A stretch of 64,000 nt of DNA from Bradyrhizobium sp. AUGA SZCCT0158 (GTDB lineage: Bacteria; Pseudomonadota; Alphaproteobacteria; Rhizobiales; Xanthobacteraceae), in NCBI RefSeq assembly GCF_018130065.1, contig NZ_JAFCME010000003.1:254501-318500 (forward strand). The letters run 5' to 3'. Positions within the stretch are counted from its first letter, which is position 1. Every line of letters starts with the position of its first letter. The notes beneath the pieces were generated by a model. That model saw only the letters and a list, made by a program, of their open reading frames with translations. It had not been told where the DNA came from and did no database searches. The position numbers and the translations under genes were made by a program. Shown piece after piece: positions 1-64,000 of the stretch.

Positions 1-1352
1 TCGCGCGGCCACGTGGCAACGCCTATTCGCGCGACTTCCGCGGCCCCAACTGGCTCGACCTGCGCAAGGCCTCCGCCGGCTATGCCGAACACGATCCGAC
101 CGTGCTGGTGATCGGCGGCGGACAATCCGGCCTCTCGATCGCGGCGCGGCTGAAGCAATTGAACGTCGATACGCTGATCGTCGATCGCGAGAAACGCATC
201 GGCGACAACTGGCGCAAGCGCTACCACGCGCTGACGCTGCATAATCAAGTGCAGGTCAACCACCTGCCCTACATGCTTTTCCCGCCGAACTGGCCGACCT
301 ACATCCCGAAGGACAAGCTCGCCAACTGGTTCGAGGCCTATGTCGAAGCCATGGAGTTGAACTTCTGGACCGAGACCGAATTCGAGGGCGGCAGCTACGA
401 CGAGAAGGAACAACGCTGGACCGTGACGCTGCGCCGCGCCGACGGCAGCAAGCGCACCATGCAGCCGCGCCACGTGGTGCTTGCGACCGGCGTCAGCGGC
501 ATCCCGAGCAAGCCCGACATTGCCGGCCTGAAGGATTTCAAGGGCAGCGTGATGCATTCCAGCCAGTACGACGATGGCGAGAACTGGAAGGGCAAGCGCG
601 CGATCGTGGTCGGCACCGGCAACAGCGGCCACGACATCGCGCAAGACCTGCATTCGAGCGGCGCCCATGTCACGCTGTTTCAGCGCTCATCGACGCTGGT
701 CGTCAGCATCGAACCCTCGGCGCAGCTGGTGTACGCGCCCTATAATGAGGGCACGCTCGAGGACAACGATCTGATCGCGACCTCGATGCCGTTGCAAGTC
801 GCGCGGAAGAGCCACGCGCTGACCTGCGCGAAGTCGAAAGATCTCGACAAGGACCTGCTCGACGGGCTGCAACGCGCCGGCTTCAAGCTCGATTTCGGCG
901 AGGACAATACCGGCTGGCAGTTCAAGTACCTCACCCGTGGCGGCGGTTATTACTTCAACGTCGGCTGCTCCGATTTGATCGTCAAAGGCGATATCGCTCT
1001 GAAGCAATTCGCCGATGTCGACGGTTTTGTAACTGACGGCGTCAAGATGAAGGACGGCGAGACCATCGCCGCCGATCTCGTCGTGCTGGCGACCGGCTAC
1101 AAGCGGCAGGAAGAGCTGGTGCGGCTGTTGTTCGGCGAAGCCGTCATGAACCGCGTCGGCACCATCTGGGGTTTTGGCGAGGGCCAGGAACTGCGCAACA
1201 TGTACACCCGCACCGGCCAGCCCGGCCTGTGGTTCATCGCCGGCGGCCTTGCGCAATGCCGCATCGGATCGAAGCATCTGGCGCTGCAGATCAAGGCGAT
1301 CGAGGAAGGGTTGCTGCCGCGCGGCGCGAAGCCGGCGGCGGGCGTCGCGTGA
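1..1352 (+). CDS. Flavin-containing monooxygenase-like NAD(P)/FAD oxidoreductase (5' end outside window)
   Basis: The frame is open from base 3 with no stop upstream, so the gene begins before the window; 449 residues are visible and end at TGA 1350-1352. A first Rossmann motif (GGGQSGL) binds FAD and a second (VVGTGNSGHDIAQDL) binds NAD(P)H. The late ATGYKRQ segment resembles the ATGY motif of flavin monooxygenases. A Baeyer-Villiger or N-hydroxylating type of oxygenation is likely, but the substrate cannot be read. A GTG at 102 would start just before the FAD motif, but the readable residues before it (FRGPNWLDLRKA) look like real protein, so 102 is unlikely to be the true start. The NHL gene follows after 29 bp and may be cotranscribed. 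Confidence 0.85.
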   Translation, partial: ARPRGNAYSRDFRGPNWLDLRKASAGYAEHDPTVLVIGGGQSGLSIAARLKQLNVDTLIVDREKRIGDNWRKRYHALTLHNQVQVNHLPYMLFPPNWPTYIPKDKLANWFEAYVEAMELNFWTETEFEGGSYDEKEQRWTVTLRRADGSKRTMQPRHVVLATGVSGIPSKPDIAGLKDFKGSVMHSSQYDDGENWKGKRAIVVGTGNSGHDIAQDLHSSGAHVTLFQRSSTLVVSIEPSAQLVYAPYNEGTLEDNDLIATSMPLQVARKSHALTCAKSKDLDKDLLDGLQRAGFKLDFGEDNTGWQFKYLTRGGGYYFNVGCSDLIVKGDIALKQFADVDGFVTDGVKMKDGETIAADLVVLATGYKRQEELVRLLFGEAVMNRVGTIWGFGEGQELRNMYTRTGQPGLWFIAGGLAQCRIGSKHLALQIKAIEEGLLPRGAKPAAGVA

Positions 1353-1381
1353 ATCACAGCTAACATCATGGGGGAATAAAC

Positions 1382-2350
1382 ATGCCGTCGATTCTCGGCT
1401 CGGGCGAACATCGCTATCGCGTGGTGGAGAACTGGGCGAAGCTGCCCGATGGCTGGAGCCTCTCCGACGTCGCTTCCGTCGCGGTCGACAGCCGCGACCG
1501 CATCTACGTCTTCAACCGCGGCGCCCATCCGATGGTGGTGCTGGATCGCGAGGGGAATTTCCTCAGGAGCTGGGGCGAAGGCCTGTTCAACCGCGCCCAC
1601 GGGCTGCACATCGACGCCGACGACAATCTCTATTGCACCGATGACGGCGACCACACCGTGCGCAAGTGCTCGGTCGACGGCAAGGTGCTGCTGACGATCG
1701 GCATCCCGAACCGCCCGAAGCCGTATATGAGCGGCGAGCCGTTCCACCGCTGCACCCATACGGCGCTGTCGCCGAAGGGCGAGATCTACGTCTCGGACGG
1801 CTACGGCAATGCCTGCGTCCATAAATACACGCCCGACGGCAAGCTGCTGAAGAGCTGGGGCGAGCCGGGTTCCGATCCCGGCCAGTTCAACATCGTCCAC
1901 AATATCGCTACCGATGTCGACGGCTTCGTCTACGTCGCCGACCGCGAGAACCATCGCGTGCAGGTGTTCGACGGCAACGGCAAATACGAGACCCAGTGGA
2001 ACAATCTGCACCGGCCCTGCGCGCTGCATTGCTGCGGCGGCAAGCAGCCGCATTTCATCGTCGGCGAGCTCGGCCCGGGCATGCCGGTCAACCTGAACGT
2101 GCCGAATCTCGGGCCGCGGCTCTCCATCGTCGACGCCAAGGGCCAGCGGATCGCCCGGCTCGGTGGCGAGGACGGCCCGGGGATAGACACCGGCAAATTC
2201 CTCGCGCCCCACGGCCTGGCGCTGGATTCCAGAGGCGACATCTATGTCGGCGAGGTCGGCGTCACCAACTGGAAGACCAGCTTTCCCGACACGCCGATGC
2301 CCTCAGAGGTCGGCGTCGGCCGCTGTCTGCAGAAGCTCGAGAAGGTTTAG
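1382..2350 (+). CDS. NHL-repeat six-bladed beta-propeller protein
   Basis: 322 residues with no obvious signal peptide. At least five repeats of the type 'V.VDSRDRIYVFNRG', 'HIDADDNLYCTDDG' and 'VDGFVYVADRENHRVQVFD' mark an NHL beta-propeller. The family includes peptidyl-alpha-hydroxyglycine amidating-lyase-like proteins, and bacterial members are often annotated that way without proof of activity. The ATG at 1382 follows a purine-rich GGGGGAATAA. The gene sits 29 bp behind the flavin monooxygenase and is probably in its operon, so it may act on the same unknown substrate. The fold is secure; the reaction is not. Confidence 0.8.
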   Translation: MPSILGSGEHRYRVVENWAKLPDGWSLSDVASVAVDSRDRIYVFNRGAHPMVVLDREGNFLRSWGEGLFNRAHGLHIDADDNLYCTDDGDHTVRKCSVDGKVLLTIGIPNRPKPYMSGEPFHRCTHTALSPKGEIYVSDGYGNACVHKYTPDGKLLKSWGEPGSDPGQFNIVHNIATDVDGFVYVADRENHRVQVFDGNGKYETQWNNLHRPCALHCCGGKQPHFIVGELGPGMPVNLNVPNLGPRLSIVDAKGQRIARLGGEDGPGIDTGKFLAPHGLALDSRGDIYVGEVGVTNWKTSFPDTPMPSEVGVGRCLQKLEKV

Positions 2351-2580
2351 GACCGGCCGCGCGGCTCCGGGGGTTGGCACGCCCGATCACGATGGATTGA
2401 CCGCGGATGCCCGCCCCTGCAGGTGCCTTGGAGATGCCCTGGAGGCCCGCGAAATCATGGCGATTCGTGGGCGGCATATGCTGGATAAGGCCCGGAACGC
2501 TCTTCACAATCCCGTCACGCTGCCTGTAGTATGCAGGGCGCATGCTGCTTCGCAGCTAACATGGGAGTCAGGAGCGTTTC

Positions 2581-3138
2581 TTGAACGCACACGTCTCGCA
2601 AGGCGGATGGCCGGTACTGGTGCTGAACGCGGATTTCCGGCCGCTGAGTTACTACCCGCTGTCTCTCTGGTCGTGGCAGGACGCGATCAAGGCGGTGTTC
2701 CTCGACCGCGTCAACATCGTCGAGCATTACGACCGCGCGGTGCACAGCCCGAGCTTCGAGATCCAGCTGCCGAGCGTGGTGTCGCTCAAATCCTTCGTCA
2801 AGCCGACCACGCATCCCGCCTTCACCCGGTTCAACGTCTTCCTGCGCGACCGGTTCAGCTGCCAATATTGCCTGGCGCATGACGACCTCACCTTCGATCA
2901 CATCATCCCGCGCAGCAAGGGCGGCCAGACCACCTGGGAGAACGTCGTCGCGGCCTGCTCGCCGTGCAATCTGCGCAAGGGCAATCTGACGCCACAGCAG
3001 GCGCGGATGTTCCCGCGGCAACACCCGTTCGCGCCGACCGTGCATCAACTGCACCGCAACGGCCGCCTGTTCCCGCCGAACTATCTGCACGATAGCTGGC
3101 TGGATTATTTGTATTGGGACACCGAGCTCGATCCGTAG
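2581..3138 (+). CDS. HNH endonuclease
   Basis: 185 residues beginning at TTG 2581, which has a good ribosome site (CAGGAG) about 5 bases upstream; no in-frame ATG lies near. The C-terminal half holds a complete HNH core: CQYC, then FDHIIPRSKGG with the DH pair, then a second zinc pair CSPC followed by NLRKGN. This is the standalone type found in single copy in many alphaproteobacteria, with an N-terminal segment starting VLNADFRPLSYYPLSLW. Such proteins are thought to be metal-dependent DNA nucleases, but their cellular role is not established. No methylase or toxin-immunity partner lies beside it. Confidence 0.85.
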   Translation: MNAHVSQGGWPVLVLNADFRPLSYYPLSLWSWQDAIKAVFLDRVNIVEHYDRAVHSPSFEIQLPSVVSLKSFVKPTTHPAFTRFNVFLRDRFSCQYCLAHDDLTFDHIIPRSKGGQTTWENVVAACSPCNLRKGNLTPQQARMFPRQHPFAPTVHQLHRNGRLFPPNYLHDSWLDYLYWDTELDP

Positions 3139-3154
3139 GCTCACGCGGTTTATT

Positions 3155-4285
3155 TCACAACGCTTCAAGCGTGCTGCGCGATGGTGCCATCGGCAGCCAT
3201 TCCGGGATACGGCGCTTCGCGATCCAATATGGTCGCCAGAGCGATTGCCAAGCGGCGCGGTCGAGCGGCGCCGTGCCCCAGTCACGCCACCCCATTTCGA
3301 CCTGCGACAGGTCATGCATGTGCAGCCACTGGCGCGCCGCCCACCACAGCTCACGCGGCACCTCTGCGTTCCCAGCGGCTTTGAGCTCGACGATATTCGG
3401 CAGCGGATCGCGATAACGCGAAGCAACGCGCAGCGTGGCAACGCGCTCCCCGTCGCGCCGAACGCTCCAGAGCCGCGAGCGATTATGCGCCAGGTTGTAG
3501 CCATAGGTGTGCAGGCAATTCCGCATGGCGTCCGCTTCTTCGGCGATAGCGACGATGGTGTCCAAGGGCAGGAAATCATAACCGGCCACGCGACCGGTCC
3601 GGAGCCACATGTCGCTGATCGGCAGGTGACCGAGATTCACCTGCAATGCGATGAGCATTCGCCAGTTGTCAGCAGCCGCAAGGGCCGGACCGATGCGCAT
3701 GTCCGGCGTCCACGGCTTGCCGATCAGCCCGTGCGCGTACGTTGCCGGCTGGCTGGAAAACCATGACCAGAGACTGATCAGCCGCAATCGGGCCGGATTC
3801 ACGCGCCGCTGCTCGCGGACGAGCTCGCGCGCGATCCACACCGCCGCCGCCTCATGCGCGAGATCGGCAACATCAGCCACGACCTGCAGCCAAGTTGGGG
3901 CGAGCTTGGGCGAGCGCGGAAAATGGTTCGCGATCTGCCGGCGAAACAGCTCGCCGTCAGGCAATCTCCCGATCGGACGCGTGAGCGCTTCCGGCGGCAC
4001 CTTTCGCAGCCACATCGGCACATCGGCCGCCACCGCCGCCTCAGCTAGACCGAGGCCATCGACGACGTGCGCGAGCGCCGGCGCGGGATCGAGCCCGGGC
4101 CGCGGGACGGCCAGCGCGAAGAGAAGCGCGGGAAAGCTCGCGGCAAGGTCCGCAATGCGCGAGTGCCGCATTGCCAGAACACGCACCTCTCCCTGGAACC
4201 GGGGATGATATCTCCGGAGCCGACGTTCAAGCAGGTCGGAGCGCGCGGCCTCCCGGCGAGGGGCCAGCAACAGATTCGAGGTCAT
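3155..4285 (-). CDS. PcfJ-like protein
   Basis: 376 residues from ATG 4285. The C-terminal half has the PcfJ-type pattern of a conserved Cys/His pair followed by a Tyr and a beta strand (MRNCLHTYGYNLAHNRSRLW, then VATLRVASRYR). PcfJ was named on an enterococcal conjugative plasmid; chromosomal homologues are common and lack a proven function. The frame stays open to an ATG at 4552 that overlaps the GMC oxidoreductase stop as ATGA, which would give 465 residues. I prefer 4285 because residues 1-89 of the long form are Arg/Pro-rich and look non-coding, but the overlap makes the longer start possible. The N-terminal half has no motif I recognise. Confidence 0.6.
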   Translation of the reverse strand: MTSNLLLAPRREAARSDLLERRLRRYHPRFQGEVRVLAMRHSRIADLAASFPALLFALAVPRPGLDPAPALAHVVDGLGLAEAAVAADVPMWLRKVPPEALTRPIGRLPDGELFRRQIANHFPRSPKLAPTWLQVVADVADLAHEAAAVWIARELVREQRRVNPARLRLISLWSWFSSQPATYAHGLIGKPWTPDMRIGPALAAADNWRMLIALQVNLGHLPISDMWLRTGRVAGYDFLPLDTIVAIAEEADAMRNCLHTYGYNLAHNRSRLWSVRRDGERVATLRVASRYRDPLPNIVELKAAGNAEVPRELWWAARQWLHMHDLSQVEMGWRDWGTAPLDRAAWQSLWRPYWIAKRRIPEWLPMAPSRSTLEAL

Positions 4286-4358
4286 GACAACAATTCCGCA
4301 GCGCGGACTCAGAGGTCCGCAGCCAAGATTCGATCGCGTTGAGGATTTGGATATTTCA

Positions 4359-4498
4359 CCCGGGGTTTGAATCCCGGGACGCGCGTCAAATATCGCGTAT
4401 CGAACCCGGGAAGCGCGCAGACGTAAACATGGTCGCCTCCATCGATGGCGTTGCGGAGCCGTCCCAATAGCCAGTTTTCCGCCGATGCGCAACCCGGG
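4359..4498. repeat. Cluster of four CCCGGG palindromes
   Basis: CCCGGG occurs at 4359, 4373, 4405 and 4493, upstream of the preferred start of the PcfJ-like gene. Copies two and three lie in a degenerate direct repeat with a 32-base spacing (TGAATCCCGGGACGCGCG and CGAACCCGGGAAGCGCGC). The first two copies could pair into a 6-bp hairpin with an 8-base loop. It could be regulatory or an expired repeat; nothing in the sequence decides this. Confidence 0.35.
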
Positions 4499-4548
4499 AA
4501 TGCATCCTGCCGGCAGTTCACCTGACGCCCGGCTAGCGTCGGTCTTCC

Positions 4549-6117
4549 TCATCTCTCAGCTTTCAACCGATCCGCCATTCGCTCGGCGATCGCGACCGTC
4601 GTCAGATGCGTGTTGGCGCGCGGGACTTCGGGCATGATGGAGGCGTCGATGACGCGCAAACCAGTGCAGCCGATCACGCGGCATTCGGGATCAACCACGG
4701 CGCGAGGGTCGTCGGCGGCGCCCATGCGGCAGGTGCCGCTGGCGTGCTGGGCGTCGCTGCACTCAGTGAACAGCCAGTCGTCGAGCTCAGTGGCGCTGAG
4801 CGCCTCGTCCATCGAGCGTCCGGTCGCGCCATACTCGACCCGGTGGGCGATGTCGGTGATGGCGGGCTGCAGGCAGATCTCGCGCAGGCGGCGCACGCCG
4901 TCGCGCATCCGAATGAGATCGCTGCGATCGGACAGCATGCGCTCCTCCACCGCCGGATCGATGGTCGGGTCTGTCGTGGTGATGCGGACGTGGCCCTGGC
5001 TGAACGCCTGATAGACCGACACCGCGATGCGGCCGCGCGCGGTGCTGGCCGTCTGATTGTCGTCGCGAGCGAGGTTGCCGGCGATCATGATCATATCGTT
5101 CTCACCGGCGTCTGCGAGGCCGGAGCTGTAGCGCAGGCAGCAATTGGTGTGCCGGTGCATCAGCGTGTTGACCTGGCCGTGCTCGCGTAAGTGCAGCAGC
5201 GCATCCATGATCGGATGATCGAGCAGGTTTTCGCCCACCGGCAGGTCGGCCAGAACAGGGATGCCCAACCCTTCCAGCAATGGCGCAGGACCGATGCCGG
5301 AGCGCTGCAGAATCGCGGGCGAGTGAATGGCACCGGCGCAGAGGATCACCTCATGCTTCGCCGCGGGTGCATATGATTTGCCGCCGATGCGCACCCGGAC
5401 CGCGCGGGCGTGCAGCCGGTTGCCTTCGAACTCGATTCCTTCGACCAGGGCATCACCGACGATCCGCAGATTCTCGCGGCCGCGCGCCGGCTCCAGATAG
5501 CCGTCATTGGTGGAGACGCGGCGCCCGGCCTCGCTGTTGATGGCGTAGGGCGACACACCGGTGCCATCAGGCGCGTTGTGGTCGTCGCACCAGCCATAGC
5601 CGAGCCCGAGCGCGGACTGGCGCAGCGCCCGGTCCACATTTCCCCAATCCGGCACCGGCGCGCGATACACCGGGATCGGGCCGCGATCGCCGTGATAGGG
5701 CGCGTCGGGAAAATTCTTGTCGGTCTCGAGCTTGCAGAACCAGGGCAGCATCGCGTCCCAGCCCCACCCCTCGCAGCCGCTTCTCTCCCAGCGGTCGAGA
5801 TCGTCGGGCACCGCGCGGATGGCGATCTGGCCGTTGATCGTGGAACTGCCGCCCATGGCACGCCCGCGCCACAGCAGGCGCGGCGCCTGCCGCTCGGTTC
5901 GCCTTGCCAAGAGCTTGGGCCAGCGGAAATTGTCATCGCCGATGGCGCGCATCGGGTTCGGGATCTGGATGTGCTCCGGCGTGTCGGCGGTGCGAAAATC
6001 CTGCCCGGCCTCGAGCAGCAGCACGCGGTGCAAGGGATCCTCGCTGAGGCGCGCGGCCAGCGTGGCACCGGCGGAGCCGCCGCCGATGATGATCGTGTCG
6101 TACTCGGAATCAATCAT
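4549..6117 (-). CDS. GMC-family FAD-dependent oxidoreductase
   Basis: 522 residues from ATG 6117. It opens with the FAD-binding Rossmann motif (IIIGGGSAGATLAARLSE). The GMC signature follows (RGRAMGGSSTINGQIAIR), and the C-terminal active-site region has HASGTCRMG and NTHLTTVAIAERMAD. Closest in type to choline dehydrogenase and related alcohol dehydrogenases; the alcohol substrate is unknown. The start lies 1 bp after the stop of the ribbon-helix-helix gene, so it is coexpressed with that gene and the M20 amidohydrolase. The operon may release an alcohol from an amide conjugate and then oxidise it, which is inference. Confidence 0.9.
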   Translation of the reverse strand: MIDSEYDTIIIGGGSAGATLAARLSEDPLHRVLLLEAGQDFRTADTPEHIQIPNPMRAIGDDNFRWPKLLARRTERQAPRLLWRGRAMGGSSTINGQIAIRAVPDDLDRWERSGCEGWGWDAMLPWFCKLETDKNFPDAPYHGDRGPIPVYRAPVPDWGNVDRALRQSALGLGYGWCDDHNAPDGTGVSPYAINSEAGRRVSTNDGYLEPARGRENLRIVGDALVEGIEFEGNRLHARAVRVRIGGKSYAPAAKHEVILCAGAIHSPAILQRSGIGPAPLLEGLGIPVLADLPVGENLLDHPIMDALLHLREHGQVNTLMHRHTNCCLRYSSGLADAGENDMIMIAGNLARDDNQTASTARGRIAVSVYQAFSQGHVRITTTDPTIDPAVEERMLSDRSDLIRMRDGVRRLREICLQPAITDIAHRVEYGATGRSMDEALSATELDDWLFTECSDAQHASGTCRMGAADDPRAVVDPECRVIGCTGLRVIDASIMPEVPRANTHLTTVAIAERMADRLKAER

Positions 6118-6118
6118 G

Positions 6119-6403
6119 CTACGAGGTTGTTCCGATCTTTTCGCGCTTAAACAATTTGCTGAAATGAGCTGAGCGGTCGTCGTAGCTTTCGTCGCTCTCC
6201 CCTTCCTCCCGATCGAGAACGAACTCAGCTTCGAGGTCGACATGATTGTAGGCGAGAATGCTCATTTCGCCGGGTTCGCGTTCCATATCCCGAAGGAGGA
6301 GCTGCGACACATATTCTTCGGTCGTCAAACCCTGCTGTTTAGCGCGGTTGGCGGCTGCCGTCGCGACCGCACGGTCAATATTGATGGTCGCGAGTTCACC
6401 CAT
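6119..6403 (-). CDS. Small ribbon-helix-helix protein
   Basis: 94 residues from ATG 6403, which has a GGACGAGG ribosome site 8 bases upstream. A TTG at 6427 that overlaps the upstream stop as TTGA would add 8 residues. The first 45 residues (ATINIDRAV, then GLTTEEYVSQLLLRDM) match the strand-helix-helix pattern of Arc/CopG-like DNA-binding proteins and type II antitoxins. The rest is acidic and ends in a basic FKREK segment. There is no toxin reading frame next to it; its neighbours are metabolic enzymes. It may be an autoregulator of the operon or an orphan antitoxin-like protein. Confidence 0.6.
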   Translation of the reverse strand: MGELATINIDRAVATAAANRAKQQGLTTEEYVSQLLLRDMEREPGEMSILAYNHVDLEAEFVLDREEGESDESYDDRSAHFSKLFKREKIGTTS

Positions 6404-6423
6404 GTGCTGTACCTCGTCCCAAC

Positions 6424-7842
6424 TCAACCCAGCGACATATCCAGCGGCGGCGCGACGTTATCCGGCAACGGACAGACATAGGGCGTGCGGGCGGTGCGCT
6501 TGTTGAGGTCGGCTTTCGCGGCGGCGATCAGCTCCGGCTCGCCCAGCGCCTGGACGCCGAGCGCGGCCATCGCCTTGGCGGCCTGCACCATGGCCTTGTG
6601 GGCATGCGGGCTCTTGCCCTGGGCGACGATCTGCCAGGTGTGAAACGGCGTTCCGATGGCGACCGTGGGGGCGTGGACCTGAACGGTCGGGACCACCCAG
6701 CTGACATCGCCGACATCGGTCGAGCCGATCTGCGGATTGCGTTTTGCATTTAGCGGCACGATGAAATCGGCCAGTGGGCGGTCGGTCGGATCCATGCCGA
6801 TCGAATGATAGACGGAGGCGATGTCCTTGTCGGTCAAAGTGGCGCGGATCTTCGTGGCGAATTCCTTGTCCGCTTCGTCGAAATGCGGGGGACCAAGTTC
6901 TTCCATGATGCGGTGCAGGGTTTGCTCGAGCGGGGTGTTGTCCAGAACATTGGAGACGGCGGAAATGATCCGCATCTCCACACTCGTTTCGGTCATCAGC
7001 GCGGCGCCTTGCGCGATCTTGTGCACGCGCCCAACCAACGCGTTCATCCCGGGCAGATCGCGGTCGCGGATCGAATAGCGCACGCGGGCGTGGGCCTGCA
7101 CCACGTTGGGGGCAATGCCGCCGGTGTCGAGCAGCGCGTAATGGACGCGGGCTTCGCTCGGCATGTGCTCGCGCATGTAGTTGACGCCGACATTCATCAG
7201 TTCCACCGCATCGAGCGCGCTGCGGCCAAGATGCGGCGAGACCGCGGCATGCGACGCGCGCCCGGTGAAGATGAAATCGGCGCGCGTGTTGGCAAGCGAC
7301 GGCGTCACCGCGACCTCCCAGAAACTGTTGGGGTGCCAGGTGATGGCGATGTCGGCATCATCGAAGGCGCCCGAGCGCACCATGAAGGTTTTCGCCGCAC
7401 CACCTTCTTCGGCGGGGCAGCCGTAATAGCGCACGCGGCCCGGAATCTTGCTCGCGGCAAGCCAATCCTTCACGGCGGTAGCGGCGAGCAGTGCCGCCGA
7501 GCCCAACAGGTTGTGGCCGCAGCCATGGCCATGGCCGCCGGCCTCGATGGGGCGGTGTTCCGCGACGCCCGCCTCCTGGCTGAGGCCGGGCAGCGCATCA
7601 TATTCGCCAAGGAAGGCGATGACGGGACCGCCTTCTCCCCATTCGCCCATCAGGGCGGTGGGAATATCGGCGACATTCTCGGTGATGCGGAAACCCTGAT
7701 GGCGCAGTTCGGCCAGATGTTCGGCGGCAGAGCGCGCCTCGGTGTAGCAGACCTCGGGCATCGCCCAGACCCTGTCGGCCAAATCGATGAAGCGCGGCTT
7801 GATGACGTCAATGCCCCGCCAGATGTCGCTGCGATTGTCCAT
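6424..7842 (-). CDS. M20 family amidohydrolase (AbgB-like)
   Basis: 472 residues from ATG 7842 with GGGGA upstream. Metal ligands of the M20 dizinc peptidases are visible: GGHGHGCGHN, CPAEEGG and a late histidine in IGTPFHTWQ. The dimerisation (lid) domain lies in the middle, with the SHAAVSPHLGRSALDAVEL segment. Length and sequence type fit the AbgB subgroup (p-aminobenzoyl-glutamate hydrolase subunit B and indole-acetyl-amino-acid hydrolase relatives), which cleave aminoacyl amides. First gene of a minus-strand operon with the ribbon-helix-helix and GMC genes. No AbgA partner is present, so the exact substrate is open. Confidence 0.85.
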   Translation of the reverse strand: MDNRSDIWRGIDVIKPRFIDLADRVWAMPEVCYTEARSAAEHLAELRHQGFRITENVADIPTALMGEWGEGGPVIAFLGEYDALPGLSQEAGVAEHRPIEAGGHGHGCGHNLLGSAALLAATAVKDWLAASKIPGRVRYYGCPAEEGGAAKTFMVRSGAFDDADIAITWHPNSFWEVAVTPSLANTRADFIFTGRASHAAVSPHLGRSALDAVELMNVGVNYMREHMPSEARVHYALLDTGGIAPNVVQAHARVRYSIRDRDLPGMNALVGRVHKIAQGAALMTETSVEMRIISAVSNVLDNTPLEQTLHRIMEELGPPHFDEADKEFATKIRATLTDKDIASVYHSIGMDPTDRPLADFIVPLNAKRNPQIGSTDVGDVSWVVPTVQVHAPTVAIGTPFHTWQIVAQGKSPHAHKAMVQAAKAMAALGVQALGEPELIAAAKADLNKRTARTPYVCPLPDNVAPPLDMSLG

Positions 7843-8007
7843 GCTACGGTCCCCAATCGTTGTTTGGATGAAATCGTATCAGCTTCGCCTGACGCGGCCT
7901 AGCGCCGGGCGGGTGACCTGCCATGCGGCCGACGCGATGAATATGCGCCTGCAACCTCGCGGCGCGATGCGCCCGAGCTTTGCTGGAAATCTCGCCCACT
8001 CATTGAG

Positions 8008-8360
8008 AGGGCGCAGGGAAGACCGGGTGCGCGCTGCACCCGCGGTCTCGTGTGCGAATAGTGCAAAGAAAGCTGCACACGAGCATACAGGGCAGCGGAG
8101 AACACCCGGCCTTCCCTGCGCAATGGCTTTACGGCTTATGCCGTGCTCTCCCCGGAGACGAGTTCTTGGTTGACTCCGTCGCTGCCGTTCGGCTCTCGCC
8201 TACCCGACAGCTTGACACCTGCAACGGGCGCCAGGACCACACGGTTTTGCCGTACGCTTATCCACGCCATCGTCTCAGCGTAAACCAGCGTCCACCGCAA
8301 CCCGCCCAACGTCCGTGACGACGGCCGACGCCCTTCTGACCAGGACGGGATGGCGATAGA
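8008..8360. repeat. Dispersed repeat element of Bradyrhizobium type
   Basis: This non-coding stretch carries an 18-bp inverted repeat with one mismatch at 8012-8029 and 8103-8120. A long segment follows that I recognise from memory as a repeat common between genes in Bradyrhizobium and Rhodopseudomonas genomes (core around 8103-8330). No frame in it has coding character. The outer borders are approximate because no second copy lies in this window. Confidence 0.5.
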
Positions 8361-8480
8361 TGCGCACTGATTTGGGTCGGCCGGCAACAAAATATTTTTG
8401 ATTTACAGAAGTTTTCTACTTGACACGATTTCCGTAAACCAGAACTGATTTGCCCGTCGGGTCAATTTGCCGCACTCAGC

Positions 8481-8557
8481 CGTCATTGCGAGCGAAGCGA
8501 AGCAATCCATCCCTCCCGGGGCTGGCTATGGATTGCTTCGCTGCGCTCGCAATGACG
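8481..8557. repeat. REP-like 30-bp-arm inverted repeat
   Basis: Arms at 8481-8510 and 8528-8557 are complementary over 30 bp with one mismatch, around a 17-base loop. The arm text (GTCATTGCGAGCGAAGCGAA) is a widespread palindromic repeat of Rhizobiales and other proteobacteria. It lies 18 bp beyond the stop of the minus-strand EAL gene and may stabilise that mRNA's 3' end. Confidence 0.8.
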
Positions 8558-8574
8558 GGTGGTTAGACGCGGGC

Positions 8575-10794
8575 CTACGCCACCAGCGCCGCATCCACCT
8601 CGGCCCCCTCGCCCCGCTGCGCCTTCAGCAGGCTGATGATCTCGGCATTGGGGCGGGCACGGCTGAACAGAAAGCCCTGGCCTTCGTGGCAGCCTTCGTT
8701 GCGCAGGCAGCTCAGTTCGGCTTCGGTCTCGACGCCTTCGGCGGTGATGGTGACGCCGAGGCCCTTGCCGAGGCTGATGATGGAACGCACGATCGCCTGC
8801 GCATCGCGGTTGGAGCCGAGATCGCGCACGAACGACTGGTCGATCTTGATCTTGTCGAACGGAAAGCTGCGGAGGTAACTCAGGCTGGAATAGCCGGTGC
8901 CGAAATCGTCCATCGAGATGCGGACGCCGAGCGAGCGCAGCGCATGCAGCGTCGCCAGCACCTGGCTGCTCTTTTCCAGCACCAGGGTCTCGGTGATCTC
9001 GAGTTCGAGCCGCGTCGCCGCCAGACCGGTTTGCTTCAACGTTTCCATCACCATCGACAGCAGATTGCCGACGCGGAACTGCAGCGGCGACAGATTGACC
9101 GCGACGCGGACGTCGTCGGGCCATTGCGCGGCATCCATGCAGGCGCGGCGCAGCATCAAGCCGCCGACGGCGTTGATCAGGCCGGTCTCTTCGGCGACGG
9201 GGATGAACTCGCCGGGCGAGACCATGCCGCGTTCGGGATGCGGCCAGCGCACCAGCGCCTCGAAACCGGTGATGCGCCCGGTCGAAAGATCGACCAGCGG
9301 CTGATAATGCGGCCGCAGCAGATCGTTCTCGATCGCATGGCGCAGCTCGATCTCGATCTTGCGGCGGGACTGCGCGCGGGCGTCCATTTCGGCTTCGAAG
9401 AAGCTGAACGTACCGCGGAACTCGTTCTTGGCGCGCGACAGCGCCATGTCGGCGTTCTTCAGCAATCTCTCGGATTCGTCGCCATCGCCGGGCGACATCG
9501 CGATGCCGATGCTGGCGCCGATCACCACCGAATGGCCGTCGAGCAGATAAGGATCGCCGATCGCCTCCAGCAGACGCCTGGCCAGCAGCACGGCGTCTTC
9601 GGGGCGCGTCGCCCCGCTCTGGACGATCGCGAACTCGTCGGAGTTGAGGCGCGCCAGCACGTCTTCCTCACGCAGCGTCGATCGCAGGCGCTTGGCGACG
9701 CCGCGCAGCAGCTTGTCGCCGATGCCGTGGCCGAGCGTATCGTTGACCGCCTTGAAATTGTCGAGGCCGAGCACCAGCACGGCGACCTTTTCGGCGCTGC
9801 GCCGCGTATGCAGCAGCAGATCGTCCATCTGCTGACGCAGCAGGGTGCGGTTCGGCAATCCGGTCAGGCCGTCGTGCTGGGCCATGAAGGCCAGCCGCGC
9901 TTCGGCGCGCTTGCGTTCGGTGATGTCCATCAACGCCAGCAGCACGGCTGGCTGGTCGCCGTAAACCAGCTGGCGCGAATAGATCGCCAGATCGATCAAG
10001 GCGCCGTCGGCCCTGACATGCTTCCAGGTCCGGGCCGCCTGTTCGTCGCTGCTGCGATCGCCCGCCCACGGCAATTCCGGATCGAACGCCTGCAGACTGC
10101 GGATCGTCAGTCGCTCGAACTCGGTGCGGCTATAGCTGTAGTGCTGGACCGCGGCGTCGTTGACGCCGAGAATGCGCTCGCCATCGAGCGAACAAACGAT
10201 CATCGGCACCGGGTTGCTGTCGAACAGCAGGCGGAATGACGCCTCCCGCTGTTTCAACTCGGTAATATCGACGCGCAGGCCGATGACGCCGCCGTCTTCG
10301 GTCAGCCGCTCGTCGATCAGGATGACGCGGCCATCGGCCAGTGTCTGCTCGTGACGATCGCCCGGCTGGTGAAGCCTGGTCAGACGCTCGGTGAGCCATT
10401 CCTCCTCGCGGCCAATCGCTTCCGGATAATCGCCGCGCTCGACGCCGACGCGGATGGTGTCCGCCAGCCGCGCGCCCGGCTCGAACAGATCCGAGCTGCG
10501 GTTGTAGATCTCCGCATATTTCTTGTTCCAGAGAATGTAGCGGCCTTCGGCGTCGAGAAACACGATGCCCTGGGGCAGGATGTCGATCGCCTCGCGCAGC
10601 CGTTCGTGCGATTTGCGCGCGTCAGCAATCGCGGCCTCCGCCTCGGCGCGCGTGCGCACGATTTCGCTGCGCTCGGTGGGACCTTGGCGGCGATCAGCTG
10701 AAAGCTTTGGGCTGGGTTTTACCGGTCGACCGAACAGGCGAGCAATCGAGGTTCGCTTTGGTTTCTTGATTGTCTTTGGCCTTATCTTCGGCAT
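8575..10794 (-). CDS. PAS-GGDEF-EAL cyclic-di-GMP protein, probably a phosphodiesterase
   Basis: 739 residues, no membrane segment. Two PAS domains (about 65-178 and 185-295) end in DITE motifs and feed a GGDEF domain (about 305-465) and an EAL domain (about 485-725). In the GGDEF site the motif reads NSDEF at 384-388, with both glycines replaced, so diguanylate cyclase activity is unlikely. The EAL site is complete: FEALVRW at 511, NLSP, ITET at 600, SMDDFGTGYSS, the Lys in DKIKID, and AEGVE with GQGF near the end. I infer a cytoplasmic sensor that breaks down c-di-GMP, perhaps with the degenerate GGDEF binding GTP as an activator. Confidence 0.9.
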   Translation of the reverse strand: MPKIRPKTIKKPKRTSIARLFGRPVKPSPKLSADRRQGPTERSEIVRTRAEAEAAIADARKSHERLREAIDILPQGIVFLDAEGRYILWNKKYAEIYNRSSDLFEPGARLADTIRVGVERGDYPEAIGREEEWLTERLTRLHQPGDRHEQTLADGRVILIDERLTEDGGVIGLRVDITELKQREASFRLLFDSNPVPMIVCSLDGERILGVNDAAVQHYSYSRTEFERLTIRSLQAFDPELPWAGDRSSDEQAARTWKHVRADGALIDLAIYSRQLVYGDQPAVLLALMDITERKRAEARLAFMAQHDGLTGLPNRTLLRQQMDDLLLHTRRSAEKVAVLVLGLDNFKAVNDTLGHGIGDKLLRGVAKRLRSTLREEDVLARLNSDEFAIVQSGATRPEDAVLLARRLLEAIGDPYLLDGHSVVIGASIGIAMSPGDGDESERLLKNADMALSRAKNEFRGTFSFFEAEMDARAQSRRKIEIELRHAIENDLLRPHYQPLVDLSTGRITGFEALVRWPHPERGMVSPGEFIPVAEETGLINAVGGLMLRRACMDAAQWPDDVRVAVNLSPLQFRVGNLLSMVMETLKQTGLAATRLELEITETLVLEKSSQVLATLHALRSLGVRISMDDFGTGYSSLSYLRSFPFDKIKIDQSFVRDLGSNRDAQAIVRSIISLGKGLGVTITAEGVETEAELSCLRNEGCHEGQGFLFSRARPNAEIISLLKAQRGEGAEVDAALVA

Positions 10795-11134
10795 TGCTGC
10801 GTCTCATCCGCCTTCTGCGTGCAACGTTCTCCGATAAGTGTCTGAAAAAATGGTATCTCTTGCCGGTTCGAAGCGCCCCGCGCCCGGCTCTCCGGTGCCC
10901 GCTAAAAAGGCTGGTTCACGCTATGCGTGTGCCGCTGCAACAGGTGCGCGAGACCAAACGCAGATGCACACGCAGAATCTCATCCAGCGCACGAAAAGCA
11001 CGCGACACGCATTCGGATTGTACACGGAATGCGCGAAATCTGCGCCGGCGCATCAATATGCGCCAATGGTCGGGACGGTTATTGAAGCGTTAAGCCGGCG
11101 CTGATCGCCGCACAATGCAAGCTGTCCAAAGGGA
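10795..11134. other. Intergenic stretch, no gene supported
   Basis: This is the gap between the start of the EAL gene and the stop of the chemoreceptor. It must carry the EAL gene promoter, though I see no clear -35/-10 pair. A GTG-started 88-residue plus-strand frame at 10838-11104 lacks a ribosome site and family resemblance. Confidence 0.5.
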
Positions 11135-13252
11135 TTAAGCCTCGCGCACCGTGTCGAGGAATTTGCCGACTTCCAGCCGGAGGCGGTTGCTTTCGCCGGA
11201 CAGCGACTGGGCCGAGGAAAGAACCTGCGCGGAAGCGGAGCCGGTCCGGCGGGCACCCTGGTTCACATCGACAATGTTGGTGGCGACATCGGAGGTGCCC
11301 ACTGCCGCCTGCTCGACATTGCGCGCAATCTCCTGCGTGGCGCTACCCTGCTGATCCACGGAGTTCGAGATCGTCGCCGCGATTTGCGAGATCCGGCCGA
11401 TGGTGGTGCCGATCTGCTTGATCGCCAGAACCGATTCCTGGGTCGCCACCTGCATCCCGGCAATCTGGCTGCTGATTTCCTTGGTTGCATTGGCGGTCTG
11501 CGCGGCGAGCGCTTTGACTTCCTGCGCGACCACCGCAAAGCCCCGTCCCGAATCACCCGCGCGCGCCGCCTCGATGGTGGCGTTGAGCGCCAGGAGATTG
11601 GTCTGTTCGGCGATCGTGGTGATCAGATTGACGACGTCGCCGATCCGCAAGGCGGCCTTCGACAGCTCGTTGATGCGGGCGTCGGTCATTTCAGCCTGAG
11701 TGACGGCTTCGCCGGCGATCCGGTTCGACTCCTCGACCTGGCGGCTGATTTCGGCGACCGATGCGGTCATTTCTTCCGTCGCGGCGGCGACCGACCTGAC
11801 GTTTGAGGAGGCCTCCTCGGACGCTGCCTCCACCCTGCCGGAGAGCTGCTGCGTCTCCTCGGCGGTCCGGGTCAGACTGGTCGCCGAGGCTTCCAGCTCC
11901 GTTGAGGCCGAGGATACCGTCTGCACGATCTCGCCGACCGCGGCCTCGAATTCGGCCGCCAGTTTCTGCATTTCCGCCTTGCGCTGGGCATGCGCTTGCT
12001 TTTCGGTTTCCGAACGTTCGGCGCGCAGCCGGTTCGATTCCAGCATGTTGTCCTTGAAGACCTGCAGCGCGCCTGCCATGTCGGCGATCTCGTCCGAGCC
12101 GCCGGTCGCGATATTGGCCGCCAGATCGCCCGCGGCAATCGACTTCATGCTGTTCTGCAGATGCACCAGACGGCGCACGACGCCGCGCCCGACATAGTAC
12201 CAGCCAATGACCAGCGCCGTTAAAAGGCTGACGAGCGCAAGACTGATCAGGATGATGCGTCCCTGCCCGATCTCCGCCTCCGATTCACGGACCGCGGTGG
12301 CGGCGCCCGCTTCGCTGCGCTTTCGCAGGCTGGCGACTTCCTTCTCGAACTCCAGGGCGAGCGTGCGGTTCTCCGTCACCACGTTGGCGCCGGCCTTCGC
12401 GGCCACCAGTTCGCGTTGCTTGAGCTCGAAAATGTTGCCGGCATCCTTGCCGGTCTTGACCAGTTCGTCGACCAGTTTCGACGCTTCGGGATTCTTGAAG
12501 GTCGCGGCTGCCTTGCCAAGGCGGCCCGCGGTCGCCGTGAAGCGGTCCTTGACCGGCGGCAGCAGATCGGCGGACGGCAGGTCGGCGGCCTCCACCAGGA
12601 TTCCCAGTATCAAATTGGATTCCGCACGCAACTCCAGAATGGCTTGCAGCGATGCCAGTTCGTTGTCGGCCAGCGCCGACAGCGTCTTCTGAACGACTTC
12701 CAGATCCTTGTTGTCGGCCGCGGTCTGCAGGCCCATCGTCAGGCTGAACCCGGCGTCATCGGCCATCGGCGCCAGTTTTTCGGCAAGCTTCTGATGCGAT
12801 TTGCGCAAGCTCGCGACCAGCGCGTCGCGCGAGGCGGCAATGGTCTGGCGCTCGGTGACGGATTGCAACAGCCGGTCGAGATTGACCAGGATGCGATCGG
12901 CGGTCTTGCTGACTTTGGCGACGTCGTCGGCGGCGAGCGCGCCGATGCTCTGCTTGAGCTCCTGACGCGCCGCGGTCAAGATTCTGGAGGCGTGATCGCG
13001 CTCGGCCTGATCGGTCGCGGCGAGAAGGCGGGGTGCCGCGGCGGCGACGTCGCCGGCGGCCCTGGCGACCTCGGAGGCCCGCGTGATCTCAGGCAGGCTC
13101 TTCTCGGAGATCGCGCCCAGCGAACGCCCGAGGCTGTCGTAGGAGATGATCGCACTGCCGCTCGCCAGCACCGTGAGTGCGGCGACGACGCCAAAGGCCA
13201 TAAACAGGCGACCGCGAAGGCCGAGGCGATACCACGACATGCCAGCGTTCAT
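11135..13252 (-). CDS. Methyl-accepting chemotaxis protein
   Basis: 705 residues; ATG 13252 has TTGGAG 7 bases upstream. Membrane helices at about 14-37 and 332-354 enclose a long periplasmic domain that is mostly helical and may be of the helical-bundle ligand type. A HAMP domain (about 355-405) follows, then the cytoplasmic coiled-coil signalling domain with the hairpin [19 protein letters not shown] at about 561. No C-terminal CheB/CheR-binding pentapeptide is visible. It should signal to CheA, but no che genes are nearby. The LivK-type binding protein upstream on the same strand might deliver its ligand, which is speculative. Confidence 0.9.
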
Positions 13253-13329
13253 CGCAAAACTCCAATCAACAAAGCAAAATCGTGCCCGCGAGCAGCCGGG
13301 TGTTACCCGGTGCTCGCGACTTTCTGAAC

Positions 13330-14505
13330 TTACGATCCGGACTTCTCGAGCCGGTCGACCGCCTTGAAGCTGCCGTCCGCCTGGATCACGGTCAGGAACA
13401 CTTCATTCGAGCCGCGGTTGCTGGTGGGGCTGTAGGAGAGCTTGAAGCCGCCGAGATCGAGGCTGCCGGCTTTTTGCACGGCGTCGATCATGGCCTGGCG
13501 GGTGAGGTCGCCATCAACCTTCTCGAGCGCTGCGGCAATCGCACGGCCGACGAGGTAACCCTCGAGCGAAACGAAGCCGGGCTGCGCGTCGGGCGCGCTG
13601 GCCTTGAGCGAAGCATGGTAGCGCCCGACCACCGGGATCGCCGCATCCTTCGGGAACGGAACGACCTGCGTGATCACGACGCCGGTGCCGGCAGCGCCGA
13701 GTTCCTTTGCAAGCGCATCGGACCCGACAAAGGAGATGTTCACGAAAGTGGCGTCGAGCTTGATCTGCTTGGCCAGCTTGATGAACTCAGCCGCGGGCTT
13801 GTAGGGGCTGATCATGATCACGGCCTGGGGCTCGACCTTCTTGATGGCCAGCAGCGCGGCTTTCACGGCCACGGTGTTGCGCTCGAAGGTGCCTTCGCCG
13901 GCAAGCTGCATCTGCCGCTTTTCGAGCGCCTTCTTGACGCCGGCAAGGCCGGCCTGACCGAAAGCGTCGTCCTGGTACATGATCGCGATCTTGGTCGCGC
14001 CGAGGTCCTTGGTCACCCGTTCGACCATGGCTTCGGTTTCCTGGAAGTAGCTGGCGCGAATATTCATCACCAGCGGCTTGTGCGGCTCGCGCAGGAATTC
14101 GGCGCCGGTGAAGGCACCGATGAAGGGCGCGCCTGCCGCCGTTGCGATCGGCTGGGTGGCGGCTGAGGTCGGGGTGCCAACCGCACCGACGAGCGCGAAC
14201 ACCTTGTCTTCTTCCAGCAGCTTCTTGGCCGCTTCGATCGACCTGGTCGGCTCATAGCCGTCGTCGACGCTCTTGAGCTCGAGCTTGCGGCCCTTGACGC
14301 CGCCGGCCTTGTTGATCTCGGCGAAGGCCGCTTCCAGCCCGATCTTCATGCCCTGGCCCAAGGCCGAGGCCGGACCGTCAAGCGCCGCGGCTTGACCAAA
14401 CACGATCTTGTCGGCCGACACGCCGTTTTCGGCGGATGCGGGAATGCTGGTCGCGAGGAGAACAGCCGACGCAGCAAGGAAGGCGTTGAACGGAGTAGCT
14501 CGCAT
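13330..14505 (-). CDS. ABC transporter substrate-binding protein, branched-chain amino acid (LivK) type
   Basis: 391 residues from ATG 14505, with AAAGGA about 8 bases upstream; longer forms would bury the signal peptide ([20 protein letters not shown], cut after ASA). The mature part reads as a type I periplasmic binding protein: [17 protein letters not shown] at the start, then [20 protein letters not shown] and [13 protein letters not shown]. This family binds amino acids, amides, aromatic acids or urea. No permease or ATPase genes are adjacent, so it either serves a transporter encoded elsewhere or presents ligand to the chemoreceptor gene 77 bp downstream. Confidence 0.85.
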
Positions 14506-14882
14506 ATGATTGTCCTTTGGCGGGTGTAATGGTCGAACGGATCTGCTGGCCCGGTCATCGTTGGCATGACGACACAGCAACACTGCGTTGCGATTGTGAG
14601 CCAGATAGCTTCAGAACAGATTAATGATTTGAGCGGTGCGTATTTGTACGGTTGCGCGATCGAGGCGAGGTTCGCGGCGGAGTTGCAGCCGTGAACACGC
14701 AGCCCGCACAAGGCGATCGTGGCCCAATCAAAATTGGCAGGGAATACCCGAGCGTGAATCGCCACTTGCGCGGATCAGCGACAAGTGTCCGGAATTCCAG
14801 CGGGGACCGGCAAGGTTATCGAAGGGTTAAGCTGATCGCCTGTCCGTGCGACGCAGTCCCGATTGTTCTTCGACACGATAGC
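14506..14882. other. Intergenic stretch, no gene supported
   Basis: 377 bases between the start of the binding-protein gene and the stop of the L,D-transpeptidase. No frame has both coding character and a ribosome site. The short segment 14812-14839 resembles 11078-11107 (GGTTATNGAAGNGTTAAGC, then CTGATCGCC), a weak similarity without known meaning. Confidence 0.4.
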
Positions 14883-15317
14883 TTAGTTGATCTGAATCCG
14901 CGTATTGCGTTGGCCGTTGCGCTGTACCAGCGCGAACAGCGCCGCCGCATGCGACGGGTGCAGCCTGACGCAGCCATGCGAGGCGCGGCCGCCGAGCCGC
15001 TTGATATCCGTGGTGCCGTGAATGGCGAATCCGTAATGGAAGAAGATCGCGTGCGGCATCGGCGAATTGTAGTATTTGCGCGAGAAGTAATGTCGATGCA
15101 TCGATTGCGGACGGAATACGCCGCTCGGCGTGCCATAGCCGCTGCGGCCGGTCGAGACCGGCCAGCTGTACCGCGTCGCGCCGTCGATGCTGACGGCCAT
15201 GCGCTGGGATGATTTGTCGATCTGGACCACGACCGCGGCGCGTGCCGGGCTCAGTGCCAATGCCGACATGAAAATCGCGGCCATACATGACAGCCGCAAA
15301 CCCAATCGAAATTTCAT
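14883..15317 (-). CDS. L,D-transpeptidase (YkuD/ErfK family)
   Basis: 144 residues with a signal peptide (MKFRLGLRLSCMAAIFMSAL, cut near ARA). The YkuD catalytic motif is intact: FAIHGTTDI, then GRASHGCVRL with the nucleophilic Cys. Length is that of the minimal single-domain periplasmic form. These enzymes make 3-3 cross-links in peptidoglycan or attach lipoproteins to it. The divergent mepA gene starts 242 bp away, so both flank a shared intergenic region and both act on the cell wall; coregulation is plausible. Confidence 0.92.
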   Translation of the reverse strand: MKFRLGLRLSCMAAIFMSALALSPARAAVVVQIDKSSQRMAVSIDGATRYSWPVSTGRSGYGTPSGVFRPQSMHRHYFSRKYYNSPMPHAIFFHYGFAIHGTTDIKRLGGRASHGCVRLHPSHAAALFALVQRNGQRNTRIQIN

Positions 15318-15559
15318 AATGACGCCCTGCCGTCAAAAAAAGCTCTCTAATGGCGGCATGATGTGTTTTGGAAACGCGCCCCTGTAAAGAGCGGCGGCCC
15401 GGCCGGGCGCAAAGGGTCCGAATTAATCTTAACCCGGGGCGACCGGAATAGCGTGGAAATGCTGCGTGCAGATGCTGTGGGAGATTAAACAATTGCGATT
15501 GGTACGGTTGTCCCGCGCGGCCGATTCCATGTTACGTCTTGGGCAGCTAGAGTGATCCG

Positions 15560-16507
15560 ATGACACCCCGCCTGATTCTGATCTCGCTCCTGGTTTTGAT
15601 CGGTCTCGCCAATGCCACCCTGGCATGGGCGCAGGACAAAGGCAGCGTTGATCCCAAGCCGCTGCCGCCGCTGGCCAACCCCAACGATCCCAACATCGCC
15701 GCCAAGGAGTTGTTCGGCCGCAAGCTGCTGCCGGCAGCGACGCCGACGCGGGTGCTGGGCTTTTACGCCCATGGCTGCATCGCGGGCGCGGAGGGACTGC
15801 CGATCAACGGCGACACCTGGCAGGTGATGCGGCTGTCGCGCAATCGCTACTGGGGGCATCCCGACATGGTCGCGCTGGTGAGGCGGCTGGCCAACAAGGC
15901 GCACAGAGATGCCGGCTGGCCCGGCATTCTGGTCGGCGACATGTCGCAGCCGCGCGGTGGCCCGATGTTGACAGGCCATGCCAGCCATCAGGTGGGGTTA
16001 GATGCCGACATCTGGCTGACGCCGATGCCGAACCGCCGGTTGTCGCGCAACGAACGCGAGGAAATGTCGGCAGTCATGATGGTGCGCTCCGACCGGCTCG
16101 ACATCGATCCCAAAGTGTTCACACCAGGTCATCTGGTGGTGATCCGCGCCGCCGCGCAGGAGCCGACGGTGCAGCGCATCTTCGTCAATGCCGCGATCAA
16201 GAAGGCGCTGTGCCGCGAAGCCAAGGGCGATCGCAGCTGGCTGCACAAGGTGCGGCCGATGTACGGCCACGACTATCATTTCCACATCCGCATCAAATGC
16301 CCGCCCGGCGCCGGCGAATGCGAGAGCCAGCCCGATCCGACCGAAGGCGAAGGCTGCAGCGCCGGCGACCTCGCCTTCTGGTTCAAGGACTCGGTTCTCC
16401 ATCCGAAACCGCCGCTCATTCCGCCGAAACCAAAACCGCCGATGACGATGGCGCAGCTTCCCCCGGCCTGCAAAGCGGTGCTGACCGCACCGGATGCAAA
16501 GCAATAG
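15560..16507 (+). CDS. mepA: Penicillin-insensitive murein endopeptidase
   Basis: 315 residues. A signal peptide (MTPRLILISLLVLIGLANAT, cut after AWA) exports it to the periplasm. Peptidase M74 zinc ligands are visible in RGGPMLTGHASHQVGLDADI and in YGHDYHFHIRI. The family cuts D-Ala-meso-DAP cross-links in peptidoglycan. The C-terminus carries a proline/lysine-rich tail (KPPLIPPKPKPP). Start choice: the ATG immediately precedes the signal peptide; the ribosome site is weak. Gene pairing with the divergent L,D-transpeptidase supports a role in wall remodelling. Confidence 0.92.
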   Translation: MTPRLILISLLVLIGLANATLAWAQDKGSVDPKPLPPLANPNDPNIAAKELFGRKLLPAATPTRVLGFYAHGCIAGAEGLPINGDTWQVMRLSRNRYWGHPDMVALVRRLANKAHRDAGWPGILVGDMSQPRGGPMLTGHASHQVGLDADIWLTPMPNRRLSRNEREEMSAVMMVRSDRLDIDPKVFTPGHLVVIRAAAQEPTVQRIFVNAAIKKALCREAKGDRSWLHKVRPMYGHDYHFHIRIKCPPGAGECESQPDPTEGEGCSAGDLAFWFKDSVLHPKPPLIPPKPKPPMTMAQLPPACKAVLTAPDAKQ

Positions 16508-16509
16508 CT

Positions 16510-16534
16510 GGCGGCGCGGAGCCTTTGCGCCGCC
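16510..16534 (+). terminator. Stem-loop after mepA
   Basis: Perfect 8-bp arms GGCGGCGC (16510-16517) and GCGCCGCC (16527-16534) around a 9-base loop, 3 bases after the mepA stop. There is no following T-run, so it may act only as an mRNA 3'-end structure. Confidence 0.35.
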
Positions 16535-16687
16535 CCAACAATGCTGTAAGCTCGGCCGCGCGATATCCCGACCGACCGTAAGTCATCGGGATTGCCGGAA
16601 CGGCGCTTCCGCCTGTCGCATCCCTGACCCAACCAATACCTGATTTGCGCGCGCGAGCCGCGCCGCAGACTCGCACGGAGCGCCAAC

Positions 16688-17473
16688 ATGCATCGTCCCG
16701 CCGGAATTTTTGCCGCCTTTTTCATTCTGTTTGGCGCGATCCAATCGCCCGCTGCCGCACAGGACAAGACGGTTACGGTGTTCGCCGCCGCCTCGATGAA
16801 GAATGCGCTCGATGACATCGACGCCGCCTATACCGCCAGGACCGGCGTCAAGATCACGGTAAGCTACGCTGCGAGCTCGGCACTGGCAAAACAGATCGAA
16901 CAGGGCGCGCCGGCCGACGTGTTCATATCCGCCGACACCGACTGGATGGATTATGCGATCGGAAAGAAAACCCTCAACGAGCCGACCCGGGTCAACCTGC
17001 TCGGCAATTCCATCGTGCTGATCGCTCCGAAGGATTCGAAGATCGACAATGTCAGCATCGGCGCGGGCTTCGATCTCGCCAAGCTCGCGGGTGACGGCAA
17101 GATCGCGACCGGCGACGTCAAATCCGTGCCGGTCGGAAAATACGCCAAGGCGGCACTGGAGAAACTCGGCGCCTGGCAGGCGGCCGAGCCGAAATTCGCG
17201 ATGGCCGACAGCGTGCGCGCGGCGCTGACGCTGGTGGCGCGCGGTGAAGCCACACTCGGCATCGTCTACTCCACCGACGCCAGGGTCGAGCCCGGCGTCA
17301 AGGTCGTCGGCACCTTCCCGGGCGATTCCCATCCCGCGATCATTTATCCGGTCGCAGCGACCACGACCGCCAAGCCGGAGACCTCGGATTATCTTGCCTT
17401 CCTGCGCTCGACCGCGGCCAAGAACATCCTCGAAAAATACGGCTTCAAGTTCCTGGTCAGCCCCTCGACCTGA
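16688..17473 (+). CDS. modA: Molybdate ABC transporter, periplasmic binding protein
   Basis: 261 residues with a signal peptide (MHRPAGIFAAFFILFGAIQS, cut after AAA). The mature protein opens TVFAAASMKNALDDI, the usual ModA start that supplies oxyanion-binding serines. GAPADVFISAD and the later IVYSTDA segments also fit the family. It captures molybdate in the periplasm and hands it to ModB. The stop overlaps the modB start as TGATG, so the two are translationally coupled. ACGGAG lies 7 bases before the ATG. I see no ModE operator upstream. Confidence 0.95.
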   Translation: MHRPAGIFAAFFILFGAIQSPAAAQDKTVTVFAAASMKNALDDIDAAYTARTGVKITVSYAASSALAKQIEQGAPADVFISADTDWMDYAIGKKTLNEPTRVNLLGNSIVLIAPKDSKIDNVSIGAGFDLAKLAGDGKIATGDVKSVPVGKYAKAALEKLGAWQAAEPKFAMADSVRAALTLVARGEATLGIVYSTDARVEPGVKVVGTFPGDSHPAIIYPVAATTTAKPETSDYLAFLRSTAAKNILEKYGFKFLVSPST

Positions 17474-18168
17474 TGTTCGATATCTCGCCGACGGAATGGA
17501 CGGCGATCCTGCTCTCTCTGCGGGTCGCCATCATCGCAACGCTGGTGGCGACGCCGTTCGGCATCGCGCTGGCGTGGCTGCTGGCGCGGCACAATTTCTG
17601 GGGCAAGTCGATCCTCGATGCGTTGGTCCATCTGCCGCTGGTGCTTCCGCCGGTCGTGACCGGCTATCTGCTGCTGCTCACCTTCGGCCGCCGCGGCATG
17701 GTCGGCGCGTGGCTGGCCGACAATCTCGGCATCGTGTTCGCGTTTCGCTGGACCGGAGCTGCGCTGGCCTGCGGCGTGATGTCGTTTCCGCTGCTGGTGC
17801 GGCCGATCCGGCTGTCGATCGAGGCGATCGACCGCCGGCTGGAACAGGCATCGAGCACGCTCGGCGCGGCACCGTGGCAGGTGTTTGTCACCGTGACCCT
17901 GCCGCTGGCGCTGCCGGGCATACTGGCCGGCATGGTGCTCGGCTTTGCCAAGGCGATCGGCGAGTTCGGCGCCACCATTACGTTCGTGTCGAACATTCCC
18001 GGTGAAACCCAGACGATTTCCTCGGCGATCTATTCGCTGATCCAGACACCCGACGGCGACCGCGCGGCGGGACGGCTGGTGCTGATCTCCATCGTGATCG
18101 CGATGGGCGCGCTGATCGCATCCGAGTGGTTCGCACGGCGCGCCACGCAGCGCCTGCACGGGAACTGA
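17473..18168 (+). CDS. modB: Molybdate ABC transporter permease
   Basis: 231 residues with about five membrane helices. It carries the binding-protein-dependent permease loop ([20 protein letters not shown]) that contacts ModC. The segment [16 protein letters not shown] is typical for ModB. It forms the inner-membrane channel for molybdate. The start ATG shares one base with the modA stop, and modC begins 2 bases after its stop, giving a tight modABC operon. Confidence 0.95.
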
Positions 18169-18170
18169 CC

Positions 18171-18845
18171 ATGCTGCGCGTCGAGGTCACAAAGCAGCTT
18201 GGCGAGTTCTCGCTGGAAGCCTCGTTCACCAGCGAGGGCCGCGTCACCGGCCTGTTCGGCGCGTCCGGCGCCGGCAAGAGCTCGCTGATCAACATGATCG
18301 CGGGCTTGCTGCGGCCCGACCGCGGCGTCATCACCCTCGACGGCGAAACGCTCGACGACACCTCGACGGGCGCGCACGTGCCGCCGCACCGCCGCCGCAT
18401 CGGCTATGTGTTCCAGGATGCCCGGCTGTTTCCGCATCTTACCGTGCGGCAAAATCTCGACTACGGCCGGCGCATGAACCGCCTCACTGAAGATCCCGCG
18501 CAGCATGCGCGCATCACCGATCTGCTCGACATCGGCGGCCTGCTGGATCGCCGGCCCGGAAAACTCTCCGGCGGCGAGCGTCAGCGCGTCGCGCTCGGCC
18601 GCGCGCTGTTGTCGAAGCCACGATTGCTGCTGCTCGATGAGCCGCTGGGATCGCTCGACGAGGGACGCAAGGTCGAAATCCTGCCCTATCTGATCCGGCT
18701 GCGCGACGAAGGCATCCCGATGGTCTATGTCAGCCACGATGCCGCGGAGCTGCGCCAGCTCGCGACGCAGATCGTGATGTTGCGCAACGGACGCGTCACC
18801 GCGCTCGGCGGCGTCAAGGTGCTGACGGGCAGCACGCCTGCTTGA
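18171..18845 (+). CDS. modC: Molybdate ABC transporter ATP-binding protein, short form
   Basis: 224 residues from ATG 18171, 2 bases after the modB stop; a longer frame from 18126 only reads through modB. Walker A is GASGAGKSS, the signature is [16 protein letters not shown], and Walker B is [13 protein letters not shown], with the switch His in [10 protein letters not shown]. Classical ModC proteins run to about 350 residues with a C-terminal Mop/TOBE domain that senses molybdate. Here the protein ends soon after the ATPase domain, so that regulatory domain is absent. It should still power ModAB, but without the usual feedback. Confidence 0.92.
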
Positions 18846-18852
18846 TATCGTC

Positions 18853-18868
18853 CGTGATCCAGATCACG
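18853..18868. promoter_or_regulatory. CRP/FNR-type palindrome
   Basis: A perfect 16-bp palindrome, CGTGATCCAGATCACG, lies just after modC and about 147 bp before the start of the histidine-rich protein gene. The core TGAT-N4-ATCA matches FNR/FixK half-sites, and GTGA-N6-TCAC matches the CRP form. Which regulator binds, if any, cannot be told. Confidence 0.45.
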
Positions 18869-19014
18869 TTCGATCGGCGCAGAATCCAAGAAATCCAGTG
18901 TTTATAGGCACTTCCTGAACACCCGTTCAGAAAAATCCTTCGAACTATTTTCGCGGGCGACGCGTCTCATAAGCGCATCAGGCAATCACGCCTAGCACAA
19001 TGGAGACTACAACT

Positions 19015-19311
19015 ATGTTCCGTAAAATCGCTCTTGCAGCTGCTGCCGCGATCGCACTGACCGCTGCTGCTGTTGCCCCGGCTTCGGCTGGTGGCAAGGG
19101 TGGCCACGGTCATGGTGGTCATCACGGTCATGGCCATCACGGCCATCATCATGGTCATCATCATCACGGTCATGGCCATCATCACCACCACGGTCATCAT
19201 CACCACGGCCACCACCACTTCGGCTCGTTCTACATCGGCGGAAGCTGCTGGCGGACGGTGTGGACCGACTTCGGACCGCGTCGCATCTACGTCTGCGGCC
19301 GCTATCTGTAA
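19015..19311 (+). CDS. Secreted histidine-rich small protein
   Basis: 98 residues from ATG 19015, with GGAG 9 bases upstream (an ATG at 19000 adds five residues but lacks this spacing). A signal peptide (MFRKIALAAAAAIALTAAAV, cut after ASA) is followed by about 40 residues made almost only of Gly and His, with 27 histidines between about 27 and 69. It closes with a short domain holding two cysteines (GGSCWRTVW and RRIYVCGRYL). I infer a periplasmic or secreted metal-binding protein (Ni, Zn, Cu or Co); a link to the molybdate operon upstream is not shown. The C-terminal Cys domain resembles that of other small secreted bradyrhizobial proteins. Confidence 0.8.
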   Translation: MFRKIALAAAAAIALTAAAVAPASAGGKGGHGHGGHHGHGHHGHHHGHHHHGHGHHHHHGHHHHGHHHFGSFYIGGSCWRTVWTDFGPRRIYVCGRYL

Positions 19312-19341
19312 GCTGACGGCCGTCGCAAGAAGGTCTCAGTC

Positions 19342-19366
19342 GAAGGCTGGGGCCTTCTCCCTTTTG
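19342..19366 (+). terminator. Rho-independent terminator after the His-rich gene
   Basis: A stem GAAGGC (19342-19347), a 4-base loop and GCCTTC (19352-19357) are followed by TCCCTTTTG. It ends about 50 bp after the His-rich gene stop and separates it from the convergent CoA-transferase gene. Confidence 0.55.
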
Positions 19367-19385
19367 CAGGGTTGCGTCAACTCAC

Positions 19386-20579
19386 CTAAACAATTTCGCG
19401 CGCCCGCAAATCCGCGATCGCGCCCGCGTCGTAACCGATCGAGGCCAGCACCTCATCGGTATGGGCACCCAATTCAGGCGCCATGCGGTCGAGCTTGCCG
19501 CCGCCATGGGCGAGCTGAAAACCGCTGCCGGCAAAACGAAGCCGGCCATAGGGCGTGTCGATTTCCTGAATGGCGCCGCGCGCTGCGATCTGCGGATGAT
19601 CGATCACTTCCTCGACCTTCCAGATGCTGGCGCAGGGCGCGCCGGCCGCCTCCAGGACGGTCTCCCACTCGCGCGGATCCTTCTTCGACAGCGCCTCCTC
19701 GATGATGGCGCGCAAGGCCGGCTCGTTTTCCTGCCTCGCGAACCAGTCGACGAAGCGCGGGTCTTCCAGCGCGTCAGTGCGGCCGAGCGCCTTCATCAGC
19801 GACTGGTACTGCTTCTCGCTGTTGACGGCGAGCAGGAGATAACCGTCGCCGGCCTTGAACAGATTGGCGGTCGGCCGGCGGCTGACGGCCTGATTCCCGG
19901 AGAGTTGCTGGCGATGACCGGCAACCGCGTAATCCGCCACCTGACCTGAAAGAAACGCCAGCGTCGCTTCCAGCATGGAGACGTCGACCATCTGTCCCTT
20001 GCCGGTATGGGTACGCTGGAACAGCGCGCTGGAGACACCGAACGCCGCGGTCGAGCCGGACAACACGTCGCAGACCGCAAAGCCGGCGCGGGTCGGTCCG
20101 GTCTCGGCGTGGCCCGTAATGGACATGATGCCTGATAGAGCCTGGATCTTGCCGTCATAGCCGGCGCCAAGCCGCGCCGGACCGGTCTGGCCAAACCCCG
20201 AAATCGCGCAATAGATCAGCCGCGGGTTGATCGCCGAGAGCGCCGCATAGCCGATGCCGAGCTTGTCCATCACGCCGGGACGGAAATTCTCCATCACTAC
20301 GTCGGCCTGCGCCGCGAGCTCCTTGACGATCGCGATCGCCTCCGGCTTTTGCAGGTCGAGCGTCAGGCTGCGCTTGTTGCCGTTGATCGCCTGCCAACCC
20401 GGGGCCAGACCGCGCTCGGCCCATTCGCGGGAGAGCGGCGTGCGGCGCATGTCCTCGCCCTCGCGCCGCTCCACCTTGATGACATCGGCGCCGAGCAGCG
20501 CGAGCTGGTAGCTCGCATAGGGGCCGGCCAGCACCTGCGTGAAGTCGAGAATCTTCACGCCTTCGAACGGTCGGGTCAA
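19386..20579 (-). CDS. CaiB/BaiF family CoA-transferase
   Basis: 397 residues, the usual size for class III CoA-transferases. It opens GVKILDFTQVLAGPYASYQL and GADVIKVE, and the catalytic Asp lies in AVCDVLSGSTAAFG. The enzyme moves CoA between carboxylic acids; the acid is unknown (formyl-, carnitine- and succinyl-type relatives look alike). Translation begins at TTG 20579, which has a strong AGGAGG 7 bases upstream; there is no competing ATG. Upstream on the same strand, across a repeat, lies the GrdB-like gene. Confidence 0.9.
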   Translation of the reverse strand: MTRPFEGVKILDFTQVLAGPYASYQLALLGADVIKVERREGEDMRRTPLSREWAERGLAPGWQAINGNKRSLTLDLQKPEAIAIVKELAAQADVVMENFRPGVMDKLGIGYAALSAINPRLIYCAISGFGQTGPARLGAGYDGKIQALSGIMSITGHAETGPTRAGFAVCDVLSGSTAAFGVSSALFQRTHTGKGQMVDVSMLEATLAFLSGQVADYAVAGHRQQLSGNQAVSRRPTANLFKAGDGYLLLAVNSEKQYQSLMKALGRTDALEDPRFVDWFARQENEPALRAIIEEALSKKDPREWETVLEAAGAPCASIWKVEEVIDHPQIAARGAIQEIDTPYGRLRFAGSGFQLAHGGGKLDRMAPELGAHTDEVLASIGYDAGAIADLRAREIV

Positions 20580-20601
20580 TGGAGGTCCTCCTCGTTTTCT
20601 T

Positions 20602-20744
20602 CCCTCTCCCCTTGTGGGAGAGGGTGGCGCCTCACGAAGTGAGGCGACGGGTGAGGGGTTCTCTCCTCACGGCAACATTTCGAGATGAGGATAGAGACCC
20701 CTCATCCGGCGCTTCGCGCCACCTTCTCCCACAAGGGGAGAAGG
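20602..20744. repeat. Long imperfect inverted repeat, REP/BIME-like
   Basis: The segment starting CTCTCCCCTTGTGGGAGAGG at about 20604 is the inverted copy of the one ending at 20744 (around CTTCTCCCACAAGGGGAG). The arms, about 50 bases each, include the GTGAGGGG/CCCCTCAT part, with a short centre. This palindromic repeat type is scattered through Rhizobiales genomes. It fills the gap between the CoA-transferase and GrdB-like genes. Confidence 0.75.
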
Positions 20745-20755
20745 AAGGCACCGCC

Positions 20756-21685
20756 TCACGCCGCGCGGTTGCCGCGCGCGATTTCTTTCTGCTTGTCGAA
20801 TTCGGCGCGGCGCCGTGCCAGTTCTTCCGGGCTCATCTGCGCGATGTTGTTGTAGTCGAGCTTCCAGGAGGCATCGTCGCTCCAGCGCAGCGGCGATTGC
20901 ATCGTGGTGCGCGCGCCGGACGCGGTTTCCAACAAGCGCAGCGCCAGTTCGAGCGTCTGCGCCTGCGAGGCCACATCCTGCGGCTTGCCGGAGGAGTTGC
21001 CGAGCGGAAAGTCCGAAAACAGGAAGCGCGGCACGGCGGCGTGTTCGACGATGTCCTTGGCGCAGCCCATCACCACGGTGGCGATGCCGTTGGCTTCGAG
21101 GTGGCGCGCGACCAATGCCGAGGTCTGGTGGCACACCGGGCAGTTCGGCACCAGCACGGCGACGTCGACCTTGTCGGCAAGACAACGCGCGAGGATGTCA
21201 GGCGCGTCGGTGTCGATGGTGACGCGATGGCTGCGATTGGTCGGCGCGCCGAAGAAACGCGGCGCCACCTCGCCGATCCGCCCCGCGGCTTGCGCCTTCA
21301 GGAGCTGCGGCAGCGGAAACCAGGTGCCGCTGTCGGTTGCTGTGGTGTGCTTGCGGTCATAGCCGATATGCGAGATGCGCAGATCGTGCTGTTTCGAGGT
21401 ATCGCCGTCATACACCGTGTAGAATTTCGCGCCGCCATTATACGCAGCACCCGGACCCTGATCGCCCTTGGTGGGATCATATTGCGCGGCTGTGGTAACG
21501 ATGGTCACCCGCGATTGCGCCAGCGGCTTTTTCAAAGGCTGGAACGGCGCATCGACGTAATGCGCCCAGCGGTAGGGCGTGGTGTAGCCGATCGCAGCGT
21601 AATAATCGCGGGTCCGCTGCATATACGGGACCGCGGAATCGTAGTCGGGCGCAAAGCCCAGTTGATCGTCGGACGGGCCGGACAT
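20756..21685 (-). CDS. Glycine/sarcosine/betaine reductase selenoprotein B-like (GrdB) protein
   Basis: 309 residues from ATG 21685 with GGAG 8 bases upstream. The segments DLRISHIGYDRKHTT and VDVAVLVPNCPVCHQTSALV place it in the GrdB / D-proline-reductase family. At the site where clostridial GrdB has selenocysteine it has a CPVC motif and no in-frame TGA, so it is a cysteine form. Such aerobic relatives have no established reaction; the CPVC pair suggests thiol chemistry. Its neighbour downstream is a CoA-transferase, which may act in the same pathway. Confidence 0.75.
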   Translation of the reverse strand: MSGPSDDQLGFAPDYDSAVPYMQRTRDYYAAIGYTTPYRWAHYVDAPFQPLKKPLAQSRVTIVTTAAQYDPTKGDQGPGAAYNGGAKFYTVYDGDTSKQHDLRISHIGYDRKHTTATDSGTWFPLPQLLKAQAAGRIGEVAPRFFGAPTNRSHRVTIDTDAPDILARCLADKVDVAVLVPNCPVCHQTSALVARHLEANGIATVVMGCAKDIVEHAAVPRFLFSDFPLGNSSGKPQDVASQAQTLELALRLLETASGARTTMQSPLRWSDDASWKLDYNNIAQMSPEELARRRAEFDKQKEIARGNRAA

Positions 21686-21876
21686 TGTTGTGTCTCCTGC
21701 GTTTCCACCGTGAGGGCGCTGATCTTGAGCCTAAGCTAGTGATAGTCCGCCTGTTCCTCAACAGCGGATATTGCACGAGCCAAGACCCATGACCATGCGC
21801 GCCACGGCCGGACGGCAGGCCTTAACCGCAGGCTGGTATCTTGTTTTGCCGGTGCGGGTGCCGGCAACGGCGCGAC

Positions 21877-22479
21877 CTAGTCGTCCTCCTCGGCCGGCTC
21901 ACCCATTCTGCACGGGCGCAAAGCATCGCCGCCCTTGAGCACGATGATCGAGACCGCCGCATGATTCTGCCGGAAATCGTTGAGGCGGAAGATTCCGGCG
22001 GCGTAGCGTTCGCGCAGGCCTTGTTCCACCCTGGCGTCGATCGGATCACGGAATATCTCGCGCGCACGCAACAAACCCAAATCGCCATGGTCGCGGTACA
22101 GAGTCGAGGTGTGCTGCAAGCGCGAGGACAGATACCAGAACATCGCCGAGCGGTATTCCTTCAAGGCGTCTTTCGGGCAGGACTGCGGCGTACAGACACG
22201 CAAAGCCAGCGTGATCTTGTCGGGGTCAAAGTTGGGGAAACGATCATCGATCGAGCGCCCGCCGCGGTCGCGCGAGCCGCGCGAGGGAATGGCTTTCGTT
22301 CCAGCGACGTGCTGGCGGCCGTAGCAGGCCGGCGCCGTCTTCGGCTCGGACATGTATCTTTCCACGCGGGCGAAAACACCGAAGCCGACCATCGCGACGC
22401 CGCCGATGGCCAGACCCGTGGCAACCGCGCGCCAGCGGGTGAAGAAGCCCGAGGGCAAGCCTTGTTCGAGCATGCTCAT
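21877..22479 (-). CDS. Uncharacterised single-pass membrane protein (operon gene 3)
   Basis: 200 residues from ATG 22479, which overlaps the upstream stop as ATGA; an ATG at 22485 is an alternative. One membrane helix at about 16-38 (AVATGLAIGGVAMVGFGVFA) leaves a soluble, probably periplasmic domain with cysteines in PACYGRQ, ALRVCTPQSCPKD and LRPCRMGE. The CTPQSCPKD region followed by YRSAMFWYLSSRLQ resembles CLTREQPQRFCQKP and YEAIRQYAKLVVQ in the gene before it, so the two may be distant paralogues. I recognise no family. It ends in an acidic EPAEEDD. Confidence 0.6.
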   Translation of the reverse strand: MSMLEQGLPSGFFTRWRAVATGLAIGGVAMVGFGVFARVERYMSEPKTAPACYGRQHVAGTKAIPSRGSRDRGGRSIDDRFPNFDPDKITLALRVCTPQSCPKDALKEYRSAMFWYLSSRLQHTSTLYRDHGDLGLLRAREIFRDPIDARVEQGLRERYAAGIFRLNDFRQNHAAVSIIVLKGGDALRPCRMGEPAEEDD

Positions 22480-23267
22480 CCGCATGCGTTCTTGCTGGGC
22501 CGAGCGGGGCCTACGACAGGCATCGGGGGCATCCCGCGCGGCGGCGGCGGACTTCCGAAGACTCCCGGCGTTCGGTTCGACATGAGCCGGGCAACATCGC
22601 TGGCCGGGATGTAACCGTCGGTTTCGAGCGCGACCAGACCTTCCTGGAGTTGCGGGTCGATCCGGGCGCTGGGCATGCCGGTCGCGCGTTGATTGTAATC
22701 GATCGGCCCCCCGGCAACCATTGCCGCCGGGCTGCCCACCTGCAATTGCCATTCTTCACGCGCCTGAACGACCAGCTTGGCATACTGCCGAATTGCCTCG
22801 TACAAATGATCCCGGTGCGGCTTCTGACAGAAGCGCTGCGGCTGTTCCCTGGTCAGGCACGCCACATAGGCGCCGCCGCGCACGACCCGGTGCTCGACGA
22901 CATAGAGGCTATCGAAAGCTGCGTTCCTCTGCACAGCGGTCAGTTCGACCGTAGCGGCGCGGTCGGTGCAGATGCGATGAACTCTCTTCAGTTGTGCGTC
23001 ACCGCCGCCGACCTGCTCGATCGCCGCAGCCGGATTGCCGGGGTTTGCGGTTTCGACGAAACCCCGGTCGAGCGACTTGCCCACCTGCTTCATGGAGTAG
23101 ACACCGGCGCCGCCGATTGCGAATGCCAGTGCGACCCCGAGCGCCATGCCGCCGACCTGCTTGACCAGCGGCGGCATCCCGCCGTCGGAAGACGCCGGGA
23201 TCGGTCGCCGCGCCTCGGGCGCCGGCTGCATCCCGCGCCGGCCGAAATCGCCATTCTGTCGACTCAT
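22476..23267 (-). CDS. Uncharacterised single-pass membrane protein (operon gene 2)
   Basis: 263 residues from ATG 23267, with AAAGGAAG 8 bases upstream; the longer open frame overlaps the upstream gene and looks non-coding. A Pro/Arg-rich cytoplasmic tail is followed by a helix at about 37-58 (GGMALGVALAFAIGGAGVYS), then a domain with cysteines in HRICTDR and CLTREQPQRFCQKP. The C-terminal 30 residues are Pro/Met-rich and end NACG. It starts 16 bp after gene 1 of the set and overlaps gene 3. No known family recognised. Confidence 0.6.
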   Translation of the reverse strand: MSRQNGDFGRRGMQPAPEARRPIPASSDGGMPPLVKQVGGMALGVALAFAIGGAGVYSMKQVGKSLDRGFVETANPGNPAAAIEQVGGGDAQLKRVHRICTDRAATVELTAVQRNAAFDSLYVVEHRVVRGGAYVACLTREQPQRFCQKPHRDHLYEAIRQYAKLVVQAREEWQLQVGSPAAMVAGGPIDYNQRATGMPSARIDPQLQEGLVALETDGYIPASDVARLMSNRTPGVFGSPPPPRGMPPMPVVGPARPSKNACG

Positions 23268-23283
23268 GGGTTCTTCCTTTCGG

Positions 23284-24144
23284 TCAGCGGCGCGCGCGCT
23301 GCTTGCACAGGCGATCCAGGTCGCCGGCGTACATGGTTTTGTTGGCAGCGCCGTCGCTCTGCGCCAGACCCGAAGTCGGCGTGATGCGGGATGGATTGAG
23401 CAACAGAGTGTAGCGGACAGCATCGAACGGCAGACCAAAATGATCGGCCCAGTTCTGCAACGACGTACACAATCCCTGACGGCTGCTGACTTCGTCGCCG
23501 GTCGGGTCCACGGGGCGCGCAAAACTGGGGGCGCCAAACGTGCCGATCCGGAAGCCCGCCAGCGAGCCCGGTTGCGCGTCGAGAACGTCAAAGGCTGCAT
23601 AGCCTTCAAATCCGACGCGTGGCGCCGATCCAGGCGTCAAGCCTTGCAGGCGCCAGCGGATCGGTTGATCGGCGATGATGACGACCCCATCACGCGGGAC
23701 CTGCTTGAGGTCGAGTTGCAGCATCCGATAGCCGTCCTGATCGACGGCCAGTCGCGCCTGCGACGACGTTCCCCCGCCATCCGGTTTTGCGCTGTCGAAT
23801 GCGACCGCAATAACCTGAAGCGATGCGGTCGCGCCGGAGGCCATTTCCGGCCTGCCGGTCAGCGCCCTGAGCCTCGCTATCTGCCGCCCGCGTTCCTTAT
23901 CCAGTACCGAGGTGACGATGCCTGGCTTCGATGCTGGCTCGTCGCGGGGACCGGCGTGCTCCAGAATCTGCTGAAACCTGTTATTGTTGCGACCGACGAC
24001 CGAGCCGAGCACGTGCCCATACGTCATCGTCAGCACGACAATCGGCGTGGCGATAAAACCGAGCACCGTGAACCAGACAAAGAAGCGAATGACCTGGTCA
24101 AGCAGCGGCGGTCGCGGCGGCGGATCTGTCTGCGTCACACTCAT
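23284..24144 (-). CDS. Uncharacterised single-pass membrane protein (operon gene 1)
   Basis: 286 residues from ATG 24144. The N-terminal tail is proline-rich (TDPPPRPPLLDQ), one helix spans about 19-44 (FFVWFTVLGFIATPIVVLTM), and the remainder should lie in the periplasm. That domain contains LAVDQDGYRMLQLDLKQVP and IRWRLQGLTPGSAPRVGFEG, a beta-rich pattern, and closes with cysteines in QGLCTSLQNW and DRLCKQRARR. First gene of a three-gene set with the same build; the divergent antiporter ends about 150 bp away. No family recognised; a complex of the three products is a guess from linkage and topology. Confidence 0.6.
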   Translation of the reverse strand: MSVTQTDPPPRPPLLDQVIRFFVWFTVLGFIATPIVVLTMTYGHVLGSVVGRNNNRFQQILEHAGPRDEPASKPGIVTSVLDKERGRQIARLRALTGRPEMASGATASLQVIAVAFDSAKPDGGGTSSQARLAVDQDGYRMLQLDLKQVPRDGVVIIADQPIRWRLQGLTPGSAPRVGFEGYAAFDVLDAQPGSLAGFRIGTFGAPSFARPVDPTGDEVSSRQGLCTSLQNWADHFGLPFDAVRYTLLLNPSRITPTSGLAQSDGAANKTMYAGDLDRLCKQRARR

Positions 24145-24292
24145 CAACGGCCCCGATGGCCGCCGGAGGGAACGCGACCTTACGGACCGAACTTACACGG
24201 AGAGGTTGAAAGGCTTTTTTGAGTACCAGACTAAAAGTCGCGCGATCCCGGCCATGTTTGATTAACGGGTTGTGTCTTTTCGAGACGACACC

Positions 24293-26086
24293 TCAAACCC
24301 CCGCGACCTGCGACCATATCTCGGCGAGCTTGCGCCTGAACCGCTGCATGCGCGTCAGGGGCACGGCCACTTCCTCTTCCTCGGGCAGTCGAAGGCCGAT
24401 GACACTGACCCGGCCGCCACTGATGCTGCGCGCGACCAGGACGATGGGATCCAGCACCAGCTCGGCGCCTTCCTTTGGCGCGTGGTCGAGATGGATGTCG
24501 AAATGATCCGCCAGCGTCAGCTTGGCCTGCTCTTCACCGACCGCAACGCCGTAGATCGCAGCGAGTTCGCCCAGCGTGTGCTCGCCCGACACCGTGAAAT
24601 CGCCGAGCAGATGCGGATCGGGCGCCGAACTCGGCGCCATGTCGACGAAGAACCGATCCAGCGCCTCGGCCTTTTCCGGCGGCGCCAGCAGATAGATGTA
24701 GTCCCCGGGCGCGATCGGATCGGCCTCGATCGGCGAGAGGATCCGCTCATCGCGGATCACCAGCGTCGGCTTCGACCAGGACGGGATCAGCCCACGCCGG
24801 AAATACAGGCTCTTGGAGCGCACGGGGTAGCCGACCAGTTGCTGCTCGAGCTGGCCCGGCAGATCGAGCTCCACGCGGCGCGGGCCACGGTCCGCGCGGG
24901 GCAACGCCACATGCAGCAGCCGCGCCGCCGGCGCCAGCGTCCAGCCCTGCAGCAGCAGCGAGATGAAGACGACGACAAAGGCGACGTCGAAATAGAGATA
25001 GGCTTTCGACAGCCCCACCAGCATCGGGATCGACGCCAGGAAGATCGCTACCGCGCCGCGCAGGCCGGTCCAGGCAATGAAGAGCTTTTCCCGCCAGTTG
25101 AAGCGAAACGGCGCGAGGCAGAGAAACACCGCCAGCGGCCGCGCCAGCAGCATCAGCACCAGCGCCACCAGCACGGCCGGACCGATGCTGCTCACCAGCC
25201 GCTGCGGCGACACCAAGAGGCCGAGCATCACGAACATCACGATCTGCGCCAGCCAGGTCGCGGCATCGAGGAACGTCACCACCGAATTATGCGCGCGCGT
25301 CGGCCGGTTGCCGATGATGATGCCGGCGAGATAGACCGCGAGAAAGCCGCTGGCGTGCGCGATCTGCGCCGCCCCGAAAATCACCAGCGCCGCGGTGGCG
25401 ACAAAGGGCGCATGCAGGCCTTGCGGCAGCGCCACGCGATTGAGCCCGACCACCACCAGACGGCCGCCGATCACGCCGACGACGGCGCCGAGCCCGGCTT
25501 CACGCACGAATTCCAACGCGATATGCGCGGCCGAGCTTTGACCGAGCGAAATGTACTGCACCAGCATCAGCGTAAGGAAGACCGCGAACGGATCGTTGGT
25601 GCCGGATTCGGCTTCCAGTGTCGCACCGACCCTGGGGCGCAGCCGCAGGCCCTGCGCATGCACCAGCAGGAATACCGCCGCCGCATCGGTCGAAGCGACG
25701 ACGGCGCCGACCAGCAGCGACTCGCTCCAGTTCAGATCGAGCACGTATTTGGCGAATGGCGCGGTGACCAGGGCGGTGAGCAACACGCCGACCGTCGCCA
25801 GCACCGTGGACGGCGCCAGCACCGCACGGATGCTTTGAAACCGCGTTTTCAGACCGCCGTCGAACAGGATCAGCGCCAGCGCCACCGACCCCACCAGATA
25901 GGTCGAGCGTACGTCGTCGAAGCTGAGCTGGCCGGGCCCGGAATCGCCCGCCAGCATGCCGATCATCAAGAAGACCAGCAGCAATGGCGCGCCGAAGCGC
26001 AGCGCCAGCAGGCTCGAGAGAATTCCGGCCATGATCAGGACGGCTCCGAGCAAAATCGCCAGACTTACTGAATCGAGAGAAGCCAT
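24293..26086 (-). CDS. Potassium/proton antiporter, CvrA/NhaP2 type
   Basis: 597 residues. About twelve membrane helices in the first 390 residues carry CPA-family features: ALILFDGGLKTR, the two-residue core in VVASTDAAAVF, LEAESGTNDPFAVFLTL and WTGLRGAVAIFLASIPML. The cytoplasmic part has a TrkA-C-like domain (about 400-485, LVIRDERILSPIEADP) and a CorC/HlyC-like tail (about 490-580). This order matches NhaP2/CvrA proteins that exchange K+ for H+ and protect against low osmolarity or alkaline stress. The divergent neighbour is an MscS channel, a sensible osmotic pairing. Confidence 0.9.
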   Translation of the reverse strand: MASLDSVSLAILLGAVLIMAGILSSLLALRFGAPLLLVFLMIGMLAGDSGPGQLSFDDVRSTYLVGSVALALILFDGGLKTRFQSIRAVLAPSTVLATVGVLLTALVTAPFAKYVLDLNWSESLLVGAVVASTDAAAVFLLVHAQGLRLRPRVGATLEAESGTNDPFAVFLTLMLVQYISLGQSSAAHIALEFVREAGLGAVVGVIGGRLVVVGLNRVALPQGLHAPFVATAALVIFGAAQIAHASGFLAVYLAGIIIGNRPTRAHNSVVTFLDAATWLAQIVMFVMLGLLVSPQRLVSSIGPAVLVALVLMLLARPLAVFLCLAPFRFNWREKLFIAWTGLRGAVAIFLASIPMLVGLSKAYLYFDVAFVVVFISLLLQGWTLAPAARLLHVALPRADRGPRRVELDLPGQLEQQLVGYPVRSKSLYFRRGLIPSWSKPTLVIRDERILSPIEADPIAPGDYIYLLAPPEKAEALDRFFVDMAPSSAPDPHLLGDFTVSGEHTLGELAAIYGVAVGEEQAKLTLADHFDIHLDHAPKEGAELVLDPIVLVARSISGGRVSVIGLRLPEEEEVAVPLTRMQRFRRKLAEIWSQVAGV

Positions 26087-26359
26087 GAATCCAGGTAAGC
26101 CTCGAATCTAGAGAAGGTTTGCACCGCTGCAATGTTGGGCAAATACTTGCAATTGCATCCTTATCGTCGCCACAGTTGAACGCCAACCCATTTCTCCGGA
26201 TAGCGGCAATGTGCCCGGTTTATCGGCCTAACTTGCCCTTGCGGACGTCTTGTATCGATGGCATCCGCAGCGGGCTTGTGGGAATCTGCCAGCGCTTCGA
26301 ATCAATTTTGCATGATGGGGCAGCTGGATAAGCAACTTGCCCCGAACGAGATTTTGCCG

Positions 26360-27676
26360 ATGGATCCGAAAGAGATTATCGAGTTGCTGCTCACCACCGC
26401 ACGGTCGCTCGGCGCGGAAGTCACCTCGCCGTGGTTCTATCTGCAGTTTGGCCTGATCCTCGCCGGCGCAGGCATCGCCTATGCTTGCGACGCGGCGATT
26501 CGTTCGCGCATCGACATGACCTCGTTCGCGATGGGCTTGCCGCTGCCGCTTCGGCACTTCGCCCGCGTGCTGATCTTCAGCGCTTCCACCGCGGTGTTCG
26601 CCGTTCTGATGATCGCCGCCCGCATCGCAATGGTCCACTCGACCTGGCCGAGCCGCAGCTATCTCTTGGCGGTCTCCGCCAAGCTGGCGCTGGCCTGGCT
26701 GGTCATTCGCCTCGTGACATCGGTCATTCGCAACGAGTTCATCGTCCGCCTGGTGTCGCTGTCGGCGTGGCTGGTCGCCGCGCTCAGCGTCGTCGGCCAG
26801 CTTCAACCGACCCTGGACTTGCTGGATTCGGATGCGGCCTCGATCGTGCTCGGCGGATTGCGGCTGACGCCGCTGGTCCTGATCAAGCTCGGCGCCTTGC
26901 TGATCGTGGCGCTATGGCTGACCAACATCGCCAGCAACTTCGTCGAAAGCCGGATCACCCGCTCCGCGGATTTGACGCCGTCGATCCAGGTGCTGCTGGT
27001 GAAGATGATCCGGATGGGCCTGATGGTGCTGGCGGTCATCATCGCGCTCAGCGCCGTCGGCATCAATCTGTCCGCGCTCGCGGTATTTTCCGGCGCGGTC
27101 GGCGTCGGTATCGGTATCGGCCTGCAGAAGATCGTCGCCAATTTCATCTCGGGCATCATCCTGCTGGCAGACAAGTCGGTGAAGCCCGGCGATCTCGTCA
27201 CCATCGGCGACAGTTCGGGGCGGATCAGCGCGATGAAGACGCGCTACATTTCGGTCGCCGCCGGCGACGGCCGCGAATTCCTGATCCCGAACGAGGATCT
27301 GGTGACCCAGAAGGTGGTGAACTGGACCTATACCGACAAGAATACGCTGGTGAAGGTGCTGTTCGGCGCCAATTACGACGCCGATCCGCGGCTGGTCTGC
27401 AAGCTGGCCATCGAGATCGCCGCGGCGGCGCCGCGCGCCATCAAGAACAAGCCGCCGAACTGCATCCTGACCGAGTTTGCCGAGGCCGGGATGAAATTCT
27501 CCCTGACCTTCTGGATCGCCGACCCCGACGGCATGGACACCGTAAAGAGCGACGTTATGCTGGCGCTGTGGGATGCCTTCAAGCGCGAGGGCATCCGGGT
27601 TCCCTACCCGGTGCGTGAAATCCGGGTCCGGGGCGGCGCGCTGCCTGTCGAATCCGTGGTTGAGGTTTCCAGCTGA
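26360..27676 (+). CDS. MscS-family mechanosensitive channel
   Basis: 438 residues from ATG 26360; open frame upstream to 26258 exists but residues before 26360 do not look like protein. About six helices precede the pore helix AVFSGAVGVGIGIGLQKIVA, which carries the small-residue Gly/Ala packing of MscS TM3. The beta domain follows (SVKPGDLVTIGD, then VNWTYTDKNTLVKV). It should open under membrane tension to release solutes. It lies divergent to the K+/H+ antiporter across about 270 bp, so both may respond to osmotic change. The extra N-terminal helices put it in the larger MscS subgroup. Confidence 0.9.
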   Translation: MDPKEIIELLLTTARSLGAEVTSPWFYLQFGLILAGAGIAYACDAAIRSRIDMTSFAMGLPLPLRHFARVLIFSASTAVFAVLMIAARIAMVHSTWPSRSYLLAVSAKLALAWLVIRLVTSVIRNEFIVRLVSLSAWLVAALSVVGQLQPTLDLLDSDAASIVLGGLRLTPLVLIKLGALLIVALWLTNIASNFVESRITRSADLTPSIQVLLVKMIRMGLMVLAVIIALSAVGINLSALAVFSGAVGVGIGIGLQKIVANFISGIILLADKSVKPGDLVTIGDSSGRISAMKTRYISVAAGDGREFLIPNEDLVTQKVVNWTYTDKNTLVKVLFGANYDADPRLVCKLAIEIAAAAPRAIKNKPPNCILTEFAEAGMKFSLTFWIADPDGMDTVKSDVMLALWDAFKREGIRVPYPVREIRVRGGALPVESVVEVSS

Positions 27677-27793
27677 AATCAAGCGTTTAGATGCCCCCCG
27701 GCCCCGAACCTTGGCTTGCACTGCAAGCTGCGATCATTAAATTAGGCTGCAAATCAGCCTTTGACGCCCTCAATTCCGAAGCATGACCCGCCC

Positions 27794-28618
27794 ATGAGCT
27801 ATATCGAAGCGACAGATACCTCCTTGCGAAAGACCGGACAGATCAAGCTGCATGGCGCGAGCGGTTTCGCCGGCATGCGCAAGGCCGGCGCGCTGGTCGC
27901 CAAATGCCTCGACGAGCTCACCGACATCGTCAAGGAAGGTATTCCTACCTCGCGGATCGACGAATTCGTCCGCGATTTCGCTTTCAGCCACGGCGCCTAC
28001 CCGGCGACGCTGATGTATCGCGGCTACCGCTATTCGACCTGTACCTCGATCAATCACGTGGTCTGCCACGGCATGCCCGGCGACCGCGCGCTGAAGGAAG
28101 GCGACATCGTCAATATCGACGTCACCTTCATCGTCGACGGCTGGTACGGCGATTCCAGCCGCATGTATGCGATCGGCCCGATCGCCCGCAAGGCTGAACG
28201 GCTGATCGAGATCACCTATGAGGCGATGATGCGCGGCATTGCCGCCGTAAAACCCGGCGCCACCACGGGCGACATCGGCCACGCCATCCAGAGTTTTGTC
28301 GAGCCGCAAGGCATGAGCGTGGTGCGCGATTTCTGCGGCCATGGTTTGGGACGCATGTTCCACGACGAGCCGAACATCATCCATATCGGCAGGCCCGGCG
28401 AAGGCGTGGCGCTGAAGCCCGGCATGTTCTTCACCATCGAGCCGATGATCAATCTCGGCAAGCCGCATGTGAAGATCCTGTCCGACGGCTGGACCGCGGT
28501 GACGCGCGACCGCTCGCTGTCGGCGCAGTTCGAGCACTCGGTCGGCGTAACCGCCGATGGCGTCGAAATCTTCACGCTGTCGCAACGCCACGCCGAGAAG
28601 CCGCTGGTCAAGGCATAA
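27794..28618 (+). CDS. map: Methionine aminopeptidase type I
   Basis: 274 residues from ATG 27794. All five metal ligands are in place: the two Asp in NIDVTFIVDGWYGDSS, the His in CGHGLGRMFHDEP, the Glu in FTIEPM and the Glu in QFEHSVGV. The substrate His is in NHVVCHGMPG. It removes the N-terminal Met from new proteins in the cytoplasm. The HAD phosphatase starts directly after the stop. A second map elsewhere would be needed to say whether this copy is the essential one. Confidence 0.95.
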   Translation: MSYIEATDTSLRKTGQIKLHGASGFAGMRKAGALVAKCLDELTDIVKEGIPTSRIDEFVRDFAFSHGAYPATLMYRGYRYSTCTSINHVVCHGMPGDRALKEGDIVNIDVTFIVDGWYGDSSRMYAIGPIARKAERLIEITYEAMMRGIAAVKPGATTGDIGHAIQSFVEPQGMSVVRDFCGHGLGRMFHDEPNIIHIGRPGEGVALKPGMFFTIEPMINLGKPHVKILSDGWTAVTRDRSLSAQFEHSVGVTADGVEIFTLSQRHAEKPLVKA

Positions 28619-29308
28619 TTGGACCGGCGCGTAACCCTACCTCGCAAGCCGAAGGCCGTCGTCTTCGATATGGACGGCCTGCTGATCGACACTATTCCCG
28701 CCTATGTCAGCGCCATGGTGGAGGCCGGCCATGATGTCGGACACGTCGTCTCGAAAGACTATGTGCTGTCGCTGGTCGGGCTGCTCGGCCTTGAACTGGA
28801 AGCGCAGCTTCGCACCGATCATGGCACGGCATTTCCGCTTCCTGCCTATATGGCCGCAGTCTCGGCACGGCTTGGTCCGATCCTGGATGCCGGCGTTCCC
28901 TTGAAGACCGGCGCATCAGAATTGCTGGCAGCACTGGCACGGGCGGACATGCCAATGGCGGTCGGGACCTCGATGACGCGGAAGGAAGCGCTTCATCATC
29001 TGAACCGCTGCGAGGTCGAACATTTCTTCCGCACCGTCGCCGCGCGAGACGACGTGGCCCGCGGCAAGCCGCATCCGGACGTTCACCTGAAGGCGATGTC
29101 AGCGCTGGGGTTCGAGGTCCGCGATTGCCTGGTCCTCGAAGATTCCTTCAACGGCGTGCGCGCAGCGCACGCGACCGGCGCCATGGTGATCATGGTACCG
29201 GATGTCGTGGCGCCGACGCCGGAGATCGCAGCGCTTTGCACGCTGGTGGCCGCCGACCTGCATCAGGTCGGGGAGATCATCGGGAGGATGGAAGCCCCGG
29301 CCAACTAA
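28619..29308 (+). CDS. HAD-superfamily phosphatase (beta-phosphoglucomutase-like)
   Basis: 229 residues from TTG 28619, directly after the TAA of map; no other start codon precedes the first motif. HAD motif I is FDMDGLLID with both Asp, motif II is the Thr/Ser in AVGTSM, motif III the Lys in GKPHPDV, and motif IV LEDSFNGV. The cap is the small helical type of the subfamily that includes beta-phosphoglucomutase and several sugar-phosphate phosphatases. Substrate unknown. Tight coupling to map suggests cotranscription only, not shared function. Confidence 0.85.
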   Translation: MDRRVTLPRKPKAVVFDMDGLLIDTIPAYVSAMVEAGHDVGHVVSKDYVLSLVGLLGLELEAQLRTDHGTAFPLPAYMAAVSARLGPILDAGVPLKTGASELLAALARADMPMAVGTSMTRKEALHHLNRCEVEHFFRTVAARDDVARGKPHPDVHLKAMSALGFEVRDCLVLEDSFNGVRAAHATGAMVIMVPDVVAPTPEIAALCTLVAADLHQVGEIIGRMEAPAN

Positions 29309-29559
29309 TTCCTGCCGTTCCGGTTAGTCATGATTGCAACGGCACGGGACGCTGGATGCCGATGCCGTGAGAACGACGGCCGACGCCGCTTGTTGCAAAT
29401 GGTTCTTAATACCAATGCAGCCGTCTGCGCTCCTGCGGCAAGATGCCGATCCCTTGAGTTGAATCCATGCGGAATACGCCGCGCGCGACGGGGTAGAACT
29501 CGACGCGGACGCTCTCAGTCGGGGCCTCCGACGGGCGATCAACCAAGGGAGCAAGAACA

Positions 29560-30519
29560 ATGTTCGAGATTTCACGTCGTGATCTGATTCTCGGGAGCAC
29601 GGGGGCTGCGCTCGTATTCGGCCTCAAGGGGCCGGTTTCGTTTATCGATGCGGCACACGCGCAGCGCGCCGCGGACAGCCTCAAATACAAGGTCGGCGAC
29701 ATCGAGGTGTTCAGCCTGCATGAGGGCTCCGTCGAGCGCACCGTCACTGAAGCGATGGTCAAGAATGCCTCGCTCGACGACGTCAAGAAGGCGCTGAGCG
29801 CGGCGGGCATCGGGCCAGACAAGATCGACAACCCCTTTACCGTCACGGCGATCCGGACCGGTGGCAAGGTCGTGCTGTTCGATACCGGATTTGGCGGCAA
29901 CGGTCCGGCCACCGTGGGCAAGCTCGCCGACAATATGAAGGCTGCCGGCCTCGATCCCGCGACCGTCTCCACGGTCGTGATCTCGCATTTCCATGGCGAC
30001 CACATCTCCGGCCTGTGGGTGAAGGAGACCAGCGCGCCGGTATTTCCGAACGCGGAAATCATGATGCCAGAGGCCGAGTACAAGTTCTGGACCGATCCGG
30101 CGCTGGTCGAGAAGTTGCCGGAAGCCAACCGTCCGATCGTCAAGCGCATCCAGGCAACGTTCCCGACCTGGAAGAACATCAAGCAATATAATGACGGCGC
30201 CGACCTCGCGCCCGGCGTCAAGGCGATCGCCACGCCTGGCCATACTGTCGGACACATGTCCTTCCTGGTGGCCTCCGGTGGACAGCAGCTCTACATCCAG
30301 AGCGACGTCACCGGCATGCACCAGCTGTTCGTCAGGAATCCCGGCTGGTTCTCCAGCTTCGATGCCGATGGCCCGAAGGCGGAAGCCACGCGCCGCGCTC
30401 TGTTCGATCGTATCATCGCCGAGAAGGGCATGATCGCCGGCTATCATTTCGGCTTCCCGAATGTCGGCACCCTGTCGAAGGACGGCAACGGCTATGCGTT
30501 CGCGGCCGTGAAGGCCTGA
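29560..30519 (+). CDS. Tat-exported MBL-fold metallohydrolase
   Basis: 319 residues; GGGAGCAAG stands before the ATG. The leader has the twin-arginine motif SRRDLILG and a hydrophobic stretch ending AHA, so it is exported folded by Tat, presumably with metals bound. The core MBL motif is SHFHGDHISG, with further ligands in TPGHTVGHMSF and QSDVTG. The last His lies in GYHFGFPN. Relatives include quorum-quenching lactonases and other exported hydrolases; the substrate cannot be named. A clear terminator follows, so it is a single-gene unit. Confidence 0.9.
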   Translation: MFEISRRDLILGSTGAALVFGLKGPVSFIDAAHAQRAADSLKYKVGDIEVFSLHEGSVERTVTEAMVKNASLDDVKKALSAAGIGPDKIDNPFTVTAIRTGGKVVLFDTGFGGNGPATVGKLADNMKAAGLDPATVSTVVISHFHGDHISGLWVKETSAPVFPNAEIMMPEAEYKFWTDPALVEKLPEANRPIVKRIQATFPTWKNIKQYNDGADLAPGVKAIATPGHTVGHMSFLVASGGQQLYIQSDVTGMHQLFVRNPGWFSSFDADGPKAEATRRALFDRIIAEKGMIAGYHFGFPNVGTLSKDGNGYAFAAVKA

Positions 30520-30547
30520 TCGCGCGCCCTGGTCCGAAACACCTGGA

Positions 30548-30576
30548 AGGCGCCGCATGGCGTGCGGCGCCTTTTC
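30548..30576 (+). terminator. Rho-independent terminator after the MBL gene
   Basis: Perfect 10-bp arms AGGCGCCGCA (30548-30557) and TGCGGCGCCT (30563-30572) around a 5-base loop, followed by TTTCTC. It lies 29 bp after the MBL hydrolase stop. Confidence 0.85.
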
Positions 30577-30642
30577 TCTATCCGAAATCCGCCGCCGCCC
30601 CGCACTTCAGAGTTGCAAAAGCTGGCCGGCACGGCATGCTTG

Positions 30643-31362
30643 ATGCCGATGCCCGCCAAGAATAGCGATCCCAATGCCGAACCCGCCGAGACGCCGCATT
30701 ACCACGGCCATCGCGAGCGGCTGCGCGAGCGCTTCTACAGCGCCGGGCCGGACGCGCTCAGCGATTATGAGCTGCTGGAGATGGCGCTATTCCCAGCCCT
30801 GCCCCGGCGCGACACCAAGCCGCTGGCCAAACTGCTGCTGAAGAAGTTCGGCTCCTTTGCCGAAGTCGTCCACGCGCCGGAAGCGCGCCTGCGCGAAGTC
30901 GAGGGGATCGGCGATGCGTCCATCCAGCAGATCAAGCTGCTCGCCGCCGCCGCAAGCCGGGTGGCAAAAGGCGAGATCAAGCGCAGCATCGCGCTGTCGT
31001 CCTGGAACGACGTGATCGGCTATTGCCGCAGCAGCATGGCATTCGCCGACAAGGAACAGTTTCGCCTGCTGTTCCTCGACAAACGCAACCAGCTGATTGC
31101 GGACGAGGTGCAGCAGACCGGCACCGTCGACCACACCCCGGTCTATCCGCGCGAGGTGATCAAGCGCGCGCTGGAATTATCGGCGACCGCGCTGATCCTG
31201 GTGCACAACCACCCGTCCGGCGATCCGACGCCCTCGCAGGCGGATATCGAGATGACCAAGGCGATCGTCGACATCGCCGCCCCGCTCGGCATCTCCGTGC
31301 ACGACCACATCATCGTCGGCAAGAACGGCCATGCGAGCTTGAAGGGGATGCGGCTGATCTAG
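30643..31362 (+). CDS. radC: RadC-family JAB-domain protein
   Basis: 239 residues from ATG 30643 (30649 is equally possible; neither has a strong ribosome site). An N-terminal UPF0758 helical region with a helix-hairpin-helix ([16 protein letters not shown]) precedes the JAMM metal motif [14 protein letters not shown]. Named radC for a supposed repair role that later work on the E. coli gene did not confirm; the JAB fold suggests a metallopeptidase or nuclease-like activity. No mobile element is adjacent. Confidence 0.9.
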
Positions 31363-31393
31363 CAAGACGGCCTTCAGGCGCGAAGCCAATCAG

Positions 31394-31573
31394 CTACCTT
31401 GTCGGCCTCTGCACAGAGCTCACGATCTCGCGCGCGGCATTCTGCAGATCGGCAAGGTGCCGGGCTGCAAAATCCTCCACCGTGAACGCCGTCCTGATCC
31501 AGCGAAAATTGATCGAGCCATGAACGCGTCTGCCATCGAACAGCGCCACGGCAACTGCAGAAGAAGTTCGGGC
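31394..31573 (-). pseudogene. C-terminal remnant of an IclR-family regulator
   Basis: An open minus-strand frame reads AVAVALFDGRRVHGSINFRW, then TVEDFAARHLADLQNAAREI, and stops at 31394. This matches the end of the IclR effector domain (MhpR-like). Frame and similarity stop at about 31560, exactly where the plus-strand LuxR-type fragment begins, and a stop codon lies at 31574-31576. There is no start codon or DNA-binding domain. It is a gene relic. Confidence 0.6.
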
Positions 31574-31776
31574 TTACGCCGGCGGAAGTCGGACTCATTC
31601 ACGAATTAATCCAGGGCAGCAGCCTTCAGACCGCCGCGGACCGGCTTGGGATCAAGATTGCGACGGCACGGACCCGTCTTCATCGGATCTTTGCGAAAAC
31701 CGGCACGACGCGTCAGGCCGAACTCATGCGTCTGATATTGACAAGGGAGCATTGGGCCCGGCCCGGCAGAAACTAA
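31513..31776 (+). pseudogene. C-terminal HTH remnant of a LuxR-type regulator
   Basis: From about 31555 the frame reads LQKKFGLTPAEVGLIHELIQ, then AADRLGIKIATARTRLHRIF and ends at TAA 31774-31776. This is a LuxR/FixJ-type helix-turn-helix of about 65 residues. An in-frame TGA at 31510 and the lack of any start codon before the HTH show that only the 3' end survives. Its stop overlaps the end of the convergent tup regulator gene. Confidence 0.65.
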
Positions 31777-32666
31777 TTCACCAGCAGAACCTCGCCGACA
31801 CGGTCGATGTCGTAGCCTGCAAGTTCTGTCGCATGCTCGCGGAACGCCGCCGAGCGCAGGAAGCCGAACAGGCGCTGCGGCCCGGGCAGGAAGTAATCGC
31901 GCTGCCGCAGCACCAGGTCAAAATTCTCCCATGTCAGCGGCAGGAATTCGAGCGCGGCGGCGAGCGCGACCGACCTTGTTGCGATCCCGCAATCGGCGCG
32001 GCGCGAGCGCACCGCCTGCGCGATGTCGGTCCCGGTCGGGCACACCGGCTTCAACAAGCTGACATCGTGGGCTGCGAGGCCGGCGCGGGCCAGCAGCGCG
32101 AGCAGCAGCAGTTGCGCGCCGGCACCGAGCGGACGCTGCGCCATGCGCGCGCCGGTGCGCGCGACCGATGCAATATCGCTCAACTTCAGTGGATTATCAG
32201 GTGCGACCAGGATGCCTTGCTCGCGCCGCGCAAACGAAATCACGACGGCATCGTGCAACCCCGGTGCGCCGGCAACGGTTGCGATATTCACCTGCTCATC
32301 ATCCGCACCATCTTCCTGGGCGTGCAAATGGATCGCCGCGGCCATTACCTCGCCGCGCGTCAGCCGCCGCAATCCTTCTTCGCTGCCTTCCGGCAGGCTC
32401 GCGAGACCGCAGCCGCTCTCGCGCAGCGCCCATTCCAGCAGGGGATCATGACTGCCGCCAAGGATCGGAGGGGCTGCGACATGGGTGAGCGCCGCCGGCG
32501 CGATCAGGCCGGCCGTCACCCAGCGGTCAAGCGCCGCGCGCGGAAACAGCCATCGTCCCGTCACCTTGGTGCACGGCACGACGCCTTGCGCGACCAGCTC
32601 GTAGAGCTTGCGCTCGGACAGACGCAGGTAGATCGCGGCCTCGTCGGTGGTGAGCAGATCGGCCAT
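31773..32666 (-). CDS. HTH regulator with a substrate-binding-protein-like domain (likely tungstate/molybdate responsive)
   Basis: 297 residues from ATG 32666 (an ATG at 32690 is possible). The N-terminus is an excisionase-type winged helix (LLTTDEAAIYLRLSERKLYE, then VTGRWLFPRAALDRWV). The rest (about 75-297) resembles a periplasmic binding protein domain but has no signal peptide, so it should sense a ligand in the cytoplasm. It is transcribed divergently from tupBCA, the usual place for a local regulator. By position the ligand is likely tungstate or molybdate. Its 3' end overlaps the LuxR remnant. Confidence 0.8.
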   Translation of the reverse strand: MADLLTTDEAAIYLRLSERKLYELVAQGVVPCTKVTGRWLFPRAALDRWVTAGLIAPAALTHVAAPPILGGSHDPLLEWALRESGCGLASLPEGSEEGLRRLTRGEVMAAAIHLHAQEDGADDEQVNIATVAGAPGLHDAVVISFARREQGILVAPDNPLKLSDIASVARTGARMAQRPLGAGAQLLLLALLARAGLAAHDVSLLKPVCPTGTDIAQAVRSRRADCGIATRSVALAAALEFLPLTWENFDLVLRQRDYFLPGPQRLFGFLRSAAFREHATELAGYDIDRVGEVLLVN

Positions 32667-32701
32667 CGGCAAATAAGCACGGACATGCATTAATATGAAT
32701 A

Positions 32702-32724
32702 GGTTACGAAATTTGACCATAACC
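32702..32724. promoter_or_regulatory. Candidate operator between the regulator and tupB
   Basis: The 96-bp divergent gap holds an inverted repeat GGTTA (32702-32706) and TAACC (32720-32724) with an AT-rich centre that includes TTGACC. The short arms make this only a suggestion for where the adjacent regulator could bind. Confidence 0.25.
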
Positions 32725-32762
32725 GCGGCTTCTGCACAAGATGCGCAGAAGGATGGATTTCG

Positions 32763-33455
32763 ATGCCGGGCGATGTTTCTGCGCTTCAACTGGTGCTGAC
32801 CGGTGACCCAGCGCTGCTGGCCATCGTGCGGCTGTCGTTGATCGTGAGCCTTTCCGCCGTTGTCCTTGCCGCCCTGATTGGAATCCCCTTCGGGGCAGCG
32901 CTGGCACTGATCCAGTTTCCCGGCCGTCAGGCCGTCATCGTCGTGCTCAACGCGCTGATGGGCCTGCCGCCGGTGGTGGTCGGGCTGGCGGTTTTCCTGG
33001 CGCTGTCGCGTGCGGGCCCGCTCGGCTCATGGGGCCTGCTGTTCACGCCGAAGGCGATGGTGATCGCACAAACGGTGCTGGTGGCTCCGATCATCGCGGC
33101 CCTGACGCGCCAGACCATCGAAGATCTGTGGCTCGAATACCGCGACGAACTCAATGCGATGAATGTCGGCCCGGTCGGCCGGGTGGCGACGCTGATCTGG
33201 GACGCGCGGTTCAGCCTGGTCACCGCACTCCTCGCCGGGTTTGGCCGGGCAGCGGCCGAGGTCGGCGCGATCATCATTGTCGGCGGCAATATCGACGGCT
33301 TCACCCGCACCATGACGACCGCAATCGCGCTGGAAACGTCCAAGGGCGACCTGCCGCTGGCCGTCGGACTCGGCATGGTGCTGATCGTGATAGTGATCGC
33401 GGTCAACGCGCTCGCCTGGACCGCCCGGCGCGCGGGCGAGCGAATGGCGGGGTGA
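32763..33455 (+). CDS. tupB: Tungstate ABC transporter permease
   Basis: 230 residues with about five membrane helices. The stretch LMGLPPVVVGLAVFLALSRAGPLG is typical of TupB. The permease coupling loop lies around LNAMNVGPVGRVATLIWDAR. GAAGGA lies 8 bases before the ATG. It forms the membrane channel for tungstate (or molybdate) with TupC and TupA; the gene order tupB-tupC-tupA differs from tupABC elsewhere. Confidence 0.9.
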   Translation: MPGDVSALQLVLTGDPALLAIVRLSLIVSLSAVVLAALIGIPFGAALALIQFPGRQAVIVVLNALMGLPPVVVGLAVFLALSRAGPLGSWGLLFTPKAMVIAQTVLVAPIIAALTRQTIEDLWLEYRDELNAMNVGPVGRVATLIWDARFSLVTALLAGFGRAAAEVGAIIIVGGNIDGFTRTMTTAIALETSKGDLPLAVGLGMVLIVIVIAVNALAWTARRAGERMAG

Positions 33456-33457
33456 CC

Positions 33458-34180
33458 ATGCGCGCACCAATTTCCGATCTGCCGATCAGGTTCGAGAACG
33501 TCACCGTCGCCGCCGGGGCGGTGACGCTCCTCGACGGCATCAGCCTCACGCTGAACCCGGGGAGGCCGACCATTCTGATCGGCCCGAACGGCTCGGGGAA
33601 GAGCACGCTGCTGCGCACGGCGATGGGTCTGGTGCGGCCATCACAGGGGCTCGTGACGTGGGGAGGACGGGAAGATGTCCCGCCGACGCGGCGCGCCATC
33701 GTGCTGCAGCGCCCGGCCATGCTGCGGCGTAGCGCAAGCGGCAACATCCGCTACGCCCTGCGCGCGTCTGATGTCGCGCGGACGGAGCAGCAAAGCCGGA
33801 TCGATGAATTGCTGGCGCTGGTCGGCCTCGGCCAACTGGCCGATCGTCCCGCGCGCCGGCTGTCGGGCGGCGAACAGCAGCGGCTTGCGCTGGCGCGCGC
33901 GCTCGCGCGCGATCCCGCCATCCTTTTTCTGGACGAGCCGACCGCGAGCCTCGATCCCGCCGCCACCAAGGCGATCGAGGACATCGTCCACGCGGTGAGC
34001 CAGCGCGGCATCAAAATCGTCATGGCGACCCATGACCTCGGCGAAGCCCGGCGGCTGGCGGGCGACATCGTCATGCTTCACCGCGGCCGCGTGGTCGAAA
34101 CCGGCCCGGCCGCGTCGTTTTTCAGCACACCACAAACCGGCGAAGCGAAAACGTTCCTCGCCGGCGAACTGCTCGTTTGA
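33458..34180 (+). CDS. tupC: Tungstate ABC transporter ATP-binding protein
   Basis: 240 residues from ATG 33458, 2 bases after the tupB stop; an open frame further upstream only reads across tupB. Walker A is GPNGSGKST, the signature LSGGEQQRLALARALA, Walker B ILFLDEPTASLDP, and the switch His is in MATHDLGEA. No C-terminal regulatory domain. It drives tungstate import together with TupB. Confidence 0.92.
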   Translation: MRAPISDLPIRFENVTVAAGAVTLLDGISLTLNPGRPTILIGPNGSGKSTLLRTAMGLVRPSQGLVTWGGREDVPPTRRAIVLQRPAMLRRSASGNIRYALRASDVARTEQQSRIDELLALVGLGQLADRPARRLSGGEQQRLALARALARDPAILFLDEPTASLDPAATKAIEDIVHAVSQRGIKIVMATHDLGEARRLAGDIVMLHRGRVVETGPAASFFSTPQTGEAKTFLAGELLV

Positions 34181-34202
34181 CTGATCTTTTGGAGGACATG
34201 AA

Positions 34203-35030
34203 ATGTTTACTCGCCGCTTGCTGATGGCGATCGCCGTCAGCGCCGTTTTCGCCGGCTCCGCTTTCGCGCAGGACAAATCGATCCTGGTGGCGTCGACCAC
34301 CTCGACGCAGGATTCCGGCCTGTTCGGTCACCTGCTGCCGATGTTCAAAGACAAGACGGGCATCGACGTGAAGGTGGTTGCACAGGGCACCGGCCAGGCG
34401 ATCGATACCGGCCGCCGCGGCGACGCCGACGTGCTGTTCGTCCACGCCAAGGCGGCGGAAGAAAAATTCCTCAGCGAAGGCTTTGGCGTCAAGCGTTACC
34501 CTGTCATGTACAACGACTTCGTCCTGGTTGGCCCGAAAAGCGATCCTGCCGGCATCAAGGGATCAAAGGACATCGTCGCCGCGTTCAAGACGCTCAAGGA
34601 CAAGGGCATCGACTTCATTTCGCGCGGCGACAAGTCCGGCACGCACCAGGCCGAGCTCAATCTCTGGAAGGTCGCCGGCATCGACATCGCGACGGACAAG
34701 GGCCCCTGGTACAAGGAAATCGGCCAGGGCATGGGCGCCGCGCTCAACACCGCGGCGGCTTCAAACGCCTATGTGCTGACCGATCGCGCCACCTGGCTTT
34801 CGTTCAAGAACAAGGGCGAACTCGTCATCGAGGTCGAAGGCGACAAGCGGCTGTTCAACCAGTATGGCGTCATGCTGGTGAACCCGGCGAAGCATCCGAA
34901 CGTCAAGCAGGAGTTCGGCCAGCAATTCATTGACTGGCTGGTCTCAAGCGAGGGCCAGAAGGCGATCGCCGATTTCAAGATCAACGGCGAGCAGCTGTTC
35001 TATCCCAATGCCAGCGATCCCGGCGCCTGA
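34203..35030 (+). CDS. tupA: Tungstate-binding periplasmic protein
   Basis: 275 residues; GGAGG sits 8 bases before the ATG. The signal peptide (MFTRRLLMAIAVSAVFAGSA) is cut after FA. The mature start ILVASTTSTQDSGLFGHLLP and the later GTGQAIDTGRRGDADVLFVH are hallmark TupA motifs that build the oxyanion site. TupA proteins favour tungstate over molybdate strongly. The stop overlaps the next start as TGATG. Confidence 0.92.
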   Translation: MFTRRLLMAIAVSAVFAGSAFAQDKSILVASTTSTQDSGLFGHLLPMFKDKTGIDVKVVAQGTGQAIDTGRRGDADVLFVHAKAAEEKFLSEGFGVKRYPVMYNDFVLVGPKSDPAGIKGSKDIVAAFKTLKDKGIDFISRGDKSGTHQAELNLWKVAGIDIATDKGPWYKEIGQGMGAALNTAAASNAYVLTDRATWLSFKNKGELVIEVEGDKRLFNQYGVMLVNPAKHPNVKQEFGQQFIDWLVSSEGQKAIADFKINGEQLFYPNASDPGA

Positions 35031-35836
35031 TGCGCATTCGCCCTCTTGCAAGCCTTGTGGTTCTCATATCGATGTCAGTGCCAGCCACCGCAGAAGATCC
35101 GGTGCTGCTCCATGCCGCCGGCAGCCTGCGCGGCGCGCTAACTGACATTGCAGCTGGTTTCGAGGCGGCCACCGGGACCCAGGTGAAGGCAAAGTTCGGC
35201 GCATCCGGTTTGCTGAAGGACGAGATCGCCGGCAGCGCCAAGGCTGAAGTGTTCGCTTCCGCCAACATGGAGCACCCCCGCGCATTGGCGTTCGCCAAAC
35301 GCAGCGGCCCGGCGGTGCTGTTCGCGCGCAACAAGCTGTGCGCATTGGCGAGGCCGGGGCTCGCGATCGAGCCCGCGACGCTCCTCGACCGGATGCTCGA
35401 CGCCGAGATCAAGCTCGGCACCTCGACGCCGCGCGCCGACCCGTCGGGCGACTATGCTTGGGAAGTGTTTCGCAAGGCCGACAGGATCAAACCGGGCGCC
35501 TACGCCCTGCTCGACAAGAAAGCGCTGCAGCTCACCGGTGGACCGACCAGCCCGCCGGCACCTCCGGACCGTTCGATCTATGGCAATTTGCTCGCACAGC
35601 GCGCCGCCGACATCTTCCTGACCTATTGCACCGGCGCGCTGGCGGCGCAGAAGGAAAATCCGGCGCAGCAGATCGTCGGCCTTCCCGATGCGCTGGCGGT
35701 CGGCGCCGACTACGGATTGACCGTGATCAACGATGCGTCGGCCCCTGCCTACAAATTCGCGTTGTTCATTCTTTCCACCGAGGGCCAGCAATTGCTCGCC
35801 AAGCACGGATTTGCCGCGCCGGGTGCAGCGCCATAG
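35030..35836 (+). CDS. ModA-like oxyanion-binding protein coupled to tupA
   Basis: 268 residues with a signal peptide (MRIRPLASLVVLISMSVPAT, cut near AEA/TAE). The mature part starts LLHAAGSLRGALTDIAAGFE and shows GTQVKAKFGASGLLKDE, the ModA/WtpA-type pattern. Start ATG shares a base with the tupA stop, so it is translated with the tungstate operon, yet it has no permease or ATPase of its own. It may be a second binding protein feeding TupBC or bind another oxyanion. Confidence 0.8.
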   Translation: MRIRPLASLVVLISMSVPATAEDPVLLHAAGSLRGALTDIAAGFEAATGTQVKAKFGASGLLKDEIAGSAKAEVFASANMEHPRALAFAKRSGPAVLFARNKLCALARPGLAIEPATLLDRMLDAEIKLGTSTPRADPSGDYAWEVFRKADRIKPGAYALLDKKALQLTGGPTSPPAPPDRSIYGNLLAQRAADIFLTYCTGALAAQKENPAQQIVGLPDALAVGADYGLTVINDASAPAYKFALFILSTEGQQLLAKHGFAAPGAAP

Positions 35837-36006
35837 GGGATTAGTCAGGTCAGCGGGATTCATCGGATATCATCGCGATCAGGCCTGACGAACATGTCCA
35901 GCGCGGCTTGGAAGCTAGATTTGGCAGCCCAGGTAGGCCACCTTGCCGCCCCGCGGAAGAATGCCTATGACCGGACGGCCCAGTGTTCCCTTAGGCGGAA
36001 GAACAA

Positions 36007-36975
36007 ATGGACCGCATCGACGCGATGAAAGTCTTTGTCTCCGCCGTCGACGAGGGCAGCCTCGCCGGTGCCGGCCGGCGCCTGCGCCGGTCACCCGCCG
36101 CCGTGAGCCGCGCGATCGCCTTCCTCGAGAACCATGTCGGGGCTGAACTGCTGCATCGCACGACGCGGTCGCTGAAGCTGAGTGAGGCCGGCGAGCGCTA
36201 TGTCGCGGCGTGCCGCCGCGTCCTCGTCGAACTCGAGGAGGCCGATCTCGTCGCCGGCAGCGAACGCTCGGCGCCACGCGGCACGCTGACCCTGACCGCG
36301 CCCATCATCACCGGTGAAGATATTTTGCGGTCGATCCTCGAAGCCTTCATGAACGAATATCAGGCGGTGACCGCGCGCCTCGTTCTGCTCGACCGGCCGG
36401 TGAATCTGATCGACGAGGGCATCGACGTTGCGCTCCGCATCGCACATCTCGCCGATTCGAATTTCGTCGCAGTGCGTGTCGGCGAAGTTCGCCGCGTGAT
36501 CGCGGCGTCACCGGGATATCTGGCGCGGCATCCCGTCATCCGCGAACCGGCCGATCTGGCAAAGCACCGTATTGTCGCCATGACCCATTTCGGACTGGAT
36601 TCCTGGAGCTTCCCGCCGCTGAAGGGATCCTCCGTTCCACGGGTGGTCCAGTTCGCGCCGCGGCTGGTCGTCAACACGGTTCGCGCGGCGATCGCCTCCG
36701 CGACGGAAGGGCACGGGGTCACGCGGCTTTTTTCCTATCACATCGCCGACGAAATCCGCGACGGACGGCTGCAACTGCTGCTCGGCAAGGACGAACACCC
36801 GCCGCTGCCGGTCCACCTGCTGGCGCCGCAGGGGCGCTTGTCGGTACCGAAGGTGCGCGCCTTTGTCGACTTTGCCGCGCCGCGCCTGAAGCGGTATTTC
36901 ACTCGGCTTTCGAGCGAGGCCGACAAGAACGCCAGCGCCATTCGTGCGCGCGGCGGAAGAGTGCCTTCCGAATAG
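36007..36975 (+). CDS. LysR-family transcriptional regulator
   Basis: 322 residues; GGCGGAAGAAC precedes the ATG. The N-terminal winged helix covers about 1-60 (DAMKVFVSAVDEGSLAGAGR, then SPAAVSRAIAFLENHVG). The remainder is the two-lobed LysR effector domain, with IDVALRIAHL typical of the AaeR/CrgA-like subgroup. It precedes the SDR gene by about 100 bp on the same strand and may control it. The effector is unknown. Confidence 0.9.
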   Translation: MDRIDAMKVFVSAVDEGSLAGAGRRLRRSPAAVSRAIAFLENHVGAELLHRTTRSLKLSEAGERYVAACRRVLVELEEADLVAGSERSAPRGTLTLTAPIITGEDILRSILEAFMNEYQAVTARLVLLDRPVNLIDEGIDVALRIAHLADSNFVAVRVGEVRRVIAASPGYLARHPVIREPADLAKHRIVAMTHFGLDSWSFPPLKGSSVPRVVQFAPRLVVNTVRAAIASATEGHGVTRLFSYHIADEIRDGRLQLLLGKDEHPPLPVHLLAPQGRLSVPKVRAFVDFAAPRLKRYFTRLSSEADKNASAIRARGGRVPSE

Positions 36976-37074
36976 CGGGCATTCGCACCGAAACCTGGAA
37001 GAACTAGCCTGATCTCCATCGGCGCACACGGCCCGGCGGCAAACCTGCCGCTTCACAGAGATCAGGAGGCTACC

Positions 37075-37785
37075 ATGGGTAAGGAACAGAAAGTCGTCAT
37101 CATCACCGGCGCATCGCAGGGTATCGGCGCGGATCTGGTGAAGGGATATCGCGATCGCAACTACCGCGTCGTCGCCAATTCCCGTTCGATCAGGCCGTCC
37201 AGCGATCCGGATGTTCTGACCGTCGCGGGCGACGTTTCCGACCCGGCGACCGCGCAGAAAATCGTGTCGCAGGCGCTGGAGCGTTTCGGCCGCATCGATT
37301 CCCTGGTCAACAATGCCGGCATCTTCGTCGCCAAGCCGTTCACCAGCTATACCGCCGAGGATTTTGCGTCGGTCATTGCAACCAATGTTGGGAGCTTCTT
37401 CTACCTGACAAAACTCGCCGCGGCCGAGATGCTGAAGCAGGGTTCGGGTCACATCGTGCAGATCACGACCAGCCTGGTCGACCATGCCAACAGCAACGTT
37501 CCCTCGGTGCTGGCCTCGCTGACCAAGGGCGGTTTGAACGCCGCCACCAAATCCCTGGCGATCGAGTACGCAAAGCGAGGCATCCGCGTCAACGCTGTCT
37601 CCCCGGGAGTCATCAAGACTCCGATGCACAAACCTGAAACGCACGAATTCCTGGCCAATCTGCATCCGGTCGGGCGCATGGGCGAAGCCAAGGACATCGT
37701 CGACGCCGTGCTGTTCCTGGAAGGAGCCGCCTTCGTCACCGGCGAGATCCTGCATGTCGATGGCGGCCAGAGCGCCGGTCACTGA
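37075..37785 (+). CDS. SDR-family protein with an altered catalytic Tyr
   Basis: 236 residues; AGGAGG lies 6 bases before the ATG. The Rossmann start is TGASQGIGADLVKGY and the NNAG motif is present (SLVNNAGIFV). At the active site the usual YxxxK reads ASLTK, so the catalytic Tyr is replaced by Ala, while the Lys stays; a Ser/Thr-rich segment (IVQITTSLVDH) stands where the catalytic Ser should be. C-terminal VDGGQSAGH fits the family. It may be a non-classical SDR, or an NAD(P) binder without classical activity. The tautomerase gene follows. Confidence 0.85.
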   Translation: MGKEQKVVIITGASQGIGADLVKGYRDRNYRVVANSRSIRPSSDPDVLTVAGDVSDPATAQKIVSQALERFGRIDSLVNNAGIFVAKPFTSYTAEDFASVIATNVGSFFYLTKLAAAEMLKQGSGHIVQITTSLVDHANSNVPSVLASLTKGGLNAATKSLAIEYAKRGIRVNAVSPGVIKTPMHKPETHEFLANLHPVGRMGEAKDIVDAVLFLEGAAFVTGEILHVDGGQSAGH

Positions 37786-37821
37786 CAGCCATTCGGAACA
37801 ACTCCAGCAAGGATAATGAAC

Positions 37822-38070
37822 ATGCCCATCGTTACCATCCAGATCACCCGCGAAGGCACCCACCCCGGTGCCGACGCGGCCACGCCCGAAGAAAAGGCCG
37901 CCCTGATCAAGGGCGTCAGCCAGCTGCTGCTCGACGTGCTCAAGAAGCCGCTGGAGTCGACATTCGTCGTCATCGACGAAGTCGACACCGGCAATTGGGG
38001 TTGGGGTGGGCTTCCCGTGCTCGACTACCGAAAGAAGCGTGCGAGCGCGCGCACGGGCTCCGCAGGCTAG
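37822..38070 (+). CDS. 4-oxalocrotonate tautomerase-family protein
   Basis: 82 residues from ATG 37822. This start places Pro directly after Met (MPIVTIQITREG), which is needed because Pro1 is the catalytic base once Met is removed; AAGGA lies 8 bases upstream. An ATG at 37816 would bury that proline and sits too close to the ribosome site. The segment EEKAALIKGVSQLLLDVLKK fits the family helix. Substrate unknown. It lies 36 bp behind the SDR gene, probably in one operon. Confidence 0.85.
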   Translation: MPIVTIQITREGTHPGADAATPEEKAALIKGVSQLLLDVLKKPLESTFVVIDEVDTGNWGWGGLPVLDYRKKRASARTGSAG

Positions 38071-38198
38071 CGGGAAGGATGCTCGAAATACGGACAGGGA
38101 CTACGCCGCCCTGTTCGTGATCGGCGCGGACGCTGTCACCGTCTCGCTGGCGATTGACCTCGTTACCACGACCGAACGAGGAAGATAGCTTCCGCGCC

Positions 38199-38576
38199 TC
38201 ACGGCCTGACCCAGCGCTGCACCGCTTCTGCCGTATCCGCCGGCGTAGTGTTGAAGCAGATCCGGACATGCGGCACGTGGATCAGGACGAGATTGATGAT
38301 CTTCTCGAACAGCAGCAGTCGTTCCGGGGGCTCGCGCAGGCCGGCGCCGATCACCACGCAATCCAGATGTCTCGATTTGAGCGCGGCAACGGTCACCGCC
38401 TCGGCGGTTTCGCCGGGATCGATCAGACAGCTCTCCGCGTCGTAGCCGAGCGCGCGCAGTATTTCGATTTGCGCCTCGATGAAATTCCTGACGAGTTCGG
38501 GTGTCAGCCCCGGAAAGGCGTTGAAATCCACAAACGAAGGCTCGATGCCGATCGCGAGCACGGTCTTTTTCGCCAT
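38199..38576 (-). CDS. Conserved small protein of unknown function
   Basis: 125 residues from ATG 38576, which has GGA 8 bases upstream. It starts with a strand AKKTVLAIGIEPSFVDF and shows alternating helix and strand (LDCVVIGAGLREPPERLLLF), suggesting a small alpha/beta fold. I do not recognise the family. It is transcribed against the tautomerase and divergently from the ABM monooxygenase gene. Confidence 0.6.
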   Translation of the reverse strand: MAKKTVLAIGIEPSFVDFNAFPGLTPELVRNFIEAQIEILRALGYDAESCLIDPGETAEAVTVAALKSRHLDCVVIGAGLREPPERLLLFEKIINLVLIHVPHVRICFNTTPADTAEAVQRWVRP

Positions 38577-38753
38577 GCGTTGGTTCCATATCGGGTGAAG
38601 CGCTCGCGGACCAAACGCGTGGATCCTCGCGCCGGTTCCAAATCCCGTCTTGATATGACAATTCGACTGACACCGAAGCATCGATGTCGTGATCCCGACT
38701 AGGATGGACGTCAGTCGCCGGTATCGGCGCTGGATGTTTCACAGGAGAACAAC

Positions 38754-39065
38754 ATGGCAGCAATCGACAACGCCAACCAAAGCCTGGTCGTCACCGCGTT
38801 CTGGGAGGTCAATCCGGGCGAGGAAGCGGCGGTCGCCAGTCTACTGAAAGATTTCCTGCCGCAGGCGCAGCGCGAGCCCGGCGTGAAGGAATTCCAGATC
38901 CATCAGAACCTGGCCGAGCCGCGGAAATACTTCTTCTACGAGGTGTTCGCGGGCGAAGCAGCCTTCGCCGATCATCAGCAAACGCCGCACTTCAAGAACA
39001 TCATCGTCGGCCAGGCGATTCCAAAACTTGCGAAGCGCGAACGCTCGCAGTTCCGCTTCATTTAG
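38754..39065 (+). CDS. ABM-family (antibiotic biosynthesis monooxygenase-like) protein
   Basis: 103 residues; CAGGAG lies 6 bases before the ATG. The dimeric ferredoxin-like ABM pattern is clear: VVTAFWEVNPGEEAAVASLL, EPGVKEFQIHQNLAEP, FFYEVFAGEAAFADHQQTPHF. Members include YgiN-type quinol monooxygenases and many proteins of unknown substrate that need no cofactor. It ends 2 bases from the convergent sigma factor gene. Possible link to the redox genes upstream, not shown. Confidence 0.85.
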   Translation: MAAIDNANQSLVVTAFWEVNPGEEAAVASLLKDFLPQAQREPGVKEFQIHQNLAEPRKYFFYEVFAGEAAFADHQQTPHFKNIIVGQAIPKLAKRERSQFRFI

Positions 39066-39067
39066 GC

Positions 39068-40360
39068 TCAAGCCGGCGCGCCGCTGCCTGCTTCGGCGGC
39101 GCGCCGCTTCAACAATTCCTGCTCGCGCTTGTTGCCAGCGAGACTGGCGGCGGCCTCGAACGCGGCGCGCGCTTCTTCGAAGCGCCCGAGTTTGTGCAGC
39201 AGATCGCCGCGAACGCTTCCCAGCAGGTGGTAGGTCTTCAGCGCCGGCTCGTGCGCAAGACGGTCCACGATCGCAAGCGCTGCCGCTGGTCCCTCGGCCA
39301 TGCCGACCGCAACGGCGCGGTTGAGTTCGATGATGGGCGAGCGAACCAACGCGGCCAATTCAGCGTAGAGTTCTGCAATGCGCGGCCAGGGCGTCTCATC
39401 GGGCGCCGACGCCTGAGCGTGGCAGGCGATGATCGCCGCCTGCAAGGCATAGAAACCGGCGGCGCCGCCAAGTTCGTGCGCCCGCGCCAGTGCCGACATG
39501 CCGCGGCGGATCTGGAGTTGGTCCCACAGCCCGCGGTTCTGGTCCATCAGCAGGATCGGATCGCCGGCTTTGTCGGTGCGCGCGGCGATGCGCGAGGCAT
39601 TCAATTCCATCAGCGCCAGCAGGCCATGCGCCTCGGATTCCTGAGGCGCGATCGAGGTCAGCACGCGCCCCATCCGCAGCGCATCGTTGCACAGCTGCGG
39701 CCGCAGCCATTCGTCGCCGCGGGCCGCGGTATAGCCTTCGTTGAAGATGAGGTAGACGACCTCCAGCACCGAGGCGAGCCGATCGGAAAGCTCCTCGCCG
39801 CGCGGGGTCTCGTAAGCGAGACCTGATTCCGACAGCGTCCGCTTTGCCCGCACGATCCTTTGGGCAATGGTCGCCTCCGGCAGCAGGAAGGCGCGCGCGA
39901 TCTCGTCCGTGGTCAGGCCGCAGATCATCCGCAGCGCCAGCGCGGCGCGGGCTTCGCGCGACAGGCGCGGATGGCAGGCAGTGAAGATCAGCCGCAGCAA
40001 TTCATCGCCGATATCGTCGTCGAGTGCGCTGTCGAAATCGGGCATGGCCTGCTGTTCCTGCTCCATGTCCCGCGCCACGATCTCGTGCTTGCGGGTGAGC
40101 ATCTGGCGGCGGCGCAGATGATCCAGCGCGCGCCGCTTGGCGATCGCCATCAGCCAGGCGCCGGGCTTTTCCGGAACGCCCGTGACAGGCCAGTGCTCGA
40201 TCGCCGCCAGCAGCGCTTCCTGTGTCAGGTCCTCGGCCAGCGGCACGTCGCGCAGCATCCGCGACAGGCTGGTGAGCAGCCGCGGCTGCTCGATGCGCCA
40301 GACGGCGACGACGGTGCGATGGATGTCGGCGGCGGTCATCGCCGCCGACGCTGCTTGCAT
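39068..40360 (-). CDS. ECF sigma factor of the ECF42 (DGPF-associated) type
   Basis: 430 residues from ATG 40360 with GAGG 8 bases upstream. Sigma region 2 (LSRMLRDVPLAEDLTQEALL, then GAWLMAIAKRRALDHLRRR) and region 4 (GLTTDEIARAFLLPEATIAQ) fill the first 185 residues. The long C-terminal extension (about 190-430) contains helical TPR-like segments such as GRFEEARAAFEAAASLAGNK. This layout, directly behind DGPF/YCII genes, defines the ECF42 group, where the C-terminal domain rather than an anti-sigma factor is thought to control activity. No anti-sigma gene is present here, which agrees. Confidence 0.9.
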   Translation of the reverse strand: MQAASAAMTAADIHRTVVAVWRIEQPRLLTSLSRMLRDVPLAEDLTQEALLAAIEHWPVTGVPEKPGAWLMAIAKRRALDHLRRRQMLTRKHEIVARDMEQEQQAMPDFDSALDDDIGDELLRLIFTACHPRLSREARAALALRMICGLTTDEIARAFLLPEATIAQRIVRAKRTLSESGLAYETPRGEELSDRLASVLEVVYLIFNEGYTAARGDEWLRPQLCNDALRMGRVLTSIAPQESEAHGLLALMELNASRIAARTDKAGDPILLMDQNRGLWDQLQIRRGMSALARAHELGGAAGFYALQAAIIACHAQASAPDETPWPRIAELYAELAALVRSPIIELNRAVAVGMAEGPAAALAIVDRLAHEPALKTYHLLGSVRGDLLHKLGRFEEARAAFEAAASLAGNKREQELLKRRAAEAGSGAPA

Positions 40361-40370
40361 GGCGAGAGCC

Positions 40371-40763
40371 TCAAGAGGCGGCCCGCGCACTGACCGAGCA
40401 GGCCGCCTCCCAATCCGCCGTCACAAAAGCGCGGACTTCGCACGTGCCTTCCCAACCCGGCATGTAGTCGCGGTGGACCTGCATGAACTCGACCGCCTTC
40501 TCGATCGCCTCCTGCTTGTCGCGGAGTTCGAAGATCGCATAGCCGCCGATCACTTCCTTGGCTTCCACGAACGGCCCGTCCACGACACCGAGCCTGCCGT
40601 CCGTGATCCGCACCTGCGCGCCCGATGTGCGCGGTTGTAGCGCACCACTGGTGACCATGCGGCCCGCCTTGATTTCGCGTTCGGCGAGCTTGTGCACGGC
40701 CGCCATCAGTTCGGGCGTCGGCGGTGTGGGGTGGACAGGCGTAACGATATACATGAAGCGCAT
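40371..40763 (-). CDS. YCII/DGPF-domain protein 1
   Basis: 130 residues; GGGAG lies 8 bases upstream of the ATG. The namesake motif is VVDGPFVEAKEVIGGYAIFE, inside a small ferredoxin-like domain. The gene ends 10 bases before the sigma factor start, so the two are cotranscribed. Function of DGPF proteins is unknown; they are the usual targets or partners of ECF42 factors. Closely similar to the next gene, a tandem duplicate. Confidence 0.88.
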   Translation of the reverse strand: MRFMYIVTPVHPTPPTPELMAAVHKLAEREIKAGRMVTSGALQPRTSGAQVRITDGRLGVVDGPFVEAKEVIGGYAIFELRDKQEAIEKAVEFMQVHRDYMPGWEGTCEVRAFVTADWEAACSVSARAAS

Positions 40764-40835
40764 GTGAAGAACTCCCTTGTGAGCCAGCCACCACTATCGC
40801 TGGCTAGCGGCGGCCGGGATGGCGAACGGCGATGA

Positions 40836-41207
40836 TCAGGAACACTCGCCCGGCGCGCCGTCGAAGAATGCGCGAATCTCGCACGTCCCTTCCCAGCCCG
40901 GCATGTGATCGACGTGGAGCTGCATGAATTCCTTCGCCAGCGCCACCGCCTCTTCCTTGCTGCGCAGTTCTGATATCGCGTAGCCGCCGATCACTTCCTT
41001 GGCCTCCACGAACGGGCCATCGACGACGCTGAGCTTGCCGTCGGTGATGCGCACCTGCGCGCCCATCGCCAGCGGCATCAACCCGCCGGTGTCCAGCATG
41101 CGGCCGGCCTTGATTTCCCTGTCGGCGAGCTTGTTCATCGCCTCCATCATTGCTGCCGGCGGCTCCGCGGGCGGATGGGACGACATGACGATCGACATGA
41201 AGCGCAT
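40836..41207 (-). CDS. YCII/DGPF-domain protein 2
   Basis: 123 residues from ATG 41207 with CAGGAG 6 bases upstream. It shares MRFM.IV, AGRM, AQVRITDG, the VVDGPFVEAKEVIGGYAI motif and MPGWEGTCE.RAF with protein 1, so the pair arose by duplication; the C-terminal end differs (DGAPGECS). First gene of the DGPF-DGPF-sigma unit. Confidence 0.88.
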   Translation of the reverse strand: MRFMSIVMSSHPPAEPPAAMMEAMNKLADREIKAGRMLDTGGLMPLAMGAQVRITDGKLSVVDGPFVEAKEVIGGYAISELRSKEEAVALAKEFMQLHVDHMPGWEGTCEIRAFFDGAPGECS

Positions 41208-41340
41208 GAAAAACTCCTGTTTGAGGCGAGCTGCAGGCACCGAGCCCGCGGAACTGTCCCGCTATTTCAGACGACGAACGGGATTGCCGGGAATCGACAG
41301 GGGTTTTGACAATTTTTCGAGGGGACCAATGGACGCGGCA

Positions 41341-41374
41341 ATCCGGGATCAGCGCAGGCTGATCCGGGATCAGC
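41341..41374. repeat. Tandem 13-bp repeats with a palindrome
   Basis: ATCCGGGATCAGC occurs at 41341-41353 and 41362-41374, a 21-base period or two helical turns. The second copy is part of a perfect palindrome, GCTGATCC-G-GGATCAGC (41358-41374). It lies between the DGPF start and the stop of the secreted-protein gene, about 134-167 bp upstream of the DGPF gene. It could be an operator or sigma-factor-related site. Confidence 0.4.
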
Positions 41375-41398
41375 ACAGCCTCGGCAATAATCCTGGCC

Positions 41399-42472
41399 TC
41401 ATCCGGTGCAAAACAGCCGGTTTCGATCCGCGCCACCGCGCAAATAGGTCGTCAACGCCAATATTTCCGGTTCGGTCAAGTCCTGGCGCAAGGGGACGCC
41501 GGGGAATTCCCGTGCCATCATGGCCTTTGCCGCCTCGGGCTGCTCGCCCTTGACCACCACGGTGAGATATCTGGCAACCGCCTTGACCTCGCGCCGCTCC
41601 TGAACGGTCCTGGGCTGCGGCAGCTTTGCCGACGACCCGGCCATCAGGTCCTCGAGCGCGACCCAGGCAAGCCGGCGCTGGTTGGTATCGGGATCGTCGA
41701 CCGTCGGCCGGCCCGCATAGGTCAGTGCGGTCAGATAATAGTGCGCAGCCGCGATGTAGTCGCGGACCGCGGGCAGCATCGGCTTGTCATTGCGCAGCGG
41801 CATCAACCTGACGTCTCCGCCGGTGGCGGAAGCGAGATAGCAGCGCCAATGCTGCAGGGCGGAGAGCTCGGACACCATGATGCCCGCGCGCAGCCGGCGC
41901 AATTTTTCGGGCTCTATCTTGACGAAGACACGCGGTTCTTCACCTGCGGCCTGACGCAAGAAGAGGGTACCGTCGTCCACATCCACCCGACCCTCGACCA
42001 TCCAGGCACTTGTTGCGCTCACGCTGCGCGCGCGGATGATCGGATCGCCGCGCGGCGAATCAATTCGGTTCGCCGCGGTACTGATATCGCTGAAAAGGAG
42101 TTTGCTTCCGGATGCAAGGATCTGTTCCTTGCCGGTGGCAGGGGCCGAACCTGAAAGCGCGAGCCGTCCGGTGGCCACCAGCGGTGCATCGCTGCAGAGA
42201 TTTTCCTTGGCGCAATAGCCGGGATCGATACCGTAAAATCCCATCATGCGGTTCTCGAACCGCCCGTCGCTCTCGATGATGAGAAGCTCCTCCATCGGCA
42301 CGATGGTGCCGTCCCGCCACAGCGGCGGAAAGGCGACGTTGTCGACCGCGATCCACCAGCCCGCAAGGTGGGGTGGAACCGATGACTGCGCCGAAGCCGA
42401 TCCCGCAGCCGTCAAAGCCAGGAAGGCAATGGGCGCAATCAACATGCGCTGCAAACAGCCCAAGAGCGACAT
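41399..42472 (-). CDS. Secreted protein of unknown function
   Basis: 357 residues. A signal peptide (MLIAPIAFLALTAAGSASAQ after nine leading residues) predicts export. The mature part has HLAGWWIAVDNVAF, a long middle with strands (IIRARSVSATSAWMVEGRVD) and a helical C-terminal region that ends RNRLFCTG. Cysteines appear in CAKENLCSD and WRCYL. I recognise no family. It lies alone between the DGPF genes and the Inh-like gene, 172 bp from the latter. Confidence 0.6.
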   Translation of the reverse strand: MSLLGCLQRMLIAPIAFLALTAAGSASAQSSVPPHLAGWWIAVDNVAFPPLWRDGTIVPMEELLIIESDGRFENRMMGFYGIDPGYCAKENLCSDAPLVATGRLALSGSAPATGKEQILASGSKLLFSDISTAANRIDSPRGDPIIRARSVSATSAWMVEGRVDVDDGTLFLRQAAGEEPRVFVKIEPEKLRRLRAGIMVSELSALQHWRCYLASATGGDVRLMPLRNDKPMLPAVRDYIAAAHYYLTALTYAGRPTVDDPDTNQRRLAWVALEDLMAGSSAKLPQPRTVQERREVKAVARYLTVVVKGEQPEAAKAMMAREFPGVPLRQDLTEPEILALTTYLRGGADRNRLFCTG

Positions 42473-42644
42473 GACCGAATTCCTACGGTTCCTGTCCCGC
42501 TGCCGTTCAGCTTCGACGCGACCGAACCGCGTGCGCGTGACCTGGCGACACCAATTGGTGATCGCTGCGGCTTAGAAGAAAGGCTGCGACAGCGAAAAAG
42601 GTTCCGCCGGGCCCTCCTGTGGTCGGGGCCGGCGCGGATGGTGC

Positions 42645-43463
42645 CTACTGCCCCCGGATCATGATCAGGGGATCGGCGCTGTCGGGCACCCGCCGCCATT
42701 GCGCATTGTCGTCGGCCTCGAACTGCCAGGTCTGGCCGCTGGCCGACAGCAATATCATCCGGCCGTGATCGAGCCGCCACTGGTTGGGCGCGAACGCAGC
42801 CACCGCGGGATCACAGCGCGGCTTCAAAAACACCTGGAAATTATCGCCGGTCGCCTCGGTGTTGGTGAGCGTCAGGCCGCAGATCGCCTTGCCATTGCCG
42901 CGCACCATCGACCAGTCGCCGATCATCTGGTCCATCGATTTGGCGAGCGAGCGGGCGGCTGCGAGATTCTGCAGGATGTAGACGCCTTCGCCGGTCCGCA
43001 GTCCTTCGAAAATGCCGCTCTCGACTTCGGTGAAATCGATTACCGGCTGGCCGGCGGCATCCTGCAGCCGCACGATGTCGCCGAGGCCCTTGATATTCCA
43101 GGCGATGATATCCTTGGTGAAGGGCAGCGCCGCCGCGCAGCCGGGCTCGAGTTCCAGTTTCAATCCCTGCGGCGTCGCATCGCCCTTGAACGTGACGACG
43201 CAGGTCTTGCTGCGCTCGGTGGTCGCAAGCTCCCACTGGCCGACCATGTCCTTCTGCAGGTTCGGGCCGCCCTGCGACCGCGCCGGTGACCCGGAAGCAA
43301 GCAGAACGGCAAGCAGCGCCCATAGCACTGCAACCGCGACACCTGGGCGGCCAGAGCCTTTTCCGTTTCGATTGAATCGAAACGGGGCACTAGATTCCTT
43401 ATTTTGACGCGTTTTCTTGCCGCGAACCGGGACCACTTCGCTGGAAAACGCTACGCGAGGCAT
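42645..43463 (-). CDS. Inh/AprI-like protein with two repeats
   Basis: 272 residues from ATG 43463, which shares a base with the dehydrogenase stop (TGATG). After a basic leader a helix (GVAVAVLWALLAVLLASGSP) acts as signal peptide or anchor. Two repeats of the Inh / Omp19 beta-barrel type follow: MVGQWELAT with CVVTF and GLKLELEPGCA, and MIGDWSMVR with CGLTL and FQVFLKPRCD. This family inhibits metalloproteases of the serralysin type and also includes outer-membrane Omp19-like proteins. No serralysin gene is in the window. Coupling to an ABC/dehydrogenase operon is unusual. Confidence 0.75.
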   Translation of the reverse strand: MPRVAFSSEVVPVRGKKTRQNKESSAPFRFNRNGKGSGRPGVAVAVLWALLAVLLASGSPARSQGGPNLQKDMVGQWELATTERSKTCVVTFKGDATPQGLKLELEPGCAAALPFTKDIIAWNIKGLGDIVRLQDAAGQPVIDFTEVESGIFEGLRTGEGVYILQNLAAARSLAKSMDQMIGDWSMVRGNGKAICGLTLTNTEATGDNFQVFLKPRCDPAVAAFAPNQWRLDHGRMILLSASGQTWQFEADDNAQWRRVPDSADPLIMIRGQ

Positions 43464-44452
43464 CAGCGCCCCTTCACCGGCGTTTCCGGCACCGGCGTCA
43501 GCGGCGCCTTGCCGGCAAACCAGTTCTTGATGTTATCGACCACGAGCTGGTCCATGGCATTGCGCGTGACCACCGAGGCCGAGCCGATATGTGGCAGCAG
43601 CACGACGTTTTGCATGGCTTTCAGATCGTCCGGCACGCTCGGCTCGTTGGCAAACACGTCGAGCCCCGCCGCCAGGATCGTCCCCGACTTCAGCGCCGCG
43701 ACCAGCGCCTCTTCGTCGACGACCGAGCCGCGCGCCACGTTGATCAATACACCGCGCGGCCCAAGCGCCTTGAGAACATCGGCATTGATCATTTTTGCGG
43801 TAGAGGCGCCGCCCGGCACGATCACGATCAGGGTGTCGACCGCCTTCGCCATTTCCAGCAGGTCGGGGTAATGCTTGTAGGAGACCGCCGATGACGGGTT
43901 GCGCGAATGATAGGAGACCGGCACCAGCGAAGCCTCCAGCCGGCGGCCGATCGCCTGGCCAATGCGGCCCATACCGACAATGCCGACCTTGCGGTCGCGC
44001 AGCGAGCCGACGCTCAGGGGATAATTCTGCGTCTGCCACAGGCCCGAACGCAGATAGCGGTCGGCCTTGACGAATTCGCGCAAGGTCGAGATCAACAGCC
44101 CCATCGCGACGTCGGCGACCTCTTCGGTCAGCACATCGGGTGTGTTGGTGACCACCACATTGTGTTCGCGCGAATAGTTGCAATCGACGTGGTCGTAGCC
44201 GACGCCGAAGCTGGCAATGAGCTCGAGCTTCGGAAAATGCGACAGTGCCTTGGCATCGGCCGGCACCGAATGATAGGTCACCGCCATGCCACGGGTCTTG
44301 GCCAGCACGTCGGGCGTCAGCCGTTCGAGATCCGCCCGGCTCTCCGCCTTGTGCAGTACATATTGGTCGGAGAAGCCGTTTTCGAGGATCGGCCTGATTG
44401 GCCCATAGACCAGCAAATCGATCTTTTCGGACGAAATATTCCCGGCAGCCAT
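43463..44452 (-). CDS. D-isomer-specific 2-hydroxyacid dehydrogenase
   Basis: 329 residues. The NAD(P) motif is KVGIVGMGRIGQAIGRRLEA. The catalytic triad is visible as Arg in INVARGSVVDEE, Glu in LDVFANEP and His in LLPHIGSAS. It fits the GhrB/hydroxypyruvate-glyoxylate reductase group. Both ends overlap neighbours as TGATG, so it is translated with the ABC permease before it and the Inh-like gene after it, and may process what the ABC system imports. Confidence 0.92.
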   Translation of the reverse strand: MAAGNISSEKIDLLVYGPIRPILENGFSDQYVLHKAESRADLERLTPDVLAKTRGMAVTYHSVPADAKALSHFPKLELIASFGVGYDHVDCNYSREHNVVVTNTPDVLTEEVADVAMGLLISTLREFVKADRYLRSGLWQTQNYPLSVGSLRDRKVGIVGMGRIGQAIGRRLEASLVPVSYHSRNPSSAVSYKHYPDLLEMAKAVDTLIVIVPGGASTAKMINADVLKALGPRGVLINVARGSVVDEEALVAALKSGTILAAGLDVFANEPSVPDDLKAMQNVVLLPHIGSASVVTRNAMDQLVVDNIKNWFAGKAPLTPVPETPVKGR

Positions 44453-45240
44453 CAGTTTTCCTTTCGAAGCGCGCTTTCATGCCAGCGCCGCAGTACCAGA
44501 TGCGAAATTAGCGCCAGCAGCCCATAGATGACAATCCCGGCGACGGAGAGCAACAGCAGAGCGGCGAACATTCGGGGAATGTTGAGACGGTAACCGGACT
44601 CGGCAATACGGAACGCAAGGCCCGAGCCTGCGCCCGCCGTGCCGGCCGCGATTTCGGCGACCACTGCGCCAATCAGGGATAGTCCGCCTGCGATCCGCAA
44701 TCCACCGAGAATATAGGGCAATGCTGCTGGCAACTTCAGGTACCGCAGCGTCTGCAGCCGCGACGCGCCATAGAGGCTGAACAGGCCGGCCAGATTGCGG
44801 TCGACCGAATTGAGCCCGAGCGTGGTGTTGGACAGCACCGGAAAGAAGGCGACGATCCAGGCGCAAACGATGACCGCGGTTTGTTGCTGCAAATAGATCA
44901 GCAGCAACGGTGCGATCGCGATCACAGGCGTGACCTGCAGGATTACCGCATAGGGAAACAGCGAATATTCCAGCCATTTCGATTGATTGAACAACAGCGC
45001 CAGCGCGACGCCGCCGATCGCGGCGGCGATGAAGCCTTCCAGCGTGGTCAGCAAGGTGACGCCGAGGGATTCCGATAGCACCGGCCAGTCCGCGACCAGC
45101 GTCTGGAACACCGCCGATGGCCCCGGCAGCACATAAGGCTGGATGTCGTTGACGCGCACCACCAGCTCCCACAACGCGATGCCGGCGGCGAGCACCACGA
45201 CGGGTAGCAAGAACCGAACAAAATCCCGTGAAGAACTCAT
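44452..45240 (-). CDS. ABC transporter permease (SsuC/TauC type)
   Basis: 262 residues from ATG 45240, which overlaps the ATPase stop as ATGA. About six membrane helices; the coupling loop lies around LAGLFSLYGASRLQTLRYLK. Typical for nitrate/sulfonate/taurine-like uptake permeases. It works with the ATPase and NMT1-like binding protein upstream. Substrate unresolved. Confidence 0.9.
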   Translation of the reverse strand: MSSSRDFVRFLLPVVVLAAGIALWELVVRVNDIQPYVLPGPSAVFQTLVADWPVLSESLGVTLLTTLEGFIAAAIGGVALALLFNQSKWLEYSLFPYAVILQVTPVIAIAPLLLIYLQQQTAVIVCAWIVAFFPVLSNTTLGLNSVDRNLAGLFSLYGASRLQTLRYLKLPAALPYILGGLRIAGGLSLIGAVVAEIAAGTAGAGSGLAFRIAESGYRLNIPRMFAALLLLSVAGIVIYGLLALISHLVLRRWHESALRKEN

Positions 45241-46031
45241 GCGCTTGTTCGCCCCGAATAGGAGGGCACCAGCGCTTGTGAGACCTCGCGGCAATAGGCG
45301 GCATAGGAAGCCGACATCCGGAAGTCCTCGACCCGCGGCTCCGGCGTGTCGATACGAAATTCAGCGCTGACGCGCCCCGGCCGTGACGACATCACGACCA
45401 CGCGCTGCGACAGATACACCGACTCGAACACCGAATGGGTGACGAAGATGACCGTCATATTCAGCTTGCGCCACAACTCCAGGAGATCGTTGTTGAGACG
45501 GAAGCGCGTGATCTCGTCGAGTGCGGCGAACGGCTCGTCCATCAGCAGGATATCCGGACGGGTGACCAGCGCCCGCGCCAGCGATACCCGCATCTTCATG
45601 CCGCCGGACAATTCGCGCGGGTATGCAGCGGCGAACTCCGACAGGGCGACCTGCGCCAGCGCCTCGCTGATCCGCCGGTCCGCTTCCGTCGTCGCCATGC
45701 CGGCAAGCTTCAGCGGCAGCCGGACATTGTCCTGCACGCTGGCCCACGGCATCAGGGTCGGCTCCTGAAACACGAAGCCGATGTCATGACCCGCGCGGGT
45801 TTCCTTCGCGTGGTGCGAAACGGCAACCACACCCGAACTCGGCGTGGTCAGTCCCGCAATCAGCCGCAAGGCGGTGGATTTGCCGCAGCCGGAGGGGCCT
45901 AGCAAGGAGACGAATTCGCCACGCTTGACGTCGAGGTCGAACGGTCCAAGCGCGGCCACGCCATTGTCATAGACCTTGGTGACGTCACCAAGGCTCACCG
46001 CCATCGCATCAGACAAAGCGGGACCGGCCAT
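45237..46031 (-). CDS. ABC transporter ATP-binding protein (SsuB/TauB type)
   Basis: 264 residues from ATG 46031; a GTG one codon upstream is possible. Walker A is GPSGCGKST, the signature LSGGMKMRVSLARALV, Walker B ILLMDEPFAALDE, and the switch His is in FVTHSVFESV. It powers the permease that follows, with which it overlaps by 4 bases. Confidence 0.93.
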   Translation of the reverse strand: MAGPALSDAMAVSLGDVTKVYDNGVAALGPFDLDVKRGEFVSLLGPSGCGKSTALRLIAGLTTPSSGVVAVSHHAKETRAGHDIGFVFQEPTLMPWASVQDNVRLPLKLAGMATTEADRRISEALAQVALSEFAAAYPRELSGGMKMRVSLARALVTRPDILLMDEPFAALDEITRFRLNNDLLELWRKLNMTVIFVTHSVFESVYLSQRVVVMSSRPGRVSAEFRIDTPEPRVEDFRMSASYAAYCREVSQALVPSYSGRTSA

Positions 46032-46036
46032 CACGC

Positions 46037-47056
46037 CTAGTTCTTCGGCCGCAGATTGAGGCCGATGCCCTTGTTGATGAAGCGCAGCGTATAGGCCTGG
46101 CGGTAGTCGATATCGCGGCGAACCACGCCGGCGCGCACCATCTTGTCGAAGAAGCTGGCGACGCGGGCATCGGTCATGGCGCCGATGCCATCCTTCAAGG
46201 TGTCGCCGGAATCGACGATGCCGTATTCCTTCATCTTGGCCGTGGAATATTTCAAGAGTTCATCGGTCATTTCCGGATTGAGCTTCTTGATCATGGCATT
46301 GCCCGGCGTGTTGTCGCCGTAGAGATAATTGTACCAGCCGATCATGGACGCATCGACGAAGCGCTGCACCAGGTCGGGCTTCTTGTCGACGATCTCGGTA
46401 CGGGTCTCGATCAGGGTCGAATAGGCGTTGAAACCGTAATCGGCCAGCAGCACGACGTTCGGCTTGAAGCCGGCGGCCTTTTCGACCGCGTACGGCTCGG
46501 AGGTGACATATCCCTGCATCGCGCTTTGCTTGTTCACGATGAAAGGCTGCGAGTTGAAAGTGTAGGGTTTGACCTTGCTCTCGCTGAACCCATACTCGGA
46601 CTTCAGCCACTGGAAATAGCTCGTAATGCCTTCCTTCGACACCAGCAGCGTCAACGGTTTGAGATCCTCCAGTTTGCTGATCTTGAATTCCGGATGGGTC
46701 AGAAAGACCTGCGGATCCTTCTGGAAGATGGCGGCGACCGCCACCAGCGGCACCTTGTTCGTGACCGCATCGAAGGATTGCAGCGTGTTCGCGCTCATGA
46801 AGAAATCGAGCTTGCCGGCGATCAGCAGCATGCGGTTGTTGGTGTTGGGGCCGCCCGGCACGATGGTGACGTCAAGCCCGTAATTCTTGTAGGTGCCGTC
46901 GGCGACCGCCTGGAAGAAGCCGCCATGCTCGGCTTCCGCGACCCAGTTGGTTCCAAACGAGACCTTGTCGAGGGTCTGCCCGCGCGCAGGCACCAGCGCG
47001 GCCACCAGCGCCAATAGGGCTGCGGTTAACGTTCGCGGCAAAAAGGCCGGGTTCAT
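46037..47056 (-). CDS. ABC transporter substrate-binding protein, NMT1/THI5-like
   Basis: 339 residues from ATG 47056 with CGGAG 7 bases upstream. A signal peptide (FLPRTLTAALLALVAALVPA) leads to VSFGTNWVAEAEHGGFFQAV and GTYKNYGLDVTIVPGGPNTN, the SsuA/THI5 pattern. Such proteins bind pyrimidines, sulfonates, nitriles or riboflavin-like ligands. Here the phrase NWVAEAEHGGFFQA is closest to the THI5-like pyrimidine precursor group, a weak hint. First gene of the five-gene operon; a creatininase-family gene is divergent. Confidence 0.88.
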   Translation of the reverse strand: MNPAFLPRTLTAALLALVAALVPARGQTLDKVSFGTNWVAEAEHGGFFQAVADGTYKNYGLDVTIVPGGPNTNNRMLLIAGKLDFFMSANTLQSFDAVTNKVPLVAVAAIFQKDPQVFLTHPEFKISKLEDLKPLTLLVSKEGITSYFQWLKSEYGFSESKVKPYTFNSQPFIVNKQSAMQGYVTSEPYAVEKAAGFKPNVVLLADYGFNAYSTLIETRTEIVDKKPDLVQRFVDASMIGWYNYLYGDNTPGNAMIKKLNPEMTDELLKYSTAKMKEYGIVDSGDTLKDGIGAMTDARVASFFDKMVRAGVVRRDIDYRQAYTLRFINKGIGLNLRPKN

Positions 47057-47191
47057 GGTTGGACTCCGTCGATCATTCTGGCCCATGATAAGGAGGGTGT
47101 GGACGTGGATCACGCCCCCAAGGAGGGAGATATCGTCCCTGGTTGGCTAACAAACTACCCTGCAAATCCATTCAAAGAAACGCTTGGCTCG

Positions 47192-48013
47192 ATGACTTCG
47201 CCCGTTCCGCCCCGCAACTGGACCGACATCCACTGGCCCGATATCGCAGCCAGCGGCCCCGAGCGCTGGATCGCGGTGCTGCCGCTGGCGGCAACCGAAC
47301 AGCACGGCCCGCATTTGCCTGTCGGCACCGACGTCATGATCGGCGAGGCCTATCTGGCGCGGGTCCGCGAGCTGCTGCCGGCGAGCGTTCCGGTCACGTT
47401 CCTGCCACTGCAGCCGGTCGGGATTTCCACCGAACATATCGATTATCCGGGCACGCTGACGCTACCCACTGAAATCGCGCTGAAGAGCTGGATGGCGCTC
47501 GGCGAAAGCGTCGCGCGCGCCGGCGTCAGGAAGTTCGTCATGGTGACGAGCCATGGCGGCAACAGCGCGGCGATGACGCTGGTCGCGCAGGATCTGCGCG
47601 CACAACATGGACTGTTCGTGGTCACCACCAGCTGGTCGCGCTTCGGTGTCCCGGACGGACTGTTTTCGGCGGAAGAACTGCGCCACGGCATCCATGGCGG
47701 CGCGATTGAGACCTCGATCATGCTGGCGCGATATCCGCAAACCGTGCGCGAGCAGGCGATCATCGATTTTCGCCCGAGCAGCATCGCCATGGAAAAGGAT
47801 CACCACTGGTTGTCGGCGCATCGGCCCGCGCCATTCGCCTGGCAGGCTCAGGACCTGCACGGCAGCGGCGCCATCGGCGACGCTACCCAGGCCTCCGCCG
47901 AAAAGGGCGAAAAGCTGCTCGATCACGGCGCCCGCGCGTTCTGCGAATTGCTTGACGATGTCGATAAATTCGACGTGAAGCGCCTGGCGACCGGGCCCGA
48001 TTACATCCTCTAA
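47192..48013 (+). CDS. Creatininase-family amidohydrolase
   Basis: 273 residues from ATG 47192; the open frame upstream to 47099 lacks protein-like residues. Family motifs are LPLAATEQHGPHLPVGTD (metal-binding Glu/His/Asp), VTSHGGNSAAM, and HGGAIETS with a ligand Glu. Members hydrolyse creatinine or formamide-type intermediates, such as in riboflavin or F420 synthesis. It is divergent from the ABC operon, whose cargo might be its substrate. A strong terminator lies about 170 bp after the stop. Confidence 0.88.
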   Translation: MTSPVPPRNWTDIHWPDIAASGPERWIAVLPLAATEQHGPHLPVGTDVMIGEAYLARVRELLPASVPVTFLPLQPVGISTEHIDYPGTLTLPTEIALKSWMALGESVARAGVRKFVMVTSHGGNSAAMTLVAQDLRAQHGLFVVTTSWSRFGVPDGLFSAEELRHGIHGGAIETSIMLARYPQTVREQAIIDFRPSSIAMEKDHHWLSAHRPAPFAWQAQDLHGSGAIGDATQASAEKGEKLLDHGARAFCELLDDVDKFDVKRLATGPDYIL

Positions 48014-48492
48014 GCGACTGTATAGACTGCCGAATAATCTACCATCCGGATTGCCCAAACTTCGTTCGAACCGGAATCGGGATGGCTCCGTCCAACTGGG
48101 TGCGGACCACGTTGACCGCCTTACGGCTGCTCTCGTGGTTCCCTGTCCGGCATGGCGCCTCATCCACCCTGTGCCGAACCAGACCCGCCCGGTTGTCCCC
48201 CCGGGCGGGTCATTTTTTTGGGCCAGCCATCCCTGCCCCACCGCTGTTGCAAAACCGTCATGCAGCAATGCCATCCAAGACGGACTCCATCGCCTTATTG
48301 TTGCGAGTTAATTGCAACTGGGATTGGGGTGTATGGTGCGTTTTTCCGATCTGGCTTTGAGCGGACGAATCGGGAAGAAGCCGACCGGGGGCGGCGGGGT
48401 TGATGACTTCATTTCTTGGGTGGCGGCCGGCGTTCAAATCTGCAGTGATGGTGCGAGACCGCAGCCCGCTTCGCGCTGGACCAGGCCGCACC
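48014..48492. other. Intergenic stretch with terminator, otherwise empty
   Basis: 479 bases between the creatininase stop and the porin start. It holds the terminator at 48182-48219. No gene is supported in the rest; the porin promoter should lie between 48220 and 48490, but I cannot place it. Confidence 0.5.
48182..48219 (+). terminator. Strong rho-independent terminator
   Basis: Perfect 11-bp arms GACCCGCCCGG (48182-48192) and CCGGGCGGGTC (48201-48211), an 8-base loop and a following run A then seven Ts. It ends transcription from the creatininase gene before the porin. Confidence 0.9.
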
Positions 48493-50493
48493 ATGGGTTC
48501 GTACCGCCATTCCCTGCAGCATGTTTTGGCTGGCGCCGCCGTCGGTGCCATGACGCTCGCCAGTCCCGTCCTGGCGGCTGATCTGTCTCTCAAGGCGCCT
48601 GCACTCAAGGCCGTCTATAACTGGACTGGTTTCTATGTGGGCGGCCATGCCGGTTATGGCGCCGGCAGCCTGGGCCCGAACACCAACACCGAGCCCTTGC
48701 AGGGCGTGTTCCTTCCCCACAGCGTCACGGGACTGACCGGCGGCTATCAGGCCGGCTACAACCACCAGCTGGCCAACAGGGTCGTGCTCGGTGTGGAGGC
48801 TGACGTTTCGTTCGGCAGTCCGGTGGACATTCCGCGGCTCGCGCCGGTGCCGTTCAACAGCACCATCGATTACATCGCAACCGCGCGCGGCCGGGTCGGC
48901 TACGCGATGGGAACGTGGATGCCCTACGTCACGGGCGGCCTCGCTTGGGGAAGCACCCATGTCAACCTCAACGACACCGGGGTCATCATCCCGCCGAAGC
49001 GGTACCTCACGCATGTCGGCTGGACCGCGGGCCTCGGCATCGAGGTGGCGGTCGGCGGCAACTGGACTGCCAAGGCCGAATACAACTATGTCGACCTGGC
49101 GCCGCGGACCTATGACCTGACCGATGTCGGATTGCCGCGCGTCAACGTCGATCCCAACATTCATCTGCTCAAGCTCGGACTGAATTACCGGCTGTGGGAG
49201 ACGCCGCCTTGGGCGGGTCCCACACCGGTCGATGGACGCACCGCGCTTGCCGAGCCGAAAAACTGGAATGTGCACGGTCAGACCACGGTTATCGCGCAAG
49301 CCTATCCCCGCATGCGCTCGCCCTATGAGGGCACCAACAGTCTTCCGGGCGGCGGCCAGGGCCGCCAGACCTGGACCGCGGACGTGTTTCTCGGCTGGCG
49401 GCTGTGGCAGGGCGGCGAGTTCTATTTCAACCCCGAACTGGCGCAGGGTTTTGGCCTCAACAGCACGCTGGGACTTGCCGGCTTCTCCAACGGCGAAGCC
49501 CAGAAAGGCGGCGCGCCCTATCCGAAATATCGCCCGCAGCGCTACGTCTTTCGCCAGACCTTCGGCCTCGGCGGCGAACAGGAAGACGTCGCCGACGGTC
49601 CGATGCAACTCGCGGGCAAGCGCGACATCGACCGCGTTACGGTCACGGTCGGCCGTTTTGCCGTCGGCGACTATTTTGACGGCAACTCCTACGCCAAGGA
49701 TCCCCGCGTCGACTTCATGAACTGGGCGATGTGGTCATCTGCGGCCTACGATTTCCCCGCCGACCTCCCCGGCTTCACCCGTGGCGCCGTGGTCGAACTC
49801 AACCGCAAGGACTGGGCAATTCGCGCCGGCCTGTTCCAGGTCCCCAACGCGCCCAACAGCGACGTCCTGGTGTTCAAGTCCGGCGGCGCGGTGGTTGAAT
49901 TCGAGGAGCGCCACACGATCTTCGATCAGCCCGGCAAGCTCAGGCTCGGCATTTTCGGCAATCGCGGCAACACCGGCAGCTACCGGAACGCGCTGGGGAT
50001 AGCAGCGGCGGACCCGACGCTTGACATCAACGACGTCATCGTCGGCATCCGGCGCGAAAACACCAAATACGGATTCTACATCAACGCCGAACAGCAGATC
50101 ATTAGGGATGTCGGGATGTTCGCCCGCGCGAGTTGGAACGACGGGCGCAACGAAATCCTGTCCTTCACCGACGTGGATCGCAGCGTTTCCGCCGGGTTAT
50201 CGGTCAAGGGCAGTTATTGGGGCCGGCCGAGCGATACGTTCGGCATCGGCGGCGCCGTCAATGGACTTTCATCTGGCCATCGCGACTTCCTGGCGGCGGG
50301 CGGCCTCGGCCTTTTGATCGGCGACGGCCGGCTCAACTACCGCAATGAAAGTATCTTCGAGACCTTCTATGCGTTCGCGCTCGACAAGAATTTCACGTTG
50401 ACCGCTGATTATCAGCGGATCGCAAACCCCGCCTATAATGGCGACCGCGGCCCCGTCCATATCTTCTCGGGTCGCTTGCACGGCGAGTTCTGA
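48493..50493 (+). CDS. Outer-membrane protein: Omp25/31-like barrel joined to an OprB-type carbohydrate porin
   Basis: 666 residues from ATG 48493, just before the signal peptide (HVLAGAAVGAMTLASPVLAA); starts at 48448 or 48403 are open alternatives. Residues about 35-235 match the small Omp25/31 barrel common in Rhizobiales: YNWTGFYVGGHAGYG, GYQAGYNHQLANRVVLGVEA, KAEYNYVDL. From about 250 the protein reads as an OprB-type porin: GEFYFNPELAQGFGLNSTLG, VTVGRFAVGDYFDGNSYAKD, YGFYINAEQQI, and ends in the barrel signal RLHGEF. One chain thus carries two barrels, perhaps a scaffold and a sugar pore. Confidence 0.85.
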   Translation: MGSYRHSLQHVLAGAAVGAMTLASPVLAADLSLKAPALKAVYNWTGFYVGGHAGYGAGSLGPNTNTEPLQGVFLPHSVTGLTGGYQAGYNHQLANRVVLGVEADVSFGSPVDIPRLAPVPFNSTIDYIATARGRVGYAMGTWMPYVTGGLAWGSTHVNLNDTGVIIPPKRYLTHVGWTAGLGIEVAVGGNWTAKAEYNYVDLAPRTYDLTDVGLPRVNVDPNIHLLKLGLNYRLWETPPWAGPTPVDGRTALAEPKNWNVHGQTTVIAQAYPRMRSPYEGTNSLPGGGQGRQTWTADVFLGWRLWQGGEFYFNPELAQGFGLNSTLGLAGFSNGEAQKGGAPYPKYRPQRYVFRQTFGLGGEQEDVADGPMQLAGKRDIDRVTVTVGRFAVGDYFDGNSYAKDPRVDFMNWAMWSSAAYDFPADLPGFTRGAVVELNRKDWAIRAGLFQVPNAPNSDVLVFKSGGAVVEFEERHTIFDQPGKLRLGIFGNRGNTGSYRNALGIAAADPTLDINDVIVGIRRENTKYGFYINAEQQIIRDVGMFARASWNDGRNEILSFTDVDRSVSAGLSVKGSYWGRPSDTFGIGGAVNGLSSGHRDFLAAGGLGLLIGDGRLNYRNESIFETFYAFALDKNFTLTADYQRIANPAYNGDRGPVHIFSGRLHGEF

Positions 50494-50517
50494 GCCTCGG
50501 CGTCAGAAGCTTCGGCA

Positions 50518-51822
50518 TCACGCTGGCGTCGTGGCGGCATCGTCGATGCGCGTCGCCAGCGCCTTGTCGATACGCCGGCCGTCGAGATCGACGATCTCGA
50601 AGCGCCAGCCCTGCGCCTCCACGTGATCGCCGACGCCAGGTATCGCGCCGAACTGCTGGAGCAGGAAGCCGGCCATGGTTTGATACTGCCGCGACGACGG
50701 CAGGACGATCTGGAGCAGATTCGCAAATTCGACGGCAGGCATCCAGCCCGAGATCAGATACGAGCCGTCGTCCCGTTTCACCACCGCCGCTTCGGGCGGC
50801 CCCTCTTCGGTATGGAAACCGCCGACGATCGATTCGAGAATGTCGGCACTGGTCACGACGCCCTGGAAGGCGCCGTATTCATCATGCACCAGCCCCATAT
50901 GCACGGGGGAGTCACGAAGCACCGCGACGACGTCCCTGGCATCGAGGAATTCCGGAATGATCGGCGCATCCCGGACCAGCGTGCGAATATCGGGTGCCTG
51001 CCCTGACAAATAGCTGTCCAGCATGTCCTTGGACTGGACAATGCCGAGCGCCGCATCCGGATCCTTGTCGAACACCACAAAGCGGGAATGGTTGCTGCCG
51101 GCAAGCGCAGCAAAGATAATTTCAGGCGGATCCGCCAGATTGATCATGCTGACTTCGGGGCGGGGCGTCATGACGGCGCCGACCGGAAGATCGCCAAGAC
51201 GCATGACGCCCGCGATCATTTCCTTTTCGCCGGGCTCGAGTACCCCGGCGTTCTCGGCCTCGACCACCAATGTGCGGATTTCGTCCTCACTGACCTTGTC
51301 TTCGGCTTCACCCCGATGGCCGAGCAGCCACAACAGCCCCTTGCCGGAGCGATCCAGCAGCCACACCAGGGGCGACGAAATCTTCGAGAGCAACATCATG
51401 TAGGGCGCGACGCGCACCGCCACCGATTCCGGGTCGCGCAAGGCGATCTGCTTGGGGACCAATTCGCCAATGATGAGTGAGGCGTAGGTGATGACGCTCA
51501 CCACGACGCCGACGCCGATCGCGTCAGCCAGGCCTTTCGACAATCCCGATTCGACCAGCAGGTTGGTCAGGCGCTGGCCCAGCGTGGCGCCGGAAAACGC
51601 ACCCGACAGCACGCCGATCAGCGTGATCCCGATCTGGACCGTCGACAGGAACTTGCCGGGATCAGACGCCAGCGCGAGTGCACGGCGGGAACCCGTGACG
51701 TTCTTTTCGACGAGCGCGGCGAGCCGTGCCGGCCGCGACGAGACAATGGCAAGCTCCGACATTGCAAGCAGGCCATTGGTGATGATCAGGACCGTCACGA
51801 TCCCGAGTTCCAGATAAAGCAT
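50518..51822 (-). CDS. HlyC/CorC (CNNM) family transporter
   Basis: 434 residues. The DUF21/CNNM membrane domain spans about 1-190 (LELGIVTVLIITNGLLAMSE at the start), followed by two CBS domains (about 205-325; VMTPRPEVSMINL and YGAFQGVVTSADILESIVGG) and a CorC_HlyC domain to the end. Such proteins take part in Mg/Co efflux or Mg homeostasis; the name 'hemolysin' is historical. It lies alone after the porin, convergent with it. Confidence 0.9.
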   Translation of the reverse strand: MLYLELGIVTVLIITNGLLAMSELAIVSSRPARLAALVEKNVTGSRRALALASDPGKFLSTVQIGITLIGVLSGAFSGATLGQRLTNLLVESGLSKGLADAIGVGVVVSVITYASLIIGELVPKQIALRDPESVAVRVAPYMMLLSKISSPLVWLLDRSGKGLLWLLGHRGEAEDKVSEDEIRTLVVEAENAGVLEPGEKEMIAGVMRLGDLPVGAVMTPRPEVSMINLADPPEIIFAALAGSNHSRFVVFDKDPDAALGIVQSKDMLDSYLSGQAPDIRTLVRDAPIIPEFLDARDVVAVLRDSPVHMGLVHDEYGAFQGVVTSADILESIVGGFHTEEGPPEAAVVKRDDGSYLISGWMPAVEFANLLQIVLPSSRQYQTMAGFLLQQFGAIPGVGDHVEAQGWRFEIVDLDGRRIDKALATRIDDAATTPA

Positions 51823-51894
51823 TGTCTCCCTTTTTTACGGGCAGTCATTCCAGAGAGAGGCTTTATCAGAGCAGCGGCCCTGCGGCGATAGCTT

Positions 51895-51921
51895 GTCGTC
51901 CCGGCCTCGAGCCGGGATGAC
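51895..51921. repeat. Short palindromic repeat fragment
   Basis: GTCGTCCCGGC (51895-51905) and GCCGGGATGAC (51911-51921) pair with one mismatch around CTCGA. It is the outer part of the larger elements at 54747 and 59417, and lies 15 bp after the glutamate-synthase-like gene stop on the minus strand. Confidence 0.65.
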
Positions 51922-51935
51922 GTAAGCGTGAAGGC

Positions 51936-53567
51936 TCACCCCGCCGGCTGGAACGAATCCGCCCGGGCCATATCCCAGGCGTCGCGGAAGCGTGCATCGC
52001 TGGTGCCGTCGATCAGCTCGCCCGGGCGCAGCGGCGGATAAAGTTTCGCGAACGTCAATGTGTCGTTCGTGGAGGATCGCTGCGAGAAGTGGATCGGCCG
52101 TAACTGCTGCGGATGGTCGAGGCCAGCAGCGGCGAGCAGCTCGGCCAACGCATGCAAGGTGGCGTGATGATAGTTGTAGACGCGATCGATCTTGTGCGGC
52201 ACCACCAGCGCGCGCGCGCGCGACGGGTCCTGCGTAGTCACCCCGGTCGGGCAACGGTCGGTATGGCAGCTCAGCGATTGGATGCAGCCCAGCGCGAACA
52301 TGAAGCCGCGCGCCGAATTGCACCAATCGGCGCCGATCGCCATCGCGCGCGCCATGTCGAAGGCGGTCGCGATCTTGCCGGCGGCGCCGATGCGGATGCG
52401 GTCGCGCGCGTTGATGCCCACCAGCGCGTTATGGACGAAATTGACGCCCTCGCGCATCGGCATGCCCAGATGGTCCATGAATTCCAGCGGAGCGGCGCCG
52501 GTGCCGCCTTCATTGCCGTCGACCACGATGAAATCAGGATAGATCCCGGTCTGCAGCATCGCCTTGCAGATGGCCAGGAACTCCCAGGGATGGCCGACGC
52601 ACAGCTTGAATCCGGCGGGCTTGCCGCCGGACAACCGCCGCATTTCACCGATGAAGGCCATCATTTCGAGCGGCGTCGAAAACGCGCGGTGGCTGGCCGG
52701 CGAGATGCAGTCTTCGCCCATCGGCACGCCCCGGATCTTTGAAATCTCTTCCGAGACCTTGGCCGCCGGCAACACGCCGCCGTGTCCGGGCTTGGCGCCC
52801 TGGCTGATCTTGAGTTCGACCATCTTGATCTGGTCGTCGGAAGCAATGCGCGCGAACAATTCGGGATTGAAGCCGCCGTCCCGGTTGCGGCAGCCGAAAT
52901 AGCCGGATCCGATTTCCCAGATGATGTCGCCGCCGTTCTCGCGGTGGTAGGGACTGACGCCGCCCTCGCCGGTGTCATGCGCGAAATCACCTTTTTTGGC
53001 GCCCGCATTCAACGCGCGTACGGCATTTGGACTAAGCGCGCCAAAACTCATCGCCGAAATGTTGAACACCGAGGCCGAATACGGCTTGGTGCAATCCGGA
53101 CCGCCGATGGTGACGCGAAACTGCTCGACGGCGCGAGCCTTCGGTGCCATCGAATGATGCATCCATTCATAACCGTCGCGATAGACGTCTTCCTGGGTGC
53201 CGAACGGCCGCTTGTCGAGCTGCATCTTGGCGCGCTGATAGACCAGCGCGCGGGTATCGCGGGAGAACGGCATGCCGTCCTTCTCGCTCTCGAAGAAATA
53301 CTGCCGCATCTCCGGCCGGATCTCTTCCAGCAGAAAACGGATGTGCGCGGAGATCGGATAATTCCGCAGCACCGCGTGGCTCTCTTGCGTGAGGTCGCGA
53401 ATGCCGAGAACGGTGAGCCCGCCGAAGATCACGATGGGAACCAGCAATATTTCCCACACCTTCAAATTTTGATCGAAGATGCCGATGCCGATCAGCAGTG
53501 CCGTGACGACCGCGCAGATCGTCAGCACGATGTAGCGTGGCGAGAACGGCATCAACAGCGTTTCCAT
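51936..53567 (-). CDS. FMN-binding glutamate synthase-family protein
   Basis: 543 residues, with GAGGGG 5 bases upstream of the ATG. Two membrane helices lie at about 7-55. The rest is the glutamate synthase FMN/Fe-S domain: SASVFNISAMSFGALSPNAV, SQGAKPGHGGVLPAAKV, VDGNEGGTGAAPLEFMDHLG and a 3Fe-4S binding CIQSLSCHTDRCPTG. It lacks the glutaminase domain of GltB. Membrane anchoring suggests a redox enzyme that links to the membrane; the substrate is unproven for this subfamily. Confidence 0.9.
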   Translation of the reverse strand: METLLMPFSPRYIVLTICAVVTALLIGIGIFDQNLKVWEILLVPIVIFGGLTVLGIRDLTQESHAVLRNYPISAHIRFLLEEIRPEMRQYFFESEKDGMPFSRDTRALVYQRAKMQLDKRPFGTQEDVYRDGYEWMHHSMAPKARAVEQFRVTIGGPDCTKPYSASVFNISAMSFGALSPNAVRALNAGAKKGDFAHDTGEGGVSPYHRENGGDIIWEIGSGYFGCRNRDGGFNPELFARIASDDQIKMVELKISQGAKPGHGGVLPAAKVSEEISKIRGVPMGEDCISPASHRAFSTPLEMMAFIGEMRRLSGGKPAGFKLCVGHPWEFLAICKAMLQTGIYPDFIVVDGNEGGTGAAPLEFMDHLGMPMREGVNFVHNALVGINARDRIRIGAAGKIATAFDMARAMAIGADWCNSARGFMFALGCIQSLSCHTDRCPTGVTTQDPSRARALVVPHKIDRVYNYHHATLHALAELLAAAGLDHPQQLRPIHFSQRSSTNDTLTFAKLYPPLRPGELIDGTSDARFRDAWDMARADSFQPAG

Positions 53568-53768
53568 GACAACCCCTCAGCCGGAATATTCTTGCGGAAT
53601 TATTCTTGTCCGCCAGCAGCTTAATCCAACCATTGGCATAAGCACCATACGATATACGGTCCAGCCGTCGCCGACGTGACAGGGGATCGCAAAATATTTG
53701 CACAAGCTCGTGGTGGTTGAATCAATTGATCGGAAGCTGCTTTTGCAGTGCAGCGTAACCGTCGCGCC

Positions 53769-54680
53769 TCAGTGGCTGTGCAGCCGCATTTCCCCGGGAA
53801 TCTTGCCCTGCTGCAGGCCATGGTGGGCGAGCCACGCATCTGTCGTGGCAATCGCGCGGTCGATGTGATCGGCGGTGCGCGAAAAATCGTAAGGTGATCC
53901 CACCAGTGGGCATAGCGGCGGCACCACGAAATATTCGATGCCGGGATCGAGGCCCTCCAGCTCAATGACCAATTGCCGCGCGATCAGCAGCGTCAGCGCA
54001 TGCAGCGCATTGGCGACCGCGCCGACGGGTGGAGCCTGCGTGGCGCAGGCGTGCCCGGTTGGCAGGATGATCAACCGCTTGGCGCCTTTCTGAACCGCGA
54101 CCTGGATCGGCGTGTTGCTGGAGATCGCACCATCGGCGAGATAGTAATTCTTGTAGGGGATCGGCGCGAAAGCGCCGGGGATCGCGGTCGAAGCGACGAT
54201 CGCCTCCGAAGTCGAGCCTTCCGACAGCACAACGCTGTCGCCGGAAATGATGTCGGTGGTGACGATATGCACCGGCACCTTGGCATCCTGCAGATTGCGA
54301 TAGGGAATGTGGTCGTCGATCAGTTTGCGGATGCCGTCGTGGGAAATCAGGAAATCGCGGCGCCACAGAAAGCTCAGCACCGTGCGCCAACTCATCGGAA
54401 ACACGTCGTGCCGGGTTAATCCGCGCCAGATGTCGCCCAGCCGCTCCACGCCCTTGAGCGTCGGATCGCCGGCATAAAAGGCGCCGTTGAGGGCGCCGAC
54501 GCTGGAGCCGACCACCATATCGGCGGAAATTCCGTGCGCGGCGAGCGAATGCAACATGCCGACCTGAATGGCGCCAAAGCTGCCGCCGCCGGCGAACACA
54601 AAGGCGGTCTTCACCGGGCCGATCTGATCGCGTACCGACAACGCCTGGCTCCCTGATCGCCGCGTCGGCACAGGCCGCAT
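53769..54680 (-). CDS. Patatin-like phospholipase
   Basis: 303 residues. The oxyanion-hole motif is FAGGGSFGAIQVG, the nucleophile motif GSSVG (VVGSSVGALNGAFYAGD), and the catalytic Asp is in YYLADGAISSN, where the usual DGG is DGA. The protein is soluble and has no signal peptide, so it should act on membrane lipids from the cytoplasm. It starts near a repeat and has no operon partner. Confidence 0.9.
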   Translation of the reverse strand: MRPVPTRRSGSQALSVRDQIGPVKTAFVFAGGGSFGAIQVGMLHSLAAHGISADMVVGSSVGALNGAFYAGDPTLKGVERLGDIWRGLTRHDVFPMSWRTVLSFLWRRDFLISHDGIRKLIDDHIPYRNLQDAKVPVHIVTTDIISGDSVVLSEGSTSEAIVASTAIPGAFAPIPYKNYYLADGAISSNTPIQVAVQKGAKRLIILPTGHACATQAPPVGAVANALHALTLLIARQLVIELEGLDPGIEYFVVPPLCPLVGSPYDFSRTADHIDRAIATTDAWLAHHGLQQGKIPGEMRLHSH

Positions 54681-54746
54681 GGCGTTGGGAGGGTTATAGC
54701 AGCGGGGGAATGGGATGGGCTACTGGGAGAGCGACGCTCTTTCCCC

Positions 54747-54896
54747 ACGTCGTCCCGGCCTCGAGCTCAGATGCGCAATTGCGCATCGGGGGACCCATAC
54801 GCCGCGGCCCGCGTTGTTGGAAAAAGAAGATAACAACCAGCGTGCAGACCAATTGCCGCCGGTGGCTATGGGTCCCGGCTCAAGGCCGGGACGACA
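54747..54896. repeat. Dispersed inverted repeat, copy 1
   Basis: Outer arms CGTCGTCCCGGCC (54748-54760) and GGCCGGGACGAC (ending about 54895) pair. Inside are GGGACCCATACGCCGCGGC and CTATGGGTCCCGGCTCAAGG. These two inner segments are also present in the element at 59417-59537. I know this repeat as common in Bradyrhizobium intergenic regions. Confidence 0.8.
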
Positions 54897-54899
54897 TCG

Positions 54900-55673
54900 T
54901 TAGCGTTCCACGAACGCCTTTTCGATCACGAAGTGACCGGGCTGGCTGTGGCTGCCTTCGAGGAAGTCGCGGGTCTCGAACAGCTGGCGCAGTTCTTCCA
55001 GCATGCCGGGGCTGCCGCACATCATGATGCGGTCGGTCGCGATATCGAGCGGCGGCTGGTGGATGTCGTTGAACAGCTGTTCCGAGGTGATCAGGTCGGT
55101 GATGCGGCCGCGATTGCGGAACGGCTCGCGGGTCACGGTCGGATAATACAGCAGTTTCTCGGACAGTAGCGGCCCGAACAATTCGTCGTCGCGCAGCTTC
55201 GCGACCAGCTCCTCGCCATAAGCGAGTTCGGAAACCTGCCGGCAGCCATGAACCAGCACGATGGTTTCATAGCGCTCATAGACATCCGGGTCCTTGATCA
55301 GGCTCGCGAACGGCGCAAGCCCGGTGCCGGTCGACAGCAGCAGCAGGCGCTTGCCCGGAATCAGATTGTCGGTGATCAGCGTTCCCGTCGCCTTGCGGCC
55401 GACCAGGATGGTGTCGCCTTCGCGGATCTTCTGCAGCTTCGAGGTCAGCGGCCCGTCCGCAACCTTGATCGAGAAGAACTCGAGTTCCTCCTCGTGATTG
55501 GCGCTCGCCATGCTGTAGGCACGCAGCAGCGGGCGGCCCTCGACCTCGAGGCCGATCATCGCGAACTGCCCATTCTGGAAACGGAAGCCGGAATCGCGGG
55601 TGGCGGTGAAGCTGAAAAGCGTATCGGTCCAATGACGGACAGAAAGAACTTTCTCTCTATAGAACGCGCTCAT
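54900..55673 (-). CDS. fpr: Ferredoxin-NADP reductase
   Basis: 257 residues, the normal size. FAD binding is shown by LLRAYSMAS, NADP binding by LLSTGTGLAPFASLI and CGSPGMLEELR, and the C-terminus AFVER is typical of the bacterial class I type. It moves electrons between NADPH and ferredoxin or flavodoxin. The upstream region carries a 9-bp-arm inverted repeat near 55762. Confidence 0.94.
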   Translation of the reverse strand: MSAFYREKVLSVRHWTDTLFSFTATRDSGFRFQNGQFAMIGLEVEGRPLLRAYSMASANHEEELEFFSIKVADGPLTSKLQKIREGDTILVGRKATGTLITDNLIPGKRLLLLSTGTGLAPFASLIKDPDVYERYETIVLVHGCRQVSELAYGEELVAKLRDDELFGPLLSEKLLYYPTVTREPFRNRGRITDLITSEQLFNDIHQPPLDIATDRIMMCGSPGMLEELRQLFETRDFLEGSHSQPGHFVIEKAFVER

Positions 55674-55978
55674 GTGTTTTCGTTTTTCCTGACGTCTTGG
55701 TGTAGAACAAATCAGTTTCTTGCCGGTTTTTCGGGGCTCAAAGAGCTAAAAACCCGCGAAATCATTGGCGATTTGACGTTTCAATTGCGCCAATGACAGA
55801 GATAGTCAAGATCAATTGGCGTACAATTGAGAACTCGGAATGGCAGTCGGTTTATTTTGCGGAAAGGTTCGATTGGTCTTCGTTAATGGAGATCTCACAC
55901 GCAATTAACTTGCTGAAATTGACGCCGATCTGGCAATAAATTGCTACGCGAATTTTAGAACGCGTCAAAAGAGACCGC
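55674..55978. other. AT-richer intergenic region between fpr and the ATP-grasp gene
   Basis: About 300 bases of clearly lower GC than the surroundings, with no gene. It holds the promoters of the divergent fpr and ATP-grasp genes. Several CAATTG/AATTG tracts and the stem at 55762-55796 lie here. Confidence 0.6.
55762..55796. promoter_or_regulatory. 9-bp-arm inverted repeat
   Basis: TCATTGGCG (55762-55770) and CGCCAATGA (55788-55796) are perfectly complementary with 17 bases between. Being about 90 bp upstream of fpr and 180 bp from the ATP-grasp start, it could be an operator for either gene. Confidence 0.35.
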
Positions 55979-56980
55979 ATGCGAAGCGTGAAAGAATTTC
56001 GACAAGGTAAACCGGGCTTTTATCCGGACCAGTCGATCTACGCCGAATTCGCCTGCGCTGAATTCGGGCTCGCCTTTCGCGATCTCGACGGCGGCTCCGG
56101 GCTGCTCTTCAGCGTCGCTTCGCCGAACAAATTGCTGCATTTCGGCGCCGGCCGCTGCTCCTGGTATCCGCAGAACAATGCCACCGCCTCGACGCTGGCG
56201 TCCGATAAATACTTCACCGGCAAAGTTCTTGAAGAGGCCGGGATATCGACGATTAGCAGCAAGTACTTCTTCCTCCATGAACGCTATCGCGCACATCGCC
56301 CCCCAGGGCATGAGCGCGAGGACGCGTTGACACACTTTCGCGAATTGGGCGCATCCGCCTTCGTCAAGCCGCTGACGGGATCGCGCGGCGATTTCGCGCA
56401 AAGGATTCACGGCGAAGCTGCGCTCATTGGATATCTCGACGACGTCGCGAAATATTACGACGCGGTGCTGATCCAGCCGATCGTCGAGGGCACCGAGTAC
56501 AGGGTCTTTCTGCTCGACGACGACGCGCTGTATTGCGCGCGCAAAAATCCGCCCTTCGTCCGCGGCGACGGCGTGCACACGTTGCGCGAATTATTTACCG
56601 CCCATAACGATGCCCTTCGCGCCCGCGGTCTCTCGCCGGCCTCCCCCGGGGAGCGCGACCCCTCGCTCGACGCCGTGCTGCCGCAAGGCGAGCGCCGCGA
56701 CATTCCCGGGCGGATGAATCTGAGCGCCGGCGGAACGATGGTGCTCGAAGCTGCGCCTTCCGAAGCAGCCACGCTGGCGAAAAAAGCCGCAAGCGCACTT
56801 GGGCTTCGCGTCGCCGCCGTCGATCTGTTCGTCGGGATCGGCGGCGATCCCGGCGCCATGGCGGTGATCGAAGTCAATTCCAACCCGTCGATCCGGCTGC
56901 TGGAAGAATCCGACCGCGGCGATCTGATCCTGAAGATCTGGCAGCACACGTTTCACGCGATGGGACTGCTCGGTGTTTGA
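55979..56980 (+). CDS. ATP-grasp ligase, cyanophycin-synthetase-like
   Basis: 333 residues; AAAGAGA lies 7 bases before the ATG. ATP-grasp landmarks in order: SDKYFTGKVLEEAGI (A-domain), SAFVKPLTGSRG (Lys and Gly loop), LIQPIVEGTEYRVFLLDD, the ARKNPPFVRGDGVHTLREL segment, and the metal site VAAVDLFVGIG and AVIEVNSNPSIRLLEE. The VRGDGVHTLREL and VEGTEYRV stretches closely resemble the ATP-grasp half of CphA and GshAB. It should join an amine to a carboxylate through an acyl-phosphate. The gene overlaps the next, a Mur-type ligase, by 8 bases; CphA has both domains in one chain. Confidence 0.8.
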   Translation: MRSVKEFRQGKPGFYPDQSIYAEFACAEFGLAFRDLDGGSGLLFSVASPNKLLHFGAGRCSWYPQNNATASTLASDKYFTGKVLEEAGISTISSKYFFLHERYRAHRPPGHEREDALTHFRELGASAFVKPLTGSRGDFAQRIHGEAALIGYLDDVAKYYDAVLIQPIVEGTEYRVFLLDDDALYCARKNPPFVRGDGVHTLRELFTAHNDALRARGLSPASPGERDPSLDAVLPQGERRDIPGRMNLSAGGTMVLEAAPSEAATLAKKAASALGLRVAAVDLFVGIGGDPGAMAVIEVNSNPSIRLLEESDRGDLILKIWQHTFHAMGLLGV

Positions 56981-58289
56981 CCTGCCAAAATACGGCGACG
57001 GCATCTGCCTCGCGCGCCTGGCCGAATTGCTCGACGCGCTCAAGATCGATCGCGCGCGGCTGCAGCGAAACTCGGTCGTGGTGACCGGCTCGAACGGCAA
57101 AGGCAGCACGGCTGCGGTGTGCGCCGCGATCGGCCGCGCCTGTGGCCTGCGAACCGGTCTTTTTACTTCCCCTCACTTGCTGCGCTTCAACGAACGCATC
57201 CGGATCGATGATGCCGAGATCGGTGATGATGATTTCGCCCGGTGCAAGCAAAGGGTTGAGACCGCCATCGCCGAAATCTCGCAGCAGCGCGGCGAACAGT
57301 TCGGCGCGTTCGAAGCGTTGTTCGCCCTCGCCTGCCTGCATTTCCAGGAAAACGATTGCGAATTCACGGTGTTCGAGGCCGGCATCGGCGGCCGCTACGA
57401 TCCCGTCCGCCTGGTCGGCGCACGCGAAACCTGCGTGACGTCGGTCGATTTCGAACACGTCGAATTGCTCGGCAACACGCTGGCGCTGATCGCTTCCGAC
57501 AAGAGCGACGCCTGCGCCGACGGCGGCACCATCATCTATGGCGAGAATTGCCGCGGCCTGCGGCGGCATCTGCTCGAATATAATCGCCATCGTGGAGTCA
57601 CGTCGCTGTTCGTCCGCGATGAGATCGGTATCGACGGCGAGTCCGCGTCCCCGTCAGGACAGCGGTTCGATTACCGGTTCGGCCATCACCACTATCGCCA
57701 CCTCGAGATGCGCCTGCTCGGCGCGGTTCAGTTCAACAACGCCGCGATCGCCGTCACGCTGTTCCTGCTCTGGCTGCAGGGCGCGCAGGCGAGCAAGGCG
57801 CCTGAGCGGATCGAGCAAGCTATCCGCACCGGCCTGCGCCAGACGCAATGGCCCGGCCGTCTCGAAATCATCGCGCAGGCCCCACTGACGGTGATCGATG
57901 TCGGCCATACCCCCGACGGCATCCGACAATCGCTGGCGAGCCTGAAGGCGATCCACGGCGCCGACGACTGGATCCTCGTCACCGGCGCCTCCGGCGACAA
58001 GAAGGCGAACGAGATCGTAGGCAGCCTGGCGCCGGCTTTCGACACGATCATCTGCACGGCGGCGTACCACAAGGGCGCCAAGCCGCACGACATCGCTGCC
58101 GCGGCGCGGTTCGCCAATCCAGCCGCGGATATTCGTGTCGCGGATACGATCGAAGAAGCGGTGCGGCTGGCCGGTGCGTTGGCGGCGTCGCAGAAGCGCA
58201 AAGTATATGTCGCGGGCGGACTGTTCCTGGCGATCGAATACGCCACGACCGCCCGCGGCGGACGCGCGCAGGATTTGCAATTCTTCTGA
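56973..58289 (+). CDS. FolC/Mur-family ligase paired with an ATP-grasp enzyme
   Basis: 438 residues from GTG 56973, 8 bases inside the ATP-grasp gene. The P-loop is VVTGSNGKGST, followed by LFTSPHLLRFNERIRI as in folylpolyglutamate synthase. The Glu/His metal site lies near TVFEAGIGGRYDP and TSVDFEHVELLG. The C-terminal domain has LTVIDVGHTPDGIRQSLASL and ILVTGASGDKKANEIVG. It could be annotated folC, but the fixed overlap with a CphA-like ATP-grasp suggests a dedicated amide-ligase pair rather than folate synthesis. Confidence 0.8.
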   Translation: MFDLPKYGDGICLARLAELLDALKIDRARLQRNSVVVTGSNGKGSTAAVCAAIGRACGLRTGLFTSPHLLRFNERIRIDDAEIGDDDFARCKQRVETAIAEISQQRGEQFGAFEALFALACLHFQENDCEFTVFEAGIGGRYDPVRLVGARETCVTSVDFEHVELLGNTLALIASDKSDACADGGTIIYGENCRGLRRHLLEYNRHRGVTSLFVRDEIGIDGESASPSGQRFDYRFGHHHYRHLEMRLLGAVQFNNAAIAVTLFLLWLQGAQASKAPERIEQAIRTGLRQTQWPGRLEIIAQAPLTVIDVGHTPDGIRQSLASLKAIHGADDWILVTGASGDKKANEIVGSLAPAFDTIICTAAYHKGAKPHDIAAAARFANPAADIRVADTIEEAVRLAGALAASQKRKVYVAGGLFLAIEYATTARGGRAQDLQFF

Positions 58290-58398
58290 AGCCTGGATTC
58301 TTACAGCTCTGGAGGGAGACGCAACACAGCGAGTGCAATTGGCCGCCTGATATGCGATCAACTGCATCAAGAACGATCAAGCCGAGGGAGAAAACGCC

Positions 58399-59400
58399 AT
58401 GAACGCCACCGTCAATCGCCAGATCCTGCTGGTGGAAAAGCCGACCGGCAAGCTCGGACCCGAGCATTTCAAGATGTCGGAGGGTGCAGTGCCGGAGCCG
58501 AAGGACGGCGAGGTGCTGGTGCGGGCGCGCTATATCTCGCTCGACGCCGCCAACCGCGCATGGATGCACGGCGCCACCTATCGCGCCGCGGTCGAAGCCA
58601 ACACCGTGATGGCCGGCGGCGGCATCGCCGAGGTCGTGTCCTCGAAGGCACCTGGCCTCAGCCCGGGTGACATCGTGTTCGGCGACACCGGCTGGCAGGA
58701 TTACGCGGCGGTGCCCGCAAAGCATTTGACCAAGATGCCCCGGATGGAGCCGATGACGCATCTGCTCAGCGTCTACGGCATTGCCGGCCTCACCGCCTAT
58801 TTCGGCCTGCTCCATGTCGGCAAGCCTAAGGAAGGTGAAACCGTCGTGGTCTCGGCCGCCGCCGGCTCGGTCGGCTCGATCGTCGGCCAGATTGCGAAGA
58901 TAAAAGGCTGCCACGTCGTCGGCATCGCCGGCGGCAAGGACAAATGCAACTGGCTCACCAGCGAGCTCGGCTTCGACGCCGCGGTCGATTACAAGGACGG
59001 CGCGACCTACAAGGCGCTGCGGGCGGCGGCGCCGAAGGGCATCGACGTCTATTTCGACAATGTCGGCGGCGACATTCTGGAGGCCTGCATCGCGCTGATG
59101 AACAACCGCGGCCGCATCTCCTGCTGCGGCGCGATCTCGCAGTATGACGGCGTGCCGTCGGCGACCGGCCCGCGCGGCGTGCCCGGCCTGATCGTGGTAA
59201 AGCGCCTGATCATGCAAGGCTTCATCGTGATGGACTACATGAACGAGCGCGATTCTGCGTTGAAGGACCTGCAGTCCTGGGTCGCTTCCGGCAAACTGAA
59301 GGTGCAGGAAGACGTCATCAACGGCCTGGAGAACACGCCGCAGGCGCTGATCGGATTGCTCGCCGGCGAGAACCGCGGCAAGCGGATGGTGAAGGTGTAG
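58399..59400 (+). CDS. NADP-dependent MDR oxidoreductase (CurA-like)
   Basis: 333 residues; GGGAG lies 8 bases before the ATG. Zinc-free medium-chain reductase: substrate-binding start DGEVLVRARYISLDAANRAW, cofactor motif VVSAAAGSVGSIVGQIAKIK, and FDNVGGDILEACIALMN, typical of leukotriene-B4 12-hydroxydehydrogenase/CurA enzymes that reduce enones. It lies about 110 bp behind the ligase pair and likely has its own start site. Confidence 0.9.
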   Translation: MNATVNRQILLVEKPTGKLGPEHFKMSEGAVPEPKDGEVLVRARYISLDAANRAWMHGATYRAAVEANTVMAGGGIAEVVSSKAPGLSPGDIVFGDTGWQDYAAVPAKHLTKMPRMEPMTHLLSVYGIAGLTAYFGLLHVGKPKEGETVVVSAAAGSVGSIVGQIAKIKGCHVVGIAGGKDKCNWLTSELGFDAAVDYKDGATYKALRAAAPKGIDVYFDNVGGDILEACIALMNNRGRISCCGAISQYDGVPSATGPRGVPGLIVVKRLIMQGFIVMDYMNERDSALKDLQSWVASGKLKVQEDVINGLENTPQALIGLLAGENRGKRMVKV

Positions 59401-59416
59401 GCGCAACTCCATCAAC

Positions 59417-59537
59417 CGTCGTCCCCGCGAACGCGGGGACCCATACGCCGCGGCGGTTATTGTTACGGAAGGTATCTAACGCCAGCGTTCTCGCCGATAG
59501 GCTGCGGCGTATGGGTCCCGGCTCAAGGCCGGGACGA
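59417..59537. repeat. Dispersed inverted repeat, copy 2
   Basis: Begins CGTCGTCCCCGCGAACGCGG and ends GGCTCAAGGCCGGGACGAC. It shares GGGACCCATACGCCGCGGC and TATGGGTCCCGGCTCAAGG with the element at 54747-54896. It lies between the convergent CurA-like and RND genes. Confidence 0.8.
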
Positions 59538-59547
59538 CACCGTGAGT

Positions 59548-62500
59548 CTAACGCGCACCCGGCGCCGCCTGCGCGCCCGCTTTCTTCCGCTTCCGCTCAC
59601 TGAGCCAGTTCTCGAACCGCTGCACCACGACAAAGAACGTCGGCACGAACAGCACCGCGAGACAGGTCGAGGCCAGCATGCCCGAGAACACGGTGATGCC
59701 GATCGATTTGCGGGCGTTGGCGCCGGCGCCGGTCGCCAGCACCAGCGGCACCACGCCGAGGATGAAGGCAAACGAGGTCATCAGGATCGGGCGGAACCGG
59801 GCTCGCGCCGCCTCAACCGCGGATTCCAGCAGCGGCTTGCGGTCGCGCACATGAAGTTCGAGCGCGACCTCGACAATCAGAATGGCGTTCTTCGCCGACA
59901 GCGCGATCAGCAGGATGATGCCGATCTGGGTATAGAGGTTGTTCTCGATCCGCAGCCCCGTCAGCACGATCATCGGACCGAGCAGCGACAACGGCACCGC
60001 TAATATCACCGAGATCGGCGCGAACCAGCTTTCATACTGTCCGGCCAGCACGAGATAGACCAATAGCAGCGCGAGCCCGAACGCCCAGTAGATCTGGCCG
60101 CCGACGACCTTCTCCTGGTACGACATTGCCGTCCATTCAAAGCCGGTGCCCTGCGGCAGGGTCTTTCCGGCGATCTCCTCCATCAGTTTCATCGACTGGC
60201 CCGAGCTGTAGCCCGTGGCGGGCAGGCCGATGATGCTTGCGGACGGATAGAGATTGTACAGGCTGATCAGCGAGGGGCCGACCGAGGGCGTGATCTTGGC
60301 GACCGTGCCGAGCGGGATCATGTCGCCATTGCTGTTGCGCACCATCATGTTCGCCATGTCGCGCAAGGTCAGGCGATACTGCGCATCCGCCTGGGCATAG
60401 ACCTGGAAGGTGCGGCCGAACTTGTTGAACTGGTTGACGTAGGTCGAACCCATGTAGGACGACAGCGTCGAGAAGATCTGGTCGGTCGTGACATGCAGGG
60501 TCTGGGTCTTGACCCGGTCGACCTCGACGTCGAATTGCGGCACCATCGAGCGGAACGACGAGCTGACGCGCTGCAGCGCGCTCTGCGTCTGCGCGTTGGA
60601 GACGATGGCGCCGGCAATCGCCTGCAGTTTGCCGTAGTCGGCATTGCCGTCGCGCAACTGAACCTGCATCGCAAAACCGGCAGCGTTGCCGATGCCCTGG
60701 ATCGGCGGCGGCGGGATCACCAGGATTCGCGCCTCCTCGATGGCAGACATCTTATCGTTCAGGCCGACGAACAGCGAGCGCAGATCCTCGCCCTCGCCGC
60801 GCGCGCTCCACTCCTTCAAAATCAGGTAGGCGACGCCGGCATTGGCCAGGCTCGACGAACTATCCAGCGCCGAGATGCCGGAAATGCTGATGACCTGATC
60901 GACGCCGGGGTGCTTGCCGGCGATGTCGCTGACGCGGGTAAGCACTTGCTGGGTGCGGTCGAGCGAGGCCCCGTCGGGCAGTTGCACGGCGACCAGGAGA
61001 TAGCCCTGATCTTCAATGGGAATAAACCCGGTCGGCACCCGCGACAGGCCATAGCCGGCGCCACAGATCAGGATGAGCGCTGCGATCACCGAGACGTTGC
61101 TGTGCGCGACCAGGCGGCCGATCAGCCGGGCATAGCCGCGCTCGAGCCGGTCGTAGACCGCGTTGAAGCCGCGGTAGAAGAAATTGCGCTGTTCCGGCGG
61201 CGCCGGTCGGCGCAGCCACAGCGCGCATTGGGTCGGCTTCAGCGTCGCGGCATTGATGGCGCTGAGCAGCGCGGTCGCCGCAATCACCAGCGCGAATTGC
61301 GAATACATGCGCCCGGTCAATCCCGGCAGGAAGGCCGACGGCAGGAACACCGAGATCAGCACCAGCGTGATGCCGACGATTGGCGCGAACAGCGCGTCCA
61401 TCGCCGATATCGCGGCGTCATGGCCGGACATGCCCTTCTCGATGTTATGCGCGGCGCCCTCGACCACAACGATGGCGTCGTCGACCACGATGCCGATCGC
61501 CAGCACGATCGCGAACAGGGTCGAGATGTTGACGGTAAAGCCGAGCGCCGCCATCGCGGCGAAGGCGCCGATGATCGTCACCGGCACGGTGGTTGCCGGC
61601 ACCAGCATCGCGCGCCAGTCCTGCAGGAAGATCAGGATCACGATCAGGACGAGGAAGCCCGCCTCGATCAGCGTCTTGTAGACCTCCTTGATCGATTCCG
61701 AGACGAATTTCGTGGTGTCGAACGGCGTGTCATGTTTCACGTCCTGCGGAAACGCCTTGGCGAGCACCGTCATCTTTTCCCTGACGGCCTTCTCGACCTC
61801 GAGCGCGTTGGCGCCGGGCGACTGGAACACGCCGATGCCGGTGGCGGGCTTGTTGTTGAGCGAGAACGCCTGGCTGTAGGTCTGGGCGCCGAGTTCGACC
61901 CAGCCGACGTCGCGGACGCGGGTGACATCGCCGTTGCTGCCGGTCTTGACGATGATGTCCTCGAACTCGCTCTTGTCGCTGAGCCGCCCGCTGACGTTCA
62001 GCGTGTACTGGAACGCCTGACCCGAAGGCGCCGGCGGGGCGCCGACCTGCCCTGCCGTGACCTGCTGGCTCTGCTGCTGGATCGAGGTGACGACATCCTG
62101 CGGCATCAGGTTGCGGACCTGCAGCTTGTTCGGATCGAGCCAGACCCGCATCGAATACTGGCCAGCGCCGAACACCGTGACGTTGCCGACGCCGGGCAGC
62201 CGCGACAGCTCGTCTCTGATGTTGATGGTAGCGTAATTGCTCAGGAACAGGCTGTCATAGGTCGCATTCGGCGACGTCAGCGTCACGAACAGCAGGACCG
62301 CCGTCGACTTCTTCTGCACGGTGACGCCCTGGTTCTGCACCGATTGCGGCAGCTGCGCCAGCGCGCTCGACACCCGGTTCTGCACCAACACCTGCGCGAA
62401 GTTGAGGTCGGTGCCGATCTTGAACGTCACCGTCAGCGAATAGGTGCCGTCGGCGCCGCTGTAGGACTGCATGTACAGCATGTCCTCGACGCCGTTGACC

Positions 62501-62706
62501 TGCTGCTCGATCGGCAGCGCCACGGTATCGATCACGGTCTTGGCACTGGCGCCGGGATAGCGCGTCGTCACCTGCACCGTCGGCGGCACCACATCAGGGT
62601 ATTGCGCCACCGCGAGGCGAAACAGGCATACCCCGCCGATCAGGATCATCAGGATCGCGATGACGTTGGAAAGGACGGGCCGCTCGATGAAGAATTTCGA
62701 AATCAT
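59548..62706 (-). CDS. RND efflux transporter, AcrB/MexB (HAE1) type
   Basis: 1052 residues, full length for AcrB. Twelve membrane helices are expected; the proton-relay pair is in AIGIVVDDAIVVVEGAA (two Asp of TM4) and the Lys is in ALSAKNAILIVEVAL (TM10). It starts with SKFFIERPVLSNVIAILMI, as AcrB does. It should export hydrophobic drugs from the periplasm in a trimer with the adaptor encoded next to it. The adaptor gene precedes it by 9 bp. No outer-membrane channel gene is in view. Confidence 0.95.
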   Translation of the reverse strand: MISKFFIERPVLSNVIAILMILIGGVCLFRLAVAQYPDVVPPTVQVTTRYPGASAKTVIDTVALPIEQQVNGVEDMLYMQSYSGADGTYSLTVTFKIGTDLNFAQVLVQNRVSSALAQLPQSVQNQGVTVQKKSTAVLLFVTLTSPNATYDSLFLSNYATINIRDELSRLPGVGNVTVFGAGQYSMRVWLDPNKLQVRNLMPQDVVTSIQQQSQQVTAGQVGAPPAPSGQAFQYTLNVSGRLSDKSEFEDIIVKTGSNGDVTRVRDVGWVELGAQTYSQAFSLNNKPATGIGVFQSPGANALEVEKAVREKMTVLAKAFPQDVKHDTPFDTTKFVSESIKEVYKTLIEAGFLVLIVILIFLQDWRAMLVPATTVPVTIIGAFAAMAALGFTVNISTLFAIVLAIGIVVDDAIVVVEGAAHNIEKGMSGHDAAISAMDALFAPIVGITLVLISVFLPSAFLPGLTGRMYSQFALVIAATALLSAINAATLKPTQCALWLRRPAPPEQRNFFYRGFNAVYDRLERGYARLIGRLVAHSNVSVIAALILICGAGYGLSRVPTGFIPIEDQGYLLVAVQLPDGASLDRTQQVLTRVSDIAGKHPGVDQVISISGISALDSSSSLANAGVAYLILKEWSARGEGEDLRSLFVGLNDKMSAIEEARILVIPPPPIQGIGNAAGFAMQVQLRDGNADYGKLQAIAGAIVSNAQTQSALQRVSSSFRSMVPQFDVEVDRVKTQTLHVTTDQIFSTLSSYMGSTYVNQFNKFGRTFQVYAQADAQYRLTLRDMANMMVRNSNGDMIPLGTVAKITPSVGPSLISLYNLYPSASIIGLPATGYSSGQSMKLMEEIAGKTLPQGTGFEWTAMSYQEKVVGGQIYWAFGLALLLVYLVLAGQYESWFAPISVILAVPLSLLGPMIVLTGLRIENNLYTQIGIILLIALSAKNAILIVEVALELHVRDRKPLLESAVEAARARFRPILMTSFAFILGVVPLVLATGAGANARKSIGITVFSGMLASTCLAVLFVPTFFVVVQRFENWLSERKRKKAGAQAAPGAR

Positions 62707-62715
62707 GGCCGGTCC

Positions 62716-63918
62716 CTATTTGGTTGGTGCCGGCGACGCTTCGATTTTCTTGATCTGCGGGTCGACCTTCTGACCGGGGATCGCGCGGAGGAGCCCGGCG
62801 GTGACGACGCGATCGTCGCCCTTCAAACCGCTTTCGATCACGCGCAAAGCGCCCTCGAGCGGCCCGGTTTGTACCTTGCGCTGTTCGACCACGTTCTCGC
62901 CGTTGACAACCAGCACGTAGCGGCCGGCCTGGTCGCTGCCGAGCGCGACATCGGGCACCAGCAGCGCATTCGACTGCTCGTCAAAGGGCACGCGGACCCG
63001 GACGAAGAATCCCGGCAGCAACGCCCGATCGGGATTCGGCAATAGGCCGCGCACCGCGAGCGTGCCGGTTGATTGATTGAGGGTCGGCGAGACGTAGTCG
63101 AGCTTGCCCTTGTGCGGAAAGCCGCTCTCGGTCTGCAATCCGACCTCGACCGGCAACTGGCGGATTTCCTCGACGGTTATGCCCCGCCGTCTTGCCTCTT
63201 CCCGGATCCGCTGCACATCCTGTTCGTTGACGTTGAAGTTCACATAGATCGGATCGAGCGCCACGATGTTGGCAAGCTGCGTCGGCGACGAGACGCCGAC
63301 CAGTTCGCCGACCGACACCAGATGCGCGCTGACGATGCCGTCGAACGGCGCCGTGACGTTGGTATAGCCGTAGTTGACGGCCGCAATCTTGGTGTTGACC
63401 TGGGCCTGCTGCAGGTTCGCCTGCGCGTTCTCGCGCGCCGCCGTTGAAGTATCGAGCGTGGCCTGCGAGACCGCCTGTCGTTGCACCAGCTCCGACTGCC
63501 GTTTGAAATCGGCTTCGGCCTGCTTCATCGACGCCTGCATGCCGGTTTCGGCAGCCTGCGCTTGATCGAGCTTCAATTTGTAGGTTTCCGGCTCGATCGT
63601 GAACAGCGTGGTGCCTTCTTTCACGAAGGTGCCGTCCTTGTAGTTGATCGATTGCAGGAAGCCCTGCACGCGCGCGACCAGATCGACGTTCTTGATCGGC
63701 GCAGTATTGCCGGTCGCCTCCAGATAGCGCGTGATGCTGCGCTGCACCGGCACGGCGACCTCAACTTTCGGCGGCGGCGGCGGTACAAAAGTATTCTGTT
63801 CGCAGGCACTTAAGGCGCCGAATGCGGCAATGGCGACGACCGCGCGACACGCAATGGCGCCTCTCTGTCTGAAGGTGTCATGTGGTCTGCTGCATGCCAG
63901 CGAACGCGCAGATTTCAT
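62716..63918 (-). CDS. RND periplasmic adaptor (membrane fusion) lipoprotein
   Basis: 400 residues. The leader ends in the lipobox LSAC with Cys39, so it is a lipoprotein on the inner membrane. Then come the lipoyl/barrel-sandwich parts (VQGFLQSINYKDGTFVKEGT), a coiled-coil hairpin (about 115-180, KQAEADFKRQSELVQRQAVS) and the beta-barrel (TAPFDGIVSAHLVSVGELVG and on). It bridges AcrB-type pump and outer-membrane channel. Promoter must lie in the last 80 bases of the window; no regulator gene is visible. Confidence 0.94.
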   Translation of the reverse strand: MKSARSLACSRPHDTFRQRGAIACRAVVAIAAFGALSACEQNTFVPPPPPKVEVAVPVQRSITRYLEATGNTAPIKNVDLVARVQGFLQSINYKDGTFVKEGTTLFTIEPETYKLKLDQAQAAETGMQASMKQAEADFKRQSELVQRQAVSQATLDTSTAARENAQANLQQAQVNTKIAAVNYGYTNVTAPFDGIVSAHLVSVGELVGVSSPTQLANIVALDPIYVNFNVNEQDVQRIREEARRRGITVEEIRQLPVEVGLQTESGFPHKGKLDYVSPTLNQSTGTLAVRGLLPNPDRALLPGFFVRVRVPFDEQSNALLVPDVALGSDQAGRYVLVVNGENVVEQRKVQTGPLEGALRVIESGLKGDDRVVTAGLLRAIPGQKVDPQIKKIEASPAPTK

Positions 63919-64000
63919 TTGCGTGCCTCAATACGTTTGTTCTTGCAAAGGGCGTTCTATTCAAATTATGGCGTTCGACCATCCCATAAAAATAGCAACA

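Follow-up and report, generated by a model that had tools for sequence, protein, structure and literature searches.

A conserved gene pair encoding a CphA-type ATP-grasp protein and a FolC-type ligase in Bradyrhizobium and its relatives

The gene pair and the closest described systems

ATP-grasp and Mur-type ligases are ribosome-independent makers of peptide-like molecules, among them cyanophycin, poly-gamma-glutamate and the stems of peptidoglycan. In cyanophycin synthetase (CphA1, represented here by TeCphA1 and SuCphA1) an N domain, an ATP-grasp (G) domain and a Mur-type (M) domain form a single chain, and the M domains are described as related to MurE and MurF (PMC11915815). The genes for cyanophycin synthetase and cyanophycinase were reported to be clustered in 535 of the 658 genomes containing both (PMC10206079). 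Cyanophycinase is a usual, not a universal, companion of CphA1. The other known systems used for comparison were FolC/FPGS (L. casei FPGS, 1jbw; E. coli FolC, 1w78), the ATP-grasp domain of GshF (3ln6) and the RimK-family alpha-L-glutamate ligases. No description of a pair made up of an ATP-grasp protein and a Mur/FolC ligase was found in the open-licence PMC literature.

In the window, a stretch of 64,000 nucleotides from Bradyrhizobium sp. AUGA SZCCT0158, a gene for an ATP-grasp amide ligase of the CphA1 G-domain type that lacks the CphA N domain (positions 55979..56980, forward strand, 333 aa, ATG start) is followed by a gene for a FolC-type Mur ligase, a diverged member of the FolC superfamily (56973..58289, forward strand, 438 aa, GTG start). 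The reading frames overlap by 8 bases (56973..56980, forward strand), and the lengths, overlap and GTG start are exactly those of the original prediction. GC at codon positions 1/2/3 is of the coding type in both genes (0.66/0.46/0.74 for the ATP-grasp gene and 0.67/0.47/0.80 for the ligase gene), and dN/dS values of 0.16–0.19 and 0.14–0.27, respectively, from six comparisons for each gene, indicate purifying selection.

The ATP-grasp gene was immediately followed by the ligase gene in all 34 of the Bradyrhizobium genomes, of 146 searched, that have a close ATP-grasp homologue (at least 64%), and the ATP-grasp gene was directly upstream of the ligase gene in 34 of the 35 ligase-bearing genomes among the same 146. 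These counts leave out a 23-residue match (G033:C9), an incomplete second copy of the ligase in G031 and a split-off fragment in G089. Among the 34 ATP-grasp genes, two are truncated at contig ends, as are some loci, and the match in G054 extends one residue beyond its own stop. The same arrangement was seen in all 47 related loci of an independent collection, from which one of 48 loci (L124, with an 18-residue match) had been left out. The genomes and the loci overlap in part, and the 34/34 and 47/47 counts are therefore not independent of each other. Adjacency and the tight junction hold down to approximately 50% identity. Linkage in relatives had been put forward in the original prediction as one point on which it could fail, and it has come through.

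The junction in the 47 loci is an 8-nt overlap in 18, a 1-nt overlap in 26 and an immediate join (0 nt) in three. Because every locus either overlaps by 8 or 1 nt or directly adjoins, and the pair itself is conserved, a chance overlap of open reading frames is ruled out. The further proposal that the GTG start and the overlap force coupled translation is too strong, given the three loci with no overlap, but the tight junction to which it drew attention is indeed conserved.

Among 398 Pseudomonadota genomes, close copies of the pair were confined to the family of the source, the Nitrobacteraceae; the pair is carried by some soil and plant-associated bacteria. In the plasmid collection, ATP-grasp matches were at most 29.4% identical and lay on genes named CphA, NAGGN synthetase or GshAB or on unnamed genes, while FolC-like matches reached at most 34.5% among the 40 of 108 matches listed. 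No ATP-grasp match was present in 37 FolC loci (L143–L179), which carry short flanks only. A weaker ATP-grasp match occurs in 74 ligase-less genomes (among the matches listed), and eight loci with such solo genes were inspected.

The genes around the pair are fpr (54900-55673, reverse strand), which is the divergent neighbour of the ATP-grasp gene, a CurA-type reductase gene and AcrAB, with an SBP3/SDF transporter pair in relatives as well. No obvious biosynthetic cluster was seen among them, and they keep their place where the pair is missing, so only two genes can be tied to the pathway. A defence system is not indicated, as PADLOC gave no match. The two genes might have no more than an operon in common, their enzymes working in separate pathways, or the ligase might be a second, redundant FolC beside an unrelated ATP-grasp, a view that suits the lack of further pathway genes and the single exceptional genome (G006), where an intact ligase gene has no adjacent ATP-grasp gene. 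In that genome, however, the region upstream of the ligase still contains remains of the ATP-grasp N-terminus (36.2 bits, against 24.6 for the best shuffled query), and the ATP-grasp family has a distant member (42%) elsewhere, so that some member of the family is present in all 35 ligase-bearing genomes of the 146. With adjacency and a tight junction retained to approximately 50% identity, and with ligase residues changed family-wide (see below), we consider unrelated enzymes improbable. The two proteins also co-diverge (r 0.87, 28 rows), as is also expected from shared descent.

Comparison of the ATP-grasp protein with CphA1

The best NCBIfam match of the ATP-grasp protein is to the cyanophycin synthetase model TIGR02068; it is limited to the ATP-grasp part and scores 80.9 bits against an equivalog cut-off of 850, which is set for the full-length fused protein. 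This supports its earlier description as CphA-like. Scores to GshF (44.5 of 425) and RimK (TIGR00768, 43.8 of 143.4) are below the cut-offs, and there is a weak score to the MptN alpha-glutamate ligases as well. In fold, the protein shares the full-length G domain of CphA1, aligning to residues 157–486 of TeCphA1 (VIA Z 17.7, 277 residues, rmsd 4.6), but GshF (Z 17.0) and RimK (Z 16.8) are about equally close, tied within 1 Z, and fold alone does not separate them. GshF and RimK differ from the system described here in their partner.

In TeCphA1, residues R309, R323, N394, S396 and R458 are described as contributing to binding of the Asp substrate or stabilisation of the acyl phosphate (PMC9427784). 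The residues at four of these positions (R175, N247, S249 and R306, corresponding to R309, N394, S396 and R458) are retained in all 31 ATP-grasp members examined (set A3, 30 of the 47 loci and the window), and the R323 position is occupied by a conservative Lys (K189), again in 31/31. At the position of R458, GshF is reported to have Met or Tyr (PMC9427784). The retained residues suggest Asp as the substrate but do not prove it, because the fold ties CphA1, GshF and RimK, and N394 and S396 need not be specific to Asp ligases.

Two further positions differ from those in cyanobacterial CphA1, and they were also compared with 12 bacterial CphA-type proteins. Three of the 15 ATP-grasp loci, lacking the CphA motif, were left out. 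E215 of the CphA1 G domain, described as associated with the Arg side chain of the polymer, is replaced by Y, H, F or A in the ATP-grasp family, versus D/E (9), A (2) or Q (1) in the CphA-type proteins, the column here being set by the DK motif. The H267 position is Arg in 31/31 members and Q (9) or H (3), never Arg, in the CphA-type proteins. As both positions vary among the 12, these differences count only weakly against a CphA. The family also has two insertions of its own, at approximately residues 58–67 and 99–113.

Position of the ligase relative to CphA and FolC

The ligase passes the NCBIfam folC model TIGR01499 with 251.2 bits (cut-off 162.65), in agreement with its initial designation as a FolC/Mur-type ligase, and scores 31.6 bits to TIGR02068. 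All 28 ligase members (set A4, 27 of the 47 loci and the window) match the folC model. The fold is likewise closest to L. casei FPGS (Z 44.1, 399 residues, rmsd 2.2), versus Z 27.5 to CphA1. In a tree built without L176, L177 and the CphA locus L134, the ligase groups with FolC and apart from five CphA M domains at 100/100. The ligase family forms a separate clade outside the alphaproteobacterial FolCs, in a FolC grouping with only 22/68 support. This position rules out an origin by recent duplication of the alphaproteobacterial folC resident in the genome.

The pair had originally been taken to resemble a split cyanophycin synthetase, which would make cyanophycin or a close cyanophycin-like polymer. 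The order of the genes, ATP-grasp then Mur-type ligase, is that of the CphA domains, and both the match to the G domain and the retained Asp-recognition residues fit. However, the partner is of the FolC type and not the MurE/F-related type of CphA1, the N domain is absent, and two open reading frames were found in the window and in 47/47 loci with no fusion among them. The consistent Arg at the H267 position also points away from CphA. No cyanophycinase was found in the 10 pair- or ligase-bearing genomes searched, while 5 of 14 control genomes were positive, and this contrasts with the frequent clustering reported in PMC10206079. The scores, the tree, the fold comparison and the cyanophycinase search rule out a literal split CphA, and production of cyanophycin or a close relative of it by such a split enzyme appears highly improbable.

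The ATP/Mg catalytic residues of FolC/FPGS are shared by the ligase, with the P-loop, E135, H162, K177, R296, D309, H312 and K343 kept in 28/28 members, and the Omega-loop motif TSPHL..NER is also kept. Despite this, there are 15 FolC-conserved sites at each of which at least 27 of the 28 members differ from the canonical enzymes. Eight of the changes (T117F, N146R, D161E, E176D, G179D, I180A, N313T and S416G) are found in all 28 members, at positions that 27 to 29 of the 29 canonical FolCs compared retain (one of 30 loci was left out). A Ser has been modelled around the glutamate gamma-carboxylate (PMC10861534), and S416, replaced by Gly in the ligase, is the position that the GS motif matches to this Ser.

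The original prediction would have been undermined had the ligase been the only folC of the genome. A separate canonical folC was found near trpFBA, which rules this out, and 34 of the 35 ligase-bearing genomes have a further FolC-type match. The NCBIfam-based name 'bifunctional protein FolC' may consequently mislead for the ligase.

The clear FolC score nevertheless leaves room for a folate-like substrate. The ligase could be a specialised second FolC acting on folate or a pterin, to which the ATP-grasp protein would add a residue such as Glu or Asp in alpha linkage, and the outcome would be a folate with an unusual tail. Its FPGS-like fold and Omega-loop motif fit this, as do the weak scores of its partner to the RimK and MptN alpha-glutamate ligases. 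The motif need not mean folate, because the Ser of its TSP, which is the one altered in the L. casei entry S73A, is presumably a Mg ligand. Since the FolC-conserved sites are changed throughout the family, including D161E, T117F, N146R and S416G, and a canonical folC coexists with the ligase, we view folate or pterin tailoring as unlikely.

Proposed product and upstream region

There is perhaps an even chance that the two proteins act one after the other in a single small pathway, each as an ATP-dependent amide ligase, and give a non-folate product. The original prediction envisaged two ATP-dependent steps leading to an amide or isopeptide and not plain folate chemistry, and this is still the best reading, favoured by the linkage and the separate canonical folC; its substrates and product are inferred only. 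The ATP-grasp protein would phosphorylate the carboxylate of a perhaps anionic donor and couple the activated donor to an acidic amino acid, for which Asp and Glu are the likeliest candidates. The product of the pair would be an amide or isopeptide metabolite or a short polymer, neither folate nor cyanophycin. Cyanophycin-like logic would appear to be assembled from different parts. The support from sequence is the conservation of the pair, the catalytic residues, the residues for recognition of an acidic amino acid, the loss of FolC residues and the separate canonical folC.

A more specific proposal is made only tentatively. This is a Nitrobacteraceae-specific pathway that has re-invented the logic of cyanophycin synthesis with a CphA-type ATP-grasp and a re-purposed FolC-type ligase. 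Its product would be a new isopeptide or amide, either a metabolite or a polymer, made with a step that uses an acidic amino acid, and at its chromosomal slot the pair and an unrelated single ATP-grasp ligase replace each other from species to species. Such an exchange would suit an exchangeable, lineage-specific metabolite. If the pair does function in this way, it would be a further assembly of ribosome-independent ligase logic, and it points to a new product in bradyrhizobia and Rhodopseudomonas.

The divergent intergenic region shared by the pair and fpr (55674..55978, no strand assigned) is the probable promoter of the pair; no sigma-70 consensus was found within it. It contains two inverted repeats, GCAA-N5-TTGC (55901-55913) and GCAA-N4-TTGC (55933-55944). 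Both are absent from three of the aligned rows, while in the 11 aligned rows that are neither Tardiphaga nor Rhodopseudomonas the N4 repeat is present in six and the N5 repeat in all 11.

A linked ATP-grasp and Mur ligase gene pair

The forward strand of the window (G000:C23:254501–318500 in this 7.35 Mb genome) carries an ATP-grasp gene (55979–56980, 333 aa, ATG start) followed by a FolC-type Mur ligase gene (56973–58289, 438 aa, GTG start). The two reading frames share 8 bases, confirming the arrangement on which the original prediction was built. A divergent fpr-like ferredoxin-NADP reductase gene (54900–55673) lies upstream and a CurA-like reductase gene (58399–59400) downstream, each named from a best NCBIfam match that was under its cut-off. 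The ATP-grasp protein was under the Pfam cut-offs (RimK, 19.1 vs 21 bits), and its best NCBIfam match was cyanophycin synthetase, at 80.9 bits against a cut-off of 850 and over the ATP-grasp part only. The ligase exceeded the cut-off of the folC model TIGR01499 (251.2 vs 162.65 bits), whereas its cyanophycin synthetase match reached only 31.6 bits.

An ATP-grasp match at ≥64% identity was found in 34 of the 146 genus genomes searched (two of these truncated at contig ends), in every case with the ligase directly downstream. A locus scan in which a single genome represented each GTDB species, using two peptide patterns taken from the family, returned 48 loci, 47 of them usable, and the ligase was again directly downstream in all 47, with an 8-nt overlap in 18, a 1-nt overlap in 26 and no overlap in three. 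The coordinates establish the linkage in relatives whose absence would have counted against the original prediction. Forty-two of the 47 loci carried the names Bradyrhizobium, Tardiphaga or Rhodopseudomonas, which the NCBI taxonomy places in the Nitrobacteraceae, and the remaining five came from metagenome bins whose names were broader. Among 398 sampled genomes of the phylum Pseudomonadota, close copies of the pair genes were confined to this family; the other above-limit ATP-grasp matches were mostly long CphA-like frames, and the single further FolC-like match was at 35%. In six comparisons for each gene, dN/dS was 0.16–0.19 for the ATP-grasp and 0.14–0.27 for the ligase.

The ligase was present in 35 of the genus genomes, one more than the paired set: in G006 no ATP-grasp gene adjoins it. 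There, the 471 bases separating the ligase and fpr include a recognisable relic of the N-terminal part of the ATP-grasp, which matched over 33 residues at 54.5% identity (36.2 bits, against 24.6 bits for the best of the shuffled queries), leaving an intact ligase gene (locus L070:4988–6304) with a decayed ATP-grasp piece in front. A distant member of the ATP-grasp family is found elsewhere in G006 (L051:4980–6008), joining the family with support of 99/96 on a long branch; in the gene calls made here, its end and the start of an adjacent PEP carboxylase gene share 4 bases. Another genome (G031) has a partial second ligase copy (214 aa, 72%) approximately 3 kb from an intact pair (L071:3886–4527; G031:C1:8557885–8558526). 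Two strains named Bradyrhizobium jicamae (loci L121 and L122) carry pairs 51/49% and 75/74% identical to that in the window, which suggests either that the two genes were replaced together or that the strain naming is at fault.

Relationship of the ligase to FolC

The structural model of the ligase (pLDDT 92.2) gave Z scores of 39.6–44.1 against 16 FPGS/FolC entries, compared with 30.5 for the H. pylori enzyme and 27.5 for CphA1, and all 16 best Foldseek matches were FPGS/FolC. In a 51-row tree, the ligase family was monophyletic (100/100) and fell outside the alphaproteobacterial FolC clade, which includes the resident folC. The CphA Mur domains, described as close to MurE and MurF in a passage of PMC11915815, were separate (100/100), the junction of these long branches being flagged as a risk by the program.

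Like FolC, all 28 ligase family members compared with 29 canonical FolCs conserve N41, G42, K43, G44, S45, E135, H162, K177, R296, D309, H312 and K343. However, at least 27 family members depart from the canonical residue at each of 15 sites that at least 25 of the FolCs share (T40S, Y64F, T111G, T117F, L134F, N146R, V147L, I155V, D161E, E176D, G179D, I180A, G310V, N313T and S416G); the alignment establishes both the retention of catalytic residues and this loss. The S416 column, matched via the GS motif, is that of Ser473, which a passage of PMC10861534 models with Val474 and Val475 around the glutamate γ-carboxylate. The Arg modelled on the α-carboxylate may, tentatively, correspond to K367, a column that is Arg in 16/29 canonical FolCs. 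These comparisons suggest the same chemistry on substrates different from those of FolC, with an amine partner that is probably not Glu.

A second, canonical folC was found at G000:C19:75371–76606, approximately 1 kb from genes that matched trpA, trpB and trpF. Its product is 29% identical to the window ligase and scores higher with TIGR01499 (348 vs 251 bits). At least 34 of the 35 ligase-bearing genus genomes also have a further FolC-type match, the exception (G099) being an 81%-complete assembly. The alternative that the window ligase is the only folC therefore fails.

The ATP-grasp enzyme and cyanophycin

The closest structure to the AlphaFold model of the ATP-grasp protein (mean pLDDT 85.4) was residues 157–486 of TeCphA1 (Z 17.7), on a par with GshF (17.0) and RimK (16.8); GshF and CphA1 were likewise the top Foldseek matches. 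The passages of PMC9427784 on CphA1 link N394, R323 and R458 to the substrate Asp and place S396 in the Asp pocket; R309 and H267 are linked to the acyl phosphate, and E215 to the side chain of Arg in the growing polymer. By alignment, R309, N394, S396 and R458 correspond to R175, N247, S249 and R306 in 31/31 family members, and the R323 column is Lys in all 31; these five columns are invariant in 12 bacterial CphA-type proteins. The H267 column is Arg136 in all 31 family members and the E215 column is Tyr (23), His (4), Phe (2) or Ala (2). Both vary among the 12 CphA-type proteins (Q in nine and H in three; D/E in nine, A in two and Q in one) and are therefore no sharp CphA markers. The ATP/Mg residues K130, D282, E298 and N300 are conserved. 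In contrast to CphA, the family has two conserved insertions, one rich in invariant Arg/His (H100, R102, R107 and H111, with R104 nearly invariant). We infer that the enzyme retains an acidic amino-acid acceptor and that its donor differs from that of cyanophycin and may be anionic.

No CphA was seen in this genome at E 0.001, as the search found just one ATP-grasp match, and cyanophycinase was found in none of 10 genomes searched (5/14 control genomes were positive). A passage of PMC10206079 reports 658 genomes that hold both CphA and cyanophycinase, with the two genes clustered in 535 of them. The single ATP-grasp match and the lack of cyanophycinase in those 10 genomes speak against a cyanophycin pathway. 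Of the original prediction, the split cyanophycin synthetase is not supported, and the central idea holds in part: the pair most likely performs two-step amide or isopeptide synthesis outside plain folate chemistry, in which a CphA-like ATP-grasp enzyme and a re-purposed FolC-type ligase would each contribute a step to a putative product. Full-text searches of open-licence papers returned no account of a pair of this kind.

The chromosomal slot

In relatives, the gene order is glutamate-synthase-like, patatin-like, fpr, the pair and CurA, the first two being what we take these genes to be from reading their sequences; many relatives have an SBP3 and SDF transporter pair on the opposite strand between ligase and CurA. 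A weaker ATP-grasp match was found in 74 genomes lacking the ligase. Eight of these were inspected (G003, G108, G137, G063, G144, G087, G040 and G090), all Bradyrhizobium, and in each the slot next to fpr holds a single, different ATP-grasp gene of KPNEG type without a Mur ligase (loci L052–L055 and L072–L075). These solo genes are 29–39% identical to the paired gene and form their own clade (100/100), placed tentatively, on long branches, apart from the paired family and CphA. None was found among the ATP-grasp matches of any pair-bearing genus genome, since each gave one match, bar a 23-residue piece in G033. As the flanking genes remain when the pair is missing, they are poor evidence of its function.

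The fpr/ATP-grasp intergenic region contains the inverted repeats GCAA-N5-TTGC (55901–55913) and GCAA-N4-TTGC (55933–55944), found in 11/11 and 6/11 rows, respectively, outside Tardiphaga and Rhodopseudomonas; both are possible regulator sites. A perfect 7-bp inverted repeat, TCAATTG-N5-CAATTGA (55812–55830), is also present, and its right arm is better kept than the left across the alignment.
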